Part shown: positions 1-64,000 of the stretch, piece by piece
Position numbering within the stretch: position 1 is the first letter of the stretch
Layout: every line of letters starts with the position of its first letter
Origin: Agathobaculum massiliense
GTDB taxonomy: Bacteria > Bacillota > Clostridia > Oscillospirales > Butyricicoccaceae
Assembly: GCF_900291975.1 (NCBI RefSeq)
Contig: NZ_OMPN01000001.1
Coordinates: 2,418,001-2,482,000, forward strand
Direction: 5' to 3'
Length of the DNA: 64,000 bases
Program-made: the position numbers and the translations under genes
Notes under the pieces: generated by a model
The model's input: the letters and a program-made list of their open reading frames with translations, nothing else
Databases searched by the model: none
What the model was told of the DNA's origin: nothing

Positions 1-129
1 CAGCAGCGGGAAGCGCCCGTTGCAGGGGGCGAACGAGTTGGTGAGCATGGCGATCAGACGCTCGCGCGGGGAGTCGATGATGCGGCAGCCGACAACGCCG
101 CAGGCGTTGCATCCAAACCCCATGCACAT
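1..129 (-). pseudogene. feoB: feoB C-terminal part (partial, cut off by island and by window edge)
   Basis: Read on the minus strand, this stretch encodes the second conserved core of the ferrous-iron transporter FeoB. It begins [15 protein letters not shown] and continues through [11 protein letters not shown] to [10 protein letters not shown]. The MGFGCN motif and the RERL...CNGRFP block belong to the membrane Gate/core domain. There is no usable upstream FeoB sequence here: the frame leaves homology at position 133, where the island begins. The N-terminal half lies at 10388-11566 on the same strand, and the two halves join in frame through the shared 10-mer. The gene continues beyond position 1, so its C-terminus is unseen. 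As it stands this half has no known translation start and is probably not expressed. Recognition of the family is firm; expression status is inference. Confidence 0.9.
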
Positions 130-151
130 GCTTGGGGAAAAAGTGGATGCG
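119..151. repeat. attL: feoB half-site plus island half-site
   Basis: The left junction holds the feoB-derived flank (CCCAT), the shared 10-mer GCACATGCTT (124-133) and the island arm GGAAAAAGTGGATGCG (136-151). The arm is the inverted partner of the arm at 10431-10446, with one mismatch. In large serine integrase systems attL and attR each pair one bacterial and one element half-site, and this is the pattern seen. The crossover dinucleotide is not determined; the centre of the reconstructed palindrome falls within the 10-mer. Confidence 0.8.
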
Positions 152-401
152 AACTTTTTGTTCGTTTTTTTATATAGTGAAAAGGAGGAGCTTGACTCAC
201 TCCGGCAGGAAAAAGGCAGTCCGCCACAAGCTCAAGCGCCAGCATGCACGGCATCGAGCGTTATTTTGGGGAAAAGAGGCGGAGAAAGTGCGGGAAATGC
301 TGTGTTTGCCGCGGAAAACCGTAATCAGGAAGGTGTTATATACATATTATAGATATGTAAGAACCTGTACGAGTAAAAGGATGCAAAAAGGAGGTATGCG
401 C

Positions 402-512
402 ATGACTGACTCCAAGCCCAAAGCGCGTCCGGCACAGCACAGCAGTACCTTACTGGAGTTGCTGGAGAACGTGATCGCCGCACAATTTGAAATGGAGAAA
501 ACAGCTACATAA
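402..512 (+). CDS. small protein of unknown function upstream of the recombinase
   Basis: A 36-residue reading frame starts at ATG 402, seven bases after a strong ribosome binding site (AAAAGGAGG, 386-394), and ends 46 bases before the recombinase start. The protein begins MTDSKPKARP and has a hydrophobic stretch, TLLELLENVIAAQFEM, that could form one amphipathic helix. The same frame is open further upstream, and a TTG at 192 after AAAGGAGGAG could give a longer, very basic 106-residue version. I do not recognise the family. Its position directly before the recombinase in the same direction suggests a role in element control, for example as a directionality or regulatory factor, but nothing in the sequence proves this. 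Confidence 0.45.
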   Translation: MTDSKPKARPAQHSSTLLELLENVIAAQFEMEKTAT

Positions 513-558
513 GCGGTCGTGACCGTTCGCAGGCGGAAAACGAAGGGAGGAGGCTCGC

Positions 559-2181
559 TTGCATGATCGTATTGCCGCCAACCGGGCGGTACTATATCTG
601 CGGCTGAGCCGCGATGACGCCAACCGGGGTGAGAGCGAGAGCATCCATAACCAGCGTGCCCTGCTGCGGGAGTATGCCGCACGGCAAGGCTTCTCTATGG
701 CGGACGAGTATGTAGACGACGGGTGGCCGGGGACGAACTTCGACCGCCCTCGCTTTCAGGACATGCTGCGCGATATGGAGCAGCACCGGTTCGACATCGT
801 GCTGGTCAAGGACCTGTCCCGCTTGGGGCGCGATTATATCCAGATCGGACGATATATAGAGCTGGTGTTCCCAGAACACGGCGTGCGTCTGATCGCGGTC
901 AATGACGGGCTCGATACCGCGCGGGCGGATACCGATATGGCGCCGTTCCGCAATGTTGTCAATGAGATGTATGCGCGCGATACCAGCCGGAAAATCCGCA
1001 GCGCCTTGCGCGCGAAAATGCAGGAAGGGAAATTCGTCGGGAATTTCGCACCCTATGGGTATCAAAAAGACCCCAGGGATAAAAACCATCTGATTCCGGA
1101 CGGGTATGCGGCGCAGATCGTGCGGCAGATCTTTATTTGGGCGGCGGCGGGCTCCCGTCCGGCGGAGATCGCGCGGAGGCTGGGTGAGCGCGGGGAACCG
1201 CCGCCCGCATTATACCGCTGCCAGGCGCATCCTGAGCTGAATCCGGACTGCTACTCAAAGCACAAGGAATGGACTGCGGGCGGTGTCAGCCGGATCCTGC
1301 GGGATACGGTCTATCTGGGCTGTATCGTGCAGGGGAAGACGGATAAGATCAGCTTCAAGAGTAAGAAAACGCGGGAAAAGCAGCCGGAGGAATGGATCGT
1401 TGTACCGGAACGGCATGAGCCGCTGGTCTCGGTGCAGACCTTTGAGACGGTACAGCACCAGCGCGCGTCCCGCCGCTGTGGCCGGAAAGGGACGTTTGAA
1501 AATCTCTTTTCGGGCCTGGCGTTTTGTATGGACTGCGGCAAGGCCATGTCCACGGTCGGTACGCGGAAAAAGGGTTCGGCCGCGAATCTGGCCTGCGGCG
1601 CATACAAGCTGCACGGCACATCGGCCTGCTCTAATCATTTTATCGCGTATGAGAGCCTGTATCGCTGCGTGCTGGAGGCGGTGCGCCGGTATGCCTGTCT
1701 GTCCGAGAAGGAATGCGACGACCTGTTTGAACGCCTGAACCGCCGCCTGCGGTTGGCCGAGCGGGAACAGGAAGCCGGACGCGAGCGGGAGTGGCTGGAT
1801 CAGGAACTGGCCCGTATGCAGCGCCTGGTCGCACAGCTTTATGAGGATCGTTCAGCGGGCAGGATAGGAGGGACAAATTTCTATCCGCTGCTCGAAAGAT
1901 ACGAACAGAAAACGGCCCAGCTGCAAAAACAGCGCGATGCGTTGCAGCCGGATGCCGGAGATGCGGGCCTGTGGCAGCAGCAGGAGCATCTGCGCGCCCT
2001 GATCCGCCAGTATAAGGATATCGACGAGTTGACGCCGCCGTTGCTCTTTGAACTGATCGGGCGGATCGAAGTAGGGCAAGGTACATACGAAAAAACAGAA
2101 AGGGGTAGGGCCAAACGGCAGAAGCTCTCGATCTCTTTCCGTTTTCTGCCCGAGCCCTGTGAAGTGGAATGGATTGAATAA
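559..2181 (+). CDS. large serine site-specific recombinase (TndX/TnpX-like)
   Basis: The 540-residue protein is the likely integrase/excisionase of the island in feoB. The N-terminal catalytic domain carries YLRLSRDD with the presumed nucleophile Ser17, then the arginine-rich KDLSRLGRDY motif (about residues 87-96). A recombinase DNA-binding domain follows (GKFVGNFAPYGY, then the WTAGGVSRILRDTVYLG block). Next come a zinc beta-ribbon (FCMDCGKAMS...LACGAY...SACSNH, about residues 320-360), a charged coiled-coil region (about 390-450) and a DUF4368-like C-terminus. This order and size fit large serine recombinases of clostridial mobile elements. The start is TTG after AGGGAGGAGG; the nearby ATG at 563 is out of frame. 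Such enzymes cut short att sites and exchange strands through a Ser-DNA link. Its position next to attL supports the att assignment. Confidence 0.93.
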   Translation: MHDRIAANRAVLYLRLSRDDANRGESESIHNQRALLREYAARQGFSMADEYVDDGWPGTNFDRPRFQDMLRDMEQHRFDIVLVKDLSRLGRDYIQIGRYIELVFPEHGVRLIAVNDGLDTARADTDMAPFRNVVNEMYARDTSRKIRSALRAKMQEGKFVGNFAPYGYQKDPRDKNHLIPDGYAAQIVRQIFIWAAAGSRPAEIARRLGERGEPPPALYRCQAHPELNPDCYSKHKEWTAGGVSRILRDTVYLGCIVQGKTDKISFKSKKTREKQPEEWIVVPERHEPLVSVQTFETVQHQRASRRCGRKGTFENLFSGLAFCMDCGKAMSTVGTRKKGSAANLACGAYKLHGTSACSNHFIAYESLYRCVLEAVRRYACLSEKECDDLFERLNRRLRLAEREQEAGREREWLDQELARMQRLVAQLYEDRSAGRIGGTNFYPLLERYEQKTAQLQKQRDALQPDAGDAGLWQQQEHLRALIRQYKDIDELTPPLLFELIGRIEVGQGTYEKTERGRAKRQKLSISFRFLPEPCEVEWIE

Positions 2182-2241
2182 GCGGGGCATGCCGATGAAG
2201 ATCGGATGCGTCCCGCTTTCTATTGAATCGGGGATACGCAA

Positions 2242-2274
2242 AACGGGCGTCCGGCTCAACGCCGGACGCCCGTT
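2242..2274 (-). terminator. terminator after the purine permease gene
   Basis: AACGGGCGTCCGGC and GCCGGACGCCCGTT form a 14-bp stem with a 5-base loop. On the minus strand it is followed by TTTGCG, and it lies 17 bases beyond the permease stop codon. It may also stop read-through from the recombinase side. Confidence 0.75.
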
Positions 2275-2290
2275 CCATTTCCCGAATGTA

Positions 2291-3652
2291 TCAGAGGAAA
2301 ATATATTTGAGGATAAACAGGACCGCCAGTACATACATCAGCGGCGCGACCTTTTTCCCCTTGCCGGCCGCCAGGTTGAGCAGCACATAGGAGATAATGC
2401 CCATGGAGATGCCCTCGGAGATGCTGTAGAACAGCGGCATCGAAAGAATGGCGAGGTAAGCCGGAATGGCATCGGTCAGGTTGTCCAGATCGAAGCGGAT
2501 TTCCGTCACCGTGCCAACCATCAGGAAGCCGACCATGATGAGCGCGGGCGCGGTGGCGAACGAGGGGATCGCGGTGAAAATCGGCGCGAACAGGGTGGAT
2601 ACCAGGAACAGGCCGGCGGTGACGAGGGCGGTCAGGCCGGTACGGCCGCCGACCGCAACGCCGGAGGCGGATTCGACGAACGTCGTCGTGGTCGAGGTGC
2701 CGAGCACCGCGCCGGCGGAGGTCGCAATTGCGTCGGACAGCAGGGCGGGCTTGATGCGGGGCAGCTTACCATCCTTATCCAGCATATCCGCCTTGGTGGC
2801 AACGCCGATCAGCGTACCCAGGGTATCGAAGATATCTACAAACAGGAACGAGAAGATCACAACGATAAAATTGATGATGCCGACCGTGCTGAAGTCCACG
2901 TTGAAGCACTGGCCGAACGTCAGGCCGAGCTTGGTGAAATCGGTCATGCCAAACGCGGGGAACAGGGAGTAGAAGCCCGCTTCCGCGTCTGGAACATACA
3001 GGCCGACCCCCTGACAGGCCATGCCAATGATCCAGGTCAGCAGGATGCCGAACAGGATAGCGCCCTTGACCTGATGGATATACAGCACGGCGGTGATAAA
3101 CAGGCCGACCAGCGCGAGCAGCGCGCAGATGCCAGCGGTATGGAAGTTATCCGTAAAGCTGGTGATGGTAACGAGCGTGGAGGAATCCACGGACAGCCCC
3201 GCGTTCTGTAGGCCGATAAAGGCGATGAACAGGCCGATGCCCACGGAAACGCCGCGTTTGAGCGTCAGCGGGATCGCATTGAAGATCGCCTCGCGCACAT
3301 TGGTCAGCGAGAGGACGACAAAGATCAGACCCTCGACAAAGACGGCGAGCAGCGCGACCTGCCAGCTGTAGCCGTAACCGGCGACGACCGTATACGCCAT
3401 AAAAGCGTTCAAGCCCATGCCGGCGGACAGGGCAAACGGCAGGTTGGCCATCAGCGCCATGCACACCGTGCCGATGAACGAAGCCAGCGCGGTAGCGAGC
3501 AGGACGGCGGTCGGGTCCATGCCGGTCGAACCGAGAATGCTTGGATTGACCGCGAGGATATACGCCATGGTCATAAACGTGGTGACGCCGGCCATGACCT
3601 CGGTCCGGACGGTGGTCTTATTATCGGACAGCTTGAATACTCTTTCCAACAT
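2291..3652 (-). CDS. NCS2-family purine (adenine/guanine/hypoxanthine) permease, AzgA/PbuG-like
   Basis: A 453-residue inner-membrane transporter that brings nucleobases in by proton symport. The start MLERVFKLSDNKTTVRTEVMAG and the block TTFMTMAYILAVNP are typical of the AzgA/PbuG branch of NCS2. About a dozen hydrophobic segments are visible, along with the conserved segment LLSDAIATSAGAVLGTST and a VESASGVAVGGRTGLTA motif. The length is normal for the family. It lies 40 bases downstream of apt on the same strand, so import and phosphoribosylation of purines are probably one operon. No purine riboswitch is visible upstream. The exact base transported cannot be read from sequence. It is cargo of the serine-recombinase island. 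Confidence 0.9.
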   Translation of the reverse strand: MLERVFKLSDNKTTVRTEVMAGVTTFMTMAYILAVNPSILGSTGMDPTAVLLATALASFIGTVCMALMANLPFALSAGMGLNAFMAYTVVAGYGYSWQVALLAVFVEGLIFVVLSLTNVREAIFNAIPLTLKRGVSVGIGLFIAFIGLQNAGLSVDSSTLVTITSFTDNFHTAGICALLALVGLFITAVLYIHQVKGAILFGILLTWIIGMACQGVGLYVPDAEAGFYSLFPAFGMTDFTKLGLTFGQCFNVDFSTVGIINFIVVIFSFLFVDIFDTLGTLIGVATKADMLDKDGKLPRIKPALLSDAIATSAGAVLGTSTTTTFVESASGVAVGGRTGLTALVTAGLFLVSTLFAPIFTAIPSFATAPALIMVGFLMVGTVTEIRFDLDNLTDAIPAYLAILSMPLFYSISEGISMGIISYVLLNLAAGKGKKVAPLMYVLAVLFILKYIFL

Positions 3653-3692
3653 TTTGTTTTTCAGCCCCTTTTCTTTCTCTGGTTTCCCTTTC

Positions 3693-4217
3693 TTATTTGC
3701 CGTCGTAGGATACGACGGTCGCCAGCGGATAGTCTTTCAGACGGTCGCGCCCATGCAGGCCCTTCAGCTCCAGCAGGCAGACGATCTTGACGACCTTTGC
3801 GCCGAGCTGCTCCAACAGATGCGCCGCCGCCTCCAGCGTGCCGCCGGTCGCGATCAGGTCGTCGATCAGGACGACACGCATGCCGGGCTTGATATCGTCC
3901 TTATGGACCTCGATTGTGGCGGTGCCGTACTCTAGGCTGTAGGTCGCCCCGACTGTCTCGCGGGGCAGCTTGCCCTCCTTGCGGATGGGGATGAACGGCT
4001 TGTGCAGTTTGTACGCGATCGGCATACCGAACAGGAAGCCGCGGGATTCCAGACCCGCGACCACATCGAACGGCTCCCCCTCGAGCAGCGCGGCCATCTC
4101 GTCGACCGAAAGCTGCAGACCGTCCGCGCTGCCGATGGCGGTGGTGATGTCGCGGAAGATCACGCCCGGTTCGGGAAAATCCGGAATGCTGGTGATATAC
4201 GGTTCTATTTTGCTCAT
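3693..4217 (-). CDS. apt: adenine phosphoribosyltransferase
   Basis: This cytoplasmic salvage enzyme makes AMP from adenine and PRPP. The 174-residue protein starts MSKIEPYITSIPDFPEPGV and contains the typical FPEPGVIFRDIT block. It also has GLESRGFLFG, RKEGKLP, and the PRPP-binding motif VVLIDDLIATGGT (about residues 118-130). An in-frame extension to 4307 exists, but the ATG at 4217 has a strong site (AAAGAAGGAGGAAGC) in front and matches the family start. Length is typical. It is the first gene of a two-gene unit with the purine permease, which supplies the substrate. A promoter-like pair lies at 4329-4356. Confidence 0.95.
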   Translation of the reverse strand: MSKIEPYITSIPDFPEPGVIFRDITTAIGSADGLQLSVDEMAALLEGEPFDVVAGLESRGFLFGMPIAYKLHKPFIPIRKEGKLPRETVGATYSLEYGTATIEVHKDDIKPGMRVVLIDDLIATGGTLEAAAHLLEQLGAKVVKIVCLLELKGLHGRDRLKDYPLATVVSYDGK

Positions 4218-4328
4218 GCTTCCTCCTTCTTTGGTGCGGGCGGTGCGGCCCGCGGTTTTTGTGGCTGGTTTCCCCCTGTCTGCGGCGGACGCGCGCCCGA
4301 ATGCCACGACCGCGCCGCATACAAATTA

Positions 4329-4356
4329 ATTGTAACAAATCTTTCGCACTTTACAA
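4329..4356 (-). promoter_or_regulatory. putative promoter of apt and the purine permease
   Basis: On the minus strand TTGTAA (4351-4356) and TACAAT (4329-4334) are separated by 16 bases, about 110 bases ahead of the apt start. The leader between them and apt shows no recognisable purine aptamer. Confidence 0.5.
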
Positions 4357-4481
4357 GAGCTTTATTTGCCGAAATACGACAAGATATCCGTTTTTATTTT
4401 TATATGTCAGATTGGGCGGCAGGGGTTGCACAGCGTATGGTTTGTCAGACACATTTTGATTTGATATAATATGTATCAAGT

Positions 4482-5288
4482 CTAATCTGCAATCTTAATC
4501 AGAACCTGCGTCATGTATTCTTTTTCGTTGGCAATCATATAGTCTGTAAGCTCGCGCTCAAAGGAATATCCTGTAAGCTGTAGATTGTGTTCGTTGGCAT
4601 AATTTAGCATTTTTTTATATAATTCAGGAAGTCTGTCCCATCCACCTTTTAGATAGCCGCACAGATACGCTCCCTTTGGCCTTATCATAAAACCGCTTTG
4701 CTTTTTATGTTCCATTATCACCGTATATAAGCCGTCATATTTGTCAAATTGTCCCTCCTGAAGCTTATATAGAGAGATATAGCTCCCTACGCCTGAGCGA
4801 TACTGTTCTGGCGGCCAGATACTTTGAACATATGTAAAGACTTTGATAAGGTTATCCTCCTCAAATTCATAAGGGACGGTCAACAGATATTCTTTTTTCA
4901 GATAAACTATTTCTATATGGATATCGCTGATTTGCTGGCAAAGTAAAAGATGTTCTTTTTTCTGGCTTAGAACAGACTTGACCGCTTTCAGCTTTCGGAT
5001 TTCCGCATCAATTTCCCGTTGCTTGACAGAAACAATTTCAAGGAATTTCTGTTCGTCAAAGGAATGGATAAATGCTTTGATCTCCGCAATGCTCAGATTG
5101 AGTTCTTTCAGCATACGGATATATTCAAAATCTATGCTCTGTGAATAGTCATAATATCGATATCCGTTCTCCCCCTTGTAGCGTGGAGAAAACAAACCGA
5201 TATAATCGTAATAATGCAACGTCCTTTTATTGACATTGTGTAATTCTGCGAACTGTGCGGTTGTAAGCCGTATGGTTTTATTTTCCAT
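4482..5288 (-). CDS. MerR-family regulator with GyrI-like effector-binding domain
   Basis: A 268-residue transcription factor. The N-terminal winged helix reads LTTAQFAELHNVNKRTLHYYDYIGLFSP and then GYRYYDYSQ, the canonical MerR signature. A dimerisation helix rich in K/E/R covers about residues 75-115. The C-terminal part (about 120-268, ending near KEYMTQVLIKIAD) resembles the BmrR/TipA-type GyrI-like ligand domain. Members of this branch bind small hydrophobic molecules and over-twist promoters with 19-bp spacers. Such a promoter (5300-5330) lies between this gene and the divergent GNAT gene, so the GNAT is the likely target. The region is visibly more AT-rich than its neighbours, suggesting separate acquisition within the island. 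Confidence 0.88.
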   Translation of the reverse strand: MENKTIRLTTAQFAELHNVNKRTLHYYDYIGLFSPRYKGENGYRYYDYSQSIDFEYIRMLKELNLSIAEIKAFIHSFDEQKFLEIVSVKQREIDAEIRKLKAVKSVLSQKKEHLLLCQQISDIHIEIVYLKKEYLLTVPYEFEEDNLIKVFTYVQSIWPPEQYRSGVGSYISLYKLQEGQFDKYDGLYTVIMEHKKQSGFMIRPKGAYLCGYLKGGWDRLPELYKKMLNYANEHNLQLTGYSFERELTDYMIANEKEYMTQVLIKIAD

Positions 5289-5299
5289 AAATTACCTCG

Positions 5300-5330
5300 T
5301 TGACATTACACTTACTGTATAGTTTATGAT
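5300..5330 (+). promoter_or_regulatory. MerR-type promoter with 19-bp spacer driving the GNAT gene
   Basis: TTGACA (5300-5305) and TATGAT (5325-5330) are separated by 19 bases, longer than the normal 17, which is the hallmark of MerR-activated promoters. The spacer contains TACACTTACTGTA, a short dyad where the regulator would sit. It faces the acetyltransferase at 5376. Confidence 0.65.
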
Positions 5331-5375
5331 AAGTATATGCCAAATGAAAGCAAAAGGAAAGGGGTTTGACCGGAT

Positions 5376-6002
5376 ATGGAAAATAACATAAAATTAAGAG
5401 AGTTAAAGAAAGAAGATGTACCAGCATTGGAAGATGTGATAAGAAAAACATGGAATTATGACAGATTTGCAACCCCAAAGACAGCTCGTAAGCTTGCAAA
5501 AGTCTATCTTGCAACCTGTTTGACAAATCAGACCTATACGCGAGTTGCGGAAGTCAACGGTGTTCCTGTGGGACTGATTTTGGGAAAGGATATAGAAAAA
5601 CATCACTGTCCGCCGAAATATCGCCTGCGCCAAATATCCGCATTATGCGGATTGCTGATTTCTAAAGAGGGGCGTGAAATACTGAATTTCTATAAGAATG
5701 TGGACGATATAGACAACCGGCTCTTAAGACAGTGCAGCAAAGACTATAAAGGGGAGCTTGCCCTGTTTGCCCTGTCCCCCGAATACAGAGGGCTTGGGAT
5801 CGGGAAAATGCTGTTCCGCTGTTTATTAGCCTATATGGAAAGCCGGAGTATTAGCGATTTCTATCTTTATACCGATACAAGCTGTAATTTCGGATTTTAT
5901 GAGCATCAGGGCATGGTACGCCAACAGCAGTACAAACACCTTGTCCATATGAAAGGACAAAAAGGCGAATTGGAATTTTATCTTTATGACATGGCGGTAT
6001 AA
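5376..6002 (+). CDS. GNAT-family N-acetyltransferase
   Basis: The 208-residue protein has the GNAT fold signature. An N-terminal strand reads IKLRELKKEDVPALEDVI. The acetyl-CoA pyrophosphate loop is SPEYRGLGIGKMLFRCLL (about residues 132-149). The C-terminal part SDFYLYTDTSCNFGFYEHQGM resembles motif B. It probably acetylates a small molecule, possibly the inducer sensed by the divergent MerR protein; the acceptor is unknown. The start is ATG 5376 after AAAGGAAAGGGG. Base composition matches the AT-rich MerR gene rather than the rest of the island, so the two form a unit. Confidence 0.87.
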   Translation: MENNIKLRELKKEDVPALEDVIRKTWNYDRFATPKTARKLAKVYLATCLTNQTYTRVAEVNGVPVGLILGKDIEKHHCPPKYRLRQISALCGLLISKEGREILNFYKNVDDIDNRLLRQCSKDYKGELALFALSPEYRGLGIGKMLFRCLLAYMESRSISDFYLYTDTSCNFGFYEHQGMVRQQQYKHLVHMKGQKGELEFYLYDMAV

Positions 6003-6091
6003 AATCATAAATTTTGATTTTACCTGAATTTATTTGCTTTCGAAAAGGTTAGCATAAATAAAAAACGAAACAGAGAAAAGGGACGACGGAT

Positions 6092-6754
6092 ATGGATAAG
6101 AAAACAGGCGGTGCAAGGGCGTATATGGGGATACTGCTGTCCGGCGTTTTGGCCGGCATGATGATCTCGGTTGGCGGGACGGTATATTTATCGGTGGACA
6201 GCAAGGTGGTCGGCGCTTCGCTGTTCAGCATCGGATTGTTTTTTGTGGTTTCCATGCGGCTGTGGCTGTATACCGGCAAGATCGGGTATCTGTTCCGCGG
6301 CGGACACGGCTATGCCGCGAAGCTGCTGCTGACGCTTGCGGGAAATTTTGCGGGCGCATTCGGCACAGCGCTGCTGCTTCGGCAGACGCGCGCAGCGGCA
6401 AATCTGGTTGGACGCGCGGCTGAGCTGAGTGCGGTAAAGCTGCAGGACGAGCCGGTCAGCGTTTTTATCCTAGCGGTGTTCTGCGGCGTGCTGATGTACA
6501 TTGGCGTGAATGGGTTTGGCGTTTTTGAGCTTGCACTGGGCAAATACGCTGCGGTATTTTTGGCCGTTGCAGTGTTCATCCTTTCCGGCTTTGAGCACTG
6601 TGTTGCCAATATGTTTTATTATTCGCTGGCCGGCGTGTGGGACAGCGGGCAGGCGTGGCTGTCCATGGCGGTCATGGTACTGGGTAATTCGGCAGGTTCG
6701 GTCGTTGTGGCGGAGGGATACCGCGCCGCACAGAAGCTGCAGGACGCGGCATAA
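6092..6754 (+). CDS. formate/nitrite transporter (FNT) family channel
   Basis: A 220-residue membrane protein with six hydrophobic segments, the FNT number. They start near residues 11, 40, 75, 122, 150 and 190. The FNT signature appears as GFEHCVANMFYYSLAG, and a G-N motif (VLGNSAGSVVVAEGY) sits in the last segment. FNT channels are pentamers that pass formate, nitrite, hydrosulfide or other small anions across the inner membrane. The protein is shorter than the usual 250-285 residues but appears complete, with short termini. No pyruvate-formate lyase or nitrite reductase gene is next to it, so the anion is unknown. A terminator follows at 6773-6812. Confidence 0.85.
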   Translation: MDKKTGGARAYMGILLSGVLAGMMISVGGTVYLSVDSKVVGASLFSIGLFFVVSMRLWLYTGKIGYLFRGGHGYAAKLLLTLAGNFAGAFGTALLLRQTRAAANLVGRAAELSAVKLQDEPVSVFILAVFCGVLMYIGVNGFGVFELALGKYAAVFLAVAVFILSGFEHCVANMFYYSLAGVWDSGQAWLSMAVMVLGNSAGSVVVAEGYRAAQKLQDAA

Positions 6755-6772
6755 CTCCACATAATAACACGA

Positions 6773-6812
6773 AAAAGCGCTTCGACACGCAGGGACCGTG
6801 CCGGAGCGCTTT
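6773..6812 (+). terminator. terminator after the FNT gene
   Basis: AAAAAGCGCTTCGACACG and GTGCCGGAGCGCTTTT form a long stem, with imperfect pairing in the middle, ending in a T run. Confidence 0.75.
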
Positions 6813-7061
6813 TAAGGATACTATATAGCAGGCCGGCCGTTTTTATAGGACGGAATCGGGACATTGCGGATTGTTTCGAGCGTGTATCAGACGAATAAGT
6901 AGGTATAATCACAGTAAGGCTTAAAGCACAAGCCTTGATCGCGATAGTTATAGATAAACTTTTTCAGCATAAATTTGCAGAGCATAGCACGCGGTTCAAC
7001 GGCTCTTGCGAAGGCTTAGCGAACATTTTAAGCGTGCTTAACATTGCCGCGCGGACAGGAA
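6813..7061. other. intergenic stretch without a recognisable gene
   Basis: Between the two convergent terminators I see no open frame with a ribosome binding site and no known RNA. The long plus-strand frame that starts here is the complement of the ilvD-like gene. The stretch is moderately AT-rich and may be remnant sequence inside the island. Confidence 0.5.
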
Positions 7062-7092
7062 AACCGCCTGCGGCTGGTCGCCGCAGGCGGTT
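7062..7092 (-). terminator. terminator after the IlvD/Edd dehydratase gene
   Basis: AACCGCCTGCGGC and GCCGCAGGCGGTT form a 13-bp stem with a 5-base loop, followed by TTTCC on the minus strand. It lies 19 bases past the stop codon. Confidence 0.8.
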
Positions 7093-7111
7093 GGGAAAGC
7101 CTGTTTGCGCG

Positions 7112-8827
7112 TTATTTCATGTAACCGCCCTGCATGGGGGATACCGCGTGCTCGGAGAAGATCTTGAGCACGCCGGAGGTGTATTTCGCCGGCTTCGGCT
7201 GCCACTTGGCGCGGCGCGTGGCCAGGATTGCCTCCATTTCGGCGGGCGTTTTTTCCTCGCCGTTCACACCGACGATCGCAAGCACGCGCGCGGGGATATC
7301 GATGCGGATAAGGTCGCCCTCCTCGACCAGCGCGATCGGGCCGCCGCTGGCCGCCTCGGGCGAAACGTGGCCGATGGACGGGCCGGTGGACGCGCCGGAG
7401 AAGCGTCCGTCCGTGATCAGGGCGATCGAGCGACCAAGCTCCTTGTCGGACGAAATCGCCTCCGAGGTGTAGAACATTTCAGGCATGCCGGAGCCCTTGG
7501 GGCCTTCGTAGCGGATGAACACCGCGTCTCCGGGCTGGATTTTGTGGGTCAGGACCGCGTCGATCGCCTCTTCCTCGCTGTCGAATGGGCGGGCGCGCAG
7601 CGTCGCCTGGAACATCTCCTTGGGGCAGGCCGTATGCTTGATGACCGCCCCTTCGGGCGCGAGGTTGCCCTTAAGAATCGCGATCGCGCCGTCCGTGCCG
7701 ATCGCCTTGTCAAATGGGCGAATAACGTCGTCGCGGGTCACGCCGTGCGCGGCGCAGTATTCGTCGCACTTGTCATAGAAGCCGTTGGCGCGCAGCTCTT
7801 CCAGGTTTTCGCCCAGCGTTTTGCCGGTGACGGTCATCGCGTCGAGGTGCAGCATGGACTTGATCTCCTCCATGATGCGCGGCACGCCGCCCGCGTAATA
7901 GAAATACTGCGCCGGCCACTTGCCCGCCGGACGGATATCGAGCAGATAATGCGCGCCGCGGTGCATGCGGTCAAACAGCTCGGCATCCAGCTCGATGCCG
8001 AACTCATGCGCAATCGCAGGCATATGGATGAGCGAGTTGGTGGAGCCGGAGATCGCCGCATGCACCATGATGGCGTTCTCGAACGACTCGCGCGTGACGA
8101 TATCGCGCGGCTTGAGACCGGCTTGCGCAAGACGCATGACCTGCTCGCCCGCGCGGCGCGCAACGTCGCGCAGGTCCTCGCAGGTGGCGGGCATGAGCGC
8201 CGAACCGGGCAGCATCAGGCCGAGCGCCTCGCCCATGACCTGCATGGTGGAGGCGGTACCCATGAACGAGCACGCGCCGCAGGAGGGGCAGGCGTGCTGC
8301 TTGTAATAGGTGAGCTGTTCCTCGGTGATCTCGCCGCGCTGGCACATGGCGCTGTATTTGCCGATCTGTTCGAGCGTCAGCAGGTCGGGACCCGCGTCCA
8401 TGACGCCGCCCGTGACCAGGATGGAAGGCATATTGACGCGGCCGATCCCCATCAGGTGCGCGGGTACCGCCTTGTCACAGGAGGCCACAAAAATACCGCC
8501 GTCAAACGGCGTCGCGCCCGCGTGTATCTCGATCATGCTGCAGATCGTGTCACGCGAGGCGAGCGAATAGTTGATGCCGTCATGCCCCTGCGCCATACCG
8601 TCGCAGATATCCGTGGCAAAATAGCGGGCGGGCTGGCCGCCCGCCTGCTTGACGCCATCCGCCGCGCGGTCAACCAGCTCAAGCAGATGAGCGCTGCCCG
8701 GGTGGCTGTCGCCGAATGTGCTCTCGATCATGATCTGGGGCTTGGACAGATCCTCCACCGTCCAGCCCATGCCCATGCGCAGCGGGTCCTGCTCCGGCGC
8801 GAGCTTGCGAATCTCCTGACTTATCAT
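7112..8827 (-). CDS. IlvD/Edd-family dehydratase (dihydroxy-acid or sugar-acid dehydratase)
   Basis: A 571-residue Fe-S enzyme that removes water from 2,3-dihydroxy acids. The cluster-binding cysteines lie in ICDGMAQGH, FVASCDKAVPAH and CPSCGACSFMGTASTMQ. Other family motifs are GLMLPGSA, ISGSTNSLIH, GPKGSGMPEMF and ALITDGRFSGASTG. In the amino-acid pathway the product feeds valine and isoleucine. However, no ilv biosynthesis genes are nearby, and a divergent FadR-type regulator (9086-9802) adjoins it. That arrangement is more typical of aldonic or uronic acid breakdown, so a sugar-acid dehydratase is a serious alternative. Promoter and a palindromic operator lie at 8890-8940. It is cargo of the feoB island. 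Confidence 0.9.
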   Translation of the reverse strand: MISQEIRKLAPEQDPLRMGMGWTVEDLSKPQIMIESTFGDSHPGSAHLLELVDRAADGVKQAGGQPARYFATDICDGMAQGHDGINYSLASRDTICSMIEIHAGATPFDGGIFVASCDKAVPAHLMGIGRVNMPSILVTGGVMDAGPDLLTLEQIGKYSAMCQRGEITEEQLTYYKQHACPSCGACSFMGTASTMQVMGEALGLMLPGSALMPATCEDLRDVARRAGEQVMRLAQAGLKPRDIVTRESFENAIMVHAAISGSTNSLIHMPAIAHEFGIELDAELFDRMHRGAHYLLDIRPAGKWPAQYFYYAGGVPRIMEEIKSMLHLDAMTVTGKTLGENLEELRANGFYDKCDEYCAAHGVTRDDVIRPFDKAIGTDGAIAILKGNLAPEGAVIKHTACPKEMFQATLRARPFDSEEEAIDAVLTHKIQPGDAVFIRYEGPKGSGMPEMFYTSEAISSDKELGRSIALITDGRFSGASTGPSIGHVSPEAASGGPIALVEEGDLIRIDIPARVLAIVGVNGEEKTPAEMEAILATRRAKWQPKPAKYTSGVLKIFSEHAVSPMQGGYMK

Positions 8828-8889
8828 ACCAGTTCCGCTCCTTTTCTCTCAAACGTGTTTTGCCTGATTGTTTTACGCACCCATCAAAT

Positions 8890-8940
8890 TCATCTGATGA
8901 CTTTAAGCTTATTATAGACGCTTCCAGTAGGACAAGTCAA
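8890..8940 (-). promoter_or_regulatory. promoter and likely FadR-type operator of the dehydratase gene
   Basis: On the minus strand TTGACT (8935-8940) and TATAAT (8911-8916) are 18 bases apart. Just downstream, TCATCTGATGA (8890-8900) is a perfect 11-bp palindrome around one central base. Part of the same motif, ATCTGATGAT, recurs at 8998-9007 ahead of the regulator gene. Two copies flanking a divergent regulator fit autoregulation plus control of the dehydratase. Confidence 0.6.
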
Positions 8941-9085
8941 TAATAAAACAAAAAATCGGGAAAATAACACAAACAAAAAATAAAGAAGATGGAATATATC
9001 TGATGATTTGGGGAGGAAATGCTGGGAAGTGCTTGCGCGCGCCGGTTGGTTGGGATACAATAGAGACAGGAAAGGAGGCGGCACC

Positions 9086-9802
9086 ATGGCGGAGGATAAC
9101 CGGTCGCTGGCCGGCCAGACAGCGGACGCGCTGATCGCATATATCGTGGACAGAGGGCTGGAGCAGGGGGACCGGCTGCCCAACGAAAGGGAACTGTCCG
9201 GCCTGCTGGGAGTGGGGCGCAGCACGCTGCGGGAAGCGGTGCGCATGCTGTCCTCGCGCAATATCCTGGAGGCGCGGCAGGGGGCGGGGGTGTTCGTCAG
9301 CGGGAACACCGGCGTATCGGACGATCCGCTGGGCTTCACTTTTATCCGTGATAAACAGAAGCTGGCTGCCGACTTGGTGGAGTTCCGCATGATGCTCGAG
9401 CCCCGTGTTGCCGCGTTGGCCGCGCTGCGCGCTACCCCCGCGCAGGCGGACGAGCTGGCCGCGCTGGCGCTGGCCGTCGAGCAGCGGTATGCTGCCGGCG
9501 CGCGGCACACGCAGGAGGACGCCGCGTTCCATGCCAAGCTCGGCGAGCTGAGCGGCAATGTGGTGATTCCGAATCTGGAGCCGATCATTCTGGGGGCGAT
9601 CGATCTGTTTATCGACCTGACGGACGCACGCCTGAAGGAAGAAACGATCAGCTCGCATCGTGCCATCGTGGAGGCTGTCCGTGCAAACGACCCGATTGCC
9701 GCAGAGGATGCAATGACGCTGCACCTGGTCTATAACCGGAACCGCCTGCGCGGGCTGCTGGCACGGGATGGGCAAACAGGGGATACAAAAGAGCGGCGGT
9801 AA
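9086..9802 (+). CDS. GntR-family regulator, FadR subfamily
   Basis: A 238-residue repressor-type protein. The N-terminal winged helix reads LIAYIVDRGLEQGDRLPNERELSGLLGVGRSTLREAVRML, followed by the wing LEARQGAGVFV. The C-terminal helical FCD domain (about residues 85-225) holds candidate ligand-metal residues in VEFRMMLEPRVAALA and in the histidines of AAFHAKLGELSG and SSHRAIVEA. FCD proteins commonly bind metabolites of sugar-acid or organic-acid routes. The start is ATG 9086 behind AAAGGAGG, not the longer frame. It is divergent from the IlvD/Edd gene, which it probably controls. Promoter: TTGCGC (9033) and TACAAT (9056) with a 17-base spacer. Confidence 0.9.
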   Translation: MAEDNRSLAGQTADALIAYIVDRGLEQGDRLPNERELSGLLGVGRSTLREAVRMLSSRNILEARQGAGVFVSGNTGVSDDPLGFTFIRDKQKLAADLVEFRMMLEPRVAALAALRATPAQADELAALALAVEQRYAAGARHTQEDAAFHAKLGELSGNVVIPNLEPIILGAIDLFIDLTDARLKEETISSHRAIVEAVRANDPIAAEDAMTLHLVYNRNRLRGLLARDGQTGDTKERR

Positions 9803-9821
9803 GTTTTTACCGCCGCTCTTT
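9788..9821. terminator. bidirectional terminator between the regulator and the phosphatase gene
   Basis: AAAGAGCGGCGGTAA and TTACCGCCGCTCTTT form a 15-bp stem around a 4-base loop, between convergent genes. It overlaps the end of the regulator coding sequence. Confidence 0.85.
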
Positions 9822-9838
9822 GGCTGGCGTGGGTGTGG

Positions 9839-10309
9839 TTATAGAGGTCCCGTCTGCGCGCTGAAGCATGTCTGGAGCAGGGCGGTGCAGCCGGCTGTGA
9901 TATCCAGCCAGGTCTGCTCAAAGTCGCGGGTGTACCAGGGATCGGCAACATCGCGGGGCTGGGCGGTGAAATCAAGCAGCAGGCACAGTTTATGGTCAGG
10001 ATCGCTGCCGCAGATGCGGCGCATCGCCTCGAGGTTGCGGCGGTCCATGCCGATCAGAAGGTCGTAGGTCTGGTAGTCCGCCGCCTGCAGCAGGCGGGCG
10101 GTTTTTCCGTCACATCGTATCCCGTGCTCGGCCAGCTTGCGGCGCGCTAGCGGGTAGACGGGATTGCCGAGCTCCTCCGCACTCACAGCGGCGGAAGCGA
10201 CTTGCGCGCAGCCGGACAGGCCGGCGCGCTGCAGCAGGTCGTTCATTACGAACTCGGCCATGGGGCTGCGGCAGATATTGCCGTGGCACACGAATAATAT
10301 TTTTGTCAT
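9839..10309 (-). CDS. low-molecular-weight protein-tyrosine phosphatase
   Basis: A 156-residue cytoplasmic phosphatase. The P-loop VCHGNICRSPMAE near the N-terminus has the CX5R(S) motif with Cys8 as nucleophile. The general-acid aspartate lies in DVADPWYTRDF (about residues 120-130). Length and layout match the family. In bacteria these enzymes dephosphorylate tyrosine kinases of exopolysaccharide systems, proteins or small phosphoesters; no kinase gene is near, so the substrate is open. It is the last gene before the right end of the island and has its own promoter just inside attR. Confidence 0.93.
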   Translation of the reverse strand: MTKILFVCHGNICRSPMAEFVMNDLLQRAGLSGCAQVASAAVSAEELGNPVYPLARRKLAEHGIRCDGKTARLLQAADYQTYDLLIGMDRRNLEAMRRICGSDPDHKLCLLLDFTAQPRDVADPWYTRDFEQTWLDITAGCTALLQTCFSAQTGPL

Positions 10310-10390
10310 TCTTTATAACTCCTGAGATCTGATTAAAGGCCTTGAACCTCTTTGTTAAGTGCAGATATTGCTAACTTTTTGTTATAATCA

Positions 10391-10419
10391 AATATACGCG
10401 ATGGCGCCGCGCCTGTCAA
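10391..10419 (-). promoter_or_regulatory. promoter for the phosphatase gene, adjacent to attR
   Basis: On the minus strand TTGACA (10414-10419) and TATATT (10391-10396) are exactly 17 bases apart. The promoter lies only 12 bases inside the island arm at 10431-10446, so it belongs to the island and moves with it. Confidence 0.7.
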
Positions 10420-10430
10420 GCGGCTGCGGC

Positions 10431-10460
10431 CGCATACACTTTTTCCATAAGCACATGCTT
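10431..10460. repeat. attR: island half-site plus feoB half-site
   Basis: CGCATACACTTTTTCC (10431-10446) is the inverted partner of the left island arm at 136-151. ATAA and then the shared GCACATGCTT (10451-10460) follow, after which feoB sequence resumes with AGGCTTTGC. In the excised circle the two arms would flank 16 bases, giving a near-palindromic attP centred in the 10-mer. Confidence 0.8.
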
Positions 10461-11562
10461 AGGCTTTGCTTGCCGCAGGCGTGCGCCCGCTGGAACGCAT
10501 GGTCGAGCTGGAAGGCCACGCGCGGCAGATAGCCGGCATCCTCCAGCAGCGTGAACAATGGGAAGAAGATCGCCATGGGCGGCAGCATGACAGATACGAC
10601 GGTCGCCAGCACGCGCCATACGCCATCGGCCAGCATGGAAACAACAAAGGGAGGAAGCCCGAGCGCGGACAAGCCGGCCGCGATCGGCGCGGTCAGGCCC
10701 AGCAGGTGCGTGCCGAGCCATTCGCTTGGCACATTTGCGCCGAACAGGGTGATATAAAAGACCAGGGCGAGCAGGAGGAGCATGAGCGGGATTCCCAGGC
10801 GGCGGCTCATCAGGATGCGGTCGAGCTGCCGGTCGCGGGCGCAGGCAGCCTCCGGTACCTGGACACAGGTGAGGGCGATCTCCTCCGCGCGCAGCGCGGC
10901 CGCGGCGGTTACCATGTCGTCGAATTGCTGTCCGGTCAGGCCGCCGGGCGGGTGCAGCGCGAGCGTGGCAAGCGCTTCGCCGCGTGTACCGCCCACCCGC
11001 TGCAGCGCGTTTTCGATCACATCCGGATAGCGGATCGCAGCGACCGGACCGGACGAATCGTTTTCCAGCACGCAGCATACCGCCTGCGTGAGCTGCGGCA
11101 GGCCGCGTCCGCGCCGCGCAGCGCAGGGGACGACTGGAATGCCCAGCTCGCGCTGCAGGGCTTCGGTGTTGATTCGGATACGCTTTTTGCGCGCTTCATC
11201 CATCAGATTGAGGCAGAGTACGGCGTTCGGCATGACCTCGAGTACCTGCAGGACCAAAATCAGATTGCGTTCCAGGCAGGTCGCGTCCGCAACAAGGATG
11301 GCTGCGTCCGCATCGCCGGAGGCGAGGAAATCGCGGGCAACGCGCTCCTCAGAGGAGCGGGCGCGCAGGGAATAAGTACCGGGCAGGTCGACCAGCGTCA
11401 GGCCTGTATCGCCGCAGCGCATCACGCCGTATGCGTTTGCAACGGTTTTGCCGCTCCAGTTCCCAGTGTGCTGGCGGCTGCCGGTGAGCGCGTTGAACAC
11501 CGTCGATTTGCCTACGTTCGGGTTGCCGGCCAGCGCGACCACCGGCGCTCCGGTGCGCTGCC

Positions 11563-11808
11563 TCAAGGGACCACCCCGACTTCGATCTGTGCGGCGTCGC
11601 TTTTCCGCAGGGCGATGACCGCGCCGCGGATCAGGTAGGCGGTGGGATCACCCGCGGCGGCGCGCTGTATGCAGGTCACCCGCGTCCCGTCAACCAGGCC
11701 GAGATCCTGCAGGCGGCGGCGCATTCCGCCCGAGAGGTGTAACGTGCGCACGCGCGCGCCCATCCCTTCCGGCAGGTCGGGCAGCGGGAAAAAGGTTTCA
11801 TGGTTCAT
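11563..11808 (-). CDS. feoA: FeoA-like ferrous iron transport accessory protein
   Basis: An 81-residue SH3-like protein that works with FeoB at the inner face of the membrane. It shows the FeoA pattern GMGARVRTLHLSGGMRRRLQDLGLVDGTRVTCIQ and ends IRGAVIALRKSDAAQIEV. Its stop overlaps the feoB start, so the two are translationally coupled. The partner is currently split by the serine-recombinase island, so this gene may be expressed without a working channel. I do not see a convincing Fur or IdeR site upstream. Confidence 0.93.
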   Translation of the reverse strand: MNHETFFPLPDLPEGMGARVRTLHLSGGMRRRLQDLGLVDGTRVTCIQRAAAGDPTAYLIRGAVIALRKSDAAQIEVGVVP

Positions 11809-11940
11809 GCTATCATTCCCTATTTAGGATTTGGCCGCGCTTTCCGCAGGGAAAGGGCGGTTACTTCATGCTATGCGGCGGGGGGGCGGCGTGACATCCG
11901 GAGCGCGGCAAAACCCCGCGCCGCAGCGGAGCGCAAAAAA

Positions 11941-11970
11941 GAAAAACGCCGCGTCAGCGGCATTTTTCGG
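11941..11970. terminator. terminator between the activase operon and feoA
   Basis: AAAAACGCCGC and GCGGCATTTTT pair with a 4-base loop, 12 bases beyond the stop codon of the upstream minus-strand gene. The structure works in either direction. Confidence 0.65.
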
Positions 11971-11981
11971 TCGTATCAGGG

Positions 11982-13250
11982 TTATTCGGCGGAGGATAGC
12001 ATCAGCTTGATGCGGTTCTCTTGGTTTATTTTTGACGCGCCGGGGTCGTAATCGACCGCGACGATGTTCGCCTGCGGATACAGTTCTCGGATTTTTCGGA
12101 TCATCCCTTTGCCGGCAATGTGGTTGGGCAGGCAGCCGAACGGCTGGGTGCAAACGATATTGGTCACGCCCTCGGTAATCAACTCGACCATCTCGGCGGG
12201 CAGCAGCCAGCCTTCGCCCATTTTTACGCCCGGCCCGATGATGTCGAGCGCTTTTTTGCGCACCTCTTCAAACGGCATGGGCGGGCGGAAGTTGCCGTCC
12301 CGCTTCATCAGGCGGATGATATCCGCCTGCTTGCTGAGCAGGAACTGGTAAATCACCTTATAGGTCGCGGCGCGCGCCCCCGAGCGGCCGTATAGCTCAT
12401 GGTCGATGACCGAGTTGTAGACTGAGTACATACAGAAGTCCATCAGACCGGGGAGGACAGGCTCGCAGCCCTCGGAGAGCAAAAACGCTTCCAATTGGTT
12501 GTTGCCGAGCGGGGAGAATTTGACATAAATCTCGCCCACGATGCCGACCATCTTCTTTTTTTGCGATTTGTCCAGCTTGATCTTGCCGAAAACCTGCAGC
12601 ACATACCGGTACAGGTGCTTGACTTCGCCGTAGCGGATGATGCGGTCGCTGGTAAAGCGCGAGGTGACCGCGCTCATGCAGATGTCGATCGCCTTATCGG
12701 TCGAGCCGGGAACGCATTCATAAGGGCGGCACTGGTTGGCGACCATCATGATCAGATCGCCGATCAGCAGCGCGTAGGCGATCTGCATGACCATAGTTTT
12801 GGTCAGCTTGAAGCCGGGGTTGATGTCCGCCTCGAGTCCAGCGAAGTTGAGCGATATGACGGGAATAAACCCGTATCCGTTTTTATCCAGCGCCTTACGC
12901 AGCAAATGGATATAGTTGGAGGCGCGGCAGCCGCCGCCCGTCTGCGGTAGAATGAGCGCGACCTTATGGATGTCATACTTGCCGGATTCGATCGCGTCCA
13001 GCAGCTGGCCGATGACCAGCAGGGCCGGATAGCAGGTGTCGTTATGCACGTTGCGCAGACCCTGCTCCGCGATGTTCGGGCCTTCGGTATGCAGCAGCTC
13101 CATGTTGTAGCCGTAGTTTTTCATCAGGCGGCACATCAAGCCGAGCTGGACTGGCAGCATGTTGGGTACCAGGATGGTATAATCCTTGCGCATTTCCTCA
13201 GTGAACCGCGGCCGCTCCGGAGGGTTAGCTGATATGTTGTTGTTCTGCAA
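11982..13250 (-). CDS. 2-hydroxyacyl-CoA dehydratase-related protein (COG3581/DUF2229-like)
   Basis: A 422-residue cytoplasmic protein related to the dehydratase-like parts of activase fusion proteins. Visible conserved elements are DYTILVPNMLPVQLGLM, NDTCYPALLVIGQLLDAI, ILPQTGGGCRASNYIHLLRKAL, NQCRPYE, and at the end CTQPFGCLPNHIAGKGM followed by VAVDYDPGASKINQENRI. Several cysteines could hold an Fe-S cluster. It overlaps the end of the large activase gene by 26 bases, so the two are co-translated. In many Clostridia the same parts form one long polypeptide; here they are two. The reaction of this system is not established. Confidence 0.85.
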   Translation of the reverse strand: MQNNNISANPPERPRFTEEMRKDYTILVPNMLPVQLGLMCRLMKNYGYNMELLHTEGPNIAEQGLRNVHNDTCYPALLVIGQLLDAIESGKYDIHKVALILPQTGGGCRASNYIHLLRKALDKNGYGFIPVISLNFAGLEADINPGFKLTKTMVMQIAYALLIGDLIMMVANQCRPYECVPGSTDKAIDICMSAVTSRFTSDRIIRYGEVKHLYRYVLQVFGKIKLDKSQKKKMVGIVGEIYVKFSPLGNNQLEAFLLSEGCEPVLPGLMDFCMYSVYNSVIDHELYGRSGARAATYKVIYQFLLSKQADIIRLMKRDGNFRPPMPFEEVRKKALDIIGPGVKMGEGWLLPAEMVELITEGVTNIVCTQPFGCLPNHIAGKGMIRKIRELYPQANIVAVDYDPGASKINQENRIKLMLSSAE

Positions 13251-16188
13251 GCTTTCTGCCCTCCTCTACTGCGGCCAGCATGCTGCGGATGCGGATTTTG
13301 GCCGCGCCCAGGTTGCTGATCTCGTCAATTTTAAGCTGTGTATAGATTTTGCCGCCGTCTTCACAAATAGCGCGCATTTCGTCCGTTGTGATCGCATCGA
13401 TGCCGCAGCCGAACGATACGAGCTGGATGAGCTGCGCGTTTTCCTTGCGTGTGACATACTTCGCCGCGCCGTACATGCGGGAATGGTAGGTCCACTGGTT
13501 GAGCACATGGACCTCCGGTACCTTGGCAAGCTGCCAGACCGCGTCCTCGGACACGATAACCATGTTGAATGAAGCAATGAGCTGGTCGATGCCGTGGTTG
13601 ATCTCAGGATCGACGTGGTACGGCCGGCCTGCGATGACCGCGATATCCAGCCCGTGCGTGTCCGCGTAGGCGATGGCCTTCTGCCCCTCGATGCGGATCT
13701 GTGCATAATAGTCCGCCAGCGCCTGATACGCGGCCTGGGACGCAGCGGCCACCTGCTTTTTCTTCAGTCTGGGGTATTTCCCGCAAAAGTACTTGACCGC
13801 CTGCTGGACAAAGCGCTTGGGTTCGGTCAGTTCAAAATACGGCATCATAAAGTCAAAGTCCTGCAGCGCGCTCACGTTGGCCTTGAGCAGCTCGGGATAA
13901 TAGGCCACAACCGGACAGTTGTAGCAGTTGGTGGCGCGGCCCTCGTCGATGTTATAGGTCATGCAGGGATAGAAAATCGCGTCCACACCCTTGTCGAGCA
14001 GGTTTTCGATATGCCCGTGCATCAGCTTGGCCGGATAGCAGACCGTGTCCGACGGGATGGAGTGCTGCCCGCGCATATACATATCGCGCGTGGATACGTC
14101 GGACAGTACGGTTTCAAAGCCGAGCGCGCGCAGGAACGTGGTCCAGAACGGCAGCAGCTCATACATATTCAGGCCGAACGGGATGCCGATTGTGCCATTC
14201 GGCATGGGCTTACCGCTCGGCTCGCCCATGCTCTTGAGCTTTTCGAGCTTCCATTTATACAGGTTGGGCAGCTCGGCCTTCTTTGTGCCGCCGAGCGGCC
14301 GTTCGCAGCGGTTGCCCGAGATGAACCGCCGCCCGCCGCCGAAATCGTTGACCGTCAGGCTGCAGTGGTTCTCGCACAGGCCGCAGCGCGCGGATTTGAC
14401 CGTGTGGCGGAAATGGGAAAGCACGTCCATGCCAATCAGCGTGGTTTTAGCGGGACGGTTGTCCTTGGCGTGCAGCGCGGCGCCGTATGCGCCCATCAGG
14501 CCGGAGATCGCGGGACGGGTCACGTCGCGGCCGATCTCCTGCTCGAACGAGCGTAGGATGGCGTCGTTGAGGAAGGTGCCGCCCTGCACCACGATGTGCT
14601 GGCCGAGGTCATCCGGCGAGTGAGCGCGGATGACCTTGTACAGCGCGTTTTTGACGACCGAAACCGACAGGCCGGCCGAGATCGCGTCGATGCCCGCGCC
14701 GTCCTTCTGCGCCTGCTTGACCGACGAGTTCATGAATACCGTGCAGCGCGAGCCAAGGTCGATCGGGTGCTGGGCGAACAGGCCGAGCTTGCAGAATTCC
14801 TCGATTGAATAGCCCATCGAGCGGGCAAAGGTTTCGATGAACGAGCCGCAGCCGGACGAGCAGGCCTCGTTGAGCGAAATATTATCAATGCATTTGTTGC
14901 GGATCTTGAAGCATTTGATATCCTGCCCGCCGATATCGATGATGAAGTCCACGTCCGGACAGAAGTGGCGCGCCGCGCGGAAGTGCGCGACCGTTTCGAC
15001 CAGGCCGAAATCCACGCCGAAGGCGTTCTGGATGAGCGCCTCGCCGTAGCCCGTGACTGCGCTGGACACGATATGCACGCGGTCGCCGCACAGCTCATAG
15101 AGCTTGGTGAGCTGCTCGCGGATCACGTCGGCCGGATTGCCCTTATTGGACTGGTAATGGTGGAACAGGATCTGATGGTCTTCACCGATTAATACCAATT
15201 TGGTAGTTGTTGAACCGCAATCGATGCCCAGATAAGCGTCGCCCTGATAAACGGTCACGTTTTCCGTCATTACGTCGTGTACCCCGTGGCGGCGCTTGAA
15301 GGCCTGGTATTGCTCGTCGTTTTCAAACAGCGGCGGCAAGTATTGGGCCACCAGAGGCGCGGCCGCGGCCTTTTCCAGCGCTTCCAGCAGGGAATCGACG
15401 GAATAGGTGGAGCGGGTGTCTTTGGCATATTCCGCCGCGCCCGCCGCGATAGCATAGGGGGCGAGCGCCGGAAAATGCGCATGGTCGTCGTCGAGCTGCA
15501 GGGTTTTCTGGAATTGTCGCTGCAGGCATTTGAAAAAAAACAGCGGACCGCCGAGGAAGAGGACGTCCCCCTTGATCTCGCGCCCCTGCGCAAGCCCCGC
15601 GACCGTCTGGTTAACGACCGCCTGGAAAATGGAGGCGGCAACATCCTCCTTGCGTGCGCCCTCATTGAGCAGCGGCTGGATATCCGACTTGGCGAACACA
15701 CCGCAGCGGGAAGCGATAGTATAGATACGCTCCGCGCCCTGCGCCAGTTCGTCCAGTTCGGTGGGCGTCACGTCAAGCAGGATCGCCATTTGGTCGATGA
15801 AAGCGCCCGTGCCGCCGGCGCAGGAGCCGTTCATGCGCTCCTCCAGCTGGCCGGTCAGGAAAACGATCTTCGCATCCTCGCCGCCCAGCTCGATAACCAC
15901 GTCGGCCTGCGGGACATGGACGCCGACCGCCTTGCGGGTGGCGAATACCTCCTGCACAAAGTCGATACCCGACGCCTTGGCAACGCCGAGGCCAGCCGAG
16001 CCGGTGATCGCGCAGTGGATAACGGCGTCCTCACCGATCAGGCTGCGGGCATTTGTCACAAGCTCGACAGCCTTTTCGCGCACCTTGGAAAAGTGGCGCT
16101 CATAATGTTTGTGGATAATCTCCCCATCGCGCACGACAACGATCTTAACGGTCGTCGAGCCGATGTCGATTCCTACGTTTACATTCAT
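13225..16188 (-). CDS. acyl-CoA dehydratase activase-related protein with two ASKHA ATPase domains
   Basis: A 987-residue protein. Domain 1 starts VNVGIDIGSTTVKIVVV and has the cluster-binding region MNGSCAGGTGAFIDQMA and SRCGVFAKSD. Domain 2 (from about residue 325) repeats the pattern: YLGIDCGSTTTKLVLIG, IGGQDIKCFKI, NEACSSGCGSFIETFA and SRCTVFMNSS. A cysteine-rich linker (CGLCENHCSLTV) follows, then a DUF2229-like part (GIPFGLNMYELLPFWTTFL, PCMTYN, NCPVVAYYP). BcrA/BadG-type ATPases drive low-potential electrons into dehydratases or reductases. The start at 16188 (MNVNVGID) is chosen over the longer frame for homology and an AAAGGA site. The physiological acceptor is unknown. Confidence 0.88.
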   Translation of the reverse strand: MNVNVGIDIGSTTVKIVVVRDGEIIHKHYERHFSKVREKAVELVTNARSLIGEDAVIHCAITGSAGLGVAKASGIDFVQEVFATRKAVGVHVPQADVVIELGGEDAKIVFLTGQLEERMNGSCAGGTGAFIDQMAILLDVTPTELDELAQGAERIYTIASRCGVFAKSDIQPLLNEGARKEDVAASIFQAVVNQTVAGLAQGREIKGDVLFLGGPLFFFKCLQRQFQKTLQLDDDHAHFPALAPYAIAAGAAEYAKDTRSTYSVDSLLEALEKAAAAPLVAQYLPPLFENDEQYQAFKRRHGVHDVMTENVTVYQGDAYLGIDCGSTTTKLVLIGEDHQILFHHYQSNKGNPADVIREQLTKLYELCGDRVHIVSSAVTGYGEALIQNAFGVDFGLVETVAHFRAARHFCPDVDFIIDIGGQDIKCFKIRNKCIDNISLNEACSSGCGSFIETFARSMGYSIEEFCKLGLFAQHPIDLGSRCTVFMNSSVKQAQKDGAGIDAISAGLSVSVVKNALYKVIRAHSPDDLGQHIVVQGGTFLNDAILRSFEQEIGRDVTRPAISGLMGAYGAALHAKDNRPAKTTLIGMDVLSHFRHTVKSARCGLCENHCSLTVNDFGGGRRFISGNRCERPLGGTKKAELPNLYKWKLEKLKSMGEPSGKPMPNGTIGIPFGLNMYELLPFWTTFLRALGFETVLSDVSTRDMYMRGQHSIPSDTVCYPAKLMHGHIENLLDKGVDAIFYPCMTYNIDEGRATNCYNCPVVAYYPELLKANVSALQDFDFMMPYFELTEPKRFVQQAVKYFCGKYPRLKKKQVAAASQAAYQALADYYAQIRIEGQKAIAYADTHGLDIAVIAGRPYHVDPEINHGIDQLIASFNMVIVSEDAVWQLAKVPEVHVLNQWTYHSRMYGAAKYVTRKENAQLIQLVSFGCGIDAITTDEMRAICEDGGKIYTQLKIDEISNLGAAKIRIRSMLAAVEEGRKLAEQQHIS

Positions 16189-16420
16189 AAGTATCCTTTT
16201 TCTCCCGTGTAAAAAACAATGCGCCGCAAGACGCATGGAAAATTGCGGCAAGATGCGTTCTGCGTTGCAGAAAACAGGGGTTTTCGCTGGGAAATGCTTT
16301 CCTGAACTGGTATAAATGGGGGAAAGCCGCCGCAAGACCGCAATCTTACTTATTTAATATATACGCGCATGGGAGAAATGTCAATCCACTGTAAAGGTGC
16401 GGGGCTGCCGAAAATACGCC

Positions 16421-16449
16421 TTGACAAAGCGCGTATTTTTATATAAAAT
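16421..16449 (+). promoter_or_regulatory. promoter of the SAM riboswitch-metK transcript
   Basis: TTGACA (16421-16426) and TAAAAT (16444-16449) are separated by 17 bases. The riboswitch begins about 24 bases downstream of the -10 box. Confidence 0.75.
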
Positions 16450-16472
16450 AGACTGCGTAAATGAATAAATTT

Positions 16473-16616
16473 CCTTATCGAGAGCGGTGGAGGGAACGGC
16501 CCTGTGAAACCCGGCAACCTGCGCAAATCCATGCGTAAGGTGCCAAATCCGGCGTATGAACACGAAAGATGAGGGGGCAAAACGCACTTTTCGCTCCCAA
16601 AAGGGAGCGTTTTTTG
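16473..16616 (+). ncRNA. SAM-I (S-box) riboswitch with terminator
   Basis: The leader contains the classic S-box order: CTTATCGAGAGCGGTGGAGGGA, then GGCCCTGTGAAACCCGGCAACC, then AAGGTGCCAAATCC, closing with GATGAG (about 16568-16573), which pairs with CTTATC to make P1. A terminator follows: CGCTCCC (16592-16598) and GGGAGCG (16603-16609) with six T residues. When S-adenosylmethionine binds, P1 forms and the terminator stops transcription before metK. Control of SAM synthetase by its own product is the known use of this class. Confidence 0.93.
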
Positions 16617-16654
16617 TTGCTCTCCCGAAAAATGCAGAAAGGAATAAAATCGCT

Positions 16655-17839
16655 ATGGCACATCATTTTTTTACATCGGAATCCGTCACGGAGGGGCATC
16701 CGGACAAGATCTGCGACCAGATTTCGGACGCAATCCTTAACGAAATCTTAACGAGCGACCCGTACGCGCGCGTGGCCTGCGAAACGACCTGCACGACCGG
16801 CATGGTACAGGTCATGGGCGAGATCTCCACGACCTGCTATGTGGATATCCCCAGGGTCGTGCGCGACACGATTCGGGAGATCGGCTACGACCGCGCCAAG
16901 TACGGCTTTGACTGCGACACCTGCGCGGTGCTGACCTCGATCGATGAGCAGTCGCCCGACATCGCTCTGGGCGTGGATAGCTCGCTGGAGCGCAAAGCGG
17001 GCGCGGCTGACGCGGACCTCGCCATCGGCGCGGGCGACCAGGGCATGATGTTCGGCTACGCGTGCGATGAAACACCCGAGCTGATGCCGCTGCCCATCTC
17101 GCTGGCGCATAAGCTGGCCAAGCGTCTGGCCGAGGTGCGCAAGAACGGCATGTTCGACTACCTCCGGCCGGATGGCAAAAGCCAGGTCACGGTCGAATAT
17201 GATGAAGATGGGCAGCCGGTGCGGGTCGATACCGTTGTGCTTTCCACCCAGCACAGCCCCGAGGTGTCCCTCCAGCAAATCCGCAAGGACATGGTTGAGC
17301 AGGTGATCCGTCCGGTCATCCCGAGTCATCTGCTGGATGAAAACACCAGATACTATATCAACCCGACTGGCCGCTTTGTCATCGGCGGCCCGCAGGGAGA
17401 CTCCGGCCTGACCGGACGGAAGATCATCGTCGATACCTACGGCGGCATCGGCAGGCACGGCGGCGGCGCGTTCTCCGGCAAGGACCCGACCAAGGTGGAC
17501 CGTTCCGCGGCGTATGCCGCGCGCTGGGTAGCGAAGAATATCGTCGCAGCGGGGCTGGCGCGGCGCTGCGAGCTACAGTTGGCCTATGCGATCGGCGTAG
17601 CGGAGCCGGTATCCATCATGGTGGAAACGTTCGGAACGGGTGTGGTTGACGAGGGCCGGCTGGCCGAGGCCGTGCGCCGCGTGTTCGACCTGCGTCCGGC
17701 GGCACTGATCGAAACGCTTGACCTGCGCCGGCCGATCTACAAGCAGCTCGCCGCCTATGGCCACATGGGGCGCGAGGAGCTGGGCGTCAAGTGGGAGCAG
17801 ACCGATAAGGTGGAGGAGCTGAAAAAGGCGCTCGACTGA
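16655..17839 (+). CDS. metK: S-adenosylmethionine synthetase
   Basis: A 394-residue enzyme that makes S-adenosylmethionine from methionine and ATP. Motifs: [22 protein letters not shown] at the start, [14 protein letters not shown] (about residues 120-133) and [22 protein letters not shown] in the third domain. Length is standard. The ATG at 16655 follows AGAAAGGAATAAAATCGCT and begins [11 protein letters not shown]; the longer frame upstream crosses the riboswitch terminator and is not used. Transcription passes through a SAM-I riboswitch, so the gene is turned down when SAM is plentiful. The acetyltransferase gene 44 bases downstream may share the transcript. Confidence 0.97.
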
Positions 17840-17883
17840 ACGGGCGGCCGCAGACAAAAGGACTGTTTTGGAGGCGGTAACAG

Positions 17884-18489
17884 ATGACGGAAGAGGAAAA
17901 GATTTTTGCGGGCAAGCTGTTCGACGCGCGTACTAGGGAACTGCGGGATATCAAGCATAAGGCGCATATCCTGTGCCAGCGGTTCAATCAGATGGACGAG
18001 TATGATGCGGCGCGGCTGCCAGTCGTGCGTGAGTTTATCGGCGCGATCGGGGAAAAATATTATTTTCAGGGGCCGATTCAGTTCAACTATGGTTCGCATA
18101 CCTTTATTGGGGAAAACTTTTTCTGCAATTTTAACCTAACCGTGATGGATGACGCGCGCATTTATATCGGCGATAATGTGATGCTTGGACCGAACGTTTC
18201 ACTCATGGCGACCAACCACCCGCTGATTGCAGCGGAACGTACCAGCATGCGCTATCCGGATGGGCATGTTTCCATGTCCGAATATGCAGAAGATATCCAT
18301 ATTGGAAACGATGTTTGGATCGCAGCGAACGCTGTGGTGCTGGGCGGTGTGACGATTGGTGATGGAGCGGTCATCGGCGCGGGCAGTGTGGTGACAAAGG
18401 ATATTCCAGCGGGCTACCTTGCTGTCGGCGTGCCGTGCAGACCGCTGCGCCCCATCACCGAAGCGGACTCCAAGATGGAACTGCTTTAG
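17884..18489 (+). CDS. maltose/galactoside O-acetyltransferase family (LacA/Maa-like)
   Basis: A 201-residue left-handed beta-helix acyltransferase. The N-terminal helical cap ([22 protein letters not shown]) is the Maa/LacA type. Hexapeptide repeats run through [52 protein letters not shown] and [14 protein letters not shown]. The catalytic histidine is in ATNHP (about residue 114). These enzymes move acetyl from acetyl-CoA to sugar hydroxyls, often for detoxification. The start is ATG 17884 after GGAGGCGGTAACAG. It lies 44 bases after metK, without functional link, and ends at a strong terminator. Confidence 0.92.
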
Positions 18490-18499
18490 TAGGAAAAAC

Positions 18500-18533
18500 A
18501 AAAAGCTCTGCCAACATACTGGCAGAGCTTTTT
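18500..18533. terminator. terminator after the acetyltransferase gene
   Basis: AAAAGCTCTGCC and GGCAGAGCTTTTT form a 12-bp stem with an 8-base loop and T run. It lies between convergent genes and may serve both. Confidence 0.85.
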
Positions 18534-18576
18534 GTTTCAACCAGTAGAGCCGCCTGATTTCACGGCTCTACTTGCC

Positions 18577-20373
18577 TTACTTAAAAGATACGCCTGTATA
18601 TAGCCAGTCAACGCAAATCGAAGTGCGGCTTCCATTCAGCGAACAGAAGGTGCGTACTACACACATGGACCACAGGCCGGTAGATGGGTTCTGAATCCGA
18701 ATGTTCATCCAGTGCATTTCGCGAGAGTGGCTGAAAAGCGTATCGTCCAGCACCATACGCGTAGTAATGGTCGTATTGTCATTCGTTTGAATATCAAATA
18801 CACCTCCGTCGTAGATGCTGACGCGGCGTATATCTGCCAGCACTGAAGTGCCGGTCTCTTTTGGGCGGATCGATAACCGTATTGCATCGGCTGAAACATA
18901 CTCCGCTGACAAAGTTAGCGCGTCAAGAGGAACTTCCGTCGTACTGCCGGCTTTGGACAGGTCGGCATTATACGTGATGGAGGTGCCACGCAAATTGGGG
19001 CTCACAATATCCTGCGCGGAGGTTTTAAAACGCAATTTATAAGAGGTGACGGTGTCCTCTGCTATTTCAATGGCTGGTGCAGGACCGGTATCGCCCTTTT
19101 CACCAGCCTCGCCCTTTGCGCCCTGCGGACCGGCAGGGCCGGCGGGGAGGACGAAATCCAGAGATATGCCGGTATCGGTTTCATTTGCCAAAACGCCCGC
19201 TGTATCACCGGCAGTTACCGTTCCAACGGTTACGGTGGGCGTAGCACCGGTTGCGCCTTGCGGACCGGTATCGCCCTTTTCACCAGCCTCACCTTTTACG
19301 CCCTGCGGACCGGCAGGGCCGGCGGGAAGGACGAAATCCAGAGATATGCCGGTGTCGGTCTCATTTGCCAAAACGCCCGCTGTATCACCGGCAGTTACCG
19401 TTCCAACGGTTACGGTGGGCGTAGCACCGGTTGCGCCTTGCGGACCGGTATCGCCCTTTTCACCAGCCTCACCCTTTGCGCCCTGTGGACCGGCAGGGCC
19501 GGCGGGGAGGACGAAATCCAGAGATATGCCGGTATCGGTCTCATTTGCCAAAACGCCCGCTGTATCACCGGCAGTTACCGTTCCAACGGTTACGGTGGGC
19601 GTAGCGCCGGTTGCGCCCTGCGGACCGGTATCGCCCTTTTCACCAGCCTCACCCTTTGCGCCCTGTGGACCGGCAGGGCCGGCGGGAAGGACGAAATCCA
19701 GAGATATGCCGGTGTCGGTCTCATTTGCCAAAACGCCCGCTGTATCACCGGCAGTTACCGTTCCAACGGTTACGGTGGGTGTAGCACCGGTTGCGCCCTG
19801 CGGACCGGTATCACCCTTTTCGCCCTGTAGCCCTCGCTCGCCCTGTGGACCCTGTTCACCTTGCGGCCCTTGTTCGCCTTGCGGACCGGGACAGCCCATA
19901 TCCCCTTGCGGGCCTTGTGGGCCTCTTTCCCCAGCAAAGCCTTGTTCACCCATCGGGCCTTGTTCTCCGGCTGGCCCACGTTCGCCAGGTTCACCTTTAT
20001 CCCCTTTGGGGCCTGCTGGCCCTACAGGACCGGCGTCTCCTTTCGGGCCGGCCGGACCCCTGTCACCCTGCGGGCCCATGGGACCCGGATTGCCGCGCGG
20101 CCCCTGCGGTCCGACAGCACCTGGATCACCCTTTGGCCCCATATCACCACGGACACCTTGTGGCCCTCGCGGCCCTTGAAGCCCCATCATTCCTCTTGGA
20201 CCAACAGGACCAGGGCAGCCCATTTCACCCTTTTCACCGCGGGCTCCCTGAGGTCCGCGTTCCCCCCGTGGCCCCTGTGGTCCTTGCGGCCCCTGCGGAC
20301 CTTGTGGCCCCGGAATGAAATGATCTTCGCTTGACATGGAGGGGCAGCAGGATTTATATCCATAACAATTCAT
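18577..20373 (-). CDS. collagen-like repeat protein with tandem 60-residue repeats
   Basis: A 598-residue protein. After a short N-terminus ([13 protein letters not shown]) come about 150 residues of Gly-X-Y triplets rich in GPQGPQGP and GPKGD. Four nearly identical 60-residue units follow, each combining collagen triplets with the non-collagen block [20 protein letters not shown] and [13 protein letters not shown]. The C-terminal 160 residues form a globular, beta-rich domain (from [13 protein letters not shown] to DWLYTGVSF), as in BclA-type spore or surface filaments. Proteins of this kind decorate exosporium or cell surface. No signal peptide or sortase motif is visible, which favours a spore-layer protein. 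The start at 20373 is chosen because the upstream extension has no collagen pattern; its ribosome site (GAAGG) is weak. Confidence 0.88.
19081..19800 (-). repeat. four tandem 180-bp coding repeats in the collagen-like gene
   Basis: Period 180 bases; the units begin at about 19081, 19261, 19441 and 19621 and differ by only a few bases. The period is a multiple of three, so unit gain or loss keeps the frame and changes stalk length by 60 residues. Part of a fifth unit (the collagen-type segment) follows at 19801. Confidence 0.93.
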
Positions 20374-20647
20374 AATAGTCAACCTTCGCTTGAATAGATT
20401 CTCAGACTTGGAGGTAACCATATTATGCGTACGGCATTTTATTCTGGAGAACAACGCGCCTCCAAGCATTATCATTCTATTCCGGCCCTGACAGCTTTGC
20501 TCTCCCATTCTGTTTGCTGATAACACCGCAATTCAGCCTATTCGGCCCATGGGCTCATAAATGTGCGGATACGCGCGGGTGCGTATTGACTTTCCTTCAT
20601 AAAAGAGGTACGCTGATGGTATTCAACCATCGGGAAGGAGAATGAAT

Positions 20648-21529
20648 ATGCAGGTATTGGAAAACAAACGGTTCAAGGTGACGGTTAACGAAATGGGCGC
20701 GGAGCTGACCAGCTTTTATAGCAAAAAGGACGGTACGGAATATATCTGGCAGGCCGATCCGGCTGCATGGAAGCGCCATGCGCCGATCCTGTTCCCAATT
20801 GTGGGGCGGCTCAAGGATAAGACCTATACAGTCAGCGGTACGGCGTATGAAATCACACAGCATGGCTTTGGCCGCGATCTGGAATGGCGTGCGAACCGCG
20901 TGGGCGATACCTGCGTGGAGTTCCTGCTGCAACAGAGCGAATATACGAAAAAAATGTATCCGTGGGACTTTGCCTGTACGGTGCGCTATACGCTGGAGGG
21001 CGCGACGCTGAAAAAGGAGCATGCGGTCCGCAACCAAAGTGATACGCCGATGTACTACGAGGTCGGTGGGCATGACGCCTATACGTTGTGCTGGAAGACG
21101 GGGGAGCAGATCACGGATTACGCTGTGGAATTCGAAGGGGTGCAGGCGCTGCATCCGGTAATCACGGATGAAAACGTAATGCTGAGCAGGGAGCATGGCG
21201 ACCTGCCGCTCGTGGACGGCTGTCTGCCAATCGGCAGGGAGACATTCCGCGCGGACGCGATGATCCTGGATGATTTGCCGGTACGGCGCGCCTCGATTGT
21301 TTGCCGGAAAAATGACAAGCGGGTGACCATGGACTTTTCGGACTTTCCGTACTTTGCACTATGGAGCCCTTATAAGGATTTTGACGTGCCGTTTGTCTGC
21401 CTTGAGCCCTGGAGTACCCTGCCGGATGGCGGCTATCTGGATCACGCGATCGAAAACAAGGTGGGCGTGCGCGTCCTGCAGCCCGGGCAGGAAGAAACGC
21501 TTTCGTTCTCCACAACAATAACCGACTGA
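20648..21529 (+). CDS. aldose 1-epimerase family protein (LacX-like)
   Basis: A 293-residue galactose-mutarotase-fold protein. Recognisable parts are MGAELTSFYSKKDGTEYIWQAD, HAPILFPIVGRLKDKTYTVSG, EITQHGFGRDLEW with the catalytic-type histidine, GGHDAYTLCW, and CLEPWSTLPDGGYL near the C-terminus. Members of the LacX branch act on hexose anomers or hexose phosphates; the substrate is not settled. ATG 20648 lies seven bases after GGAAGGAG and is preferred to ATG 20642, which is too close. No sugar operon is attached. Confidence 0.88.
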   Translation: MQVLENKRFKVTVNEMGAELTSFYSKKDGTEYIWQADPAAWKRHAPILFPIVGRLKDKTYTVSGTAYEITQHGFGRDLEWRANRVGDTCVEFLLQQSEYTKKMYPWDFACTVRYTLEGATLKKEHAVRNQSDTPMYYEVGGHDAYTLCWKTGEQITDYAVEFEGVQALHPVITDENVMLSREHGDLPLVDGCLPIGRETFRADAMILDDLPVRRASIVCRKNDKRVTMDFSDFPYFALWSPYKDFDVPFVCLEPWSTLPDGGYLDHAIENKVGVRVLQPGQEETLSFSTTITD

Positions 21530-21627
21530 GGCGGAGCGGCATGAGTGCTGCGCGTGCAGGCACAGCATACGGCGGTGCGGCTTGATAGGATCGTGATTGT
21601 GCTGCGGCAAAGCGAGGCGAGGGTTAG

Positions 21628-22218
21628 ATGGGGAAAAGAAAAGGCTTGATAATAGGGGCGATAGCGGTTCTGCTTTTAGCAGTTGCCTGCAAAGTGGCAG
21701 ACGCCTACCTCTCCTATCCGATTCAACCGGATATGGCCAACCTGACAGAACATATCTCAAAATTCTATAACAGAGGGAGAAAAACGGAGGTTTCCCCCTA
21801 TATTGCGCTGTATGACAGCGTGAATATTGGCGATAAAACCTACTGCCTGATGGAGATTGGCGAAGATTTGGATTTCGGCAGCGTGGCTTTGGAAAAAAGT
21901 GTGTTTGGCCGGTATAGGATAGCCCGCATGTCGTATGGTGGCGGACATTTTAGGGACGGCATTATTGAAAGCGGTGGGAAAAAGTATTTTTTGTTTGCGG
22001 GCAGGGATATCACGGCCCGAATTTGCAAAGCCACAGCTTTAATCGGCGGTGAGCGCTATGAATTATATACGCCGGAACAAAAAGATCATTTTTTGCTTTG
22101 TACAGAGATCAGCGATCAGGCGCAGGAAAAACATGTGGATCGAAGCGAAATAACGTTTTATGATAAAAACAACAGGGATATAACCGACCAATATAATTTA
22201 TCCGGCGGCGGTATCTAA
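21628..22218 (+). CDS. hypothetical exported or lipid-anchored protein
   Basis: A 196-residue protein of unknown family. A basic N-terminus (MGKRKG) and one hydrophobic segment (LIIGAIAVLLLAVAC) look like a signal anchor. The Cys at the end of the segment makes a lipoprotein possible, though the lipobox AVAC is poor. The rest is soluble with alternating beta-like segments (IALYDSVNIGDKTYCLMEIG; KKYFLFAGRD) and shows no motif I recognise. It is more AT-rich than its neighbours, which hints at later acquisition. GTTAG-like spacing gives only a modest ribosome site before ATG 21628. Confidence 0.7.
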   Translation: MGKRKGLIIGAIAVLLLAVACKVADAYLSYPIQPDMANLTEHISKFYNRGRKTEVSPYIALYDSVNIGDKTYCLMEIGEDLDFGSVALEKSVFGRYRIARMSYGGGHFRDGIIESGGKKYFLFAGRDITARICKATALIGGERYELYTPEQKDHFLLCTEISDQAQEKHVDRSEITFYDKNNRDITDQYNLSGGGI

Positions 22219-22280
22219 ACGCTCGGTTGCCCGCCTGCGGCGGATGCCCCGCGTTGCACTATCCGAATATATACGCTTTC

Positions 22281-22311
22281 AACCGGCTCCGGCTCATACC
22301 GGAGCCGGTTT
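22281..22311 (+). terminator. terminator before the copper operon
   Basis: AACCGGCTCCGG and CCGGAGCCGGTT form a 12-bp stem with a 6-base loop, closing the transcript of the preceding gene; T run short. Confidence 0.7.
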
Positions 22312-22342
22312 GCATATCTGAATTTTCCATTGCGCAAACTAC

Positions 22343-22399
22343 TTGACAAAATGGTCCGGTTGCCGTATACTGACCATAGAACACACCCCCTCCTGGGGG
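22343..22399 (+). promoter_or_regulatory. copper operon promoter with CsoR-type operator
   Basis: TTGACA (22343-22348) and TATACT (22366-22371) are 17 bases apart. Downstream lies CCCCCTCCTGGGGG (22386-22399), an inverted repeat of five C and five G around TCCT. G/C tracts of this form are the known operator type of CsoR repressors, and csoR is in this operon. Repressor bound here would block the start region. Confidence 0.75.
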
Positions 22400-22411
22400 A
22401 GGGGAATAAGG

Positions 22412-24949
22412 ATGGGAGATCCAGATATGAAGCAAAGATTCCGCGTCGGCGGCATGAGCTGCGCAGCTTGTTCGGCGCATGTGGAAAAAAGCGTTTCGGC
22501 GGTGCCGGGCGTTTCCGAGGTACAGGTCAACCTGCTCGCAGGCAGCATGGCCGTGCAGTATGACGAAACCGTATGCGATGCGCAGAAGATCATCCATGCG
22601 GTAGAGTCCGGCGGCTATACTGCGGCGGCGGACGACGGGAAGCAGCAGGCCGCGCCCGCGCAGGACCCGAAAGCGAACGACGAGCTCAGGGAAATGAAAA
22701 CGCGTATCGTCGTTTCCGCGGTATTCCTGATTATTTTAATGGTGTTCTCCATGGGGCCGATGCTCGGCCTGCCGCTGCCCGCGTTCGTCAGCGGCACGGA
22801 GAATGCGTTCGCGCTTGCGCTGGTGCAGTTCCTCCTCACCCTGCCCATCGTTTTTATCAACCGCAAATACTACATCAACGGTTTTAAGACGCTGCTTCAT
22901 CGCGCGCCGACCATGGACGCGCTGATCGCGGTTGGTTCGGGCGCGGCGCTGGTGTACGGCGTTTATGCTCTGTTTCAGATCGGCTATGCGTGCGCGGCGG
23001 GCGATATGCATACGGTACACACCTATGCGCACGACCTGTACTTTGAGTCCGCAGGCATGATCCTGACGCTTGTTACGCTTGGCAAATTCTTTGAAGCGCG
23101 TGCCAAGCGCAAGACCGGCGAGGCCATCGCCGCGCTCATGGACCTGCGGCCGCAGACGGCAAATGTGCTGCGCGGCGGGCAGGAGGTTTCCGTCCCGATC
23201 GAGGAGGTGTGCGTGGGCGATCTGGTGGTCGTGCGCGGCGGGCAGTCCGTTCCGGTGGATGGCGAGATCACGGAAGGGAACGCTTTCCTGGACGAAAGCG
23301 CGATCACCGGCGAGAGCATGCCGGTCGAAAAGCATACGGGAGACGCTGTTATCGGCGCGACGGTATCCAAGAGCGGCTATTTTGTGATGAAAGCCGCCCG
23401 CGTGGGCGATGACACCACGCTGTCGCAGATCATCCGGTTGGTCGAGGAGGCGGGCGCCTCCAAGGCGCCGATCGCCAAGCTGGCGGATAAGGTCGCGGGC
23501 GTGTTCGTGCCGGTCGTGATGGGGATTGCGCTGCTTACCGCCATCGTCTGGCTGATGTATGGCGAAACGCCCAGCTTCGCGCTCACCCGCGCGATCGCGG
23601 TGCTGGTTATATCCTGCCCCTGTGCGCTGGGGCTGGCAACGCCGGTCGCCATCATGGTCGGCACGGGCGTGGGTGCGAAGAACGGCGTGCTGTTCCAGTC
23701 GGCCGAGGCGCTGGAGAACCTGCATAACGTAAACAGTGTGATTCTGGACAAAACCGGCACGGTGACGCAGGGGCGTCCGGTCGTGACCGATGTCAAATCC
23801 TTTGGCGTGGAGCCGGACGACCTGCTCTCTCTCGCCTTATCGATCGAAGCGAAAAGCGACCATCCGCTTGCGGACGCGGTCGTGCGGTATGCGCGGGAGC
23901 GCAGGGTGCGGGAACGCACGGCGACGGACTTCGAGATGGTGGAAGGGCAGGGCGTGCGCGCCCGCATCGACGGGGTACCCTGCATGGCGGGCAACCGCCG
24001 CATGCTGCTGGCAAACGGGCTTGCGCTGTCTCGGTCCGCGCAGCAAATGGGCGAGGCGCTTGCCGCGGCGGGAAAAACACCGCTGTATTTTGCAGCAAAC
24101 CGGCAGGTGGTTGGCATTTTTGCCGTGGCGGATGTCCTCAAGCCGACCAGCCGTGCGGCGGTCGAAGCGCTGCAGCGGCTGAATATCGAGGTCACGCTCC
24201 TGACGGGTGATAACCAGGCGACCGCTCGTTCGATTGCGGGCGAGCTGGGCGTCAGGGATGTTGTCGCCGAGGTGCTGCCGCAGGATAAGGAGCGCGTGGT
24301 ACGCGAAAAGCAGGAACAGGGCCGCAAGGTCGCCATGATCGGCGACGGCATCAACGACGCACCGGCGCTCGCCCGCGCGGACGTGGGCATCGCGATCGGC
24401 GCGGGGACGGACGTTGCGATTTCCTCCGCAGATGTGGTGCTGATGAAAAGCGACCTGATGGACGCGGTCGATGCGATACGTTTGTCGCGCCGCACCATGC
24501 GGAATATCCGGCAGAACCTGTTCTGGGCGTTTTTCTATAACTGCATTGGCATCCCGATCGCGGCGGGCGTGCTGTGGCTGCCACTGCATATCGGCCTCAG
24601 CCCCATGATTGGCGCGGCGGCCATGAGCCTGAGTTCGGTCTGCGTGGTGTCCAACGCGCTGCGGCTCAAGTTTTTCCAAAGTACCCCTAAGCCGGCGGTC
24701 GAGCCGGATCAATATTTCGTATTGCCAAAGGAGGAAGCAAAAATGAAAAAGGTGATCAAGATCGAGGGAATGATGTGCGAGCATTGTGTCGCGCACGTCA
24801 AAAAGGCGCTGGAGGTGTTCCCAGGCGTGGCCGTCGAGGTGGACCTGAAGAACGGTACGGCTACCCTGCAGGGCGACGTGATACCGGACGAGGCCAAGCT
24901 GACCGAGGCGGTGGAACAGGCCGGCTATAAGGTGGTCGGCTTTGCATGA
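22412..24949 (+). CDS. copA: copper-exporting P1B-type ATPase with fused C-terminal CopZ-like domain
   Basis: An 845-residue inner-membrane pump that exports Cu(I) using ATP. The N-terminal metal domain has GMSCAACSAHVEKS. The pump core contains ITGES, the intramembrane SCPCALGLATP, phosphorylation site DKTGT, KSDHPLA and GDGINDAPALA. After the last membrane helices the frame continues into a second, complete metal-binding domain (MKKVIKIEGMMCEHCVAHVKKAL to the end), which looks like a free copper chaperone. A ribosome binding site sits inside the frame before that segment. ATG 22412 follows GGAGGGGAATAAGG; ATG 22427 is an alternative. Controlled by the CsoR box upstream and co-transcribed with csoR. 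Confidence 0.95.
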   Translation: MGDPDMKQRFRVGGMSCAACSAHVEKSVSAVPGVSEVQVNLLAGSMAVQYDETVCDAQKIIHAVESGGYTAAADDGKQQAAPAQDPKANDELREMKTRIVVSAVFLIILMVFSMGPMLGLPLPAFVSGTENAFALALVQFLLTLPIVFINRKYYINGFKTLLHRAPTMDALIAVGSGAALVYGVYALFQIGYACAAGDMHTVHTYAHDLYFESAGMILTLVTLGKFFEARAKRKTGEAIAALMDLRPQTANVLRGGQEVSVPIEEVCVGDLVVVRGGQSVPVDGEITEGNAFLDESAITGESMPVEKHTGDAVIGATVSKSGYFVMKAARVGDDTTLSQIIRLVEEAGASKAPIAKLADKVAGVFVPVVMGIALLTAIVWLMYGETPSFALTRAIAVLVISCPCALGLATPVAIMVGTGVGAKNGVLFQSAEALENLHNVNSVILDKTGTVTQGRPVVTDVKSFGVEPDDLLSLALSIEAKSDHPLADAVVRYARERRVRERTATDFEMVEGQGVRARIDGVPCMAGNRRMLLANGLALSRSAQQMGEALAAAGKTPLYFAANRQVVGIFAVADVLKPTSRAAVEALQRLNIEVTLLTGDNQATARSIAGELGVRDVVAEVLPQDKERVVREKQEQGRKVAMIGDGINDAPALARADVGIAIGAGTDVAISSADVVLMKSDLMDAVDAIRLSRRTMRNIRQNLFWAFFYNCIGIPIAAGVLWLPLHIGLSPMIGAAAMSLSSVCVVSNALRLKFFQSTPKPAVEPDQYFVLPKEEAKMKKVIKIEGMMCEHCVAHVKKALEVFPGVAVEVDLKNGTATLQGDVIPDEAKLTEAVEQAGYKVVGFA
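24727..24745 (+). promoter_or_regulatory. internal ribosome binding site for a separate CopZ-like product
   Basis: AAAGGAGG (24727-24734) lies eight bases before an in-frame ATG (24743) inside copA. Starting there would give a 68-residue protein MKKVIKIEGMMCEHCVAH..., the size and sequence type of the copper chaperone CopZ. So one gene may yield both the fusion and the free chaperone. The alternative is a gene fusion in which the old start signal persists without use. Confidence 0.65.
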
Positions 24950-25212
24950 GGGCTGACAGAAAAAAGGTGGAGCCGCTCCTGCGTACCGCGCGGGGACAGC
25001 TCGACGGCGTGCTGAAAATGATCGAGTGCGACCGCTACTGCATGGATATCGTCACCCAACTGCAGGCGGTCGAATCACTGGTACACAAGGCGCAGCGTGA
25101 GGTGCTGCACGCGCACCTGTCCGGCTGCGTGCAGGAGGCGTTTGAAACGGGCGACGAGCAGGCGCGCGAGAAAAAGATCGACGAGATCATCAAGCTGCTC
25201 GACCGGTCATGA
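24946..25212 (+). CDS. csoR: CsoR-family copper-sensing repressor
   Basis: An 88-residue all-helical regulator. The family core RTARGQLDGVLKMIECDRYCMDIVTQLQAVESLV has the first ligand Cys in DRYCMD. The others are His and Cys in LHAHLSGCV, giving the Cu(I)-type C-H-C set. Cu(I) binding releases it from a G/C-tract operator such as the one at 22386-22399. It overlaps the copA stop by four bases (ATGA), so it is translationally coupled to the pump it should regulate. Confidence 0.92.
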   Translation: MRADRKKVEPLLRTARGQLDGVLKMIECDRYCMDIVTQLQAVESLVHKAQREVLHAHLSGCVQEAFETGDEQAREKKIDEIIKLLDRS

Positions 25213-25853
25213 CCGTGCGGCTGCCCGAATCGCTTGCACCTGTGCCGGACGCGGCGGAACGGTTCGCATGGGCCGAGCAGGAGGAGCGGACGGTTGAGGG
25301 GCTGCATCTCTGCGGCGCGGATCTGTCCGGCACATGCTATGAGGGGCTGCGGCTGCGCAGCGTGTTGTTTGAGAATTGCCGGCTGACCGGATGCCGCTGG
25401 GAGCGTGCGGATTTGGGCAACGTCGTGTTCCGGCGCTGCGAGCTGTCGAACAGCGGCTGGCGGGACGCTTTCTGGGAGCGCACGGTCTTTGAGGACTGCA
25501 AGGCGGTGGGGGCGGGCTTTGCCGAAACCGGATGGCGGCAGGCCGCGTTCGCGGCCTGTGCGCTCGCCTATGCGACGTTTGACCGCGCGCGCCTGCGCGA
25601 GGTGGCCTTTTCCGATTGCGACCTCAGCCATGCTGCGTTTCACGAATGCACCTGGAAGCGGCTGAGCCTGGACAAAACACGCCTGCGGGAAGCCAGCTTC
25701 CTGCACACGCCGCTCGCGGGGCTCGACCTGACCGGCTGTGAGCTGGACGGGCTTGTGGTTTCGGACACCAATGCCGAGCTGCGCGGCGCGATTGTGACAG
25801 CGGAGCAGGCGGCCATGCTGGCAAAGCGTTTGGGGCTGGTGATAAAAGAATAG
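25209..25853 (+). CDS. pentapeptide-repeat protein
   Basis: A 214-residue protein built mostly of A(D/N)LXX-type pentapeptides. Examples are LCGADLSGTCYEGLRLRSVLFENCRLTGCRWERADLGN, later ATFDRARLREVAFSDCDLSHAAF and ASFLHTPLAGLDLTGCELDGL. Such repeats fold as a right-handed square beta helix, and some mimic DNA and protect gyrase. It is rich in cysteines placed along the coil, unusual enough to suggest metal or redox contact, though that is inference. The start overlaps the csoR stop by four bases, so it is the third gene of the copper operon. Its role there is unknown. Confidence 0.85.
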   Translation: MTVRLPESLAPVPDAAERFAWAEQEERTVEGLHLCGADLSGTCYEGLRLRSVLFENCRLTGCRWERADLGNVVFRRCELSNSGWRDAFWERTVFEDCKAVGAGFAETGWRQAAFAACALAYATFDRARLREVAFSDCDLSHAAFHECTWKRLSLDKTRLREASFLHTPLAGLDLTGCELDGLVVSDTNAELRGAIVTAEQAAMLAKRLGLVIKE

Positions 25854-25854
25854 G

Positions 25855-25893
25855 AAAACTCGTGCCGCGGGATTCCGCGGCACGAGTTTTTTG
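25855..25893. terminator. bidirectional terminator between the copper operon and hisC
   Basis: AAAACTCGTGCCGCGG and CCGCGGCACGAGTTTT form a 16-bp stem with a 4-base loop and T runs both ways, between convergent genes. Confidence 0.9.
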
Positions 25894-25927
25894 ACAGCAT
25901 GGATGAAGGCGGCATATCCGCGCCGCC

Positions 25928-26983
25928 TTACAGAAATGCTTGCAGCGCGTCGAGCAGCCGGTCCATCTGTTCGTCCGTGCCGATCGTAATGCGCAAATAA
26001 TTTTCGATGCGCGGCAGCCTGAAATAGCGAATATAGATATTTTTTTGCCGCAGATATTCAAAAATGACCGGCGCTTCCTTTTTGGGATGCGTGACGAACA
26101 GGAAGTTGGTCAGGGAGGGGAGGACGGTAAAGCCCAGCCCGCGCAGCGCTGCGGCCGAACGGTCGCGCGTCTCCGCCACCCGCCGGCAGGTCTCCTGAAA
26201 ATACCGCTCATCCTCGACCGAGGCTTGCCCCGCCGCGAGCGCGAGCACATCCATTGTATAGGAATTGTAGGAGTTTTTGACCGCTTCGAGCGTGGAGATC
26301 AGCACCTCTGAGCCAAGTGCGTAGCCGATGCGCATACCCGCGAGAGAGCGGGATTTGCTCATGGTCTGCACGACCAGCAGGTTTTCGTATTTGCCGAGCA
26401 GGGGTACGGCGCTTTGCGCGCCGAAGTCGACATAGGCCTCGTCGATGATAACCACGCAGTCCTGGTTATGCTGCAAAAGATCCTCAAGGAAATCCAGCGT
26501 TACGCCGCGTCCGGTCGGCGCGTTTGGATTGGGAAGGATAACGCCGCCGTTCGGCTGGTCGTAGTCGCGGACGCGCACACGGAAATCCCCGTCCAGCGGC
26601 ACGGTTTCGTAAGGGATGCGGAACAGATTGCACCAGACCGGATAGAACGAATAGGTGATATCCGGATAAAGGACCGGCCGGTCCGAGCAGAAAAACGCCT
26701 GAAAGGCAAGCGCAAGCACATCGTCTGAGCCGTTTCCGAGGAACACCTGCGCGGGTTTTACGCCGAAGCGTCCGGCCAGCGTGGACTTGAGCGCCTTGCC
26801 GTTTGCGTCCGGATAGAGGGCGAGCTGGGCGGCGTCGAAGCGGCGCAGGATTTCCTGTACGCACGGCGCGGGCGGATACGGGTTCTCATTGGCGTTCAGC
26901 TTGATGATATCGGCGGCCTGTGGCTGCTCGCCCGGCACATAGGGGTCGATTTTGCGGAGCTTATCGAGAAAAGGCTTGTCCAT
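25928..26983 (-). CDS. hisC: histidinol-phosphate aminotransferase
   Basis: A 351-residue PLP enzyme of fold type I. It swaps the amino group between glutamate and imidazole acetol phosphate in histidine synthesis; some members also act on aromatic acids. Motifs: KLNANENPYPPAP at the start, FLGNGSDDVLALAFQAF, NPNAPTGRG, IIDEAYVDFG, and the PLP lysine region TMSKSRSLAGMRIGYALG. The C-terminal arginine region reads IYIRYFRLPRIENYLRITIGT. Length is normal. It stands alone without other his genes. A minus-strand promoter, TTGACT (27043-27048) and TAAACT (27020-27025) with a 17-base spacer, precedes it. Confidence 0.93.
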   Translation of the reverse strand: MDKPFLDKLRKIDPYVPGEQPQAADIIKLNANENPYPPAPCVQEILRRFDAAQLALYPDANGKALKSTLAGRFGVKPAQVFLGNGSDDVLALAFQAFFCSDRPVLYPDITYSFYPVWCNLFRIPYETVPLDGDFRVRVRDYDQPNGGVILPNPNAPTGRGVTLDFLEDLLQHNQDCVVIIDEAYVDFGAQSAVPLLGKYENLLVVQTMSKSRSLAGMRIGYALGSEVLISTLEAVKNSYNSYTMDVLALAAGQASVEDERYFQETCRRVAETRDRSAAALRGLGFTVLPSLTNFLFVTHPKKEAPVIFEYLRQKNIYIRYFRLPRIENYLRITIGTDEQMDRLLDALQAFL

Positions 26984-27019
26984 AAGGCACTCTCCTGTTG
27001 CAGTTTGTTGACTGCGGAT

Positions 27020-27084
27020 AGTTTATCACAGTAAAGCGAAAAAGTCAAGCCCTGTTTGTGTTGGACTGCCAGGTGTGGTATAAT
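27020..27084. promoter_or_regulatory. divergent promoters of hisC (minus) and rarA (plus)
   Basis: Minus strand: TTGACT (27043-27048) and TAAACT (27020-27025), spacer 17. Plus strand: TTGTGT (27056-27061) and extended TGGTATAAT (hexamer 27079-27084), spacer 17. The two do not overlap. Confidence 0.65.
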
Positions 27085-27151
27085 CAACACATATAGAAAT
27101 GCATACGCCCGCATCCCCTGTAAACCTGACTGGATGGAGGAAAAGAACGCT

Positions 27152-28396
27152 ATGTACCAACCCTTAGCCGATAAGCTGCGCCCGCAGACGCTGGACGACG
27201 TGGTCGGCCAGCGGCACCTGCTCGGTCCGAACGGCTTGCTGCGCCGCGTGATCGAGAGCGGAAATATCCCCAACCTGATCTTTTACGGCCCGTCCGGCGT
27301 GGGCAAGACCACGGTTGCGTCCATCATCGCAAAGCAGACCGACCGCAAGCTGTATCACCTGAACGCCACGACTGCGGGCATCGCGGATATCAAGGCCATC
27401 ATCGACGAGCTGGACACCTTCCTCGCCCCCAATGGCGCGCTGGTTTATCTGGACGAGATCCAGTATTTCAACAAAAAGCAGCAGCAGAGCCTTCTTGAGT
27501 TCATAGAAACGGGTAAAATGACGCTGGTCGCGTCCACGACCGAGAATCCGTATTTTTATATTTACAACGCGATCCTCAGTCGCTGCACGGTATTCGAGTT
27601 CAAGCCGGTCGGTCCGACGGATATGAAGCGCGCGGTCGAGCGGGCGCTTGCGCTCGCCATCGGGGAGCGGGACATCCCTGTCGAGGACGGAGTAGCCGCG
27701 CACATCGCGCAGGCGGTCGGCGGCGATGTGCGCAAGGCACTGGGCGCGGTTGAACTGCTTGTTCTGGGCGCGGGGGAAAGCGGTGTCACCCTTGCAGATG
27801 CGGAGCAGGCCGCCCAGCGCTCGCATATGCGGTACGACCGCGATGGGGATAGCCACTATGATATCCTGTCCGCGCTACAGAAGTCCATCCGCGGGTCGGA
27901 TCCGGACGCGGCGCTGCATTACCTCGCGCGTCTGCTGGAGGCAGGGGACATGATCTCCGCCGCGCGGCGCATGCTGGTCATCGCGAGCGAGGATGTGGGG
28001 CTGGCCTATCCGCAGTGCGTGGCCATCGTTAAGGCGTGTGTGGACAGCGCGTTCCAGCTTGGACTGCCGGAGGCGCGGATTCCGCTGGCTGAGGCGACTG
28101 TGCTTATGGCGACCGCGCCGAAATCGAACAGTGCGCTGATGGGGATGGAAGCGGCTCTTGCAGATGTCCGCGCAGGCCGGACCGGCGACATCCCCGCGCA
28201 TATCAGGGACGCGCATTACGGCGGCGCGGCCAAGCTGGGACGCGGACTGACCTACCGGTATCCGCACGACTTCCCGCACCATTGGACCGCGCAGCAATAT
28301 CTGCCGGACGAGCTGAAAGGCGCGCGGTATTATGAGTACGGACCCAACAAGACCGAGCAGGCGGCCAAGGCGTATTGGGAGAAAATAAAAGGGTAG
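27152..28396 (+). CDS. rarA: replication-associated recombination protein A (RarA/MgsA AAA+ ATPase)
   Basis: A 414-residue AAA+ ATPase related to clamp loaders that acts at stalled replication forks. It begins YQPLADKLRPQTLDDVVGQRHLLG. Walker A is FYGPSGVGKTT (about residues 45-55), Walker B VYLDEIQYFN, sensor TTENP. The C-terminal MgsA tetramer region reads MRYDRDGDSHYDILSALQKSIRGSDPDAALHYLARLLEAGD and ISAARRMLVIASEDVGLAYP. The start at 27152 follows GGATGGAGGAAAAG. Single gene with its own promoter and a terminator at 28407. Confidence 0.96.
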   Translation: MYQPLADKLRPQTLDDVVGQRHLLGPNGLLRRVIESGNIPNLIFYGPSGVGKTTVASIIAKQTDRKLYHLNATTAGIADIKAIIDELDTFLAPNGALVYLDEIQYFNKKQQQSLLEFIETGKMTLVASTTENPYFYIYNAILSRCTVFEFKPVGPTDMKRAVERALALAIGERDIPVEDGVAAHIAQAVGGDVRKALGAVELLVLGAGESGVTLADAEQAAQRSHMRYDRDGDSHYDILSALQKSIRGSDPDAALHYLARLLEAGDMISAARRMLVIASEDVGLAYPQCVAIVKACVDSAFQLGLPEARIPLAEATVLMATAPKSNSALMGMEAALADVRAGRTGDIPAHIRDAHYGGAAKLGRGLTYRYPHDFPHHWTAQQYLPDELKGARYYEYGPNKTEQAAKAYWEKIKG

Positions 28397-28406
28397 CGGA
28401 CAGAAC

Positions 28407-28437
28407 CAGCGGGAGGGGCCGCCCCCCTCCCGCTGGC
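28407..28437. terminator. terminator between rarA and the S1-domain gene
   Basis: CCAGCGGGAGGGG and CCCCTCCCGCTGG form a 13-bp GC-only stem between convergent genes. No long T run on either side, so termination strength is uncertain. Confidence 0.6.
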
Positions 28438-28439
28438 TG

Positions 28440-29378
28440 TTATTCAAATTCCGTCGCAATGTATTTCCGGTCGCAGCAGTCCGGCGTGTAGACCCACTGG
28501 CTGATATGCCCGTCGGTGATGAAATACCGCGGCGGCGGGGGCGGCTCGCGGCAGGCGAGCACATCGATCACGGTCAGCTTGATCTTCATGCGCTGGGGCA
28601 GGATGGATTTGATATACACGGAAACCACCGTGCCTGCGGACAGGTCGCCGCGCGGCTCCGCCAGGCCGGAAAGGTTGGGCGCAAGCTCGATGAACACGCC
28701 GTAAGGTTCCACCGACCGCACCACGCCGCGTACGGTTTCGCCGGGGGAGAAAAGGGCGGCGTTCTGCTCCCAGGTGCCAAGCAGCTCCCGATGGGTAAGC
28801 GAAATGCGCCGCGCGTCGCGGTCAACCGCGCGCACGGCTGCATAGATGTGCTGTCCCACCCGCAACCGGTCGTGCGGATGGAAAATGCGGGAAACCGAAA
28901 GGTTCTCTATGCCGATCAGCGAGGCCACGCCGCAGCCGATATCCACGAACGCGCCGAACGGCTCCAGGTGGGTCACCCTGGCGGGGATCACGTCGCCCGG
29001 CCGGAGCGATGCGAGCAAATGGTCCTGCGCCCGCTGCTGGGCGATCGTGCGGGAAAGCCAGACGGTCGGCGGCGCGGTGCTTTCGTCCAGCTCCGTGATG
29101 ACAAAACAGGTGGGCTTGCCGACGCGGGACAGGATGGCGATTTCCCTGGTGTCCCCCTCCGCAACGCCGAGCGCGCAGCATGAGCGCGGCATGATGCCCT
29201 GCGCGAAGCCAAAATCGAACAACAGGTCGTGCGCGGCGGTGCATCGCTGTGTGACCGCCTCCAGGATCATGCCCTCGTCCTGTGCGCGGCGCAGTCCGTC
29301 GACCGATTCAAACGCCTGCCGCACAGCGGGAAGTGCGGCGTAACTGCCCTCGGGCAGATAGGATTCGCTTGTTTTCAT
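28440..29378 (-). CDS. S1 RNA-binding domain protein
   Basis: A 312-residue protein related to ribosomal protein S1. Residues 1-110 form an unassigned domain. An S1 motif follows: RPGDVIPARVTHLEPFGAFVDIGCGVASLIGIENLS. A second is GETVRGVVRSVEPYGVFIELAPNLSGLAEP. The tail has a proline run (EPPPPP) and ends DCCDRKYIATEFE. It likely binds single-stranded RNA during translation or stress. The start at 29378 is behind AAAGGAGG; an open frame continues to 30326, but that extension lies opposite a real phosphorylase gene. The family is common in Oscillospirales-type genomes. Confidence 0.86.
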   Translation of the reverse strand: MKTSESYLPEGSYAALPAVRQAFESVDGLRRAQDEGMILEAVTQRCTAAHDLLFDFGFAQGIMPRSCCALGVAEGDTREIAILSRVGKPTCFVITELDESTAPPTVWLSRTIAQQRAQDHLLASLRPGDVIPARVTHLEPFGAFVDIGCGVASLIGIENLSVSRIFHPHDRLRVGQHIYAAVRAVDRDARRISLTHRELLGTWEQNAALFSPGETVRGVVRSVEPYGVFIELAPNLSGLAEPRGDLSAGTVVSVYIKSILPQRMKIKLTVIDVLACREPPPPPRYFITDGHISQWVYTPDCCDRKYIATEFE

Positions 29379-29520
29379 AAAAGCCGAGCCTCCTTTGGGG
29401 TCTGCCTTACTATATGAAAAAACGGCTGGGAATAGCACCGCGGATGTGGTATGATTATAAAGAGGAATCGATAAGCCGCCGCGGAGGGATAGCCCCGCGG
29501 CATATGGGAGGAGTGATTGC

Positions 29521-29715
29521 GTGGATGTACAGGTCAATGATGTCCTGACCATGAAGAAGCCGCATCCCTGCGGCTCCAAGCAATGGAGGGTACTGCGCAC
29601 CGGCATGGATTTCAAGCTCAAATGCCTGGGCTGCGGGCATGAGGTCATGCTGCCGCGCAGCAAGGCGGAAAAAAATATACGTACCATAGAACGGGAGGGG
29701 ACGATTGTATGCTGA
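29521..29715 (+). CDS. DUF951 family protein
   Basis: A 64-residue protein. The start is GTG 29521 after GGGAGGAG. Key parts are VLTMKKPHPCGSKQWRVLRTGMDFKLKCLGCGHEVMLPR, with CX(n)CXXC cysteines that could bind zinc, matching the small DUF951 family conserved through Firmicutes. Function unknown; in other genomes the family often lies near genes of the replication or translation machinery. It overlaps the next gene by seven bases, so the two are co-translated. Confidence 0.9.
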   Translation: MDVQVNDVLTMKKPHPCGSKQWRVLRTGMDFKLKCLGCGHEVMLPRSKAEKNIRTIEREGTIVC

Positions 29716-30473
29716 TCGATGGAAAACAGATGCATATTCAGATTCAAAAGGGGGATATCGGCCGGTATGTCATCCTGCCGGGCGACCCGGGTCGCTGCGG
29801 CAAGATCGCGCGCTACTTTGAGGAGCCGAAGCAGATCGCGCAGAACCGCGAATATACGTTGTGGACGGGCAGACTGGACGGCGTATCCGTCGCGGTATGC
29901 TCGACCGGCATCGGCGGCCCGTCCGCCGCGATCGCGCTGGAGGAGCTGGTCGAGTGCGGCGCGGACACGTTCATCCGCGTGGGGACATCGGGCGGCATCG
30001 TGGACGAGGTGTGCGGCGGCGATATCGTGATCGCAACCGCGGCCATCCGGCAGGAGGGAACGAGCCGCGAATACCTGCCCATCGAGTTCCCAGCGGCGGC
30101 GGATTTCTCGGTTGTTGCCGCACTGCGGGAGGCGGCGGTGCGGCTCGGCCTCACCCATCATATCGGCGTGATCCAGTCCAAGGACAGCTTTTACGGTGAG
30201 ATACGGCCCGCGCAGCAGCCTGTTGCGGAGGAACTGCTCGCCAAATGGAAGGCGTGGAAGGCCGCAGGCGCGCTGACGAGCGAAATGGAGACCGCGGCGC
30301 TGTTCATTGTGGCGCAGGTGCTGCATGTGCGATGCGGCGCGGTACTCAACGTCCTGTGGAACGCGGATAACGACGAGGCGCCCAATATTCCGCCCGATGC
30401 GTCCGAGCGCGGTGTCCGTGCGGCGGTCGAGGCGCTGCGTATCCTCATTCGGGAGGACGGAGCGCAGGCATGA
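29709..30473 (+). CDS. udp: uridine phosphorylase family nucleoside phosphorylase
   Basis: A 254-residue NP-I family enzyme that splits uridine with phosphate to uracil and ribose-1-phosphate. Motifs: ILPGDPGRCGKIARYF, STGIGGPSAAIALEELVECGADTFIRVGTSGG, IQSKDSFYGE and TSEMETAALFIVAQV. The glutamate pattern EMET binds the ribose. Length matches Udp rather than larger purine enzymes, and uridine is the best guess for substrate. It overlaps the DUF951 gene upstream and the MATE gene downstream, forming a three-gene unit. Confidence 0.9.
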   Translation: MLIDGKQMHIQIQKGDIGRYVILPGDPGRCGKIARYFEEPKQIAQNREYTLWTGRLDGVSVAVCSTGIGGPSAAIALEELVECGADTFIRVGTSGGIVDEVCGGDIVIATAAIRQEGTSREYLPIEFPAAADFSVVAALREAAVRLGLTHHIGVIQSKDSFYGEIRPAQQPVAEELLAKWKAWKAAGALTSEMETAALFIVAQVLHVRCGAVLNVLWNADNDEAPNIPPDASERGVRAAVEALRILIREDGAQA

Positions 30474-31861
30474 ACAAGAAAAAAAACGATACGCGCGAGG
30501 CCGACCTGGGACGAGATCCGGTCGGCCCGCTGCTCGTCCGCCTGGCGCTGCCGACGATCTGCGCGCAGGTGGTCAACCTTTTGTATAATATCGTGGACCG
30601 CATCTACATCGGCCGCATACCGGACGAGGGGGCGCTCGCGCTGACCGGCATGGGCGTGACCTTTCCGGTTATCACACTGATTGCGGCGTTTGCGGCGCTG
30701 ATCGGCATGGGCGGCGCGCCGCGCGCCTCCATTGCCATGGGTGCGGGCGAGCACGAAAAAGCCGAGCGCACGCTCGGCACCTGTACGGCCGCGCTGTGGG
30801 CGCTCGCGGTCGTGCTGACGGCGGTGTTCCTGCTGTTCCAGGAGCCGCTCCTTGTATTGTTCGGCGCGTCCGCAGACACGCTGCCCTATGCGATGCAGTA
30901 TCTCAACATTTACGTTCTGGGTACCATCTTCGTCATGACCGCGCTGGGGCTGAACGGCTTTATCACCGCGCAGGGCAAATCCGGCGTGGCGATGAAGACG
31001 GTGCTGATCGGTGCGGTGCTCAACGTTGTGCTCGATCCGGTGTTCATTTTCCTGTTCGGCATGGGGGTGCGCGGCGCGGCGGTCGCGACCGTGATTTCGC
31101 AGGCGGTGTCCGCGCTGTGGGTAGTCCGGTTTTTGGTCGGCTCTTCCAGCGAGCTGCGGCTGAAAAAGGCCTTTTTCCGGCTGGACAGGCGCCTGCTCTG
31201 GCCCGCGGTCGCACTGGGCGCGTCGCCCTTTGTCATGCAGTCGACAGAAAGCCTGCTGACGGTGACGTTCAACGTCTCCCTGCAAAAGTACGGCGGCGAC
31301 CTCGCGGTCGGCGCCATGACCATCCTCACCTCGGTCATGCAGATGATGCAGATGCCGCTGCTGGGGCTGATGCAGGGCGCGCAGCCCATACTGAGCTTCA
31401 ATTACGGCGCGGGGAACAGTAAGCGGATGAAGGAGGTTATCCGGTACAGCGTGCTGATCGGCGCGGTGTTTGTGTGCTGCGTCTGGGTGGTGGTACAGCT
31501 TTCCCCGCGGACGGTGGTATACCTGTTCAACCACAAGCCGGAACTGGTCGAGATGACCGCGTGGGCGCTGCGGATTTATATGGCGGTGGGCTTTACTGCG
31601 GCGTTCCAGTGGGGGTTCCAGCAGTCGTTCGTCGCTCTGGGGGAGGCGAAAATATCCTTGTTCCTCGCGCTGGAGCGCAAGATCATCCTTCTGATCCCAC
31701 TGATCCTGATTCTGCCGCGCTTCTTTGAGGATAAGCTGTTCGCGGTGTTCCTTGCGGAGCCGGTGGCGGATTTCCTTGCCGCGGCGACGACCACGGTCCT
31801 GTTTTTCTTCCGTTTCCGTCGGATTACGCGCAATATGCAGCAAAAAAGCGTGGAGCCATAG
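30470..31861 (+). CDS. MATE-family efflux transporter
   Basis: A 463-residue inner-membrane antiporter with about twelve hydrophobic segments in two similar halves. It starts with a charged tail (MNKKKNDTREADLGRDPVG), then PLLVRLALPTICAQVVNLLYNIVDRIYIGRIPDEGALALTGMGVTFPV. The second half carries LGASPFVMQSTESLLTVTFN and GLMQGAQPILSFNYGAGNSKRMKEV. MATE proteins exchange Na+ or H+ for cationic drugs or metabolites. Substrate not readable. The start overlaps the phosphorylase stop by four bases (ATGA). Confidence 0.93.
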   Translation: MNKKKNDTREADLGRDPVGPLLVRLALPTICAQVVNLLYNIVDRIYIGRIPDEGALALTGMGVTFPVITLIAAFAALIGMGGAPRASIAMGAGEHEKAERTLGTCTAALWALAVVLTAVFLLFQEPLLVLFGASADTLPYAMQYLNIYVLGTIFVMTALGLNGFITAQGKSGVAMKTVLIGAVLNVVLDPVFIFLFGMGVRGAAVATVISQAVSALWVVRFLVGSSSELRLKKAFFRLDRRLLWPAVALGASPFVMQSTESLLTVTFNVSLQKYGGDLAVGAMTILTSVMQMMQMPLLGLMQGAQPILSFNYGAGNSKRMKEVIRYSVLIGAVFVCCVWVVVQLSPRTVVYLFNHKPELVEMTAWALRIYMAVGFTAAFQWGFQQSFVALGEAKISLFLALERKIILLIPLILILPRFFEDKLFAVFLAEPVADFLAAATTTVLFFFRFRRITRNMQQKSVEP

Positions 31862-31875
31862 GCTCCACGCTTTTT
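31843..31875. terminator. bidirectional terminator overlapping the MATE and ispF stop codons
   Basis: AAAAAGCGTGGAGCC and GGCTCCACGCTTTTT form a 15-bp stem with a 3-base loop. The MATE stop codon is inside the hairpin and the ispF stop (31874) touches its end, a compact convergent arrangement. Confidence 0.9.
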
Positions 31876-32347
31876 ATTCCGGTTCCAGCAGGCATACACA
31901 GTGCGCGGCGATGCCCTGCTCCGTTCCGGTAAAGCCAAGCCCTTCCTCGGTTGTGGCCTTGACCGAGATCCGGTCCGTTTCGCAGCCAATGGCCGCGGCT
32001 AGGTTTTCACGCATCTGTGGGATGTGCGGCGCGAGCCGCGGGGCCTGGGCGAGTACAGTCGCGTCCAGGTTGCCCAGCTGCCAGCCGCGCTCCCGCAGCA
32101 ACGCGGCTACCTGACGCAGCAGCGCGAGGCTGTCCGCGCCCGCGTAACGCGGGTCGGTATCCGGAAAATGCCTGCCGATATCGCCGAGCGCGAGCGCGCC
32201 GAGCAGCGCGTCCATCACCGCGTGGGTGAGGACATCCGCATCCGAATGCCCCGCGAGTCCCGTCCTGTGCGGGATATCCACGCCGCCGATGATGCACCTG
32301 CGCCCCTGTTCCAGCCGGTGTACGTCGTAACCGTGCCCGATCCGCAT
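31874..32347 (-). CDS. ispF: 2-C-methyl-D-erythritol 2,4-cyclodiphosphate synthase
   Basis: A 157-residue enzyme of the MEP isoprenoid route. It closes the cyclodiphosphate ring with release of CMP. Zinc ligands are in the start GHGYDVHRL (Asp8, His10) and the next motif [22 protein letters not shown]. Others: [11 protein letters not shown] and the C-terminal [11 protein letters not shown]. Length typical. It lies two bases after ispD, the enzyme two steps earlier, an arrangement common in Firmicutes. Confidence 0.96.
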
Positions 32348-32349
32348 GT

Positions 32350-33066
32350 TCAGATTTCCTCCTTTTGCAGCAACGCCTCGGCGACCGCGATATCCTCGGG
32401 CGTCGTGATCTTGATGTTTTCATAGCTTCCGTGGGTGGCGTATACGGGCTGGCCGAGCGCTTCGACTGCGGCGCAGTCGTCGGTATAGGCCTGTCCCTGA
32501 CGCGCAGCCTCGTTCAGCGCGCGCAGAAGCAGCGGGCGCGCGAATACCTGCGGTGTCTGCACGGCCGCAAGGGTGTCGCGCGGCACGTCGGCCGCGATGA
32601 CGCCGTTCTCGATGCGCTTGATGCTGTCCTTGACCGGAACGACCGGCGCGGCCGCGCCGTGCGCAGCGGCCGCATAGACCGCCTCGGAGATGACCGCCTC
32701 GGAGACGAGCGGCCGCGCGCCGTCATGCACGGCCACAAGCGCCGTATCCTCCGGCGCGGCGTTGACGCCGGCCAAGACGGAGGCGGTCCTGCTACCCCCG
32801 CCGCGCGTGACCGTGCGCAGCTTGGAGATGCCGAACGTCCGCGCAAGCTCGGTATAGGGGACGATATCCTGCTCGCGGCACACCAGCACGATATCGCGCA
32901 CATCGGCGCATTTTTCAAACGCGGCCAGCGTATGCGCCAGCACGGGGACGTCCCCGAGCGGCAGCAGCAACTTGTTTTCCCCGCCCATACGGCGGGACGA
33001 GCCGGCGGCGACAATCACCGCGCAGACCGCGGCGGGTACGGCTTTTTTCTTCCGTTTTCCAAACAT
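32350..33066 (-). CDS. ispD: 2-C-methyl-D-erythritol 4-phosphate cytidylyltransferase
   Basis: A 238-residue enzyme that joins CTP and methylerythritol phosphate. The nucleotide loop [18 protein letters not shown] is near the N-terminus. Other blocks are [44 protein letters not shown], and AVQTPQVF, with [14 protein letters not shown] at the end. A basic leader (MFGKRKKK) precedes the fold. It is the first gene of ispDF; carD lies upstream on the same strand but is separated by a terminator at 33080-33110. Confidence 0.96.
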
Positions 33067-33079
33067 GGCATACGCTCCT

Positions 33080-33110
33080 TAAAAAAGGCTTTGCAGCAAT
33101 GCAAAGCCTT
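33080..33110 (-). terminator. terminator between carD and ispD
   Basis: AAAGGCTTTGC and GCAAAGCCTTT form an 11-bp stem with a 6-base loop; on the minus strand a TTTT run follows. It starts three bases beyond the carD stop, so ispD may depend on read-through or an unseen promoter. Confidence 0.8.
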
Positions 33111-33113
33111 TGC

Positions 33114-33593
33114 TCAGATACATAATCTTTGACGGATGAGGTTCCCAGCCTCCTCGGGGGAAATGCCGAGCGAAAAAGCCAGCTCGGAGGCCAGGATCTG
33201 CTTGGCGGAAGCGAGCATCTTCTTTTCCCCAGTGGACAGGCCGCGTTCGCGGTCCCGCTCCGCAAGGTTTTTGACAACCTGCGCGACCTCGAGCAGGTCG
33301 CCCGAACGGATATGCAGCATATTTTCCCGATAGCGCTGGTTCCAACCCTTATCCTCGCTGCGCGCAACGTCGTCCAGCTTGTGCAGGAAAGCCTCGGCCT
33401 GCGCTCTGGAGCATACCGGACGTATCCCGAGCTTTTCGCAGGAATCGACCGGAATAAAGAGCTGCGTGTCGCCGAACGCGGGGCGGAGCGCATAATACTG
33501 CGCGGGCGTACCGTCAATGGTGCGCTCGACAATATCTTCGATTACGCCTGCGCCGTGCAGAGGGTGTACGATCTGATCGCCGATGTGAAACAT
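33114..33593 (-). CDS. CarD/CdnL-type transcription regulator
   Basis: A 159-residue RNA-polymerase-binding protein. The N-terminal RID domain is FHIGDQIVHPLHGAGVIEDIVERTIDGTPAQYYALRP, which binds the polymerase beta subunit. The C-terminal helical part (KNLAERDRERGLSTGEKKMLASAKQILASELAFSLG) binds DNA near the -10 region and steadies open complexes. Length and layout match the CarD/CdnL family. The start at 33593 follows GGAGGCTAC. Upstream are the M23 and M50 protease genes, at 46 bases distance. Confidence 0.93.
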   Translation of the reverse strand: MFHIGDQIVHPLHGAGVIEDIVERTIDGTPAQYYALRPAFGDTQLFIPVDSCEKLGIRPVCSRAQAEAFLHKLDDVARSEDKGWNQRYRENMLHIRSGDLLEVAQVVKNLAERDRERGLSTGEKKMLASAKQILASELAFSLGISPEEAGNLIRQRLCI

Positions 33594-33639
33594 GTAGCCT
33601 CCGTTCCAGCAAACCTCTGATGGTATTTTTATCTTACAC

Positions 33640-34191
33640 CTATTCGGTGGTTTTGGCAAGGTTTTTCATTGTTTGGGCGCTGATCAGTGCGCCGATGAGC
33701 AGCAGCCAGGCACCGCCGCCCTGCCGCCACAGCCAGCAGCCTGTGGTGAGAAGTCCGGCCATGACAGCCAGCGAAAGCGCGCCGCGCGCGAATGGGAACC
33801 GGCCGCCGGCGAGGTGGCAAAGCGCCATGCCGCCGTCGAGCGGCGGCATGGGGAGCAGGTTAAACGCGCCGAGCAACATGCTTGCGCCCGCAAGGCGGTA
33901 AAGCCCAAGCTCTCCGGCGAAGGCGGTAAGCGCAAAGCTGGCCGCCGGACCGGCAAGACAGACTGCGGCGCGAGCGCAGCGGCCCTCTGGCAGGGTGCAG
34001 CGAAGCACGGCGCCGCAGGCGGTAAGCGTCAGCCGAAGCACCCGACCGCCCGCAAGGGACAGCACCAGCACATGCCCCAGCTCGTGTATGGCCGCGGCAA
34101 GCAGGAACAGCGGCAGGGTATTGGTTTCGTCCACACACCAGAGCGCGGCCAGCAGCACGAGGAACCCGTCGCGGACCTCAAGCCTTTTCAC
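33640..34191 (-). CDS. site-2 protease-like M50 metalloprotease (SpoIVFB-like)
   Basis: A 183-residue, highly hydrophobic membrane protein. The zinc site HELGH is in AAAIHELGHVLVLSLAGG (about residues 35-52), and the third ligand Asp is in GAFNLLPMPPLDGGMAL. This is the minimal intramembrane protease set, as in SpoIVFB, which cleaves pro-sigma-K in sporulating Bacillus. The gene follows the M23 gene at one-base spacing, the same order as spoIVFA-spoIVFB, so I infer the same pair. The SpoIVFB assignment itself is not proven by the motif alone. Confidence 0.85.
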   Translation of the reverse strand: MKRLEVRDGFLVLLAALWCVDETNTLPLFLLAAAIHELGHVLVLSLAGGRVLRLTLTACGAVLRCTLPEGRCARAAVCLAGPAASFALTAFAGELGLYRLAGASMLLGAFNLLPMPPLDGGMALCHLAGGRFPFARGALSLAVMAGLLTTGCWLWRQGGGAWLLLIGALISAQTMKNLAKTTE

Positions 34192-34932
34192 TTAAAACTC
34201 GGTCAGGTAATCGGATGGGTCAAGGGCGGCGCCATCCTTCCACAGCTCAAGGTGCAGGTGCGGGCCGGTCGCGTTGCCGGTCTGGCCGACGCGTGCGATT
34301 TCCTCCCCGCAGCTTACCGAATCGCCCACCTTGGCCGAGATGCTGCTGCAGTGCGCGTAAAGCGTGGAAAAGCCGTCGTCGTGGTCTACAATTAGATAAT
34401 TGCCGTAGCTCGACTCCCCGATCTCGCGCACCGTCCCATCCGCAAAGGCGCCGATCCGGACGCCTTCATCCGCTGCGATGTCCAAGCCGTAATGAAAGCC
34501 CGGCTGTCCTGTGGTCGGGCTGAGACGGCTGCCGAAGTCCGAAGTCAATGTGCCTTCGGCGGGCAGGATGTGTTCGAATTCCATCGGATAGACGGTCTGG
34601 TCGACCGTATCGGGGAACAACGTTTTTTCCCGCCCCAGGATGTCGTCCGCGCCGCCGGAGGATACGGCATAGTCTGGCTCCTTCTCCTGGCTGTCCGGCT
34701 GTGCGCCGAATACCTCGCTGACATCCTGCACCGTATCATCCCCGCCGAACACGGCAAGGATACGGTCCGCGCCCGGCAGTCCGGCCAGCGCCGTCGCCGC
34801 TTTTTCGCGCGCGGAAACGGCGAGGGGCGCGTCCGCATATTTGATGATTCCCGCGGCGAGAACGAGTACCACCACGAGCAGCAGCCCTTTTCCGCTGCCG
34901 GCGCGTTTGCGCGCCGGACGTCTTCCTGTCAT
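34192..34932 (-). CDS. membrane-anchored M23 (LytM) peptidase, SpoIVFA-like
   Basis: A 246-residue protein with a basic start (MTGRRPARKRAGSG) and one membrane segment (GLLLVVVLVLAAGIIKYA). A spacer follows, then a C-terminal M23 domain with SDFGSRLSPTTGQPGFHYGLDIAADEG and ATGPHLHLELW. The H...D and HXH zinc ligands are present, so the domain may be active. SpoIVFA, which gates SpoIVFB in the outer forespore membrane, has this layout; the M50 gene directly downstream supports the match. An alternative is a peptidoglycan hydrolase. The start at 34932 is behind AAAGGAGGCGGCGAAC. Confidence 0.85.
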   Translation of the reverse strand: MTGRRPARKRAGSGKGLLLVVVLVLAAGIIKYADAPLAVSAREKAATALAGLPGADRILAVFGGDDTVQDVSEVFGAQPDSQEKEPDYAVSSGGADDILGREKTLFPDTVDQTVYPMEFEHILPAEGTLTSDFGSRLSPTTGQPGFHYGLDIAADEGVRIGAFADGTVREIGESSYGNYLIVDHDDGFSTLYAHCSSISAKVGDSVSCGEEIARVGQTGNATGPHLHLELWKDGAALDPSDYLTEF

Positions 34933-35017
34933 GTTCGCCGCCTCCTTTCCTCTGATGAAAGGGTATGAGAAAGGGGACAGGAATATGACTGCGCGGCCAT
35001 ATGCTATACAAAGAAAG

Positions 35018-35062
35018 TCCGGCAGCGGAGGCGCGTACGCTGGACGCACCTCCGCTGCCGGA
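35018..35062 (-). terminator. terminator after the first alcohol dehydrogenase gene
   Basis: TCCGGCAGCGGAGGCG and CGCACCTCCGCTGCCGGA form a long GC-rich stem, 32 bases after the dehydrogenase stop on the minus strand, followed by CTTTCTTTG. Confidence 0.7.
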
Positions 35063-35093
35063 AGCTTGTAGATTGTGAAAGAAAGAGGATGGC

Positions 35094-36113
35094 TTACGGT
35101 TTGCTGCAGTCGAGCAGGATTTTCGGGTATTTGGATGTTTTGAATACCTCGAAGCTCTCCACCGCCTCGCTCAGCGGCATAATCTTGCCGATGATCTTGT
35201 CGGTCTGCATGCGCTCGATCATGTTGATGGAGCGGTTCATGATCGTGGTCGTGGTGAATACGGTCTGGATGCGGCCCTCCTTCATGTACAGGTCATGCAG
35301 GTTAAGCGGCATCTCGAATTTGGGCGGGAATACCGCGAAGTAAACCGCGGTCCCGCAGCGGGCCAGGATCTTGAGCGGCGTTTCGGAAGCCTTGGGGGAG
35401 CCCGACATCTCGAACACATAGTCGAAGCCCAGTCCGTCGGTGATTTCCATGGCGCGGGCGACCGCGTCCTCGTTAAAGGGATCGATCGCGTACTGCGCGC
35501 CCATGGAGAGCGCCAGCTCGCGTTTTTCGGGTACCGGATCGATGACTGTGATGCGAGCCGCACCCGAGAGCAGGATCTGGTTGAGCATGATTGAGCCGAT
35601 GCCGCCGACGCCGGCGACGCATACGGTCGCGCCGTGGCGGATGGGGGCAAGGTCCATGGCGCGCAGACAGCAGTTGGTCGGCTCCACGATCGCGTAATCA
35701 CGCAGCTCAACGTTGTCCGGCAGCTTGTAGATCGTTTTGACATCCGTGACGACATATTCCGCGAAAGCGCCGGTGGGTTTGGAATTGATGCAGTACTGCG
35801 TCATGCCCTTTTTGCACCATTCGCATTCGCCGCAGTGGGAAACGGGGAACATCGTAACCTTGTCGCCCACCTTATAGCCGGCGGCGGCAGCTTGCTCGCC
35901 CAGTTCGACGATCGTGCCGGAGGCCTCGTGTCCGAGCGGGGCGGGGGGCTTGCTGTTCATGACGCCCATCGTCACCTGATGCACGTCGGTCGCGCAAAGC
36001 GCGGCGTATGCGACCTTGACCTTGACCTCGTTGGGCTTGACCTGCGGGATTTCGACCTCGCGCAGTTCGATCTGGTCCCAATCCACCCACCAGAGCTGCT
36101 TCATTGTTGCCAT
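35094..36113 (-). CDS. zinc-dependent medium-chain alcohol/polyol dehydrogenase
   Basis: A 339-residue NAD(P)-dependent oxidoreductase. Catalytic zinc ligands: Cys in AALCATDVHQV and His-Glu in LGHEASGTIVE. Structural zinc: four cysteines in CGECEWCKKGMTQYC. The Rossmann motif is VAGVGGIGSIMLNQILL. It resembles threonine/sorbitol-type dehydrogenases that oxidise a sugar alcohol. The start at 36113 follows AAAGGAGTGTCTATATC. It lies 40 bases after the symporter gene at 36154 on the same strand. The likely job is oxidation or reduction of an imported polyol or sugar; substrate unknown. Confidence 0.88.
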   Translation of the reverse strand: MATMKQLWWVDWDQIELREVEIPQVKPNEVKVKVAYAALCATDVHQVTMGVMNSKPPAPLGHEASGTIVELGEQAAAAGYKVGDKVTMFPVSHCGECEWCKKGMTQYCINSKPTGAFAEYVVTDVKTIYKLPDNVELRDYAIVEPTNCCLRAMDLAPIRHGATVCVAGVGGIGSIMLNQILLSGAARITVIDPVPEKRELALSMGAQYAIDPFNEDAVARAMEITDGLGFDYVFEMSGSPKASETPLKILARCGTAVYFAVFPPKFEMPLNLHDLYMKEGRIQTVFTTTTIMNRSINMIERMQTDKIIGKIMPLSEAVESFEVFKTSKYPKILLDCSKP

Positions 36114-36153
36114 GATATAGACACTCCTTTCAGAAAATCCGTGTGACAGGTAC

Positions 36154-37554
36154 TCAGTTCGCCATACCGCGCTCACGCAGGTCGGCGACAATTTTATCAT
36201 AAGTGGCCTTATCCAGCTTGTATGCGAACAGTGCAATCGCACATACGATCGAGCAGAGGCCGATGAACATATGCGAGCCGAAGTTCATGGCGAACAGCAC
36301 GGTTGCATTCTGCTGCGCGCCCGCCACATAGCCCAGTGCGTCGAGTAGGGCCGCAGCGCCCGCGATCGAAACCGCCTGGCCGACCTTGAGCATGAAGTTA
36401 ATGAATGTGGACAGGAAGCCGGCGCAGTAAACGCCGCACTTGTGGTAGGTATACTCGGCGGTGTCGGGCATCATGCCGAACACATTGCCCAGCATCATGC
36501 CGGAGCCGAGACCCACGCCGCCCATCATCACATAATAGATGATCTGGCCGCCCGAGGTGGTGATCGGCAGGAACTGCGAGATGATCGAGCAGATGGCGAT
36601 CAGCGTAAAGGAAACGCCGCCCAGTGTCCCCTTGTTCTTGACGCGGGTGACAAGATAGCTGACTGAGAACGCGCCCACCATGCCCATGACCGACCATAGG
36701 GTCTGTGTGTTCGCATAGAGCAGCTCGTCGCCGGCGTTATAGGTGCAGAAGTACAGGCGGAACGTCATGCCGCCCTGGATGATGCCCCAGCCGAGGTAGG
36801 CGATGGCAAGCTGGATAACCGGCCAGTTGCCTTTGAGCACCTTGAACTGCTTGATAAAGGAAACCTTTTCGGTCTTGGTGTCGTCGATTGTGACGACCTC
36901 CTTGGAGGAAGCGACCGTGATAATAAAGAATGGTACTGCGAGCAGGGAGAACACAATCGCCGCGTTGCGGTAACCGGTCGCGCCGCCGCCCATCGCGTTG
37001 ACGACGCGGAGCGTCGCATAGGACAGTACGGTCATGGCGAGGAACGCGCCGGTCATGCGGTAGCTGGAAAGCGCGCTGCGCGTTTCGGTATCGCGGGTCA
37101 TCATGGCGGGCATCGCGGAGTAAGTAACATTCACCATCGTATAGACCAGTACGAGGATGAAGTACATGCCGAGACCCCACCAAGTACGGGCGGTTTCCGA
37201 CCATTCCAGATTGGTGGTGAACGTCAGCACGTTGAAAATCAGCATTGGGATAAAGGAGAACATGACCCAGGGACGGTACCGCCCCCAGCGGGTGCGCGTG
37301 TGGTCAGCCAGCGAGCCGACGATGGGGTCGTTGACCGCGTCCCAGAACTTCGAAATGAAAATCAGCAAACCGACCGTCGTTGCGTTAATCAGCGCAATAT
37401 CGGTCAGGAAGAACACCAGGTAGGAGCCGACCAACGTCCAGCTCATATTGCAGGCAAAGTCGCCGCAGGCGTAGCCTATTTTGCGAGGGATATTCAGCTT
37501 GGTATACTCATTCACTGCGGCAGCGGATGAGGTTGCGGTCGTTTGTGTGCTCAT
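36154..37554 (-). CDS. glycoside-pentoside-hexuronide (GPH) family cation symporter
   Basis: A 466-residue MFS transporter with twelve hydrophobic segments. The start PRKIGYACGDFACNMSWTLVGSYLVFFLTDIALINATTVG is the MelB/XynP type. The loop DAVNDPIVGSLADHTRTRWGRYRPWV is a firm GPH signature, with the cation-site aspartate in DPIVG. It imports a sugar, glycoside or uronide with Na+ or H+. Neighbours are two zinc dehydrogenases and a split transketolase, so the substrate may be a pentitol or a related sugar. The start at 37554 follows AAAGGGG. Confidence 0.9.
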   Translation of the reverse strand: MSTQTTATSSAAAVNEYTKLNIPRKIGYACGDFACNMSWTLVGSYLVFFLTDIALINATTVGLLIFISKFWDAVNDPIVGSLADHTRTRWGRYRPWVMFSFIPMLIFNVLTFTTNLEWSETARTWWGLGMYFILVLVYTMVNVTYSAMPAMMTRDTETRSALSSYRMTGAFLAMTVLSYATLRVVNAMGGGATGYRNAAIVFSLLAVPFFIITVASSKEVVTIDDTKTEKVSFIKQFKVLKGNWPVIQLAIAYLGWGIIQGGMTFRLYFCTYNAGDELLYANTQTLWSVMGMVGAFSVSYLVTRVKNKGTLGGVSFTLIAICSIISQFLPITTSGGQIIYYVMMGGVGLGSGMMLGNVFGMMPDTAEYTYHKCGVYCAGFLSTFINFMLKVGQAVSIAGAAALLDALGYVAGAQQNATVLFAMNFGSHMFIGLCSIVCAIALFAYKLDKATYDKIVADLRERGMAN

Positions 37555-37658
37555 GAAAAATCCCCTTTCTTATCTCCGTGTTGTTGGATAAACAGCCTGC
37601 CCCTGCGGAAACGGATTCCGGCCGGCTCCGCAGGAACAGGATGCGCCGAGGGACAGGG

Positions 37659-38612
37659 TTACTTCGCGGCCGAGCGGATATAGGCGGCGATGTCTTCCGC
37701 GGCGTAGCCGTATTTGCGGCGCAGCTCCTCCCCGCTGCCGAAGCCCGCGTAGACCTGCGGGATGCCGAACCGGCGGAACGACTTGGGCTGGATGTGGTTG
37801 TCCGTGAAGAAGTCGGACAGCGTGCTGGCCAGGCCGCCGCTCATCAGATGGTCCTCCCAGACGACTAGGTTGCCCGTCTCCTCAACCGCCTTGCGGACGG
37901 CCGCCTCGTCGAAGGGCTTGATGGAATACATGTCGATCACGCGGACGTCGATCCCCTCTTTCGCAAGCTCCTCCGCCACATCAAGCGCTTCGCCTACCAT
38001 TTCGCCATGCGCAAGGATGGTGAAATCCTTGCCGTCGCGCGCGGTCACGCTGCCGCCGATCTTGTATTCAATCGTACCCGGCTCATAAAGCTGACGGTCC
38101 TTCTTGCCCTGCGCCAGACGGATGTACATTGGGCCGGCATAGTCCATGGACAGGTGCAGGATGTCGCGGATCATGTTCGGGTCGCCGATGGACAGCACAG
38201 TCATGTTGACCATGCTCTTGAGGATCGCGATATCCTCCATCGCGTTGTGGGTCGAGCCGCCACCCGAGGTCAGGCCGCCGCCCGTACCGATGATGCGGAC
38301 CGGCAGGTTCTGATAGCAGACCGCGGTGCGGACCTGCTCGCATGAGCGCATGGACAGGAACGGGAGCATGCCCATGATGACCGGAATGTTGCCCTCGAGC
38401 GCAAGGCCGGCCGCAACGCCCACGCAGTTCTGCTCCGCGATGCCGACGTCGATATACCGGTCTGGATAATGCTCGCGGAAACGCTTGAGGTTCATGCCGA
38501 CATCGGGCGTGCAGACGAACAGCTTTTCATTGGTTTTGCCGATCTCATCCAGGGTGTCCCCGATCACGCTGCGCGCGGAAATCCATTCTCCAAAGTTAAA
38601 TGAGCCAGCCAT
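37659..38612 (-). CDS. transketolase C-terminal subunit
   Basis: A 317-residue half-enzyme with the pyrimidine-binding domain (SARSVIGDTLDEIGKTNEKLFVCTPDVG) and the motif YIDVGIAEQNCVGVAAGLALEG, whose glutamate activates thiamine diphosphate. The C-terminal domain includes LSIGDPNMIRDIL, IDMYSIKPFDEAAVRKAVEETGNLVVWEDH. With the N-terminal partner directly upstream (two bases apart) it makes one functional transketolase. Split transketolases are common in Clostridia and archaea. The locus suggests use in breakdown of an imported sugar rather than the household pentose pathway. Confidence 0.95.
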   Translation of the reverse strand: MAGSFNFGEWISARSVIGDTLDEIGKTNEKLFVCTPDVGMNLKRFREHYPDRYIDVGIAEQNCVGVAAGLALEGNIPVIMGMLPFLSMRSCEQVRTAVCYQNLPVRIIGTGGGLTSGGGSTHNAMEDIAILKSMVNMTVLSIGDPNMIRDILHLSMDYAGPMYIRLAQGKKDRQLYEPGTIEYKIGGSVTARDGKDFTILAHGEMVGEALDVAEELAKEGIDVRVIDMYSIKPFDEAAVRKAVEETGNLVVWEDHLMSGGLASTLSDFFTDNHIQPKSFRRFGIPQVYAGFGSGEELRRKYGYAAEDIAAYIRSAAK

Positions 38613-38614
38613 CT

Positions 38615-39466
38615 TTATGCCTCCTTACCGTAGTTCTTTGCCAGATCCTTGAGCGCCTGGTCCCAGTCTTCCTTGTTCAGGCTGCCGGCATGCCAGCCGA
38701 TCACCTTTTCCATGAAGTCCACGCCCTTGCCCTTGGTGGTGTGCGCCACAATCGCCGTCGGACGCAGGGAGGTCACGGGCGGAAGGCTGTCCAGCGCGTC
38801 GACGATGGCGTTCATGTCGTGTCCATCAATCTCGATCACGTTCCAGCCGAACGCTTTCCATTTGTCGGCATACGGCTCCATGCAGGTGATTTCCTCGGTA
38901 TAGCTGCACATCATCTGCTTGTTGCGGTCAATGACCGCGACAAGGTTGCCCAGCTCGTAGGAGCGCGCCGACATCGCGGCCTCCCAGACCGAGCCCTCGC
39001 AACTCTCGCCATCCCCCAGCATGCAGACGACGCGGTGGCTTTCCTTTTTGACCTTGGCGGAGATGGCCATGCCGACCGCCATGGATAGGCCCTGTCCCAG
39101 CGAGCCGGAGGAGCATTCCACGCCCGGCAGATGTACCTTGCAGGGGTGCATGCCGTAGGCGCTGTCCATCTGGCCATAGGTGCGCACGATCTCGTCATAA
39201 TCGAAAAAGCCGCGCAGCGCCATCGCGATATACATGCACACCGCGCCATGCCCCTTGGAAAGGACGAAGCGGTCGCGCCTCGGATTTTTGATGTCGGTCG
39301 GGTCAACGTTCAGCCCGTGGTGGAACAGACCGATCAGCAGGTCGGTCATCGACAGGTCGCCGCCAATATGTACGGCACCCTCGTATACGCCGCATAGATT
39401 GATCAGCTTTGTGCGCATTTCATACGCCAAGTCGTTTAAGCGCTTTACTTCCTGTTTGTCTGCCAT
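38615..39466 (-). CDS. transketolase N-terminal subunit
   Basis: A 283-residue half with the diphosphate-binding domain of transketolase. Motifs: VHIGGDLSMTDLLIGLFHHGLN, FVLSKGHGAVCMYIAMAL, ECSSGSLGQGLSMAVGMA and the thiamine signature GDGESCEGSVWEAAMSA. The catalytic-type histidines in SKGHGA and the C-terminal HTTKGKGVDFME are present. The start at 39466 is behind AAGGAGGTATTGTG. It is the first gene of the minus-strand unit tktN-tktC-(symporter-dehydrogenase). The upstream region 39467-39793 holds two imperfect operator-like repeats. Confidence 0.95.
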   Translation of the reverse strand: MADKQEVKRLNDLAYEMRTKLINLCGVYEGAVHIGGDLSMTDLLIGLFHHGLNVDPTDIKNPRRDRFVLSKGHGAVCMYIAMALRGFFDYDEIVRTYGQMDSAYGMHPCKVHLPGVECSSGSLGQGLSMAVGMAISAKVKKESHRVVCMLGDGESCEGSVWEAAMSARSYELGNLVAVIDRNKQMMCSYTEEITCMEPYADKWKAFGWNVIEIDGHDMNAIVDALDSLPPVTSLRPTAIVAHTTKGKGVDFMEKVIGWHAGSLNKEDWDQALKDLAKNYGKEA

Positions 39467-39793
39467 CACAATACCTCCTTGAATGTTGAATACGCGCAGG
39501 GGAAGTGTGAACTTTTTCACAATTATATTGACAGAAAAATAACGATATGGTTGAGTTATCGTATTTTGCGACTGCGTTTTGTGAAAAATGACAATGCGGA
39601 TTCGACGCTCCCCTTGTGTATAAGTATCATACGACGGTTTTTAGTGTCTGTCGTCTGGTTTTACGGACATGAAATTGCATTTTGTGTCCAAAATAAGCGG
39701 TATAGAGTTGGAATATTGTGAAATGTTTACAAAAAAACGGGTGTGCTTTTTGCACATATCGGATTTTGCGCTCCTGTCCTGAGAAGGCGAGAA
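39467..39793. promoter_or_regulatory. AT-rich control region of the transketolase operon with operator-like repeats
   Basis: No gene is seen in this 327-base stretch. It holds an inverted repeat GGACA (39665-39669) and TGTCC (39685-39689), and a quasi-palindrome TGTGAAATGTTTACA (39717-39731) of the LacI/CcpA general shape but not a good cre match. These are candidate sites for the AraC regulator at 41687 or a global regulator. No clear -35/-10 pair could be fixed. Confidence 0.4.
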
Positions 39794-39827
39794 AAAACGG
39801 CCGGAGGACGAGGCCTCCGGCCGTTTT
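39794..39827 (-). terminator. terminator after the second alcohol dehydrogenase gene
   Basis: AAAACGGCCGGAGG and CCTCCGGCCGTTTT form a 14-bp stem with a 6-base loop and T run on the minus strand, ten bases after the stop. Confidence 0.9.
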
Positions 39828-39836
39828 CAGGAAAAA

Positions 39837-40904
39837 TTACTCGAGGTCGGGATTGCACTTGATAAGGATTTTGGGGTATTTTCCGGTCAGCTGCGCATCA
39901 AACGCGGCCACGCCGTCATCCAGGTCGAACACCGTTTCAGTCAGGCACTTGAGGTTGAGGCGCGGCAGGAGCTGCAGCGCGCGCGGATACGCATAGGGGG
40001 CGACCATTACGCCGGTCACCGTTATCTCCTTGAAGTAGCAGTATTTCGAGATGTTGAAGGGCAGTTCGTACTCGTTCGGATACTGGGCGCCGTAGATCAG
40101 CATGCCGCAGTTGGCGGTGATATCAGGCAGCGAGGTGACCGCGCGCACCGAGCCGGAGCAGTCCAGAACAACGTCATAGCCCAGGCCGCCCGTCAGTTCC
40201 ATCGCGGCCTGCACAACATCCTGGGAAGCGGGGTCGATCAAATGGTCCGCGCCAAGCTCGGAAGCCAGCGCGCGCCGGTCCGCGATCGGCTCGATCATGG
40301 TCAGGTCGGTCGCGCCGTACAGCTTGAAGGTCTGCAGGGCCAGCAGGCCGATCGGGCCGCCGCCACAGACACAGACGCGCATGCCGACCTTCATCTGCGC
40401 CTTGTCCATCATGCGCACGATGATCGACATGGGTTCGAGCAGGCAGCCTTCTTTCAGGCTGACCGAATCAGGCAGCTTGTAGACCTGGTCCTCGTGCCAG
40501 ATCAGTTCGGGCGCGTAGCCGGGGCGGTTGTACTGCTGCGCGTTGACGCAGAACTGCTGCTGTCCGTTCTGGCAATAATAGCACCCGCCGCAGAACCGCA
40601 GGAAATTGCCCGCCACGCGGTCGCCGACCTTCAGGCCCTTGTGGTTGGCCTCCGGCCCTAATTCAACGACGACGCCGGAAATCTCGTGGCCGAGCGGGAT
40701 CGGCTCGGTGGAGCCTTTCGGCTGGCCGAAACAGCCGGCAACACAGTGCGGGTCCGAGCCGCAGATCGCGCAATACGCGACCTTAATCCGGACATCCTGC
40801 GGTCCCATGGCAGGGAATGGGATATCCACCAGGGCTACCTTGCCGCGTGTTTCTGGGTTGGGATCTTTCATGTCGCCAACCAATACGCCGCATAATGTCT
40901 TCAT
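39837..40904 (-). CDS. zinc-dependent medium-chain dehydrogenase (polyol/threonine type)
   Basis: A 355-residue oxidoreductase. Catalytic zinc ligands are in YCAICGSDPHC and LGHEISGVVVELG; the structural zinc cluster is CGGCYYCQNGQQQFC. Rossmann motif: VCGGGPIGLLALQTF. It differs from the dehydrogenase at 35094 throughout and is a separate branch, not a duplicate. The start at 40904 follows AAAGGAGGCAGTTTGTG. It is transcribed alone, ahead of the transketolase unit and in the same direction. Substrate unknown; the neighbourhood points to carbohydrate oxidation. Confidence 0.88.
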   Translation of the reverse strand: MKTLCGVLVGDMKDPNPETRGKVALVDIPFPAMGPQDVRIKVAYCAICGSDPHCVAGCFGQPKGSTEPIPLGHEISGVVVELGPEANHKGLKVGDRVAGNFLRFCGGCYYCQNGQQQFCVNAQQYNRPGYAPELIWHEDQVYKLPDSVSLKEGCLLEPMSIIVRMMDKAQMKVGMRVCVCGGGPIGLLALQTFKLYGATDLTMIEPIADRRALASELGADHLIDPASQDVVQAAMELTGGLGYDVVLDCSGSVRAVTSLPDITANCGMLIYGAQYPNEYELPFNISKYCYFKEITVTGVMVAPYAYPRALQLLPRLNLKCLTETVFDLDDGVAAFDAQLTGKYPKILIKCNPDLE

Positions 40905-41082
40905 CACAAACTGCCTCCTTTGCCTTATGTAAAGTATAGAATTCCGAACGCTGTACACAGCGCTATATTAATCAATACCAAGCATTTCAGTCAAAGTCAA
41001 TTTATATTTCAGACATTTTCGCGGGAAACATGTCCCTTTTGGGGAATAGAAAATTTCGCGTTTTTTTCTATAGCAAACGCCC

Positions 41083-41111
41083 CTGACAAGTGTGGTATCC
41101 CATGTTATAAT
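41083..41111 (+). promoter_or_regulatory. promoter of the small membrane protein gene
   Basis: CTGACA (41083-41088) and TATAAT (41106-41111) are 17 bases apart, 20 bases ahead of the start codon. Confidence 0.65.
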
Positions 41112-41131
41112 GAAAAAAACAGGAGAAACGG

Positions 41132-41590
41132 GTGTGTTATATGACGACGCGATACCGGAAGATGGTGGATGAGCTGGCTGACCAGTTGGAGCCTGGCGAG
41201 CAGGTGGAGGATGTGGCTTTGTTCAATTCCATCCCGACCATGTGCGGCTATTTTGCATTCGCCGCGGTTTCGTTTGCTGCGGGGCGGCTGTTTTCCGGCT
41301 ATCACGCGGCGGTCCTGCTGTCGAGCGTGCTTTCCATGTGGATGATGGCGAGCGCAGCACATACCCTGTATCTGACGCAGAATTCGTGCGTTCTGGTCAC
41401 CGACCGGCGCACGTTCGGCCATGTGGGCGAAAAGCGCTTCAGCCTGCCGCATGCCCAGCTCAAAAAAATGCTGCTCAGCCGCGTGCTGTTCCTGGATGGA
41501 GGGGACGCCCGTTCCAGCGTCCTGCTGCGCCATGTGTCCAACCGGCGTGAGCTGCATGCCGCTATTGCAAAGCACAGCGAAATCCTGTAA
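41132..41590 (+). CDS. small membrane protein, possible bacterial PH-like domain
   Basis: A 152-residue protein of uncertain family. Two hydrophobic segments (MCGYFAFAAVSFAAGRLF and AAVLLSSVLSMWMMASAAHTL) form a hairpin anchor. The soluble C-terminal part reads LTQNSCVLVTDRRTFGHVGEKRFSLPHAQLKKMLLSRVLFLDGG. The VTDRR pattern is seen in bacterial PH-like membrane proteins, hence the tentative call. GTG 41132 is taken as start because AGGAG lies six bases before it; ATG 41141 is the alternative. It precedes the AraC gene by about 100 bases in the same direction, without clear functional link. Confidence 0.7.
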   Translation: MCYMTTRYRKMVDELADQLEPGEQVEDVALFNSIPTMCGYFAFAAVSFAAGRLFSGYHAAVLLSSVLSMWMMASAAHTLYLTQNSCVLVTDRRTFGHVGEKRFSLPHAQLKKMLLSRVLFLDGGDARSSVLLRHVSNRRELHAAIAKHSEIL

Positions 41591-41686
41591 AATAAAATCA
41601 CTATGCAAAAATAACAAATAACCTGTGTTTTTTGCATTATGAGAATGAGGGCTGATAACAGGAGAGAAAAAGGAGGAAAGATCGCT

Positions 41687-42574
41687 TTGCTGGCAGAGTA
41701 CCGCAATCAACAGATATATCATAATCATATTACGACTATTCCTTTCGGCGCTTTTGATTTTGTTCTTTACTATGCGGAGCAGATGAGCCAGATCATACCG
41801 GTATTTGAACATCAGCACGACCTGTATGAGATTTTCTACGGCATAGAAGGGGAAGCCAATGTGGTTTGCGGACAGGACAGCCTGCCATTATATGAAAACA
41901 GCATGGTGCTGCTGGGCAAGAACCATCTGCACCGGCTGCGCTATATGCCGGAAAAGCCCGCGGTGTATTTCACAATGATCTTTGATATTATTCCGAAAAG
42001 CGGCAATTCGTCGATCGACGCGGAGCTTGAGTATCGGGAAATCGCCAAAGCGTTGGATAAAGCGGATACCAATAAATATATTTACCTGCCGCGCGCGGTT
42101 TCGCAGCAGGCGCTTCTTGCGGATATACACAAGCAGATACAGGACAGGAAGATCGGATGGGCCAGCCAGATCGGCATTTTATATTACCTGTTCGTCCTCA
42201 ACCTGTTGCGGCAGACGACTTCGGTGGTTTCGGACGTGAAAACGCCGCTCGGCTATAAGAATATCGCGCTGGAAGCATCGAAGTACATACACTCCAATTA
42301 TGCGGATGAGCTGACGATAGACATGGTAGCCCAGCAGTTAAACGTGACGCCGCGCCACGTCAACCGCCTGTTTCAGGAAATGTTCGGCCGCTCGTTTGCG
42401 CATACGGTCAGCGTGATCCGCATGGAATATGCGAAAAAGTACCTGCGGACGACAAACGATTCGCTGGAGCGAATCGCGATGCATGTCGGCCTGCCATCCG
42501 GCAAGGTGCTGATCCGGCTGTTCCATGAGCAGGAAGGGATGTCGCCGGGGGATTATCGGGCAAAATTCCATTAA
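41687..42574 (+). CDS. AraC-family regulator with cupin sensor domain
   Basis: A 295-residue transcription factor. The N-terminal cupin (FEHQHDLYEIFYGIEGEANVVCGQDSLPLYENSMVLLG) would bind a sugar or similar ligand. The C-terminal two helix-turn-helix motifs read LTIDMVAQQLNVTPRHVNRLFQEMFG and ERIAMHVGLPSGKVLIRLFHEQEGMSPGDYR. The start is taken as TTG 41687 behind AAAAAGGAGG; ATG 41639 would add a tail without similarity. Lying next to the dehydrogenase/transketolase locus, it is the natural candidate for its control. Confidence 0.87.
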   Translation: MLAEYRNQQIYHNHITTIPFGAFDFVLYYAEQMSQIIPVFEHQHDLYEIFYGIEGEANVVCGQDSLPLYENSMVLLGKNHLHRLRYMPEKPAVYFTMIFDIIPKSGNSSIDAELEYREIAKALDKADTNKYIYLPRAVSQQALLADIHKQIQDRKIGWASQIGILYYLFVLNLLRQTTSVVSDVKTPLGYKNIALEASKYIHSNYADELTIDMVAQQLNVTPRHVNRLFQEMFGRSFAHTVSVIRMEYAKKYLRTTNDSLERIAMHVGLPSGKVLIRLFHEQEGMSPGDYRAKFH

Positions 42575-42585
42575 AACAGAAAGCG

Positions 42586-42628
42586 GCCGCCCGCTGTTTC
42601 CTTGTCTTGTGCGGAAACGGCGGGCGGC
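42586..42628. terminator. hairpin between convergent regulator and DUF2000 genes
   Basis: GCCGCCCGCTGTTTCC (42586-42601) and GGAAACGGCGGGCGGC (42613-42628) pair with one interruption and an 11-base loop. The T run is weak. Confidence 0.6.
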
Positions 42629-42646
42629 GTTGTGTCATGGAGGGCT

Positions 42647-43069
42647 TCAGCGCAGTAGCGGCAGGTTGCCGGTCAGCCGGCCGACCAGCTTTTTCGCGCC
42701 GCAGATGCCGATGCCGAAATAGGACAGCTCCTCCTCGGGGGTAGCCGCGGCCTTACGGGTGAACTCGCTGTAGGTTCCGCAGCCTTGTGCGAGGTCGGAG
42801 AAATCCACGGCGGTCAAGCCGGCGAAGCACGGCTCGTACAGTTTCCGGCGAAGCGCGCGTAGCGTCTGCCGGTCTGCCCGCAGGATGGGTACGGGGAGGG
42901 CGGTGATGCCGAGGTGGGCGCGGCCGCTTTTGTCGCGAACATCCGGTCCCACCGCTTGCGGCAGATGCTTGCCCAGCGTGATGCCGAGTATGGCTGCCGT
43001 ATTGGCGATCAGGCCCAGCGGCAGCGTCCCGTCGATCACCAGCACACATTTTTCTGTTTGCGTATCCAT
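42647..43069 (-). CDS. DUF2000 family protein
   Basis: A 140-residue cytoplasmic protein. It starts with KCVLVIDGTLPLGLIANTAAILGITLGKHLPQAVG, the mark of DUF2000, and ends FGIGICGAKKLVGRLTGNLPLLR. The family resembles peptidyl-tRNA hydrolase type 2 folds, but its role is unknown. It follows the AraC gene at 43072 with two bases between, so the two are one operon. Confidence 0.88.
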   Translation of the reverse strand: MDTQTEKCVLVIDGTLPLGLIANTAAILGITLGKHLPQAVGPDVRDKSGRAHLGITALPVPILRADRQTLRALRRKLYEPCFAGLTAVDFSDLAQGCGTYSEFTRKAAATPEEELSYFGIGICGAKKLVGRLTGNLPLLR

Positions 43070-43071
43070 GA

Positions 43072-43911
43072 TTACCGCTCCTTCTGCATATCGTTTCCGG
43101 TAAAGATTTTTTGGTATTGCCCGGGCGTAAGCCCGATGAACTCCTTAAAATAGTGCGTGAAATGGCTCTGGTCGGCGTAGCCGGTCAGACACGCGGCGTC
43201 GGCCGGAGGAACGCCCTGCTCGAGCAGCTCCTTGGCGCGGCTGAGCCGGATATTCTGCAGATACCGGTAGGGAGAAACGCCAACCTGCCGCGCGAACAGG
43301 CGCAGTAGGTAGGATTTGCCGAAATCTGTCATGGAAACCAGGCTGTCGAGCGTGATGCTGTCCGCGTAATGCTGCTCCATATAGGCGCAGAGCATCTGGA
43401 TCTGGCTGTTCTGCGCGGGCGGCGGCTCCACTCCGGCTGGCGGCAGGGTGCAGCCGGACAGAAGCGGTTCGAGGAGATAATAGAACGCCTCCTGCTTTTC
43501 CAGCGCGGGCGCATCGCGCACAAGCGCGTCGTACAGGGCACGGAGGGCGTGCATGAGCTCGCTCTGCGGCAAAAGGTTGCGCGTGAAACGGGGCGGCTGC
43601 TCCCTGCCGGTGATCTCCCTTGCGGCACGGCACATAACGTCGGGTGGGATGTTGACCGCGCGGTAGTCCAGCGGTTCGCCGCTTACAGGGGCGCAGCAGT
43701 GGCAGTCGTGCGGATTGAAAAGCACAAGGTCGCCGGCCGATATATCGTATTCCTGTCCCCCGCACCACAGATGGCGCCCGCCGCTTTCGATGAAGCCGAT
43801 GACATAATACTCGTGGAAGTGGTTGGGGAATTTCTGCACGACGCCCTGCAGGTGATAAGCTTCTATGCCGAGCACCTGGTCGTAGCAGACGGTACGGGAT
43901 TCATCCGGCAT
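43072..43911 (-). CDS. AraC-family regulator
   Basis: A 279-residue transcription factor. The sensor cupin has FPNHFHEYYVIGFIESGGRHLWCGGQEYDISAGDLVLFNPHDCH. The DNA-binding C-terminus reads ITLDSLVSMTDFGKSYLLRLFARQVGVSPYRYLQNIRLSRAKELLEQG, then CLTGYADQSHFTHYFKEFIGLTPGQYQ. This type is often linked to LysE-like or DUF2000 genes. The start at 43911 follows AAAGGAGGCCGCGTC. Its target is probably its own operon with DUF2000; inducer unknown. Confidence 0.9.
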   Translation of the reverse strand: MPDESRTVCYDQVLGIEAYHLQGVVQKFPNHFHEYYVIGFIESGGRHLWCGGQEYDISAGDLVLFNPHDCHCCAPVSGEPLDYRAVNIPPDVMCRAAREITGREQPPRFTRNLLPQSELMHALRALYDALVRDAPALEKQEAFYYLLEPLLSGCTLPPAGVEPPPAQNSQIQMLCAYMEQHYADSITLDSLVSMTDFGKSYLLRLFARQVGVSPYRYLQNIRLSRAKELLEQGVPPADAACLTGYADQSHFTHYFKEFIGLTPGQYQKIFTGNDMQKER

Positions 43912-43995
43912 GACGCGGCCTCCTTTCATAGTCTGCAGACAGTATAGCATACCGCGCGCCAAAATTCTTGCAGTATATTACACTCCGCCAAGCAA

Positions 43996-44023
43996 AGCGC
44001 GCCGCTGCTTGCAGCGGCGCGCT
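43996..44023 (-). terminator. terminator after the VOC gene
   Basis: AGCGCGCCGCTGC and GCAGCGGCGCGCT form a 13-bp stem with a 2-base loop four bases after the stop codon, followed by TTTGCTTGG on the minus strand. Confidence 0.75.
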
Positions 44024-44026
44024 GTA

Positions 44027-44377
44027 TTATTGCAGATAATTGGTGATGCCCAGTCGGTTGCCGAACGGGTCCTCAAATTCAGCGGTCCAGCCGGTCCGCA
44101 TATGGAACGGTTCGGAAAGGAATGCGATGCCGTCCGCGCGCATCCGACGGTACTGTGCCTTGACATCGCTGACTTCAAACCAGGTCACGGGCTTCTGGAC
44201 TGGGAAGCGGCACTTGTCCTTGAGGATAATGGCCGGCTCCTCCTGCCCGACACGGTAGGCGGACATCCCGCTGTCGGAAAAGTCGAATTTCAGATCCAAC
44301 CCGAGCGCGCCGCCGTAAAACCGTTTCGCCGCGTCCAGATCATCGACGGGCAGGAAAAAGTTGTCATAGCCTTTCAC
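44027..44377 (-). CDS. VOC (glyoxalase/bleomycin-resistance) family protein
   Basis: A 116-residue protein with the beta-alpha-beta-beta-beta fold of the vicinal oxygen chelate family. The start DNFFLPVDDLDAAKRFYGGALGLDLKF and the later WFEVSDVKAQYRRMRADGIAFLSEPFHMRTGWTAEFEDPFGNRLGI are typical. VOC proteins are metal enzymes or antibiotic binders; the exact role is unclear. The start overlaps the stop of the next upstream gene by one base. Third gene of the WYL/GyrI-like/VOC unit. Confidence 0.88.
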   Translation of the reverse strand: MKGYDNFFLPVDDLDAAKRFYGGALGLDLKFDFSDSGMSAYRVGQEEPAIILKDKCRFPVQKPVTWFEVSDVKAQYRRMRADGIAFLSEPFHMRTGWTAEFEDPFGNRLGITNYLQ

Positions 44378-45066
44378 TACTCCGTTTCCCCTTTCCAGCG
44401 CGTAAGAGTGGGGAAATATTCCCGCATCTGCTCTCTCGCGCGCTCGCGGTCGGTGTACAGCTCGGGTGCGCAGTTGAGGTTGTGCTTTATCTGCTCTTCC
44501 ATGGTTGCGTCGTAGGTGAACGCGCCGTTCTGGTAGCAGTAGGTGCAGTAGGTGCGGCTTTGCGTGCCATCCGCTTCGGTGCCACGGTCGGCGGGCCTGG
44601 CCATCGGCATGCCGCAGGACTGGCAGATGTCCGCCAGACCGACGTAAATATCGATATCCGCCTGCCCGTCCTCGTAATTGCGGTATTCCTCAAAGTCCAC
44701 GCCGTAGGCGCGCGGCAGGGGCAGGGACCAGATTTCGCCCCATGCCTGCATCGGCATCGCGCGGATATCGCCGTGAAAATGGAATTTAGCGTATTCGCCC
44801 GCCGGTATCTCGATTGGTACGCACCCCGCGAGGCAAGCTTCACTTTCGCAGGCCACGACCGCGTCGTAGCTCTCGTCGTCCCAGCCGTAATTGGTATATA
44901 GACCGTAGCAGGGCGCGCCTTCCCGTCCGGCCATCAGGCCGGCGCGCATGAACTGCTCCCACAGGCCGCTGATCTTCTGCGCGCAGGCGGGATCGGCGTT
45001 CCCTGTGCGGCATTTCAGCCCAACCAGCGTTCGGGCGGGCAGGGATACGGTTTCATATTGCAGCAT
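44377..45066 (-). CDS. GyrI-like effector-binding domain with zinc ribbon
   Basis: A 229-residue two-domain protein. Residues 1-150 resemble the GyrI/Rob effector-binding fold (YETVSLPARTLVGLKCRT, YGLYTNYGWDDESYDAVVACE, YAKFHFHGDI). Residues 155-200 form a putative zinc-ribbon domain with CQSCGMPM and TYCTYCYQNGAFT. A helical tail ends the protein. The pair is known from stand-alone small-molecule-binding proteins. The start at 45066 is taken from AAAGGA eight bases upstream. It sits between the WYL regulator and VOC genes; together they may sense and handle a small toxic compound. Confidence 0.83.
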   Translation of the reverse strand: MLQYETVSLPARTLVGLKCRTGNADPACAQKISGLWEQFMRAGLMAGREGAPCYGLYTNYGWDDESYDAVVACESEACLAGCVPIEIPAGEYAKFHFHGDIRAMPMQAWGEIWSLPLPRAYGVDFEEYRNYEDGQADIDIYVGLADICQSCGMPMARPADRGTEADGTQSRTYCTYCYQNGAFTYDATMEEQIKHNLNCAPELYTDRERAREQMREYFPTLTRWKGETE

Positions 45067-45071
45067 AGCGT

Positions 45072-46034
45072 TCATCCTTTCGGTTTTGATGGCTCCATTG
45101 TAGCATCGGATACCGGACAGGGCGCGTCCGCATTTGGATAAAGCGCGGCGATTTTTTTTGCTTCCGCCGCGATGTGGCGGCGCAGTGCGGGCGGGGACAG
45201 GATTTCGGCATGCGAGCCATAGGACAGCAGATAACCGGCACCCCAGGCACCTACCGGCCATTCGGTCCGCACCAGCAGGGATCCGTCCGGCTGCGGGGAG
45301 ATGCAGGCGCGTTCAAATTCATCATATACGCGGAATGCCACGGCGGGGGAAAAGCGGACGGCGATGCGGGTGGTCGGCACGGATACAGCCTGATTCCCGT
45401 CCAGCGGGGGCGGGTCTCCGTGCGGCGCGAAGCGCTCGTCCAGCAGTGCGATACGCTCCATGCGCGACAGCTTGAAGGTGCGGAAAGAGCGTCGATCCCG
45501 ACACCATGCCTGTAGGTACCACGAAATTCCCTTGAACCGCAGCTTGACCGGTTCCACGGTGCGCCGCGCCGCAGCACCATTTTGCCCGTAATAGTCAAAG
45601 GCCAGCACCCGACGCTCCAGGATAGACGACTTGAGCAGCTCGAACAGCGCGCGCCGCTCGCCGGAGTCGCCCCAATCGGAGAAATCCGCGTCGATCCAGC
45701 TCACGGCCTCGCGCCGGAACAGGGCGGACAGGCGAGTGAGCAGAGCGCCATCCTGCACGGCTCCGGTGGCGCGAAGGGTTTGCAGGGCGTACAGGATTTC
45801 GTCCTGCTCGCGCGCGGACAGCAGGGATTTGGACAGCACGAAGCCGTCCATCAGGCGCACGCCGCCCCGCCGCCCGCGCGCCGCGTAAACCGGCACGCCC
45901 GCCGCGGAGAGCGCGTCAATATCGCGGCGGATGGTGCGCTCAGATACCTCCAACTGGCAGGCAAGATCAGGTATGGTCGCGCCACCGCGCTCCAAAAGGA
46001 TATATAAGATCTCAAACAAGCGTCCGCTTTGCAT
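45072..46034 (-). CDS. WYL-domain transcriptional regulator
   Basis: A 320-residue regulator. The N-terminal helix-turn-helix of the HTH_11 type reads RLFEILYILLERGGATIPDLACQLEVSERTIRRDIDALSAAGVPVYAARGRRGGVRL. The central WYL domain contains RFKGISWYLQAWCRDRRSFRTFKLSRM, and a C-terminal WCX-like extension follows. WYL proteins bind nucleic acids or nucleotides and often act in stress or defence control. The start at 46034 is selected because MQSGRLFEI opens the fold. It ends six bases before the GyrI-like gene and heads that operon, which it probably controls. Confidence 0.92.
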   Translation of the reverse strand: MQSGRLFEILYILLERGGATIPDLACQLEVSERTIRRDIDALSAAGVPVYAARGRRGGVRLMDGFVLSKSLLSAREQDEILYALQTLRATGAVQDGALLTRLSALFRREAVSWIDADFSDWGDSGERRALFELLKSSILERRVLAFDYYGQNGAAARRTVEPVKLRFKGISWYLQAWCRDRRSFRTFKLSRMERIALLDERFAPHGDPPPLDGNQAVSVPTTRIAVRFSPAVAFRVYDEFERACISPQPDGSLLVRTEWPVGAWGAGYLLSYGSHAEILSPPALRRHIAAEAKKIAALYPNADAPCPVSDATMEPSKPKG

Positions 46035-46123
46035 GGCTTCACCCCTCACCAGTAGTATAGCACAAAAAGCGGACAAAGTATGGCCGGTTTTTGGAAAGAA
46101 CACGTGGACAGGCTGGCAAAGAG

Positions 46124-46158
46124 AAAAAAGGCTTCGGAACGATGTTCCGAAGCCTTTT
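46124..46158 (-). terminator. terminator after gdhA
   Basis: AAAAGGCTTCGGAAC and GTTCCGAAGCCTTTT form a 15-bp stem with a 3-base loop and T run on the minus strand, about 30 bases after gdhA. Confidence 0.9.
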
Positions 46159-46187
46159 CTGTTCAGTTGGCAGAAGAAAGAGGAGAT

Positions 46188-47576
<1,389 letters not shown>

Positions 47577-47756
47577 TCAGGGAAAAGTGCGGAATAACTT
47601 ACATACATGCTGTAGTGTGTAATTATTATATAGTATTTTGCGAATGTGTGCAACAATTTAGCGTGTTAAAAATATACATTTTTTACTTGTGGAATGGGGA
47701 TGGAAATTGTCAGATTTACCTGATATAATGAAGCGCGAGGGGGTGCGACTTGCAAA

Positions 47757-48065
47757 ATGAACAGTTTTGACAAAATTTATGCGGTCGTCCGGCGCATCCC
47801 GCGCGGCACGGTCGCGACTTACGGCCAGATTGCGCTGCTGGCGGGCAATCCGCGCTGGGCGCGGGTGGTCGGCTATGCGCTGCACGCGAATCCGGATCCG
47901 GAAGGAATACCATGCTACCGCGTGGTGACCAAAGAGGGCCGTACCTCTCCAGCTTTTGCATTCGGCGGCGCGGATATACAGCGCGCAATGCTGGAGGCGG
48001 ACGGGATAGAGTTTACCGCCGACGGGCGGGTGGATATGGAGCGGTTCCGCTGGGAGGGAGCTTGA
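47757..48065 (+). CDS. MGMT/alkyltransferase-like family protein
   Basis: A 102-residue protein equal to only the C-terminal DNA-binding/active-site domain of O6-alkylguanine alkyltransferase. It contains RIPRGTVATYGQIALLAGNPRWARVVGYALHANP and the active region GIPCYRVVTKEG. Classical enzymes have PCHRV, and alkyltransferase-like (ATL) proteins have PWHRV. Here the cysteine is kept but the histidine is tyrosine, so true transfer activity is doubtful. It may flag damage for nucleotide excision repair, as ATL proteins do. It lies two bases before the HD gene and is co-transcribed with it. Confidence 0.88.
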   Translation: MNSFDKIYAVVRRIPRGTVATYGQIALLAGNPRWARVVGYALHANPDPEGIPCYRVVTKEGRTSPAFAFGGADIQRAMLEADGIEFTADGRVDMERFRWEGA

Positions 48066-48067
48066 CG

Positions 48068-48574
48068 ATGATCGATCTGGAAAAGCTGGCGGCGCTGGCA
48101 GTCGCCTATGATGCGGGGGACGCGCGTCGGGTGCAGCATTTTATGAAAGTATATGCGTTCTGCCGCCTGTTAGGACGAAGCGAGGGCCTGGGGGAGGAAG
48201 AACAGAATATTCTGGAGGCTGCGGCTCTCCTGCATGATATCGGCATTCACGAAGCGGAGCGCAAGCACGGCTCTTCCGGCGGGAAGTGGCAGGAGCTGGA
48301 GGGGCCGGCGGTCGCCGCGCCGCTGCTCGCGCAGGCCGGCGCTTCGGCGGCGCAGGCGGAGAAAATTGCTTGGCTGATCGCGCATCATCACAGTTTCGAC
48401 GCTTCGGAGGATCTTGCCTTCCGCATCCTGCTTGAGGCGGATTTTCTGGTCAACGCATATGAAAGCGCCCTGCCGCCGGAGGCCTGTGGAACGGCGGGGG
48501 AACGGGTGTTCCGTACAGAGACTGGCCGTTCATTTTTACAGAAAATGTATCTAGAAAAGCCGTATAAGCCGTAA
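48068..48574 (+). CDS. HD-domain phosphohydrolase
   Basis: A 168-residue soluble HD-superfamily protein. The metal set appears as RRVQHFMKVYAFCRLLG, ALLHDIGIHEAERKHG and later IAWLIAHHHSFDASEDLAFRILLEADFLVN. The H...HD...H...D pattern fits a phosphohydrolase acting on nucleotides or similar esters. The substrate is unknown. It starts at ATG 48068 after GGGAGGGAGCTTGACG, close behind the alkyltransferase-like gene. A strong terminator follows. Confidence 0.88.
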   Translation: MIDLEKLAALAVAYDAGDARRVQHFMKVYAFCRLLGRSEGLGEEEQNILEAAALLHDIGIHEAERKHGSSGGKWQELEGPAVAAPLLAQAGASAAQAEKIAWLIAHHHSFDASEDLAFRILLEADFLVNAYESALPPEACGTAGERVFRTETGRSFLQKMYLEKPYKP

Positions 48575-48596
48575 AAGTGCATAAATTACAGAGAAG

Positions 48597-48633
48597 AAAG
48601 GGCGTTCCGTTTGGCAGAGGGAACGCCCTTTTT
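48597..48633 (+). terminator. terminator after the HD gene
   Basis: AAAGGGCGTTCC and GGAACGCCCTTTTT form a 12-bp stem with an 11-base loop and T run. Confidence 0.88.
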
Positions 48634-48652
48634 GAACTTTTTGTGAAATCTG

Positions 48653-48712
48653 TTGACAACACAACGAATCGGTGTATACTGTGTTAGTAAGCTAACAGTA
48701 AGGAGGCTAACA
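48653..48712 (+). promoter_or_regulatory. promoter and MarR operator of the ABC exporter operon
   Basis: TTGACA (48653-48658) and TATACT (48675-48680) have a 16-base spacer. Directly after lies TGTTAGTAAGCTAACA (48682-48697), a palindrome with arms TGTTAG and CTAACA. A third CTAACA sits at 48707-48712 beside the ribosome site. Repressor bound at +1 would block both transcription and the start of the MarR gene: self-control typical for MarR operons. Confidence 0.75.
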
Positions 48713-48716
48713 ATTG

Positions 48717-49175
48717 ATGCAGGAGCAAACGATCTGCGGCGAGCTCGGCATGCTGAACAATCTGTTCAAGCGGCAGATGGCGTGCCAATCGGGCGAGGAA
48801 TTCAGCAAGGTGACCGGTATGCAGGGGATGATTATTCATTACCTGCTGGTTGCAGACGGCGACCGCTTCCAAAAGGATGTGGAGACTCAGTTCCGCTTCC
48901 GGCGTTCGACTGCGACCGGCATTTTGCAGCTCATGGAGCAGCACGGGCTGCTGCGGCGCGAGCCGGTGCCGCAGGACGGGCGGCTCAAACGGCTGGTGCT
49001 GACTGACAAAGCGTTGGCGCTCGATGCGCGGATCAAAAAGAAGTTCCGCGACACAGAGACGCTGATGCGTGCCGGCATCAGCGAGGAGGACATGGACGCC
49101 TGGTTCCGCGTGTGCGGCAGGATCCGCGCGAATCTGGAAAACTATCAACGCAGGGCTTCGGAGGGACAAGAATGA
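48717..49175 (+). CDS. MarR-family regulator of an ABC exporter
   Basis: A 152-residue winged-helix repressor. The DNA-binding part is FQKDVETQFRFRRSTATGILQLMEQHGLLRREPVPQDGRLKRLVLT, with the wing DGRLKR. Helices at both ends form the dimer. MarR repressors in front of heterodimeric ABC exporters usually respond to the exported drug or peptide. ATG 48717 is preferred over TTG 48714, nine bases after AAGGAGG. Its last four bases overlap the first ABC gene. Confidence 0.92.
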   Translation: MQEQTICGELGMLNNLFKRQMACQSGEEFSKVTGMQGMIIHYLLVADGDRFQKDVETQFRFRRSTATGILQLMEQHGLLRREPVPQDGRLKRLVLTDKALALDARIKKKFRDTETLMRAGISEEDMDAWFRVCGRIRANLENYQRRASEGQE

Positions 49176-50902
49176 TAAAGAGGCTGTTACAAAGCGTGCG
49201 CGAGTTCAAAAAGGATGCGCTGCTCACGCCGTTTTTTGTGGTGCTCGAGGTTGTGATGGAGGTCGTTATCCCCGCAGTAATGGCGCTTCTGATTGATAAG
49301 GGCATTGATGCGCAAAATATGGGAGAGATCTGGAAATACGGAGCCATCCTCGTGGCGTGCGCGGCGCTGGCGCTGGTGTTCGGCGCGGCGGCAGGCACCT
49401 ATGCGGCGCGCGCCTCCACCGGCTTCGCCCGCAACCTGCGGCACGACATGTATTATGCGGTGCAGGATTTTTCCTTTTCCAACATCGATAAGTTTTCGAC
49501 CGGCTCGATCGTCACCCGCTTGACGACCGACGTGACCAATGTGCAGAACTCGTTCCAGATGTGTACGCGCATCGCGGTGCGCTGTCCGGTCATGCTGGTG
49601 TTCGCGCTGATCATGGCGTTTCAGATCAACGGCGAGCTGGCGCTGATTTTCCTGGGCGTGCTTCCTGTTTTGGCGGTGGGCATGGGCCTGCTGATGAAGT
49701 TTGTCGGGCCGATCTTCGAGCGTGTGTTCAAGATCTACGACCAGATGAACACGGTCGTGCAGGAAAACGTGCGCGGCATCCGTGTGGTCAAGGCCTATGT
49801 GCGTGAGGAATATGAAACCGAAAAGTTTCAAAACGTTTCCGGACGGCTTTACAAGGCGTTTTCCAAGGCGCAGAAGATTATGGCGGGCGTTTCGCCGCTC
49901 ATGCAGTTCTGCATGTATGCCTGCATGCTGCTGATTTCCTGGTTCGGCGCGCGGCTGATCGTCGGCGGCAGCATGACGACCGGCGAGCTGACCAGCCTGT
50001 TTTCCTACGCGATGCAGATATTGATGAGCCTGATGATGGTCGCGATGGTATTCGTCATGATTACCATGTCTAAGGCGAGCGCGGAGCGCATCGTCGAAGT
50101 GCTGGAGGAGCAGCCTGACCTCCATAATCCGGCGCAGCCGGTGACCGAGGTAAAAAACGGGGATATCGATTTCGATAACGTCAATTTCAGCTACAAGGGC
50201 GATGCGCGTAAGCTTGCCCTGCGCGGCGTGGACCTCCACATCAAGGCGGGGCAGACCATCGGAGTCCTGGGCGGCACCGGCTCGGCCAAGTCTACGCTGG
50301 TACAGCTGATCCCGCGCCTGTACGATGTCACGACCGGCTCGGTTAAGGTGGGCGGCGTGGATGTGCGCGATTATGACATTGAAGCGCTGCGCGAGCAGGT
50401 CGCCATGGTGCTGCAGAAGAATGTGCTGTTCTCTGGCACGATCAAGGAGAACCTGCGCTGGGGCAACGAGCACGCGAGCGACGAGGAGCTTGAGCACGTG
50501 TGCCGCCTGGCGCAGGCGGATGAATTCATCCAGCAGATGCCGGGGAAATACGATACCTATATCGAGCAGGGTGGCACCAACGTATCTGGCGGCCAGAAGC
50601 AGCGTCTGTGCATTGCCCGCGCGCTGCTGAAAAAGCCCAAGGTACTCATTCTGGACGACTCGACCAGCGCGGTCGACACCAAGACCGACGCGCTGATCCG
50701 CAAGGCGTTCGCGGAGGAGCTCCCGGGTACGACCAAGCTGATTATCGCGCAGCGCGTCTCGTCCGTGCAGGACGCGGACCAGATCGTCATTCTGGACGGC
50801 GGCGCGATCCAGGCGGTCGGCACGCATGAGGAGCTGCTCGCGGGCAACCCGATTTACCAGGAGATCTATAAGCAGCAAATGAACAAAGGGGGCGAGGAAT
50901 AA
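49172..50902 (+). CDS. heterodimeric ABC exporter subunit with degenerate ATP site
   Basis: A 576-residue half-transporter: six membrane segments (about residues 1-310), then an ATPase domain. Walker A reads GVLGGTGSAKSTLVQL with Ala in place of the usual Gly. The signature is NVSGGQKQRLCIARALL. After Walker B comes LILDDSTSAVD with Asp where a catalytic Glu is expected. These changes mark the degenerate-site partner known from pairs such as BmrCD or TM287/288. It overlaps marR (ATGA) and the next ABC gene. The export substrate is unknown; drugs or peptides are typical. Confidence 0.93.
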   Translation: MIKRLLQSVREFKKDALLTPFFVVLEVVMEVVIPAVMALLIDKGIDAQNMGEIWKYGAILVACAALALVFGAAAGTYAARASTGFARNLRHDMYYAVQDFSFSNIDKFSTGSIVTRLTTDVTNVQNSFQMCTRIAVRCPVMLVFALIMAFQINGELALIFLGVLPVLAVGMGLLMKFVGPIFERVFKIYDQMNTVVQENVRGIRVVKAYVREEYETEKFQNVSGRLYKAFSKAQKIMAGVSPLMQFCMYACMLLISWFGARLIVGGSMTTGELTSLFSYAMQILMSLMMVAMVFVMITMSKASAERIVEVLEEQPDLHNPAQPVTEVKNGDIDFDNVNFSYKGDARKLALRGVDLHIKAGQTIGVLGGTGSAKSTLVQLIPRLYDVTTGSVKVGGVDVRDYDIEALREQVAMVLQKNVLFSGTIKENLRWGNEHASDEELEHVCRLAQADEFIQQMPGKYDTYIEQGGTNVSGGQKQRLCIARALLKKPKVLILDDSTSAVDTKTDALIRKAFAEELPGTTKLIIAQRVSSVQDADQIVILDGGAIQAVGTHEELLAGNPIYQEIYKQQMNKGGEE

Positions 50903-52827
50903 TGGCAAGACCCGCAATGGGCGGCCCTGGCCGCCGGGGACAGATGGCCGGCGGTAAACGCAGCAAAAATCCGAAAAAGACGCTGGGCCGGCTGCTACAC
51001 TATATCAGGGATGGCTACGCGGTTCAGTTCGGCGTGGTTCTGGTGTGCATTCTGATCTCCGCAGTTGTGAACGTAGCGGGTTCGATGTTCCTGCGCGTGC
51101 TGATCGACGATTATATCGCGCCGCTGCTGCTGGAAGCCGCGCCCGTATTCACCGGCCTGATACATGCCATCCTGCTGATGGGCCTGATCTATCTGACAGG
51201 CATTGTTTCCACCTTCCTGTATAACTGGCTGATGGTGGCCATTTCGCAGGGCATTTTGAAAAAGGTGCGCGACGAGATGTTCGGGCGTATGCAGACCCTG
51301 CCCATCCGCTATTTTGACACCCATACCCACGGCGACCTGATGAGCCATTTTACCAATGATACAGACACGCTGCAGCAGATGCTCAGCCAGTCCGTCCCGC
51401 AGATGTTCTCCTCCATAATGACGATCATCGCGGTGTTTATCGCCATGCTGGCGACCAATGTGTGGCTGACGTTGTTCGTGCTGGCAGGCGTCGCCGTGAT
51501 GCTGGTGGTGGTCAAGCGGATCGGCGGGCAGTCGGCAAAATACTTTTTGGAGCAGCAGACCTCGCTTGGCAAGGTTAACGGCTATATCGAGGAAATGATC
51601 AACGGGCAGAAGGTTGTCAAGGTGTTCTGCCATGAGGATAAGTGCAAGGAGCAGTTCGACGCGCTCAACGATGAGCTGCGGGAAAATGCGAAGAACGCGA
51701 ACACCTTTGCCAACATCCTCATGCCGATCATGATGAACATTGGCAACCTGCTGTATGTGCTGGTGGCCGTGGTCGGCGGCACGCTGGCGCTGTCCGGTGT
51801 GGTTGGAAGCAGCATCACCATCGGCGTGATCGCCAGCTTCCTGCAGCTGACCAAATCGTTTACCCAGCCGGTTACACAGATTTCGCAGCAGTTCAACTCC
51901 ATTGTCATGGCGCTGGCCGGCGCAGAGCGTATTTTCGAGCTGATGGATGAGGCGCCGGAAACGGACGACGGATATGTCACCCTGGTCAACGCCAAGTACG
52001 ATAAAAACGGCGAACTGGTGGAAACGCCGGAAAAAACCAACATTTGGGCGTGGAAGCATCCGCATGAGGACGGTACGACCACCTACCAGCAGGTACGGGG
52101 CGACGTTCGGTTTTTCGACGTGGATTTCGGCTATAATCCGGAGAAGATCGTGCTGCATGATATCACGCTGTACGCCGAGCCGGGGCAGAAGGTTGCTTTT
52201 GTCGGCGCGACCGGCGCGGGTAAGACCACGATTACCAACCTGATCAACCGCTTTTACGATCTGGCGGACGGCAAGATCCGGTACGATGGAATCAACATCA
52301 ACAAAATCAAAAAGGCGGACCTGCGCCGCTCGCTTGGCATCGTTCTGCAGGACACTAACCTGTTTACCGGTACGATCCGCGACAACATCCGGTACGGCAA
52401 TCTGGAGGCGACCGACCAGGAGATCGAAGCCGCGGCGCAGCTTGCGGGCGCGGACGACTTCATCCGTCGTCTGCCGGACGGCTATGATACGGTGATTGAC
52501 GGGGACGGAGGCAGCCTGTCACAGGGTCAGCGCCAGCTTTTGTCCATTGCGCGCGCGGCGGTGGCTGATCCGCCGGTTATGATCCTGGACGAAGCGACCA
52601 GCAGCATCGATACCCGCACCGAGTCCATCGTGCAGGCGGGTATGGACGGCCTGATGTACGGCCGCACCGTGTTTGTGATCGCACACCGCCTGTCGACTGT
52701 GCAGAACGCGGACGTGATTATGGTGCTTGAGCTAGGCCATATCATCGAGCGCGGCAACCATGCGCAGCTGATTGCCGAGCGTGGAAAGTATTACCAGCTC
52801 TATACCGGCGCGTTCGAGCTGGAATAA
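50902..52827 (+). CDS. heterodimeric ABC exporter subunit with active ATP site
   Basis: A 641-residue half-transporter. A basic N-terminal tail (RPAMGGPGRRGQMAGGKRSKNPKK) precedes six membrane segments. The ATPase domain has Walker A VGATGAGKTTITNLI, signature SLSQGQRQLLSIARAAV, Walker B VMILDEATSSID with the catalytic glutamate, and switch histidine in FVIAHRLSTV. An insertion (KYDKNGELVETPEKTNIWAWKHPHEDGTTTY, about residues 365-395) before the ATPase core is longer than usual. It shares a start/stop overlap with the partner subunit, giving equal amounts of both. Confidence 0.94.
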   Translation: MARPAMGGPGRRGQMAGGKRSKNPKKTLGRLLHYIRDGYAVQFGVVLVCILISAVVNVAGSMFLRVLIDDYIAPLLLEAAPVFTGLIHAILLMGLIYLTGIVSTFLYNWLMVAISQGILKKVRDEMFGRMQTLPIRYFDTHTHGDLMSHFTNDTDTLQQMLSQSVPQMFSSIMTIIAVFIAMLATNVWLTLFVLAGVAVMLVVVKRIGGQSAKYFLEQQTSLGKVNGYIEEMINGQKVVKVFCHEDKCKEQFDALNDELRENAKNANTFANILMPIMMNIGNLLYVLVAVVGGTLALSGVVGSSITIGVIASFLQLTKSFTQPVTQISQQFNSIVMALAGAERIFELMDEAPETDDGYVTLVNAKYDKNGELVETPEKTNIWAWKHPHEDGTTTYQQVRGDVRFFDVDFGYNPEKIVLHDITLYAEPGQKVAFVGATGAGKTTITNLINRFYDLADGKIRYDGININKIKKADLRRSLGIVLQDTNLFTGTIRDNIRYGNLEATDQEIEAAAQLAGADDFIRRLPDGYDTVIDGDGGSLSQGQRQLLSIARAAVADPPVMILDEATSSIDTRTESIVQAGMDGLMYGRTVFVIAHRLSTVQNADVIMVLELGHIIERGNHAQLIAERGKYYQLYTGAFELE

Positions 52828-53199
52828 ACGGCGGCCCTGTTCCAGGGCGGCGGAGGGAGCGTCCGCCGGAGCCGGGCACCTTGGCAGGCAGGCCGCATTC
52901 GCGGCCTGCCTTTTTCTCTGCACTCGGGCAAAAGGGGGCCGAACATGAAGAAAGGGCTGCGCCACTGAAATCGGTTGCATGATTCCTTGCACCGCGGACA
53001 AATGTTTTTCGGAAGAAAGCACAAATTTTGCAATTCTTACGAAAAGATAATAGGTAGTTTGCCCGAAATTGCTCAAAAGGCGAAAAAAAGTCTGCCAAAT
53101 CGTAGAAAGAGTAGTATAATAAGAAAAAATAATCCAAGCGCCCGAATGATTTCACATCGGAAAGGGCGAGGGATTAGGTTTGTAAAGGAGAAGATAACC
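52828..53199. other. intergenic region: exporter terminator and livJ promoter
   Basis: No gene is seen in this 372-base gap. It contains the terminator at 52886-52916. Further on lies an AT-rich stretch with TATAAT at 53115-53120 and a weak CTGCCA at 53092-53097 (17-base spacer), a possible promoter for livJ. No riboswitch is recognised. Confidence 0.5.
52886..52916 (+). terminator. terminator after the ABC exporter operon
   Basis: GCAGGCCGC and GCGGCCTGC form a 9-bp stem with a 4-base loop followed by CTTTTTC. Confidence 0.85.
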
Positions 53200-54387
53200 A
53201 TGAAGAAAAGTCTGAGCATGCTTCTGGTCGGCTCGATGCTGGTAACAGCGCTGGCGGGCTGCGGCGGCAATACCGATACGCAGGGCGCGGGCGACGGGCA
53301 GGATAACACGGATGCTGCAGCAACCGCGTTTTTGATCGGCGGCACCGCGCCGCTGACCGGAGAAGCGGCGATTTACGGCAACGCGGTCAAGAACGGCGCC
53401 GAGCTTGCGGCGGAGGAGATCAACGCGGAAGGCGGGGATATTCAGATCAAGGTCATTTTCGAGGATGATGAACACAACACGGAAAAGGCTGTCAGTGCGT
53501 ACAACGCGCTCAAGGACGAGGGCATCCAGCTTTCCCTCGGCGCGGTAACCTCCAAGCCGGGCGAAGCGATCGCGCCGCTGCACGAGGAGGATCACATTTT
53601 CGCGCTGACCCCGTCGGCTTCCTCTCCGGCCAATATAGAGGGCAACGACGTTGTGTTCCAGATGTGTTTCTCCGACCCGAATCAGGGCATGGCTTCCGCG
53701 GAGTATATCGCGGATCAGCAGCTCGGCACCAAGATTGGCGTTATTTATAAGAGCGACGACGTGTATTCCACCGGTATTCTGGAGCAGTTCAAGGCTGAAG
53801 CAGAGTCAAAGGGCCTTGAGATAGTGACCGAACAGGCGTTTACGACGGAGACGCAGAACGACTTTTCGGTGCAGTTGAACGCGTGCAAGAGCGCCGGCGC
53901 TGACCTGCTGTTCCTGCCGATTTATTACACCCCGGCGTCCCTGATCCTGACCCAGGCGAACGCGATGGGCTATACGCCCAAGTTCTTTGGCGTGGACGGT
54001 ATGGATGGCATCCTGACTGTCGAGAATTTCGATACCACGCTGGCAGAGGGCGTTATGCTGCTGACCCCGTTCAATGCGGATGCGACCGATGAAAAGACCG
54101 TAAACTTCGTGACCAAGTATAAGGAAAAGTACGGCGAGACCCCGAACCAGTTCGCGGCTGACGCATATGACTGCATCTACGCTTACAAGCAGGCGCTTGA
54201 GGAAGCGGAATGCACGCCGGATATGTCTGCTTCCGACCTTTGCGACAAGATGATCGAGACGTTCCCGACCATCACGTTCGAGGGCCTGACCGGCGACGGC
54301 GCGGGTATCACCTGGGATTCCAACGGTGCGGTATCCAAGAGCCCGAAGGGCATGATTATTGAAAACGGCGCGTATGTAGGCATGTAA
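53200..54387 (+). CDS. livJ: branched-chain amino acid-type ABC substrate-binding lipoprotein
   Basis: A 395-residue exported binding protein. The signal MKKSLSMLLVGSMLVTALAGC ends in the lipobox LAGC, so Cys21 is the lipid anchor. A Gly/Asp-rich linker follows. The Peripla_BP_6 fold begins IGGTAPLTGEAAIYGNAVKNGAELAAEEINAEGG and shows SASSPAN at the ligand pocket. It hands ligand to the LivHMGF transporter encoded downstream. Leu, Ile or Val are likely ligands, but other amino acids and amides use the same family. The start at 53200 follows AAAGGAGAAGATAACC. Confidence 0.95.
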   Translation: MKKSLSMLLVGSMLVTALAGCGGNTDTQGAGDGQDNTDAAATAFLIGGTAPLTGEAAIYGNAVKNGAELAAEEINAEGGDIQIKVIFEDDEHNTEKAVSAYNALKDEGIQLSLGAVTSKPGEAIAPLHEEDHIFALTPSASSPANIEGNDVVFQMCFSDPNQGMASAEYIADQQLGTKIGVIYKSDDVYSTGILEQFKAEAESKGLEIVTEQAFTTETQNDFSVQLNACKSAGADLLFLPIYYTPASLILTQANAMGYTPKFFGVDGMDGILTVENFDTTLAEGVMLLTPFNADATDEKTVNFVTKYKEKYGETPNQFAADAYDCIYAYKQALEEAECTPDMSASDLCDKMIETFPTITFEGLTGDGAGITWDSNGAVSKSPKGMIIENGAYVGM

Positions 54388-54600
54388 AAGCCTTCGGCGC
54401 GTTCGGGTAACGGACCGCTGAAAACAGTTGAACGAAAGAACGAAGGAGGGCGCTGCAGCAGAACGCTACGGCCCTCCTTTGCGTCTATTCCACGGTATTC
54501 ACCGCGTTATGGGGTGGGGCGACGGCTCGACGCCGCTTGCCGAGCCCTTGCCCCAACCCACAAGCAAAAAGAGAAATAAAAGAGATTTGAGGTGTTCCGA
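54388..54600 (+). promoter_or_regulatory. livJ-livH intercistronic hairpins
   Basis: Two hairpins lie in this 213-base gap. The first pairs AAGGAGGGC (54443-54451) with GCCCTCCTT (54471-54479) around a 19-base loop. The second pairs GGGTGGGGC with GCCCCAACCC (about 54513-54560). Such structures between binding protein and permease genes commonly stabilise the upstream message or partly stop transcription, raising livJ over the rest. Confidence 0.5.
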
Positions 54601-55485
54601 ATGATGGGTTTCCTGAATCATCTGATCAACGGCGTGAGTCTGGGCAGCATCTATGCGATCATCGCGCTGGGCTATACCATGGTCTACGGTATTGCGAAGA
54701 TGCTAAACTTTGCCCACGGCGATGTGATCATGGTGGGCGGATATATGTGCTTCTGCGCCACGACCTATCTGGGCTGGCCCGCTCCGGCGGGCGTACTGCT
54801 CGCGGTCGTTGTCTGCACAGCGCTTGGCGTTGTGATCGAACGGCTGGCCTATAAGCCGTTGCGCATGGCGCCGTCACTGGCGGTGCTGATTACGGCGATC
54901 GGCGTTTCCTATTTCCTGCAGAACGCGGCGCTGCTGATCTGGGGCTCGGGGCAGAAAAGCTTTACCTCGGTCGTAAAGGGCAGCCCGTTCCAGTTGTTTG
55001 ACGGACAGCTTACGGTCACGCCGGTCACGCTGGTCACGGTGCTTGCTTGCATTGTTATCATGATCGTGCTGACCCTGTTTACCAACAAGAGCAAAATGGG
55101 TACGGCGATGCGTGCAGTTTCCGAGGACAAGGGCGCGGCGCAGCTGATGGGCATTAATGTGAACACGACGATCTCGCTGACGTTCGCCATCGGTTCCGGC
55201 CTGGCCGCGATCGCGGGTGTACTGCTGTGTTCGGCCTATCCGACGCTGATGCCGACGACCGGCTCGATGCCCGGCATTAAAGCGTTCACCGCGGCAGTGT
55301 TCGGCGGCATCGGCTCGATCCCGGGCGCGTTTGTCGGCGGCATCCTGCTGGGCGTGATCGAGATTTTCGCGGGCGCATATATTTCAACCCAGCTTTCCAA
55401 CGCGATCGTATTCGCGGTGCTGATCCTCGTGCTGCTGGTCAAGCCGGACGGGCTGCTCGGCAAACGCGTGAGCGAAAAGGTTTAA
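54601..55485 (+). CDS. livH: branched-chain amino acid ABC permease LivH
   Basis: A 294-residue inner-membrane permease. It starts MGFLNHLINGVSLGSIYAIIALGYTMVYGIAKMLNFAHGDVIMVGGYM, the typical LivH opening, and shows GTAMRAVSEDKGAAQLMGINVNTTISLTFAIGSGLAAIAGVL, the loop that touches the ATPases. Eight or so hydrophobic segments are seen. The ATG at 54601 is chosen; the GTG at 54592 is also possible. Second gene of livJHMGF. Confidence 0.95.
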   Translation: MMGFLNHLINGVSLGSIYAIIALGYTMVYGIAKMLNFAHGDVIMVGGYMCFCATTYLGWPAPAGVLLAVVVCTALGVVIERLAYKPLRMAPSLAVLITAIGVSYFLQNAALLIWGSGQKSFTSVVKGSPFQLFDGQLTVTPVTLVTVLACIVIMIVLTLFTNKSKMGTAMRAVSEDKGAAQLMGINVNTTISLTFAIGSGLAAIAGVLLCSAYPTLMPTTGSMPGIKAFTAAVFGGIGSIPGAFVGGILLGVIEIFAGAYISTQLSNAIVFAVLILVLLVKPDGLLGKRVSEKV

Positions 55486-55500
55486 GGGGGCGGCGCTGCG

Positions 55501-56577
55501 ATGAAAAAGTTCAAGAAATATGCGGCCTCTAAGGCCGGACGCGATACGCTGCTGTCCTTCGGCATTGTGATCGCCGGCTACATCTACCTGCAGGTGATGG
55601 TGGCGACGGGCAATATCTCCAGCTTGCTGGAAAGCCTGCTTGTGCCGATCTGCGCGTATGTCATCATGGCGGTTTCGCTCAACCTGACTGTGGGTATCCT
55701 GGGCGAGTTGTCGCTCGGCCACGCGGGCTTTATGTCGGTCGGCGCGTTCGCGGGCGTCGTGACGACGACCTGCCTGGCGGAAGCGATCCCGTCCGCGCCG
55801 CTCCGGCTGGCGGTCGCGATCCTTGTGGGCGGTATCTGCGCTGCGGTCGCGGGCGTGATCGTGGGCGTGCCGGTGCTGCGTCTCAAGGGAGACTATCTGG
55901 CGATCGTCACACTCGCATTTGGCGAGATTATAAAAAATATCATCAATGTGCTGTATATCGGCCTGGACAGCACGGGACTGCACTTCAGCCTGCTCGAGCA
56001 GCGGTTTGAGCTGGCGGAAGGTGGGGAAATGATCATCAACGGGCCGATGGGCGTGTCCGGCGTATCCCGACTGTCGACCCTCACCACCGGCTTTGTGCTT
56101 GTGCTGATCACGCTGTTCCTGATTTTGAACCTGATTAACAGCCGCGCGGGCCGCGCGATCATGTCCGTGCGCGATAACAAGATTGCCGCGGATTCGATCG
56201 GCATTTCGACCACGCGGTATAAGCTGATGGCGTTCGTCATTTCGGCAGCATTCGCTGGTATGGCCGGCACGCTGTACGGCATGAACTACACTACCATTAC
56301 CGCGGCTAAATTTGATTTCAACACCTCGATTCTGATTCTTGTTTTCGTCGTGCTCGGCGGGCTGGGCAATATCTGGGGCTCGATCATCGCCGCGTCGCTG
56401 CTGACGATCCTGCCCGAGGTGCTGCGTGAGGTCGGCGAATACCGCATGCTGATCTATGCGATCCTGTTGATTGTGATGATGCTGTTCAACAACTCGCCGC
56501 TTAAGGCGCGGCTGCTGGAAAAGCGCGGCATGAAGCAGATGAGCAAGCTGGAAAAGAACGGGAAGGAGGGCGCGTGA
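55501..56577 (+). CDS. livM: branched-chain amino acid ABC permease LivM
   Basis: A 358-residue permease. Features: VISLNLTVGILGELSLGHAGFMSVGAFAGVV-like pattern (here AVSLNLTVGILGELSLGHAGFM), VPVLRLKGDYLAIVTLAFGEI, and RAIMSVRDNKIAADSIGISTTRYKLMAFVISAAFAGMAGTLYG. These are the usual LivM blocks. It pairs with LivH to form the channel. It lies 15 bases after livH and is followed one base later by livG. The C-terminal tail is charged. Confidence 0.95.
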   Translation: MKKFKKYAASKAGRDTLLSFGIVIAGYIYLQVMVATGNISSLLESLLVPICAYVIMAVSLNLTVGILGELSLGHAGFMSVGAFAGVVTTTCLAEAIPSAPLRLAVAILVGGICAAVAGVIVGVPVLRLKGDYLAIVTLAFGEIIKNIINVLYIGLDSTGLHFSLLEQRFELAEGGEMIINGPMGVSGVSRLSTLTTGFVLVLITLFLILNLINSRAGRAIMSVRDNKIAADSIGISTTRYKLMAFVISAAFAGMAGTLYGMNYTTITAAKFDFNTSILILVFVVLGGLGNIWGSIIAASLLTILPEVLREVGEYRMLIYAILLIVMMLFNNSPLKARLLEKRGMKQMSKLEKNGKEGA

Positions 56578-56578
56578 T

Positions 56579-57337
56579 ATGGCAATGCTTGAAGTGACTT
56601 CGCTGGGGATTTCGTTCGGCGGCCTGCGCGCTGTTGACGAGCTTTCCATGAAAATAGAGGAGGGCGGGCTGGTAGGCCTGATCGGTCCGAACGGCGCGGG
56701 CAAAACCACTGTGTTCAACATGCTGACCGGCGTGTACCGCCCGACGGATGGCGGCATCCGGCTGGACGGGCAGAACCTGATCGGGAAAAAGCCGCACGAT
56801 ATCTGCAAAATGGGCGTGGCGCGCACGTTCCAGAACATCCGCCTGTTTTCCAAGCTGACCGTGCTGGACAACGTAAAGACCGGCCTGCATAACGAGATCA
56901 CCTATTCGTTAGCGGAAAGCCTGTTCCATGTCGGCTCCTACCGCAAAAAGGAACGCGCCATGAATGAACGCGCGATGGAGCTGCTGGGCGTGTTCGGGCT
57001 GGAAAGCGTGGCGGATTACCAGGCGGCGAACCTGCCGTACGGCAAACAGCGCAAGCTGGAGATCGCCCGCGCGCTGGCGACCAATCCCAAGCTGCTGCTG
57101 CTTGATGAGCCGGCGGCGGGCATGAACCCGAACGAGACCGCCGAGCTGATGGAGACGATCGAGGTCGTCCGTAAGCGCTTCGGCGTGACCGTGCTGCTGA
57201 TCGAGCACGACATGAAGCTGGTTTCCGGCATCTGTGAATACCTGTATGTGCTCAACTTCGGCCGTTTGCTGGCCGAGGGGACGCCGGGCGAGGTGCTGAA
57301 AAATCCGGAGGTCGTCACGGCCTACCTTGGCGAATAA
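56579..57337 (+). CDS. livG: branched-chain amino acid ABC ATPase LivG
   Basis: A 252-residue ATPase. Walker A: LIGPNGAGKTTVFNMLTG. Signature: LPYGKQRKLEIARALA, with the usual LivG variant (YGKQR). Walker B: LLLLDEPAAGMNP. Family tail: VIEHDMKLV-type segment (here LLIEHDMKLVSGICEYLYVLNFGRLLAEGTP). It powers the LivHM channel together with LivF. Its ATG (56579) lies just beyond the livM stop. Confidence 0.96.
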   Translation: MAMLEVTSLGISFGGLRAVDELSMKIEEGGLVGLIGPNGAGKTTVFNMLTGVYRPTDGGIRLDGQNLIGKKPHDICKMGVARTFQNIRLFSKLTVLDNVKTGLHNEITYSLAESLFHVGSYRKKERAMNERAMELLGVFGLESVADYQAANLPYGKQRKLEIARALATNPKLLLLDEPAAGMNPNETAELMETIEVVRKRFGVTVLLIEHDMKLVSGICEYLYVLNFGRLLAEGTPGEVLKNPEVVTAYLGE

Positions 57338-57352
57338 GGAGGGAAACGAAGT

Positions 57353-58060
57353 ATGGCAATGCTGGAAGTAAAGGATATCAATGTGTACTACGGCCTGATC
57401 CACGCGCTGCGCGACGTTTCCTTTACGGTAAACGAGGGTGAGGTCGTCGCGCTGATCGGCGCGAACGGCGCGGGTAAAACTACGACGCTGCATACCGTCA
57501 CCGGACTGTTGCCCGCCAAAAGCGGCACGGTGACGTTTGAGGGCAAAAACATCACCAGAAAGCCCGGGCATGAGATCGTCCGGCTGGGGATGAGCCATGT
57601 GCCGGAGGGCCGGCGGGTATTTGCGGGTCTGACCGTGCGTGAAAACCTGCGAATGGGCGCCTATACCCGACCGAAAGGCGAGGTTGAGGCATCTCTGGCG
57701 GAGGTGTACAAGCGCTTCCCGCGCTTGGAGGAGCGCAAAAACCAGGCGGCAGGCACGCTGTCCGGCGGCGAGCAGCAAATGCTTGCCATGGGCCGCGCGC
57801 TGATGGCAAAGCCGCGCATCCTGCTGCTCGACGAGCCATCCATGGGTCTGTCGCCGTTGTTTGTGGGCGAGGTGTTCAAAATCATTCAGGAGGTGTCTGC
57901 CGCGGGGACGACCGTCCTGCTTGTTGAGCAGAACGCGAAAAAAGCGCTCTCGATCGCGGACCGCGCCTATGTGCTGGAAACCGGAAGGATCGTAAAATCC
58001 GGCAAGGCGTCTGATCTGCTGAACGATGATTCCATCAAGAAAGCCTATTTGGGAGAGTAA
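57353..58060 (+). CDS. livF: branched-chain amino acid ABC ATPase LivF
   Basis: A 235-residue ATPase. Walker A: LIGANGAGKTTTLHTVTG. LivF-type sequence SHVPEGRRVFAGLTVRENLRMGAY. Signature: LSGGEQQMLAMGRALM. Walker B: ILLLDEPSMGLSPLFVGEVF. Tail VLLVEQNAKKALSIADRAYVLETGRIV. It is the last transport gene of the livJHMGF set, 15 bases after livG. The next gene, a cytidylate-kinase-like protein, starts 13 bases further. Confidence 0.96.
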   Translation: MAMLEVKDINVYYGLIHALRDVSFTVNEGEVVALIGANGAGKTTTLHTVTGLLPAKSGTVTFEGKNITRKPGHEIVRLGMSHVPEGRRVFAGLTVRENLRMGAYTRPKGEVEASLAEVYKRFPRLEERKNQAAGTLSGGEQQMLAMGRALMAKPRILLLDEPSMGLSPLFVGEVFKIIQEVSAAGTTVLLVEQNAKKALSIADRAYVLETGRIVKSGKASDLLNDDSIKKAYLGE

Positions 58061-58073
58061 GGGGGAAGCGCGA

Positions 58074-58700
58074 ATGAAGCCGTATATTATCACGATCGCC
58101 CGCCAGTATGGGTCGGGCGGCAAAACGGTCGGCAAAATGCTGGCGAACAAGCTGGATATCCCGTACTATAATCGGGAGATTATCACGATGGCCTCCGAGG
58201 ACAGCGGTATCAATGCCATGCTGTTTTCAGACGAACGACTCAAGCCCGACTTTTTGACCCGCCTGCGCAGCCGCTATAAAGGAGATACAAGCGTAATCAA
58301 TGACTCCTCCAAGGCCTATCTGCGTGACAACGCGCTGTTCGACTATCAGGCGAAAATCATCTGCAAGCTGGCCGATCAGGGGCCGTGCGTGCTGATCGGG
58401 CGCTGCGCGGACTATATCCTCAAGGGGCGGCCGGACGTGGTTCGGGTGTTCGTCCACGCGGACGCGGCGTTCTGCCTGCAGGAGGCTATGAAAATAGATT
58501 CGATGCCGGAGGATGCGGTGGCCAGAAAAATCGCAGAGATCGACGAATACCGCGCCAAGTATTACAAGCACCACACGGGAAGCGACTGGTATGACGCGCG
58601 CAATTACGATCTGTCGCTCAACAGCGGTGTGCTGGGCTTCGACGGCGTGGTGGAAGAAATTGTGCAGTATATGCAGGTGCGTTCCCAATTCCAGAAATAA
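58074..58700 (+). CDS. cytidylate kinase-like family protein
   Basis: A 208-residue P-loop kinase-type protein. It begins MKPYIITIARQYGSGGKTVGKMLANKLDIPYYNREI, where the P-loop is QYGSGGKTVG. Later parts read GPCVLIGRCADYILKGRPDVVRVFVHA and IDEYRAKYYKHHTGSDWYDARNYDLSLNSG. This matches the cytidylate-kinase-like (CMPK2-type) group, which is distinct from true Cmk. Members are often found behind transport operons in Clostridia, with unknown substrate. It starts 13 bases after livF behind GGGGGAAGCGCG and shares that transcript. Confidence 0.88.
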   Translation: MKPYIITIARQYGSGGKTVGKMLANKLDIPYYNREIITMASEDSGINAMLFSDERLKPDFLTRLRSRYKGDTSVINDSSKAYLRDNALFDYQAKIICKLADQGPCVLIGRCADYILKGRPDVVRVFVHADAAFCLQEAMKIDSMPEDAVARKIAEIDEYRAKYYKHHTGSDWYDARNYDLSLNSGVLGFDGVVEEIVQYMQVRSQFQK

Positions 58701-58802
58701 GGCTGCAGGTTGTGGCGGAATGACGCGGATTGCAAGCCACCCTGGGCGGTTCAGTATATCCGTTTTCGTGCAGCGTCGTGCGGCCGAATGCTATGAGATT
58801 CT

Positions 58803-58844
58803 AAAAAAGCCTTGTGCATCCGTGAAAAGATGCATAAGGCTTTT
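58803..58844 (+). terminator. terminator after the liv operon
   Basis: AAAAAAGCCTTGTGCATC and GATGCATAAGGCTTTT form a long stem with an 8-base loop and T run. It lies about 100 bases past the kinase-like gene. Confidence 0.88.
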
Positions 58845-58898
58845 CTGTTGGGGGTACTGCTGTTGCGCATGACAATTGCAAAAAAAGAGAAAAAAGGC

Positions 58899-58927
58899 TT
58901 GACGAAAGCAAGGATATAGGATATAAT
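58899..58927 (+). promoter_or_regulatory. tRNA-Ser promoter
   Basis: TTGACG (58899-58904) and TATAAT (58922-58927) are 17 bases apart, 32 bases before the tRNA. Confidence 0.8.
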
Positions 58928-58959
58928 ATATCTCGTCCTCTGTGAGAGCAGCAGACTAT

Positions 58960-59050
58960 GGAGAGTTGGCTGAGTGGTCGAAGGCGCACGATTGGAAATC
59001 GTGTAGGCGTGATGAGCGTCTCCAGGGTTCAAATCCCTGACTCTCCGCCA
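58960..59050 (+). tRNA. tRNA-Ser(GGA)
   Basis: The 91-base gene folds as a class II tRNA. The acceptor arm pairs GGAGAGT with ACTCTCC, followed by encoded GCCA. The anticodon loop TTGGAAA gives anticodon GGA for serine codons UCC/UCU. A long variable arm (TAGGCGTGATGAGCGTCTC) and T arm with GGTTCAAATCC are present. The integrase of a mobile element lies just downstream with its 3' end facing the tRNA, so the tRNA 3' end is the likely attachment site. Confidence 0.96.
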
Positions 59051-59052
59051 GA

Positions 59053-59091
59053 AATACGGCATTAAACTTTGGTTTAATGCCGTATTTTTTT
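59053..59091 (+). terminator. terminator after tRNA-Ser
   Basis: AATACGGCATTAAAC and GTTTAATGCCGTATT form a 15-bp stem with a 4-base loop followed by TTTTTT. It starts two bases after the tRNA. It may be host sequence carried in the attachment site or element sequence. Confidence 0.88.
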
Positions 59092-59166
59092 GTATTTGAA
59101 GTCGTTTTCAGAACTTATTTTCAAGGTTAAAATCTATGCATATCAGATTGACCCTTATTTTGACCC

Positions 59167-60354
59167 TTATCGGGCGATTGTAGAACGGATAAAGCGCTCC
59201 ATTCGCTCGGCGCTTTCGCGCCGCATACGGTCAGTGACATGTCCATAGACATCAAGGGTAAAGGCCGCGGAGTGGTGTCCCAAGTTCTCCTGCACTGTTT
59301 TGGGATCATCACCAGATTGAAATGATATTGTAGCAAATGTGTGACGCAGATCATGGAAACGAAGATTTGGTAGACCGATACCAACTGCAATCGCTTTGAA
59401 ATTCTTATAAACAGTCCGTCTGCTCAGAGGCTGGCCCAGTTCATTAGTAAAAACCAGATCCTCATCATTATGCCATGCAGCACCAGCGCGTAGCCGCATT
59501 TCATTTTGTCTTCCGCGCTGCTCGCGCAGTATCTGCATAACAGTTGGGGCAGGGGTCACAGTACGAGATTTTCCGTTTTTGAGCGAGGTAAAATAATATC
59601 CGAAGTCTCCCTTGGTTTGCCGCTGCTGCAGCTGACGATACAGGAAAATCGTACCGCGTCGGAAGTCAACACAGTTCCAAGTCAATCCAAGGATCTCTCC
59701 CTGCCGCATACCGGTAAACAGATCGACCAGATATAAGGCTTCGAACCGGTGGCCTTTCACAGCATTCAGGAATAGCCCTACCTCTTCATCCTCCAAAGGG
59801 TGGATCGGCTGTCGCTCGCCGCGCGGACGGATGCAGGCATCTGCCGGATTGCTGCGGATCAGGCCGATATTGGCAGCCTGCTTGAGTGAACGATGCAGCA
59901 CACCGTGGATGTTGATCGCCGTTTTGGGAGATAACCCTTTGCCGCCTTCTTCCTTGCTGCGCACCAACGAATTTATGAATGCCTGTATCATGACCGTGTT
60001 GAGTTCGGACAAACGGACATATCCAAATGCAGGCTTCAAATGGTTTTGAATAGTGATGCGATAAGAATACTTCGTATAGGGTTTCACGTTGTCTGTATAT
60101 TCTTTCAGCCAAATATCCAACCATTGCCCCACTCTGCATCTGGAGGGCTCCAGATAACTCCCATCGTCTATTTCAGATGTGATTTTTCGTAAGCGCTCGC
60201 GCACCTCCTTTTGTGTTTTGCCATAGATGGACTTTTGAACCTGTTTTCCGGTACCCGGGTCGATGCCGACAGTATAGCGGCCTTCCCAGCGTCCATCTGA
60301 ACGCTGACGGATGTTGCCGCTGCCCGCTGCACCGCGGGATTCCCGCGTGCTCAT
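59167..60354 (-). CDS. int: tyrosine-type site-specific integrase
   Basis: A 395-residue recombinase. The N-terminal AP2-like arm-binding part (GSGNIRQRSDGRWEGRYTVGIDPGTGKQVQKSIYGKT) and SAM-like core-binding region (about residues 65-165) precede the catalytic domain. Catalytic residues: Arg in TGMRQGEILG, Lys in LKNGKSRTV, HxxR at about 334-337 (HDLRH), His in GHHSA, and Tyr370 in DVYGHV. It cuts the tRNA-Ser region for entry and exit of the element. The start at 60354 follows AAAGGAGTGTTCGGCTT. Full length, no visible damage. Confidence 0.96.
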   Translation of the reverse strand: MSTRESRGAAGSGNIRQRSDGRWEGRYTVGIDPGTGKQVQKSIYGKTQKEVRERLRKITSEIDDGSYLEPSRCRVGQWLDIWLKEYTDNVKPYTKYSYRITIQNHLKPAFGYVRLSELNTVMIQAFINSLVRSKEEGGKGLSPKTAINIHGVLHRSLKQAANIGLIRSNPADACIRPRGERQPIHPLEDEEVGLFLNAVKGHRFEALYLVDLFTGMRQGEILGLTWNCVDFRRGTIFLYRQLQQRQTKGDFGYYFTSLKNGKSRTVTPAPTVMQILREQRGRQNEMRLRAGAAWHNDEDLVFTNELGQPLSRRTVYKNFKAIAVGIGLPNLRFHDLRHTFATISFQSGDDPKTVQENLGHHSAAFTLDVYGHVTDRMRRESAERMERFIRSTIAR

Positions 60355-60412
60355 AAGCCGAACACTCCTTTCGTTTATATTTGAAAAACGGAAACAACTC
60401 CCGATTTTTCAG

Positions 60413-61411
60413 TTAAGTTTTCAGCCACGCTTCAAACGCTTCGAGAGAGATTTCCCCATTCTGGCACGCATCCCGGTGCTTTTTCGCCTCTGCCGTCCAG
60501 GCATTGAATTCTTCCCGCGTCATTGTCCCGTAGCGGATGCGGGCGTTATGGGTCTTGTAAGCGCGGTTATAGGCGCGGGTGATCGGGTTTCCAAGCAGCT
60601 TTTTCTGGTAGACACGCGCAGCTCCGACATCCCGGCAGGTCTTGCCCTTTTCATATTCACGGGAACAGTACTCTGTCCGGTCGCCGCCCGTTGCGGCAAA
60701 CAGCTTGCCGCACAGCTGACAACGCTTGAAGCGAATCGCACGACGCAGATAGGTGGATTTGAGAAAAACGTACAGTTCCTGTACGGATTTGGGATAGCAG
60801 ACTTCTGCCATTACCATCTGCTGCTCTGTGCTGTAAAGATACTCCGGATCCGTGTTCTCGGCCGGGGAGATCCAGCCGTTAAAGGCCGCACGTGTGCGGG
60901 CTGGAAGCAATTCCGTACGAACAGAGGGCAAGCGCATTGGCGTGCGTTTCCAGATCTCCCAATACCGGCGGTAAATATCCTCCGTTTCCGGGCTCAGGCA
61001 ATCGAACAGAAGCGTGTGCGCATCTGCCCTGACTTTGTCCAGCTCATCGCGGAAATCGGTGACAATCGAAGGATCAATATTGTAGAAGCTTTTGAGCAGC
61101 AACGGCGCAAGCTGCATCACCAGCAGATAGAGAAAAGGATTATGCACATGCTGGAAGCGGAACAATATCTCGTTCCATTCCCCCATGTTTTCCTCTCCTA
61201 CACGTTCTCTCTCTTTCAGATATTCGTAAGTTTCCTGTAAAATGGCTTCATCATCTTTCTGCCAGTTCTCCAGCAATTGGATCATGCTTTCTCCGTAAGA
61301 AAAGGTGTGCCGGTACTGCATGTGTATTGCATTGTCAAAGAACTCAACAACCTCCTGCTTTGCTGTAACATACACGCGAAGATGGCACTCGGACGGAATA
61401 ATCTGCTTCAC
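60413..61411 (-). CDS. DUF6076-like mobile-element protein
   Basis: A 332-residue protein. The N-terminal 200 residues are helical and unassigned. The C-terminal part has a likely zinc-binding cluster (FKRCQLCGKLFAATGGDRTEYCSREYEKGKTCRDVGAARVYQKK) followed by YNRAYKTHNARIRYGTMTREEFNAWTAEAKKHRD. This matches a protein type (DUF6076) found beside integrases in Clostridia. The cysteines resemble a CGNR/zinc-finger form, so nucleic acid binding is plausible. The start is GTG 61411, 13 bases after GGAGG, which is long. Role unknown; upstream of and co-directional with the integrase. Confidence 0.75.
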   Translation of the reverse strand: MKQIIPSECHLRVYVTAKQEVVEFFDNAIHMQYRHTFSYGESMIQLLENWQKDDEAILQETYEYLKERERVGEENMGEWNEILFRFQHVHNPFLYLLVMQLAPLLLKSFYNIDPSIVTDFRDELDKVRADAHTLLFDCLSPETEDIYRRYWEIWKRTPMRLPSVRTELLPARTRAAFNGWISPAENTDPEYLYSTEQQMVMAEVCYPKSVQELYVFLKSTYLRRAIRFKRCQLCGKLFAATGGDRTEYCSREYEKGKTCRDVGAARVYQKKLLGNPITRAYNRAYKTHNARIRYGTMTREEFNAWTAEAKKHRDACQNGEISLEAFEAWLKT

Positions 61412-61467
61412 AGAAAATCATGCACCTCCATATAGAAATATTTATTTATAAAATGATTATAAACCTA

Positions 61468-61512
61468 TTGACAAATCTTTTCAAGATGTTATTATAGTTC
61501 CATAGAACTATA
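61468..61512 (+). promoter_or_regulatory. promoter with 20-bp palindrome before the excisionase-like gene
   Basis: TTGACA (61468-61473) and TATTAT (61490-61495) are 16 bases apart. Overlapping the -10 is TATAGTTC-CATA-GAACTATA (61493-61512), a perfect inverted repeat, a good candidate repressor site at the control point between the divergent left and right transcripts of the element. Confidence 0.6.
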
Positions 61513-61569
61513 TTTCTATAATAGACTAAACACTCCGATTTGTCAACTGCAAAAGGGGGGGGGATAAAT

Positions 61570-61764
61570 ATGAAGCGGATGGCATATGAGGACTACCCTG
61601 ACGTGCTGAATGCCGAGCAGCTTGCTGCGATGCTGGGCATCTCGCGCGCGGGCGCGTACCAGCTGATGAACCGCGCGGACTTTCCTACGCTCTGTATCGG
61701 CAAACGGAAATTGGCGCCCAAGGACAAGGTTCTTGCATGGATCGACCGCCAGACCGAGAACTGA
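61570..61764 (+). CDS. excisionase-like helix-turn-helix protein
   Basis: A 64-residue protein of the AlpA/excisionase type. It reads DVLNAEQLAAMLGISRAGAYQLMNRADFPTLCIGKRKLAPKDKVLAWI, a MerR-like winged helix without a dimer helix. Such proteins bend DNA at att sites to favour excision or act as small regulators. ATG 61570 lies after a run of G that gives a ribosome site. Divergent from the DUF6076 and integrase genes, the usual place for an excisionase. Confidence 0.88.
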   Translation: MKRMAYEDYPDVLNAEQLAAMLGISRAGAYQLMNRADFPTLCIGKRKLAPKDKVLAWIDRQTEN

Positions 61765-62103
61765 CATATTCGTAAGGTTTTCAGAAATTGGAACTTTTCC
61801 GGCCATTTCAGGCATACGGTACTTTTACAAAACCGGACGGTAATTTCACGGAAAGTGCACCTTTTCCTCAAAAAATGTAAACCGCCGAAAAGGTGCACTT
61901 TTGGAATTCTGTAATTCCGGACGGTAATTGCAAAAACACAGCTGAATCAGCCCGAGCTGGCATTCCAAGACCTTGGAGACGTTACAGGATTCCAGTGTTT
62001 GCAAACACACGCGGTTCCTCTTTACCGGTCCGTTTGCTGTACAACCGGGGCGGTACTGTTCTAATGTATCACGAACAAAAACGCAAGAAAGGAGGAGAGG
62101 CAA
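61765..62103. repeat. repeat-rich non-coding region of the element
   Basis: No gene in this 339-base stretch. CCGGACGGTAATT occurs twice as a direct repeat (61833-61845 and 61917-61929). Between them lies a 15-bp inverted repeat, AAAGTGCACCTTTTC (61852-61866) and GAAAAGGTGCACTTT (61887-61901), with a 20-base loop. Such nested repeats occur at origins, transfer origins or regulatory sites. The last 15 bases hold the ribosome site of the next gene. Confidence 0.75.
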
Positions 62104-62754
62104 ATGACCGATCCCACAAGGGCGGCATACGAATCCGCCCTGCATAAACTGAATGAATTATCCGAACGGCTTACAATCAGTAGAGAGAATGATGATTACC
62201 TGCACCGTCTCGCAAATACCGCACAAAATGTTGCCATTGCCGCACGCGAGGTATATGCAGAAGCCCGCGAAAAAGATCTCCTGTGCAGCAGGAAATCTTT
62301 TTCGCGGGCATGGGTGGGGGAAAGTATGGCACGGAGCAAACATGCATCCCTGCCGGACGGGTACTCGCTGGAAGTGAGGGAAGATGGTTCGGTGGTGATC
62401 CGGCTTCCGCTGCGGCTGTCCAAGCGGAGCCACGACAGTGCTTTCGTGTGCGAACCACTGGATACCCTGCTGGCCCGCCACGCATCTGCACTGCCCAGAT
62501 TCCGGGAGTGCACGATAGAATTTCTCCATTGCTATTCTGCGTCGCATCATCCCGCCGATGTGCGCGACCATGATAATCTGGAAACACGCGCCGTGCTCAA
62601 CGTCATTGAGCGGTATCTGCTCACCAGCGACAGCGGCATCTACTGCTCCAATATCCAGACAAGCTGCTGGGGAACGAAAGACCAGACGGTGATCCTGATC
62701 CGACCCGGCAAGATCCCGGTCTGTGAGGAGGCAGGGGATCATGCGGATTTTTAG
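62104..62754 (+). CDS. DUF6100-like mobile-element protein
   Basis: A 216-residue protein. It starts TDPTRAAYESALHKLNELSERLTI with helical content, then LANTAQNVAIAAREVYAEAREKDLL. The middle (PDGYSLEVREDGSVVIRLPLRLSKRSHDSAFVCEPLDTLLARHA) and the C-terminal part look like small folded domains. This resembles proteins of unknown role (DUF6100) found in clostridial integrative elements. A striking coding hairpin lies at 62263-62309. An alternative start at ATG 62326 (MARSKHASLPDG) after GGTGGGGG would yield only the C-terminal domain. The start at 62104 follows AAAGGAGGAGAGGCAA. Confidence 0.7.
   Translation: MTDPTRAAYESALHKLNELSERLTISRENDDYLHRLANTAQNVAIAAREVYAEAREKDLLCSRKSFSRAWVGESMARSKHASLPDGYSLEVREDGSVVIRLPLRLSKRSHDSAFVCEPLDTLLARHASALPRFRECTIEFLHCYSASHHPADVRDHDNLETRAVLNVIERYLLTSDSGIYCSNIQTSCWGTKDQTVILIRPGKIPVCEEAGDHADF
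62263..62309. repeat. long inverted repeat inside the DUF6100-like gene
   Basis: GCCCGCGAAAAAGAT (62263-62277) pairs exactly with ATCTTTTTCGCGGGC (62295-62309). TCCTG (62279-62283) pairs with CAGGA (62289-62293). The loop is TGCAG, with a single opposed mismatch between the two helices. A 20-bp stem in coding sequence is unusual. Confidence 0.9.
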
Positions 62755-63763
62755 AAACAGCGCCGCATGGATCCTGCTGCAAACCAGCGTCATCTTCGGG
62801 CAGCTGCCGTATCACGCTCTTAAATTAGTGATCAGCAACTACGAACTCATGCAGGATGCGTTTCAAAAGCTGTGCCGCGCAGGATACCTTGAGGTTGTCA
62901 AAGCGCCGGGGCACAAAAGTTTTTTCGCCACAGATGCCGGGGTTGAGACCTATTGCCGGATGCTGCATAAAGAGGGGCGCGCACCAATCAGGAAAAAGCC
63001 TGCGGGCACCCGCAATATCCAGAAAGCCATCCGGCTCAGCCGCATCAATGAAGCACGGATGTTTTTCGCCTTTCTCGGCCACGCATCATACCAGACCTCG
63101 CTGGAAATCAAGCGCGAGATGGAGAAAAAGGATGCCCGTAGCTCGGACAGTCTCAAATATTCCCGTTTCGTCGGCAAGATCAAGCGCGGCAAGCAGGTAT
63201 CGCTGATCTACCATTTCGGAAACGGCAACCAGCGGCTCAACCCGAACGGCGAGAGCAATGCGTCGGTCTGGCTGCGCGAGCAGGACACGATCCCCTGTGA
63301 AAAGATCATCCTGACCGAGACGGAGAAAGGACTCGTGGACATTCTGGAATACTCCTTATGGGCGTTGAACAAAAGCAGCGACGCGCTCCGGCACATGCAG
63401 CTCAACTACTACATCTCATACGATGACAACGCAGTGCTGCTGCCGCTGACAATAGGTGCCGGATACTTCGCGCAGGCATTCGGCCGCGAGGACTGGCCGC
63501 AGATGCTGCGGTATCTGGAGGATAAGTCACGCCCTGCGGATGGCATATTCCTGTCTACGCTCGATGGCAGGTGGATGGATGTATTGGTTTACTTATCAAA
63601 GGAACTTACACCTGATGTACCCTTGACTTTTGCTGTGTGGGATTTCCAGATCCCGATCCTGCAGGAGCTGACTGACCGAGGGTTGCTGCCTAAAAACTGG
63701 CCGGGCATCTACTACCGCATAAAGGATTTTTGCCATGGAATGTCATATCGTCAAGATGCTTAG
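62741..63763 (+). CDS. mobile-element protein with N-terminal winged-helix-like domain
   Basis: A 340-residue protein. The first 80 residues (RNSAAWILLQTSVIFGQLPYHALKLVISNYELMQDAFQKLCRAGYLEVVKAPGHKSFFATDAG) look like a winged helix such as those of replication-relaxation proteins. The rest is mixed and includes ESNASVWLREQDTIPCEKIILTETEKGLVDILEYSLW and LDGRWMDVLVYLSKELTPDVPLTFAVWDFQIP. I do not recognise a family with certainty. ATG 62741 follows GGAGGCAGGGGATC and overlaps the end of the preceding gene by 14 bases. A role in element maintenance or replication is only a guess. Confidence 0.65.
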   Translation: MRIFRNSAAWILLQTSVIFGQLPYHALKLVISNYELMQDAFQKLCRAGYLEVVKAPGHKSFFATDAGVETYCRMLHKEGRAPIRKKPAGTRNIQKAIRLSRINEARMFFAFLGHASYQTSLEIKREMEKKDARSSDSLKYSRFVGKIKRGKQVSLIYHFGNGNQRLNPNGESNASVWLREQDTIPCEKIILTETEKGLVDILEYSLWALNKSSDALRHMQLNYYISYDDNAVLLPLTIGAGYFAQAFGREDWPQMLRYLEDKSRPADGIFLSTLDGRWMDVLVYLSKELTPDVPLTFAVWDFQIPILQELTDRGLLPKNWPGIYYRIKDFCHGMSYRQDA

Positions 63764-63836
63764 AGAAAATCTATATTTGAGAAGAAACATTTTTTCAATT
63801 ATAAATATGTGGCTATCGTGCGAACGTATAGTTTGG

Positions 63837-63866
63837 TTGACGGAGGTCATAGAAGGATGATATAAT
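63837..63866 (+). promoter_or_regulatory. promoter of the TetR-like gene
   Basis: TTGACG (63837-63842) and TATAAT (63861-63866) are 18 bases apart, about 55 bases before the start codon. Confidence 0.8.
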
Positions 63867-63920
63867 GGAATCAATTCTAAAATAAAATGTTGTTAATATA
63901 ATGTGAAATGGGGGATCGGT

Positions 63921-64000
63921 ATGTCTCTGAAGCCCGGCAAACGCCAGCTCAAATCCGAGAAAAATAGGAACTTAATCTACAACTGTGCAATCAGGCTGTT
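63921..64000 (+). CDS. TetR-family regulator (5' end only)
   Basis: The first 26 residues read MSLKPGKRQLKSEKNRNLIYNCAIRL. The pattern of a basic start followed by RNLIYNCAIRLF is the opening helix of TetR DNA-binding domains. The gene runs beyond the window, so this is a tentative call. It has a strong promoter and a GGGGGATCGGT ribosome site. It belongs to the tRNA-Ser element or the region after it. Confidence 0.6.
   Translation, partial: MSLKPGKRQLKSEKNRNLIYNCAIRL

Follow-up and report, generated by a model that had tools for sequence, protein, structure and literature searches.

The closest described counterparts of the locus analyzed here are elements that interrupt sporulation genes. 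The gin element in gerE of Bacillus cereus ATCC10987 is 28.6 kb long and has three recombinases, and the Staphylococcal cassette chromosome (SCC) is mentioned in the excerpted text of the same report (PMC5595907). The skin element in sigK of B. subtilis and C. difficile, and SPbeta in spsM, are prophages or prophage-like, and their excision by a large serine recombinase (LSR) during sporulation rebuilds the host gene, as described in excerpts of these sources (PMC5025042; PMC4191935). The yin element in yabG of C. botulinum is also located in a sporulation gene and occurs either integrated or as an excised circle, depending on the growth phase, according to the accessible part of the paper (PMC10747680). 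Here, a 10.3-kb island with a single LSR was found to interrupt a feoB paralog, feoB3, in Agathobaculum. As far as the excerpts of the gin report go (PMC5595907), both elements split a sporulation gene (or, for feoB3, what looks like one), both have a serine recombinase inside, no phage genes and a short terminal direct repeat, and in both the excision restores the gene, although for feoB3 this is deduced from the joined flanks. The feoB3 island differs from gin in having one LSR, another host gene, ordinary chromosomal cargo and genus-long conservation; from skin and SPbeta in that its host gene encodes an iron transporter; and from yin in that the latter is prophage-like, was described in one isolate and resides in a different gene. 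No feoB-intervening element was found in the literature searched on feoB with serine recombinases, intervening elements and sporulation, within the excerpts of these sources. The comparisons presented below suggest that the island is probably a skin-like sporulation gene-intervening element, which would be excised in the mother cell and restore feoB3 there.

In the window, which is the whole 64,000-nt stretch of DNA that was analyzed, the two halves of feoB3 are located on the minus strand at the ends of the island, as the sequence-only reading had described. The C-terminal half runs leftward from position 129 (1–129, continuing left of the window at L009:9296–10129; 277 aa, 84% identical to the intact G011 copy). 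The N-terminal half (11566–10460) contains, as judged by sequence comparison, the G domain and the first membrane part, the latter presumably, by assignment from FeoB in general. It is preceded on the same strand by a gene at 11563–11808, which we take to be feoA, and whose homologs are located 5′ of feoB3 in relatives. When the flanks were joined in silico, a 648-codon feoB3 frame (647 aa and a stop) with no internal stops was obtained. Hence the proposal that a serine-recombinase island splits feoB and that its precise excision restores the frame is supported by the joined flanks, as well as by the existence of relatives in which this protein-coding gene is intact. The core GCACATGCTT is present twice, at 124–133 on the C side and at 10451–10460 on the N side, which was the 10-base overlap noticed earlier at both junctions. 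The core common to different species is only about 7 nt long (CATGTGC), because the extra bases are feoB codons that match by chance. The inner arms at 134–151 and 10431–10450 are inverted copies of each other, and the 16-bp match reported just inside the junctions was found again (15/16 between 136–151 and 10431–10446). The inverted repeat formed by 109–151 and 10431–10473 (43 nt, 77%) is the longest of the 69 reported in window positions 1–10700.

The comparison of att sites across the genus showed the direct-repeat core and the flanking arms, which supports the earlier view of the junctions as hybrid att sites. The arms, which are non-coding, are 80–84% identical across the genus (82–84% for the C-side arm, conserved in 15 genomes), while beyond them the identity drops to the random level of 24–39% on the C side and 26–30% on the N side. 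The inverted symmetry of the arms averages 18.1 of 24 positions over 14 genomes, and it is lowest in G024 (13/24). An exact copy of the 18-mer att palindrome was also present in a single viral contig, where the further arms are absent, and it was therefore treated as a chance match. An assembly error or chance is an unlikely origin of the split itself, because the same split was found again in other assemblies of the genus.

The LSR is encoded on the plus strand (559–2181) and, according to the domain search, consists of Resolvase, Recombinase, Zn-ribbon and DUF4368 domains. It is preceded by a small conserved ORF of 36 aa (402–512, plus strand; ..LLELLENVIAAQFE..), which is a candidate directionality factor or leader. 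Such an ORF was found in 13 of the 13 genus copies examined, out of 15 LSR copies, and with starts picked by the best ribosome-binding site its length was 36–38 aa in 12 of them and 53 aa in one. The cargo begins with a xanthine/uracil permease (2291–3652, minus), which 11 genomes have within the island or on the same contig as the LSR, and an adenine phosphoribosyltransferase-like gene (apt; 3693–4307, minus), which is conserved together with the permease. It is followed by genes assigned using Pfam to a MerR-family regulator (4482–5288, minus), a GNAT acetyltransferase (5376–6002, plus), the formate/nitrite transporter family (6092–6754, plus), an IlvD/Edd dehydratase (7112–8827, minus), a GntR-FCD regulator (9086–9802, plus) and a low-molecular-weight phosphotyrosine phosphatase (9839–10309, minus). 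Pfam named no phage structural or conjugation genes among the nine island proteins of the window, and no phage or transfer genes among 20 more ORFs (4 without a family or LSR), with the larger islands scanned in part. The absence of phage genes from the scanned ORFs, together with only 39% identity of the closest LSR among the best 80 viral-contig loci, led us to reject a prophage.

Among the 23 genomes of the genus that have feoB3, the gene is split at one and the same codon in 18. The species are related, and should not be treated as independent observations in this or any other cross-genome count given here. The sequence-only reading had pointed to relatives as the place to look for an intact feoB, and in G001, G011, G013, G018 and G021 feoB3 is indeed intact, with open frames of 625–729 aa. 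One of the split genomes is that of the A. desmolans type strain (G002). In all 18 an LSR is present, located inside the insert, on a contig carrying one of the halves, or on a different contig (G007, G015), and orthologs of the window LSR, 63–81% identical, are present in 14 of the 24 other genus genomes. This distribution could also be explained by a selfish, SCC-like integrative cassette, which targets and disrupts feoB3, and in which the halves would look intact since the insertions are recent or polymorphic within species. SCC, like the feoB3 island, carries an LSR and a changing set of cargo genes and occupies a single fixed site in a gene, but it is not known to split a gene that needs rebuilding. 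Such a cassette would fit the insert sizes, which differ by species from 3.6 to 34.6 kb, and the interleaving of split and intact species in the tree (all trees were quick ones with many weak branches). It would also fit the fact that the same codon has been struck independently by unrelated LSRs (G003, G004, G012), the position of the G005 LSR, which in these quick trees groups separately from its feoB, and the reversed LSR orientation in G005, G010 and G002. In G010 and G024 the LSRs are closer to each other than the feoB genes are (ratio 0.59), and LSR distances track those of rpoB (r 0.74, n=11, or r 0.52, n=9, when G023 and G002 are omitted) less closely than those of feoB, so some LSR transfer between members of the genus is possible. 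On the other hand, the LSR has on the whole diverged about as far as feoB3 (Mantel r 0.82, n=14, P 0.0002; median distance ratio 1.11), and the order LSR-permease-apt is retained in 10 genomes. The recombinase thus appears from these distances to have been tied to the feoB3 site over long evolution. The aligned split halves contain no stop, and their dN/dS values of 0.154 (N-half, 15 genomes) and 0.129 (C-half, 16 genomes), against 0.25 and 0.19, respectively, in the five intact copies, indicate that both halves are under purifying selection as strong in split as in intact genes; this set excluded G023, which is divergent, and G004, whose FeoB protein is identical to that of G003. Because a selfish cassette agrees poorly with this selection and shared divergence, as well as with the lack of conjugation or phage genes named by Pfam among the cargo ORFs tested, we consider it unlikely.

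The regions upstream of feoA and of the recombinase point to sporulation. A sigma-K-type promoter of feoA-feoB3, AC-N15-CATAGCAT, is predicted at 11868–11892 on the minus strand. Of 21 genus genomes, 19 have the pattern AC-N14..18-CATANNNT 5′ of feoA, where shuffled sequences gave 0.30 on average and 2 at most, and so do 16 of 20 distant Clostridia (1.44 on average and 5 at most after shuffling). The 13 control loci of other feoB genes gave 12 regions, of which two were too short (3 and 39 nt); the pattern was present in none of the 10 usable ones (291–450 nt), while CATANNNT alone was found in 3 of the 12. A sigma-E/K-type −10 element, CATATTAT, is located 5′ of the recombinase operon (343–350, plus strand), where 12 of the 13 genus copies have CATANNNT (2.0 on average and 7 at most after shuffling); the −35 region had the sigma-K form in 2 and the sigma-E form in 2 of the 13, and most copies fit neither. 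Promoter alignments were made without G023, and the LSR-upstream set also without G015, where this region falls at a contig start. The spore-former gene for SpoIVA was present in 162 of 172 genomes with feoB3 and in 116 of 219 without it (OR 14.4, P 3e-21), and three near-complete genomes (G071, G130, G141) have feoB3 without SpoIVA. In C. difficile, CD1518-CD1517 belongs to the sigma-K regulon and its expression is 0.05-fold in a sigK mutant, as given in the excerpted text (PMC3789822); it is a feoA-feoB pair and a possible counterpart of feoA-feoB3. Together, the promoter, the co-occurrence with SpoIVA and the C. difficile regulon make feoB3 look like a mother-cell sporulation gene.

As to the sigma factors, G000 has sigE-like and sigK-like genes, each above one of two NCBI cut-offs, and with the model employed for sigK, sigE too comes out slightly above the cut-off. 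No sigK match other than sigE was found in G022 (97% complete) and G023 (99%), both of which have a split feoB3. In line with a skin-like element, sigK itself was cut or shortened, with an adjoining LSR, in G020, G005 and G014.

In the proposed mechanism, feoB3, which is a FeoB gene with a sigma-K-type promoter, received the island at a fixed codon through the action of the island's own LSR. During sporulation a mother-cell sigma factor would switch on the recombinase operon, and the recombinase would join the CATGTGC cores, free the 10.3-kb circle and rebuild feoB3, and would do so solely in the mother cell. The island would stay in the germ line, that is, in the forespore and growing cells, and therefore the insert would cost little and may hold commonplace genes, for example those for the xanthine permease and apt. 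The sequence-only reading had instead proposed that ferrous iron uptake is off while the island is in place and on after its excision, possibly as a reversible switch, which we take as phase variation of uptake in growing cells. The conserved att arms are in accord with such a switch, and LSR chemistry can be reversible. However, the host genome has two further uninterrupted feoB genes (frames of 840 and 721 aa), which means that the split does not simply turn iron uptake off, and a phase switch of total iron uptake was rejected. The presence of the sigma-K-type promoter on feoA-feoB3, and its absence from all 10 usable controls taken from other feoB genes, further make a phase switch very improbable. 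The likeness to developmental elements of other Firmicutes remains the best lead, while the switching off of iron uptake is not supported: since the promoter, the co-occurrence with a spore-former gene and the other feoB genes all point the same way, the switch is likely specific to the mother cell. That FeoB3 acts as two separate polypeptides with the island as a fixed spacer would suit the conservation of both halves and the in-frame ATG of the C-half at the junction, but it is hardly credible and was rejected, because no ribosome-binding site precedes the C-half start in the eight copies checked (best 1–2 of 6), and because what is conserved at the junctions is the pair of inverted att arms, along with the recombinase.

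A broader version of the mother-cell excision model is that feoB3 generally serves as a landing pad in Clostridia that form spores, and that the islands are germ-line-only DNA in which species keep ordinary genes (the permease and apt in Agathobaculum), discarded by the mother cell; we offer this as a tentative idea, somewhat short of an even chance. Unrelated recombinases would then repeatedly take the same codon because no cell other than the mother cell, which is doomed, needs feoB3. Splits of feoB3 were read in at least five further genomes among the matches listed (G083, G184, G197, G204, G252); not all open frames below 350 aa among the 172 matches in total are splits, as short frames at contig ends (G073, G110, G290, G326, G369) were counted apart, and that of G232 resembles a frameshift.

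To our knowledge, sporulation in gut commensals has been little studied. If the proposed excision is true, programmed excision would reach a metal transporter, beyond regulators and spore-surface genes, and ferrous iron import would have a role in the mother cell. It would also provide a recombinase family with inferred attB and attP, and a genus-wide natural experiment on how intervening elements gain, keep and swap cargo. If feoB3 is indeed a landing pad, this would mean a division of the genome into soma and germ line in gut bacteria, fixed across the genus.

In the window, part of the two-contig genome G000, an island with a large serine recombinase (LSR; 559–2181, plus strand) separates the two halves of one feoB gene, here called feoB3, which are encoded on the minus strand after feoA; the genome carries two further feoB genes with uninterrupted frames. 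The core copies at the island ends are located at 124–133 and 10451–10460, with a spacing of 10,327 bases. The sequence-only reading had proposed that removal of the island restores feoB, and the joined flanks indeed gave a 648-codon frame (647 amino acids and the stop) with no internal stops. The inverted arms that it had placed inside the junctions were also recovered, as the longest inverted repeat reported for the region. The arms matched on average at 18.1 of 24 bases in 14 genomes (lowest 13, in G024), versus 5.9 with a maximum of 13 in controls. Pairwise identity of the 20-base C-side arm was 0.82–0.84 and dropped to 0.24–0.39 further in (15 genomes), while that of the N-side arm was 0.80–0.82 and dropped to 0.26–0.30 (14 genomes).

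The Agathobaculum group consists of gut butyrate producers. When 25 genomes of the genus were searched, feoB3 was present in 23, and no close match was found in G006 and G016. The gene was intact in five genomes (G001, G011, G013, G018, and G021) and split in 18 of the 23 carriers at one common codon. Both halves were on a single contig in 10 of these 18, and the insert there measured 3.6 to 34.6 kb (G017, which is counted here, has only the first 87 C-half residues there); in the remaining ones the halves were separated by contig ends, and in G007 the genus genome search did not find the N-half. Fifteen genomes, G000 among them, had a full-length orthologue of the LSR (63%–81% identity), and feoB3 is split in every one. 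G003, G004, and G012 instead carry other LSRs, with an identity of only about 25%, and at this codon these have inverted arms of their own. None of the five intact genomes had a full-length LSR above 39% identity; shorter matches reached 51% in G001 (150 residues, at a contig end) and 41% in G011 (352 residues). At one locus of G023 (L132, contig C20) the C-half is broken again, with residues 1–41 and 37–269 about 12.7 kb apart and another LSR (24%) near this half. A search with the serine recombinase gave 32 matches in the single 3.2-Mb genome G000.

LSR distances correlated with FeoB distances (Mantel r 0.82, n = 14, P 0.0002; median ratio 1.11). The recombinase has thus either occupied this place for roughly the whole time since the species separated or seldom moved. 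Agreement with rpoB distances was weaker (r 0.74, n = 11, and, with G023 and G002 removed, r 0.52, n = 9), and in a few pairs the LSR was closer than feoB (G010–G024, ratio 0.59). Quick trees of LSR and FeoB had the main clade in common and differed in other placements, including that of G005, whose sister in the FeoB tree is the intact G021. The split halves as aligned contained no stops, and their dN/dS values were 0.154 (N, 15 genomes) and 0.129 (C, 16 genomes), those of the intact copies being 0.25 and 0.19 (five genomes).

The nearest PDB entries to the LSR by sequence were TnpX and the SPbeta recombinase. A small ORF, the candidate directionality factor, was located upstream of the LSR in all 13 genus copies examined; with its start picked by the best ribosome-binding site, it had 36–38 amino acids in 12 and 53 in one. 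The candidate −10 element CATANNNT alone was present 34–59 bases upstream of this ORF in 12 of the 13 copies (shuffled mean 2.0, maximum 7). It was also present within 330 bases upstream at 7/8 feoB3-linked LSR loci outside the genus and at 2/5 loci with unrelated LSRs, a length at which chance occurrence is high. The cargo of the window island comprises xanthine permease, apt, MerR, GNAT, formate/nitrite transporter, IlvD/Edd, GntR, and phosphatase genes. In 11 genomes the permease lay within the island or shared a contig with the LSR, and in four (G001, G002, G011, and G013) it was located elsewhere and adjoined apt. In G002 (A. desmolans, L246) a formate/nitrite transporter (63%) adjoins the permease and apt copy outside the island, and the window island thus appears to have acquired a native chromosomal block. 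The cargo of other islands, the larger of which were scanned for part of their ORFs, included S-layer, chemotaxis-receptor, polysaccharide-deacetylase, ABC-exporter, glycosyltransferase, and amino-acid-metabolism genes.

Among the best 80 loci of a recombinase scan of named genomes, 13 records had at least 62% LSR identity, 12 from Agathobaculum and one named Butyricicoccus (L171, the G023 record). With L171 set aside, 67 loci were outside the genus; all six with at least 43% identity adjoined a feoB3 half (L170, Intestinimonas; L172, Dielma; L173, L174, L175, and L194), while none of the 61 at or below 39% showed a match to feoB in the flanking sequence retrieved. In a class-wide sample, 172 of 391 genomes carried feoB3 (E 1e-60 or better). 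Splits with an LSR were read in five of them (G083, G184, G197, G204, and G252), all SpoIVA-positive; that of G197 looks identical to L194, the LSR is of an unrelated type in G083 (25%) and G204 (23%), and the N-half was absent from the stretch fetched for G083. In five other genomes (G073, G110, G290, G326, and G369) a contig ends about 110 bases or less from the feoB3 junction, which could reflect an assembly break at a two-state site.

The region upstream of feoA contained CATANNNT in 21/21 genus genomes, and the sigma-K form AC-N14–18-CATANNNT in 19/21 (shuffled mean 0.30, maximum 2 in 200 rounds). Of the control regions of other feoB genes, taken up to 450 nt back from the feoB start (a range that farther promoters would escape), 10 were usable, and none of them contained this form. 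In distant Clostridia it was present in 16/20 (shuffles mean 1.44, maximum 5), including L401, where feoA was not found and the feoB start was used instead, and the sigma-E form in 2/20. Work on C. difficile describes similar −10 elements in sigma-E and sigma-K promoters, with −35 ATA and AC, respectively, and assigns feoA-feoB (CD1518-CD1517), the putative feoB3 counterpart, to the sigma-K regulon, with a value of 0.05-fold when sigK is mutated (PMC3789822). A Moorella spore-protein table includes a FeoB, counterpart of CD1517 (PMC8745062), and a study of C. acetobutylicum places feoA and a feoB, paralogue unspecified, in a transitional expression cluster (PMC2530871). SpoIVA was present in 162/172 feoB3 carriers versus 116/219 other genomes (Fisher P 3e-21, uncorrected for kinship); seven of the 10 carriers without it were 74%–91% complete and three (G071, G130, and G141) 98%–99%. 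The sigK-like protein of G000 scored above one NCBI cut-off (261.9 vs. 252) and below a stricter one (254.5 vs. 298.65), and the sigE-like protein above one (357.7 vs. 339) and below the other (343.6 vs. 348.6); the first sigK model also gave the latter 253.1 against its cut-off of 252. Genome searches of G016, G022, G023, and G024 listed no sigK match other than sigE, and hence sigma-K control as stated cannot hold there, unless sigK was missed.

The sigK gene itself appears to be a second site in the genus. In G020 (L427, L428) it is cut after about query residue 90, with the remainder on another contig, and in G005 (L429) and G014 (L431) it is interrupted or shortened; each break directly adjoins an LSR, and together they occupy two or more positions. 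The sigK match likewise stops early in G009 and G021, with no LSR within the fetched stretch, and G010 has only the front part, at a contig end. The breaks with a neighboring LSR are apparently skin-like elements in Agathobaculum. The comparison of genomes shows a feoB3 split that is conserved, under selection, and LSR-bearing, with att sites that look functional, in a gene with a predicted mother-cell-type promoter; we infer that excision would occur in the mother cell. The four genomes without a listed sigK match count against the view that genes of the mother cell are frequent targets of such elements in this genus, and the sigK breaks support it.
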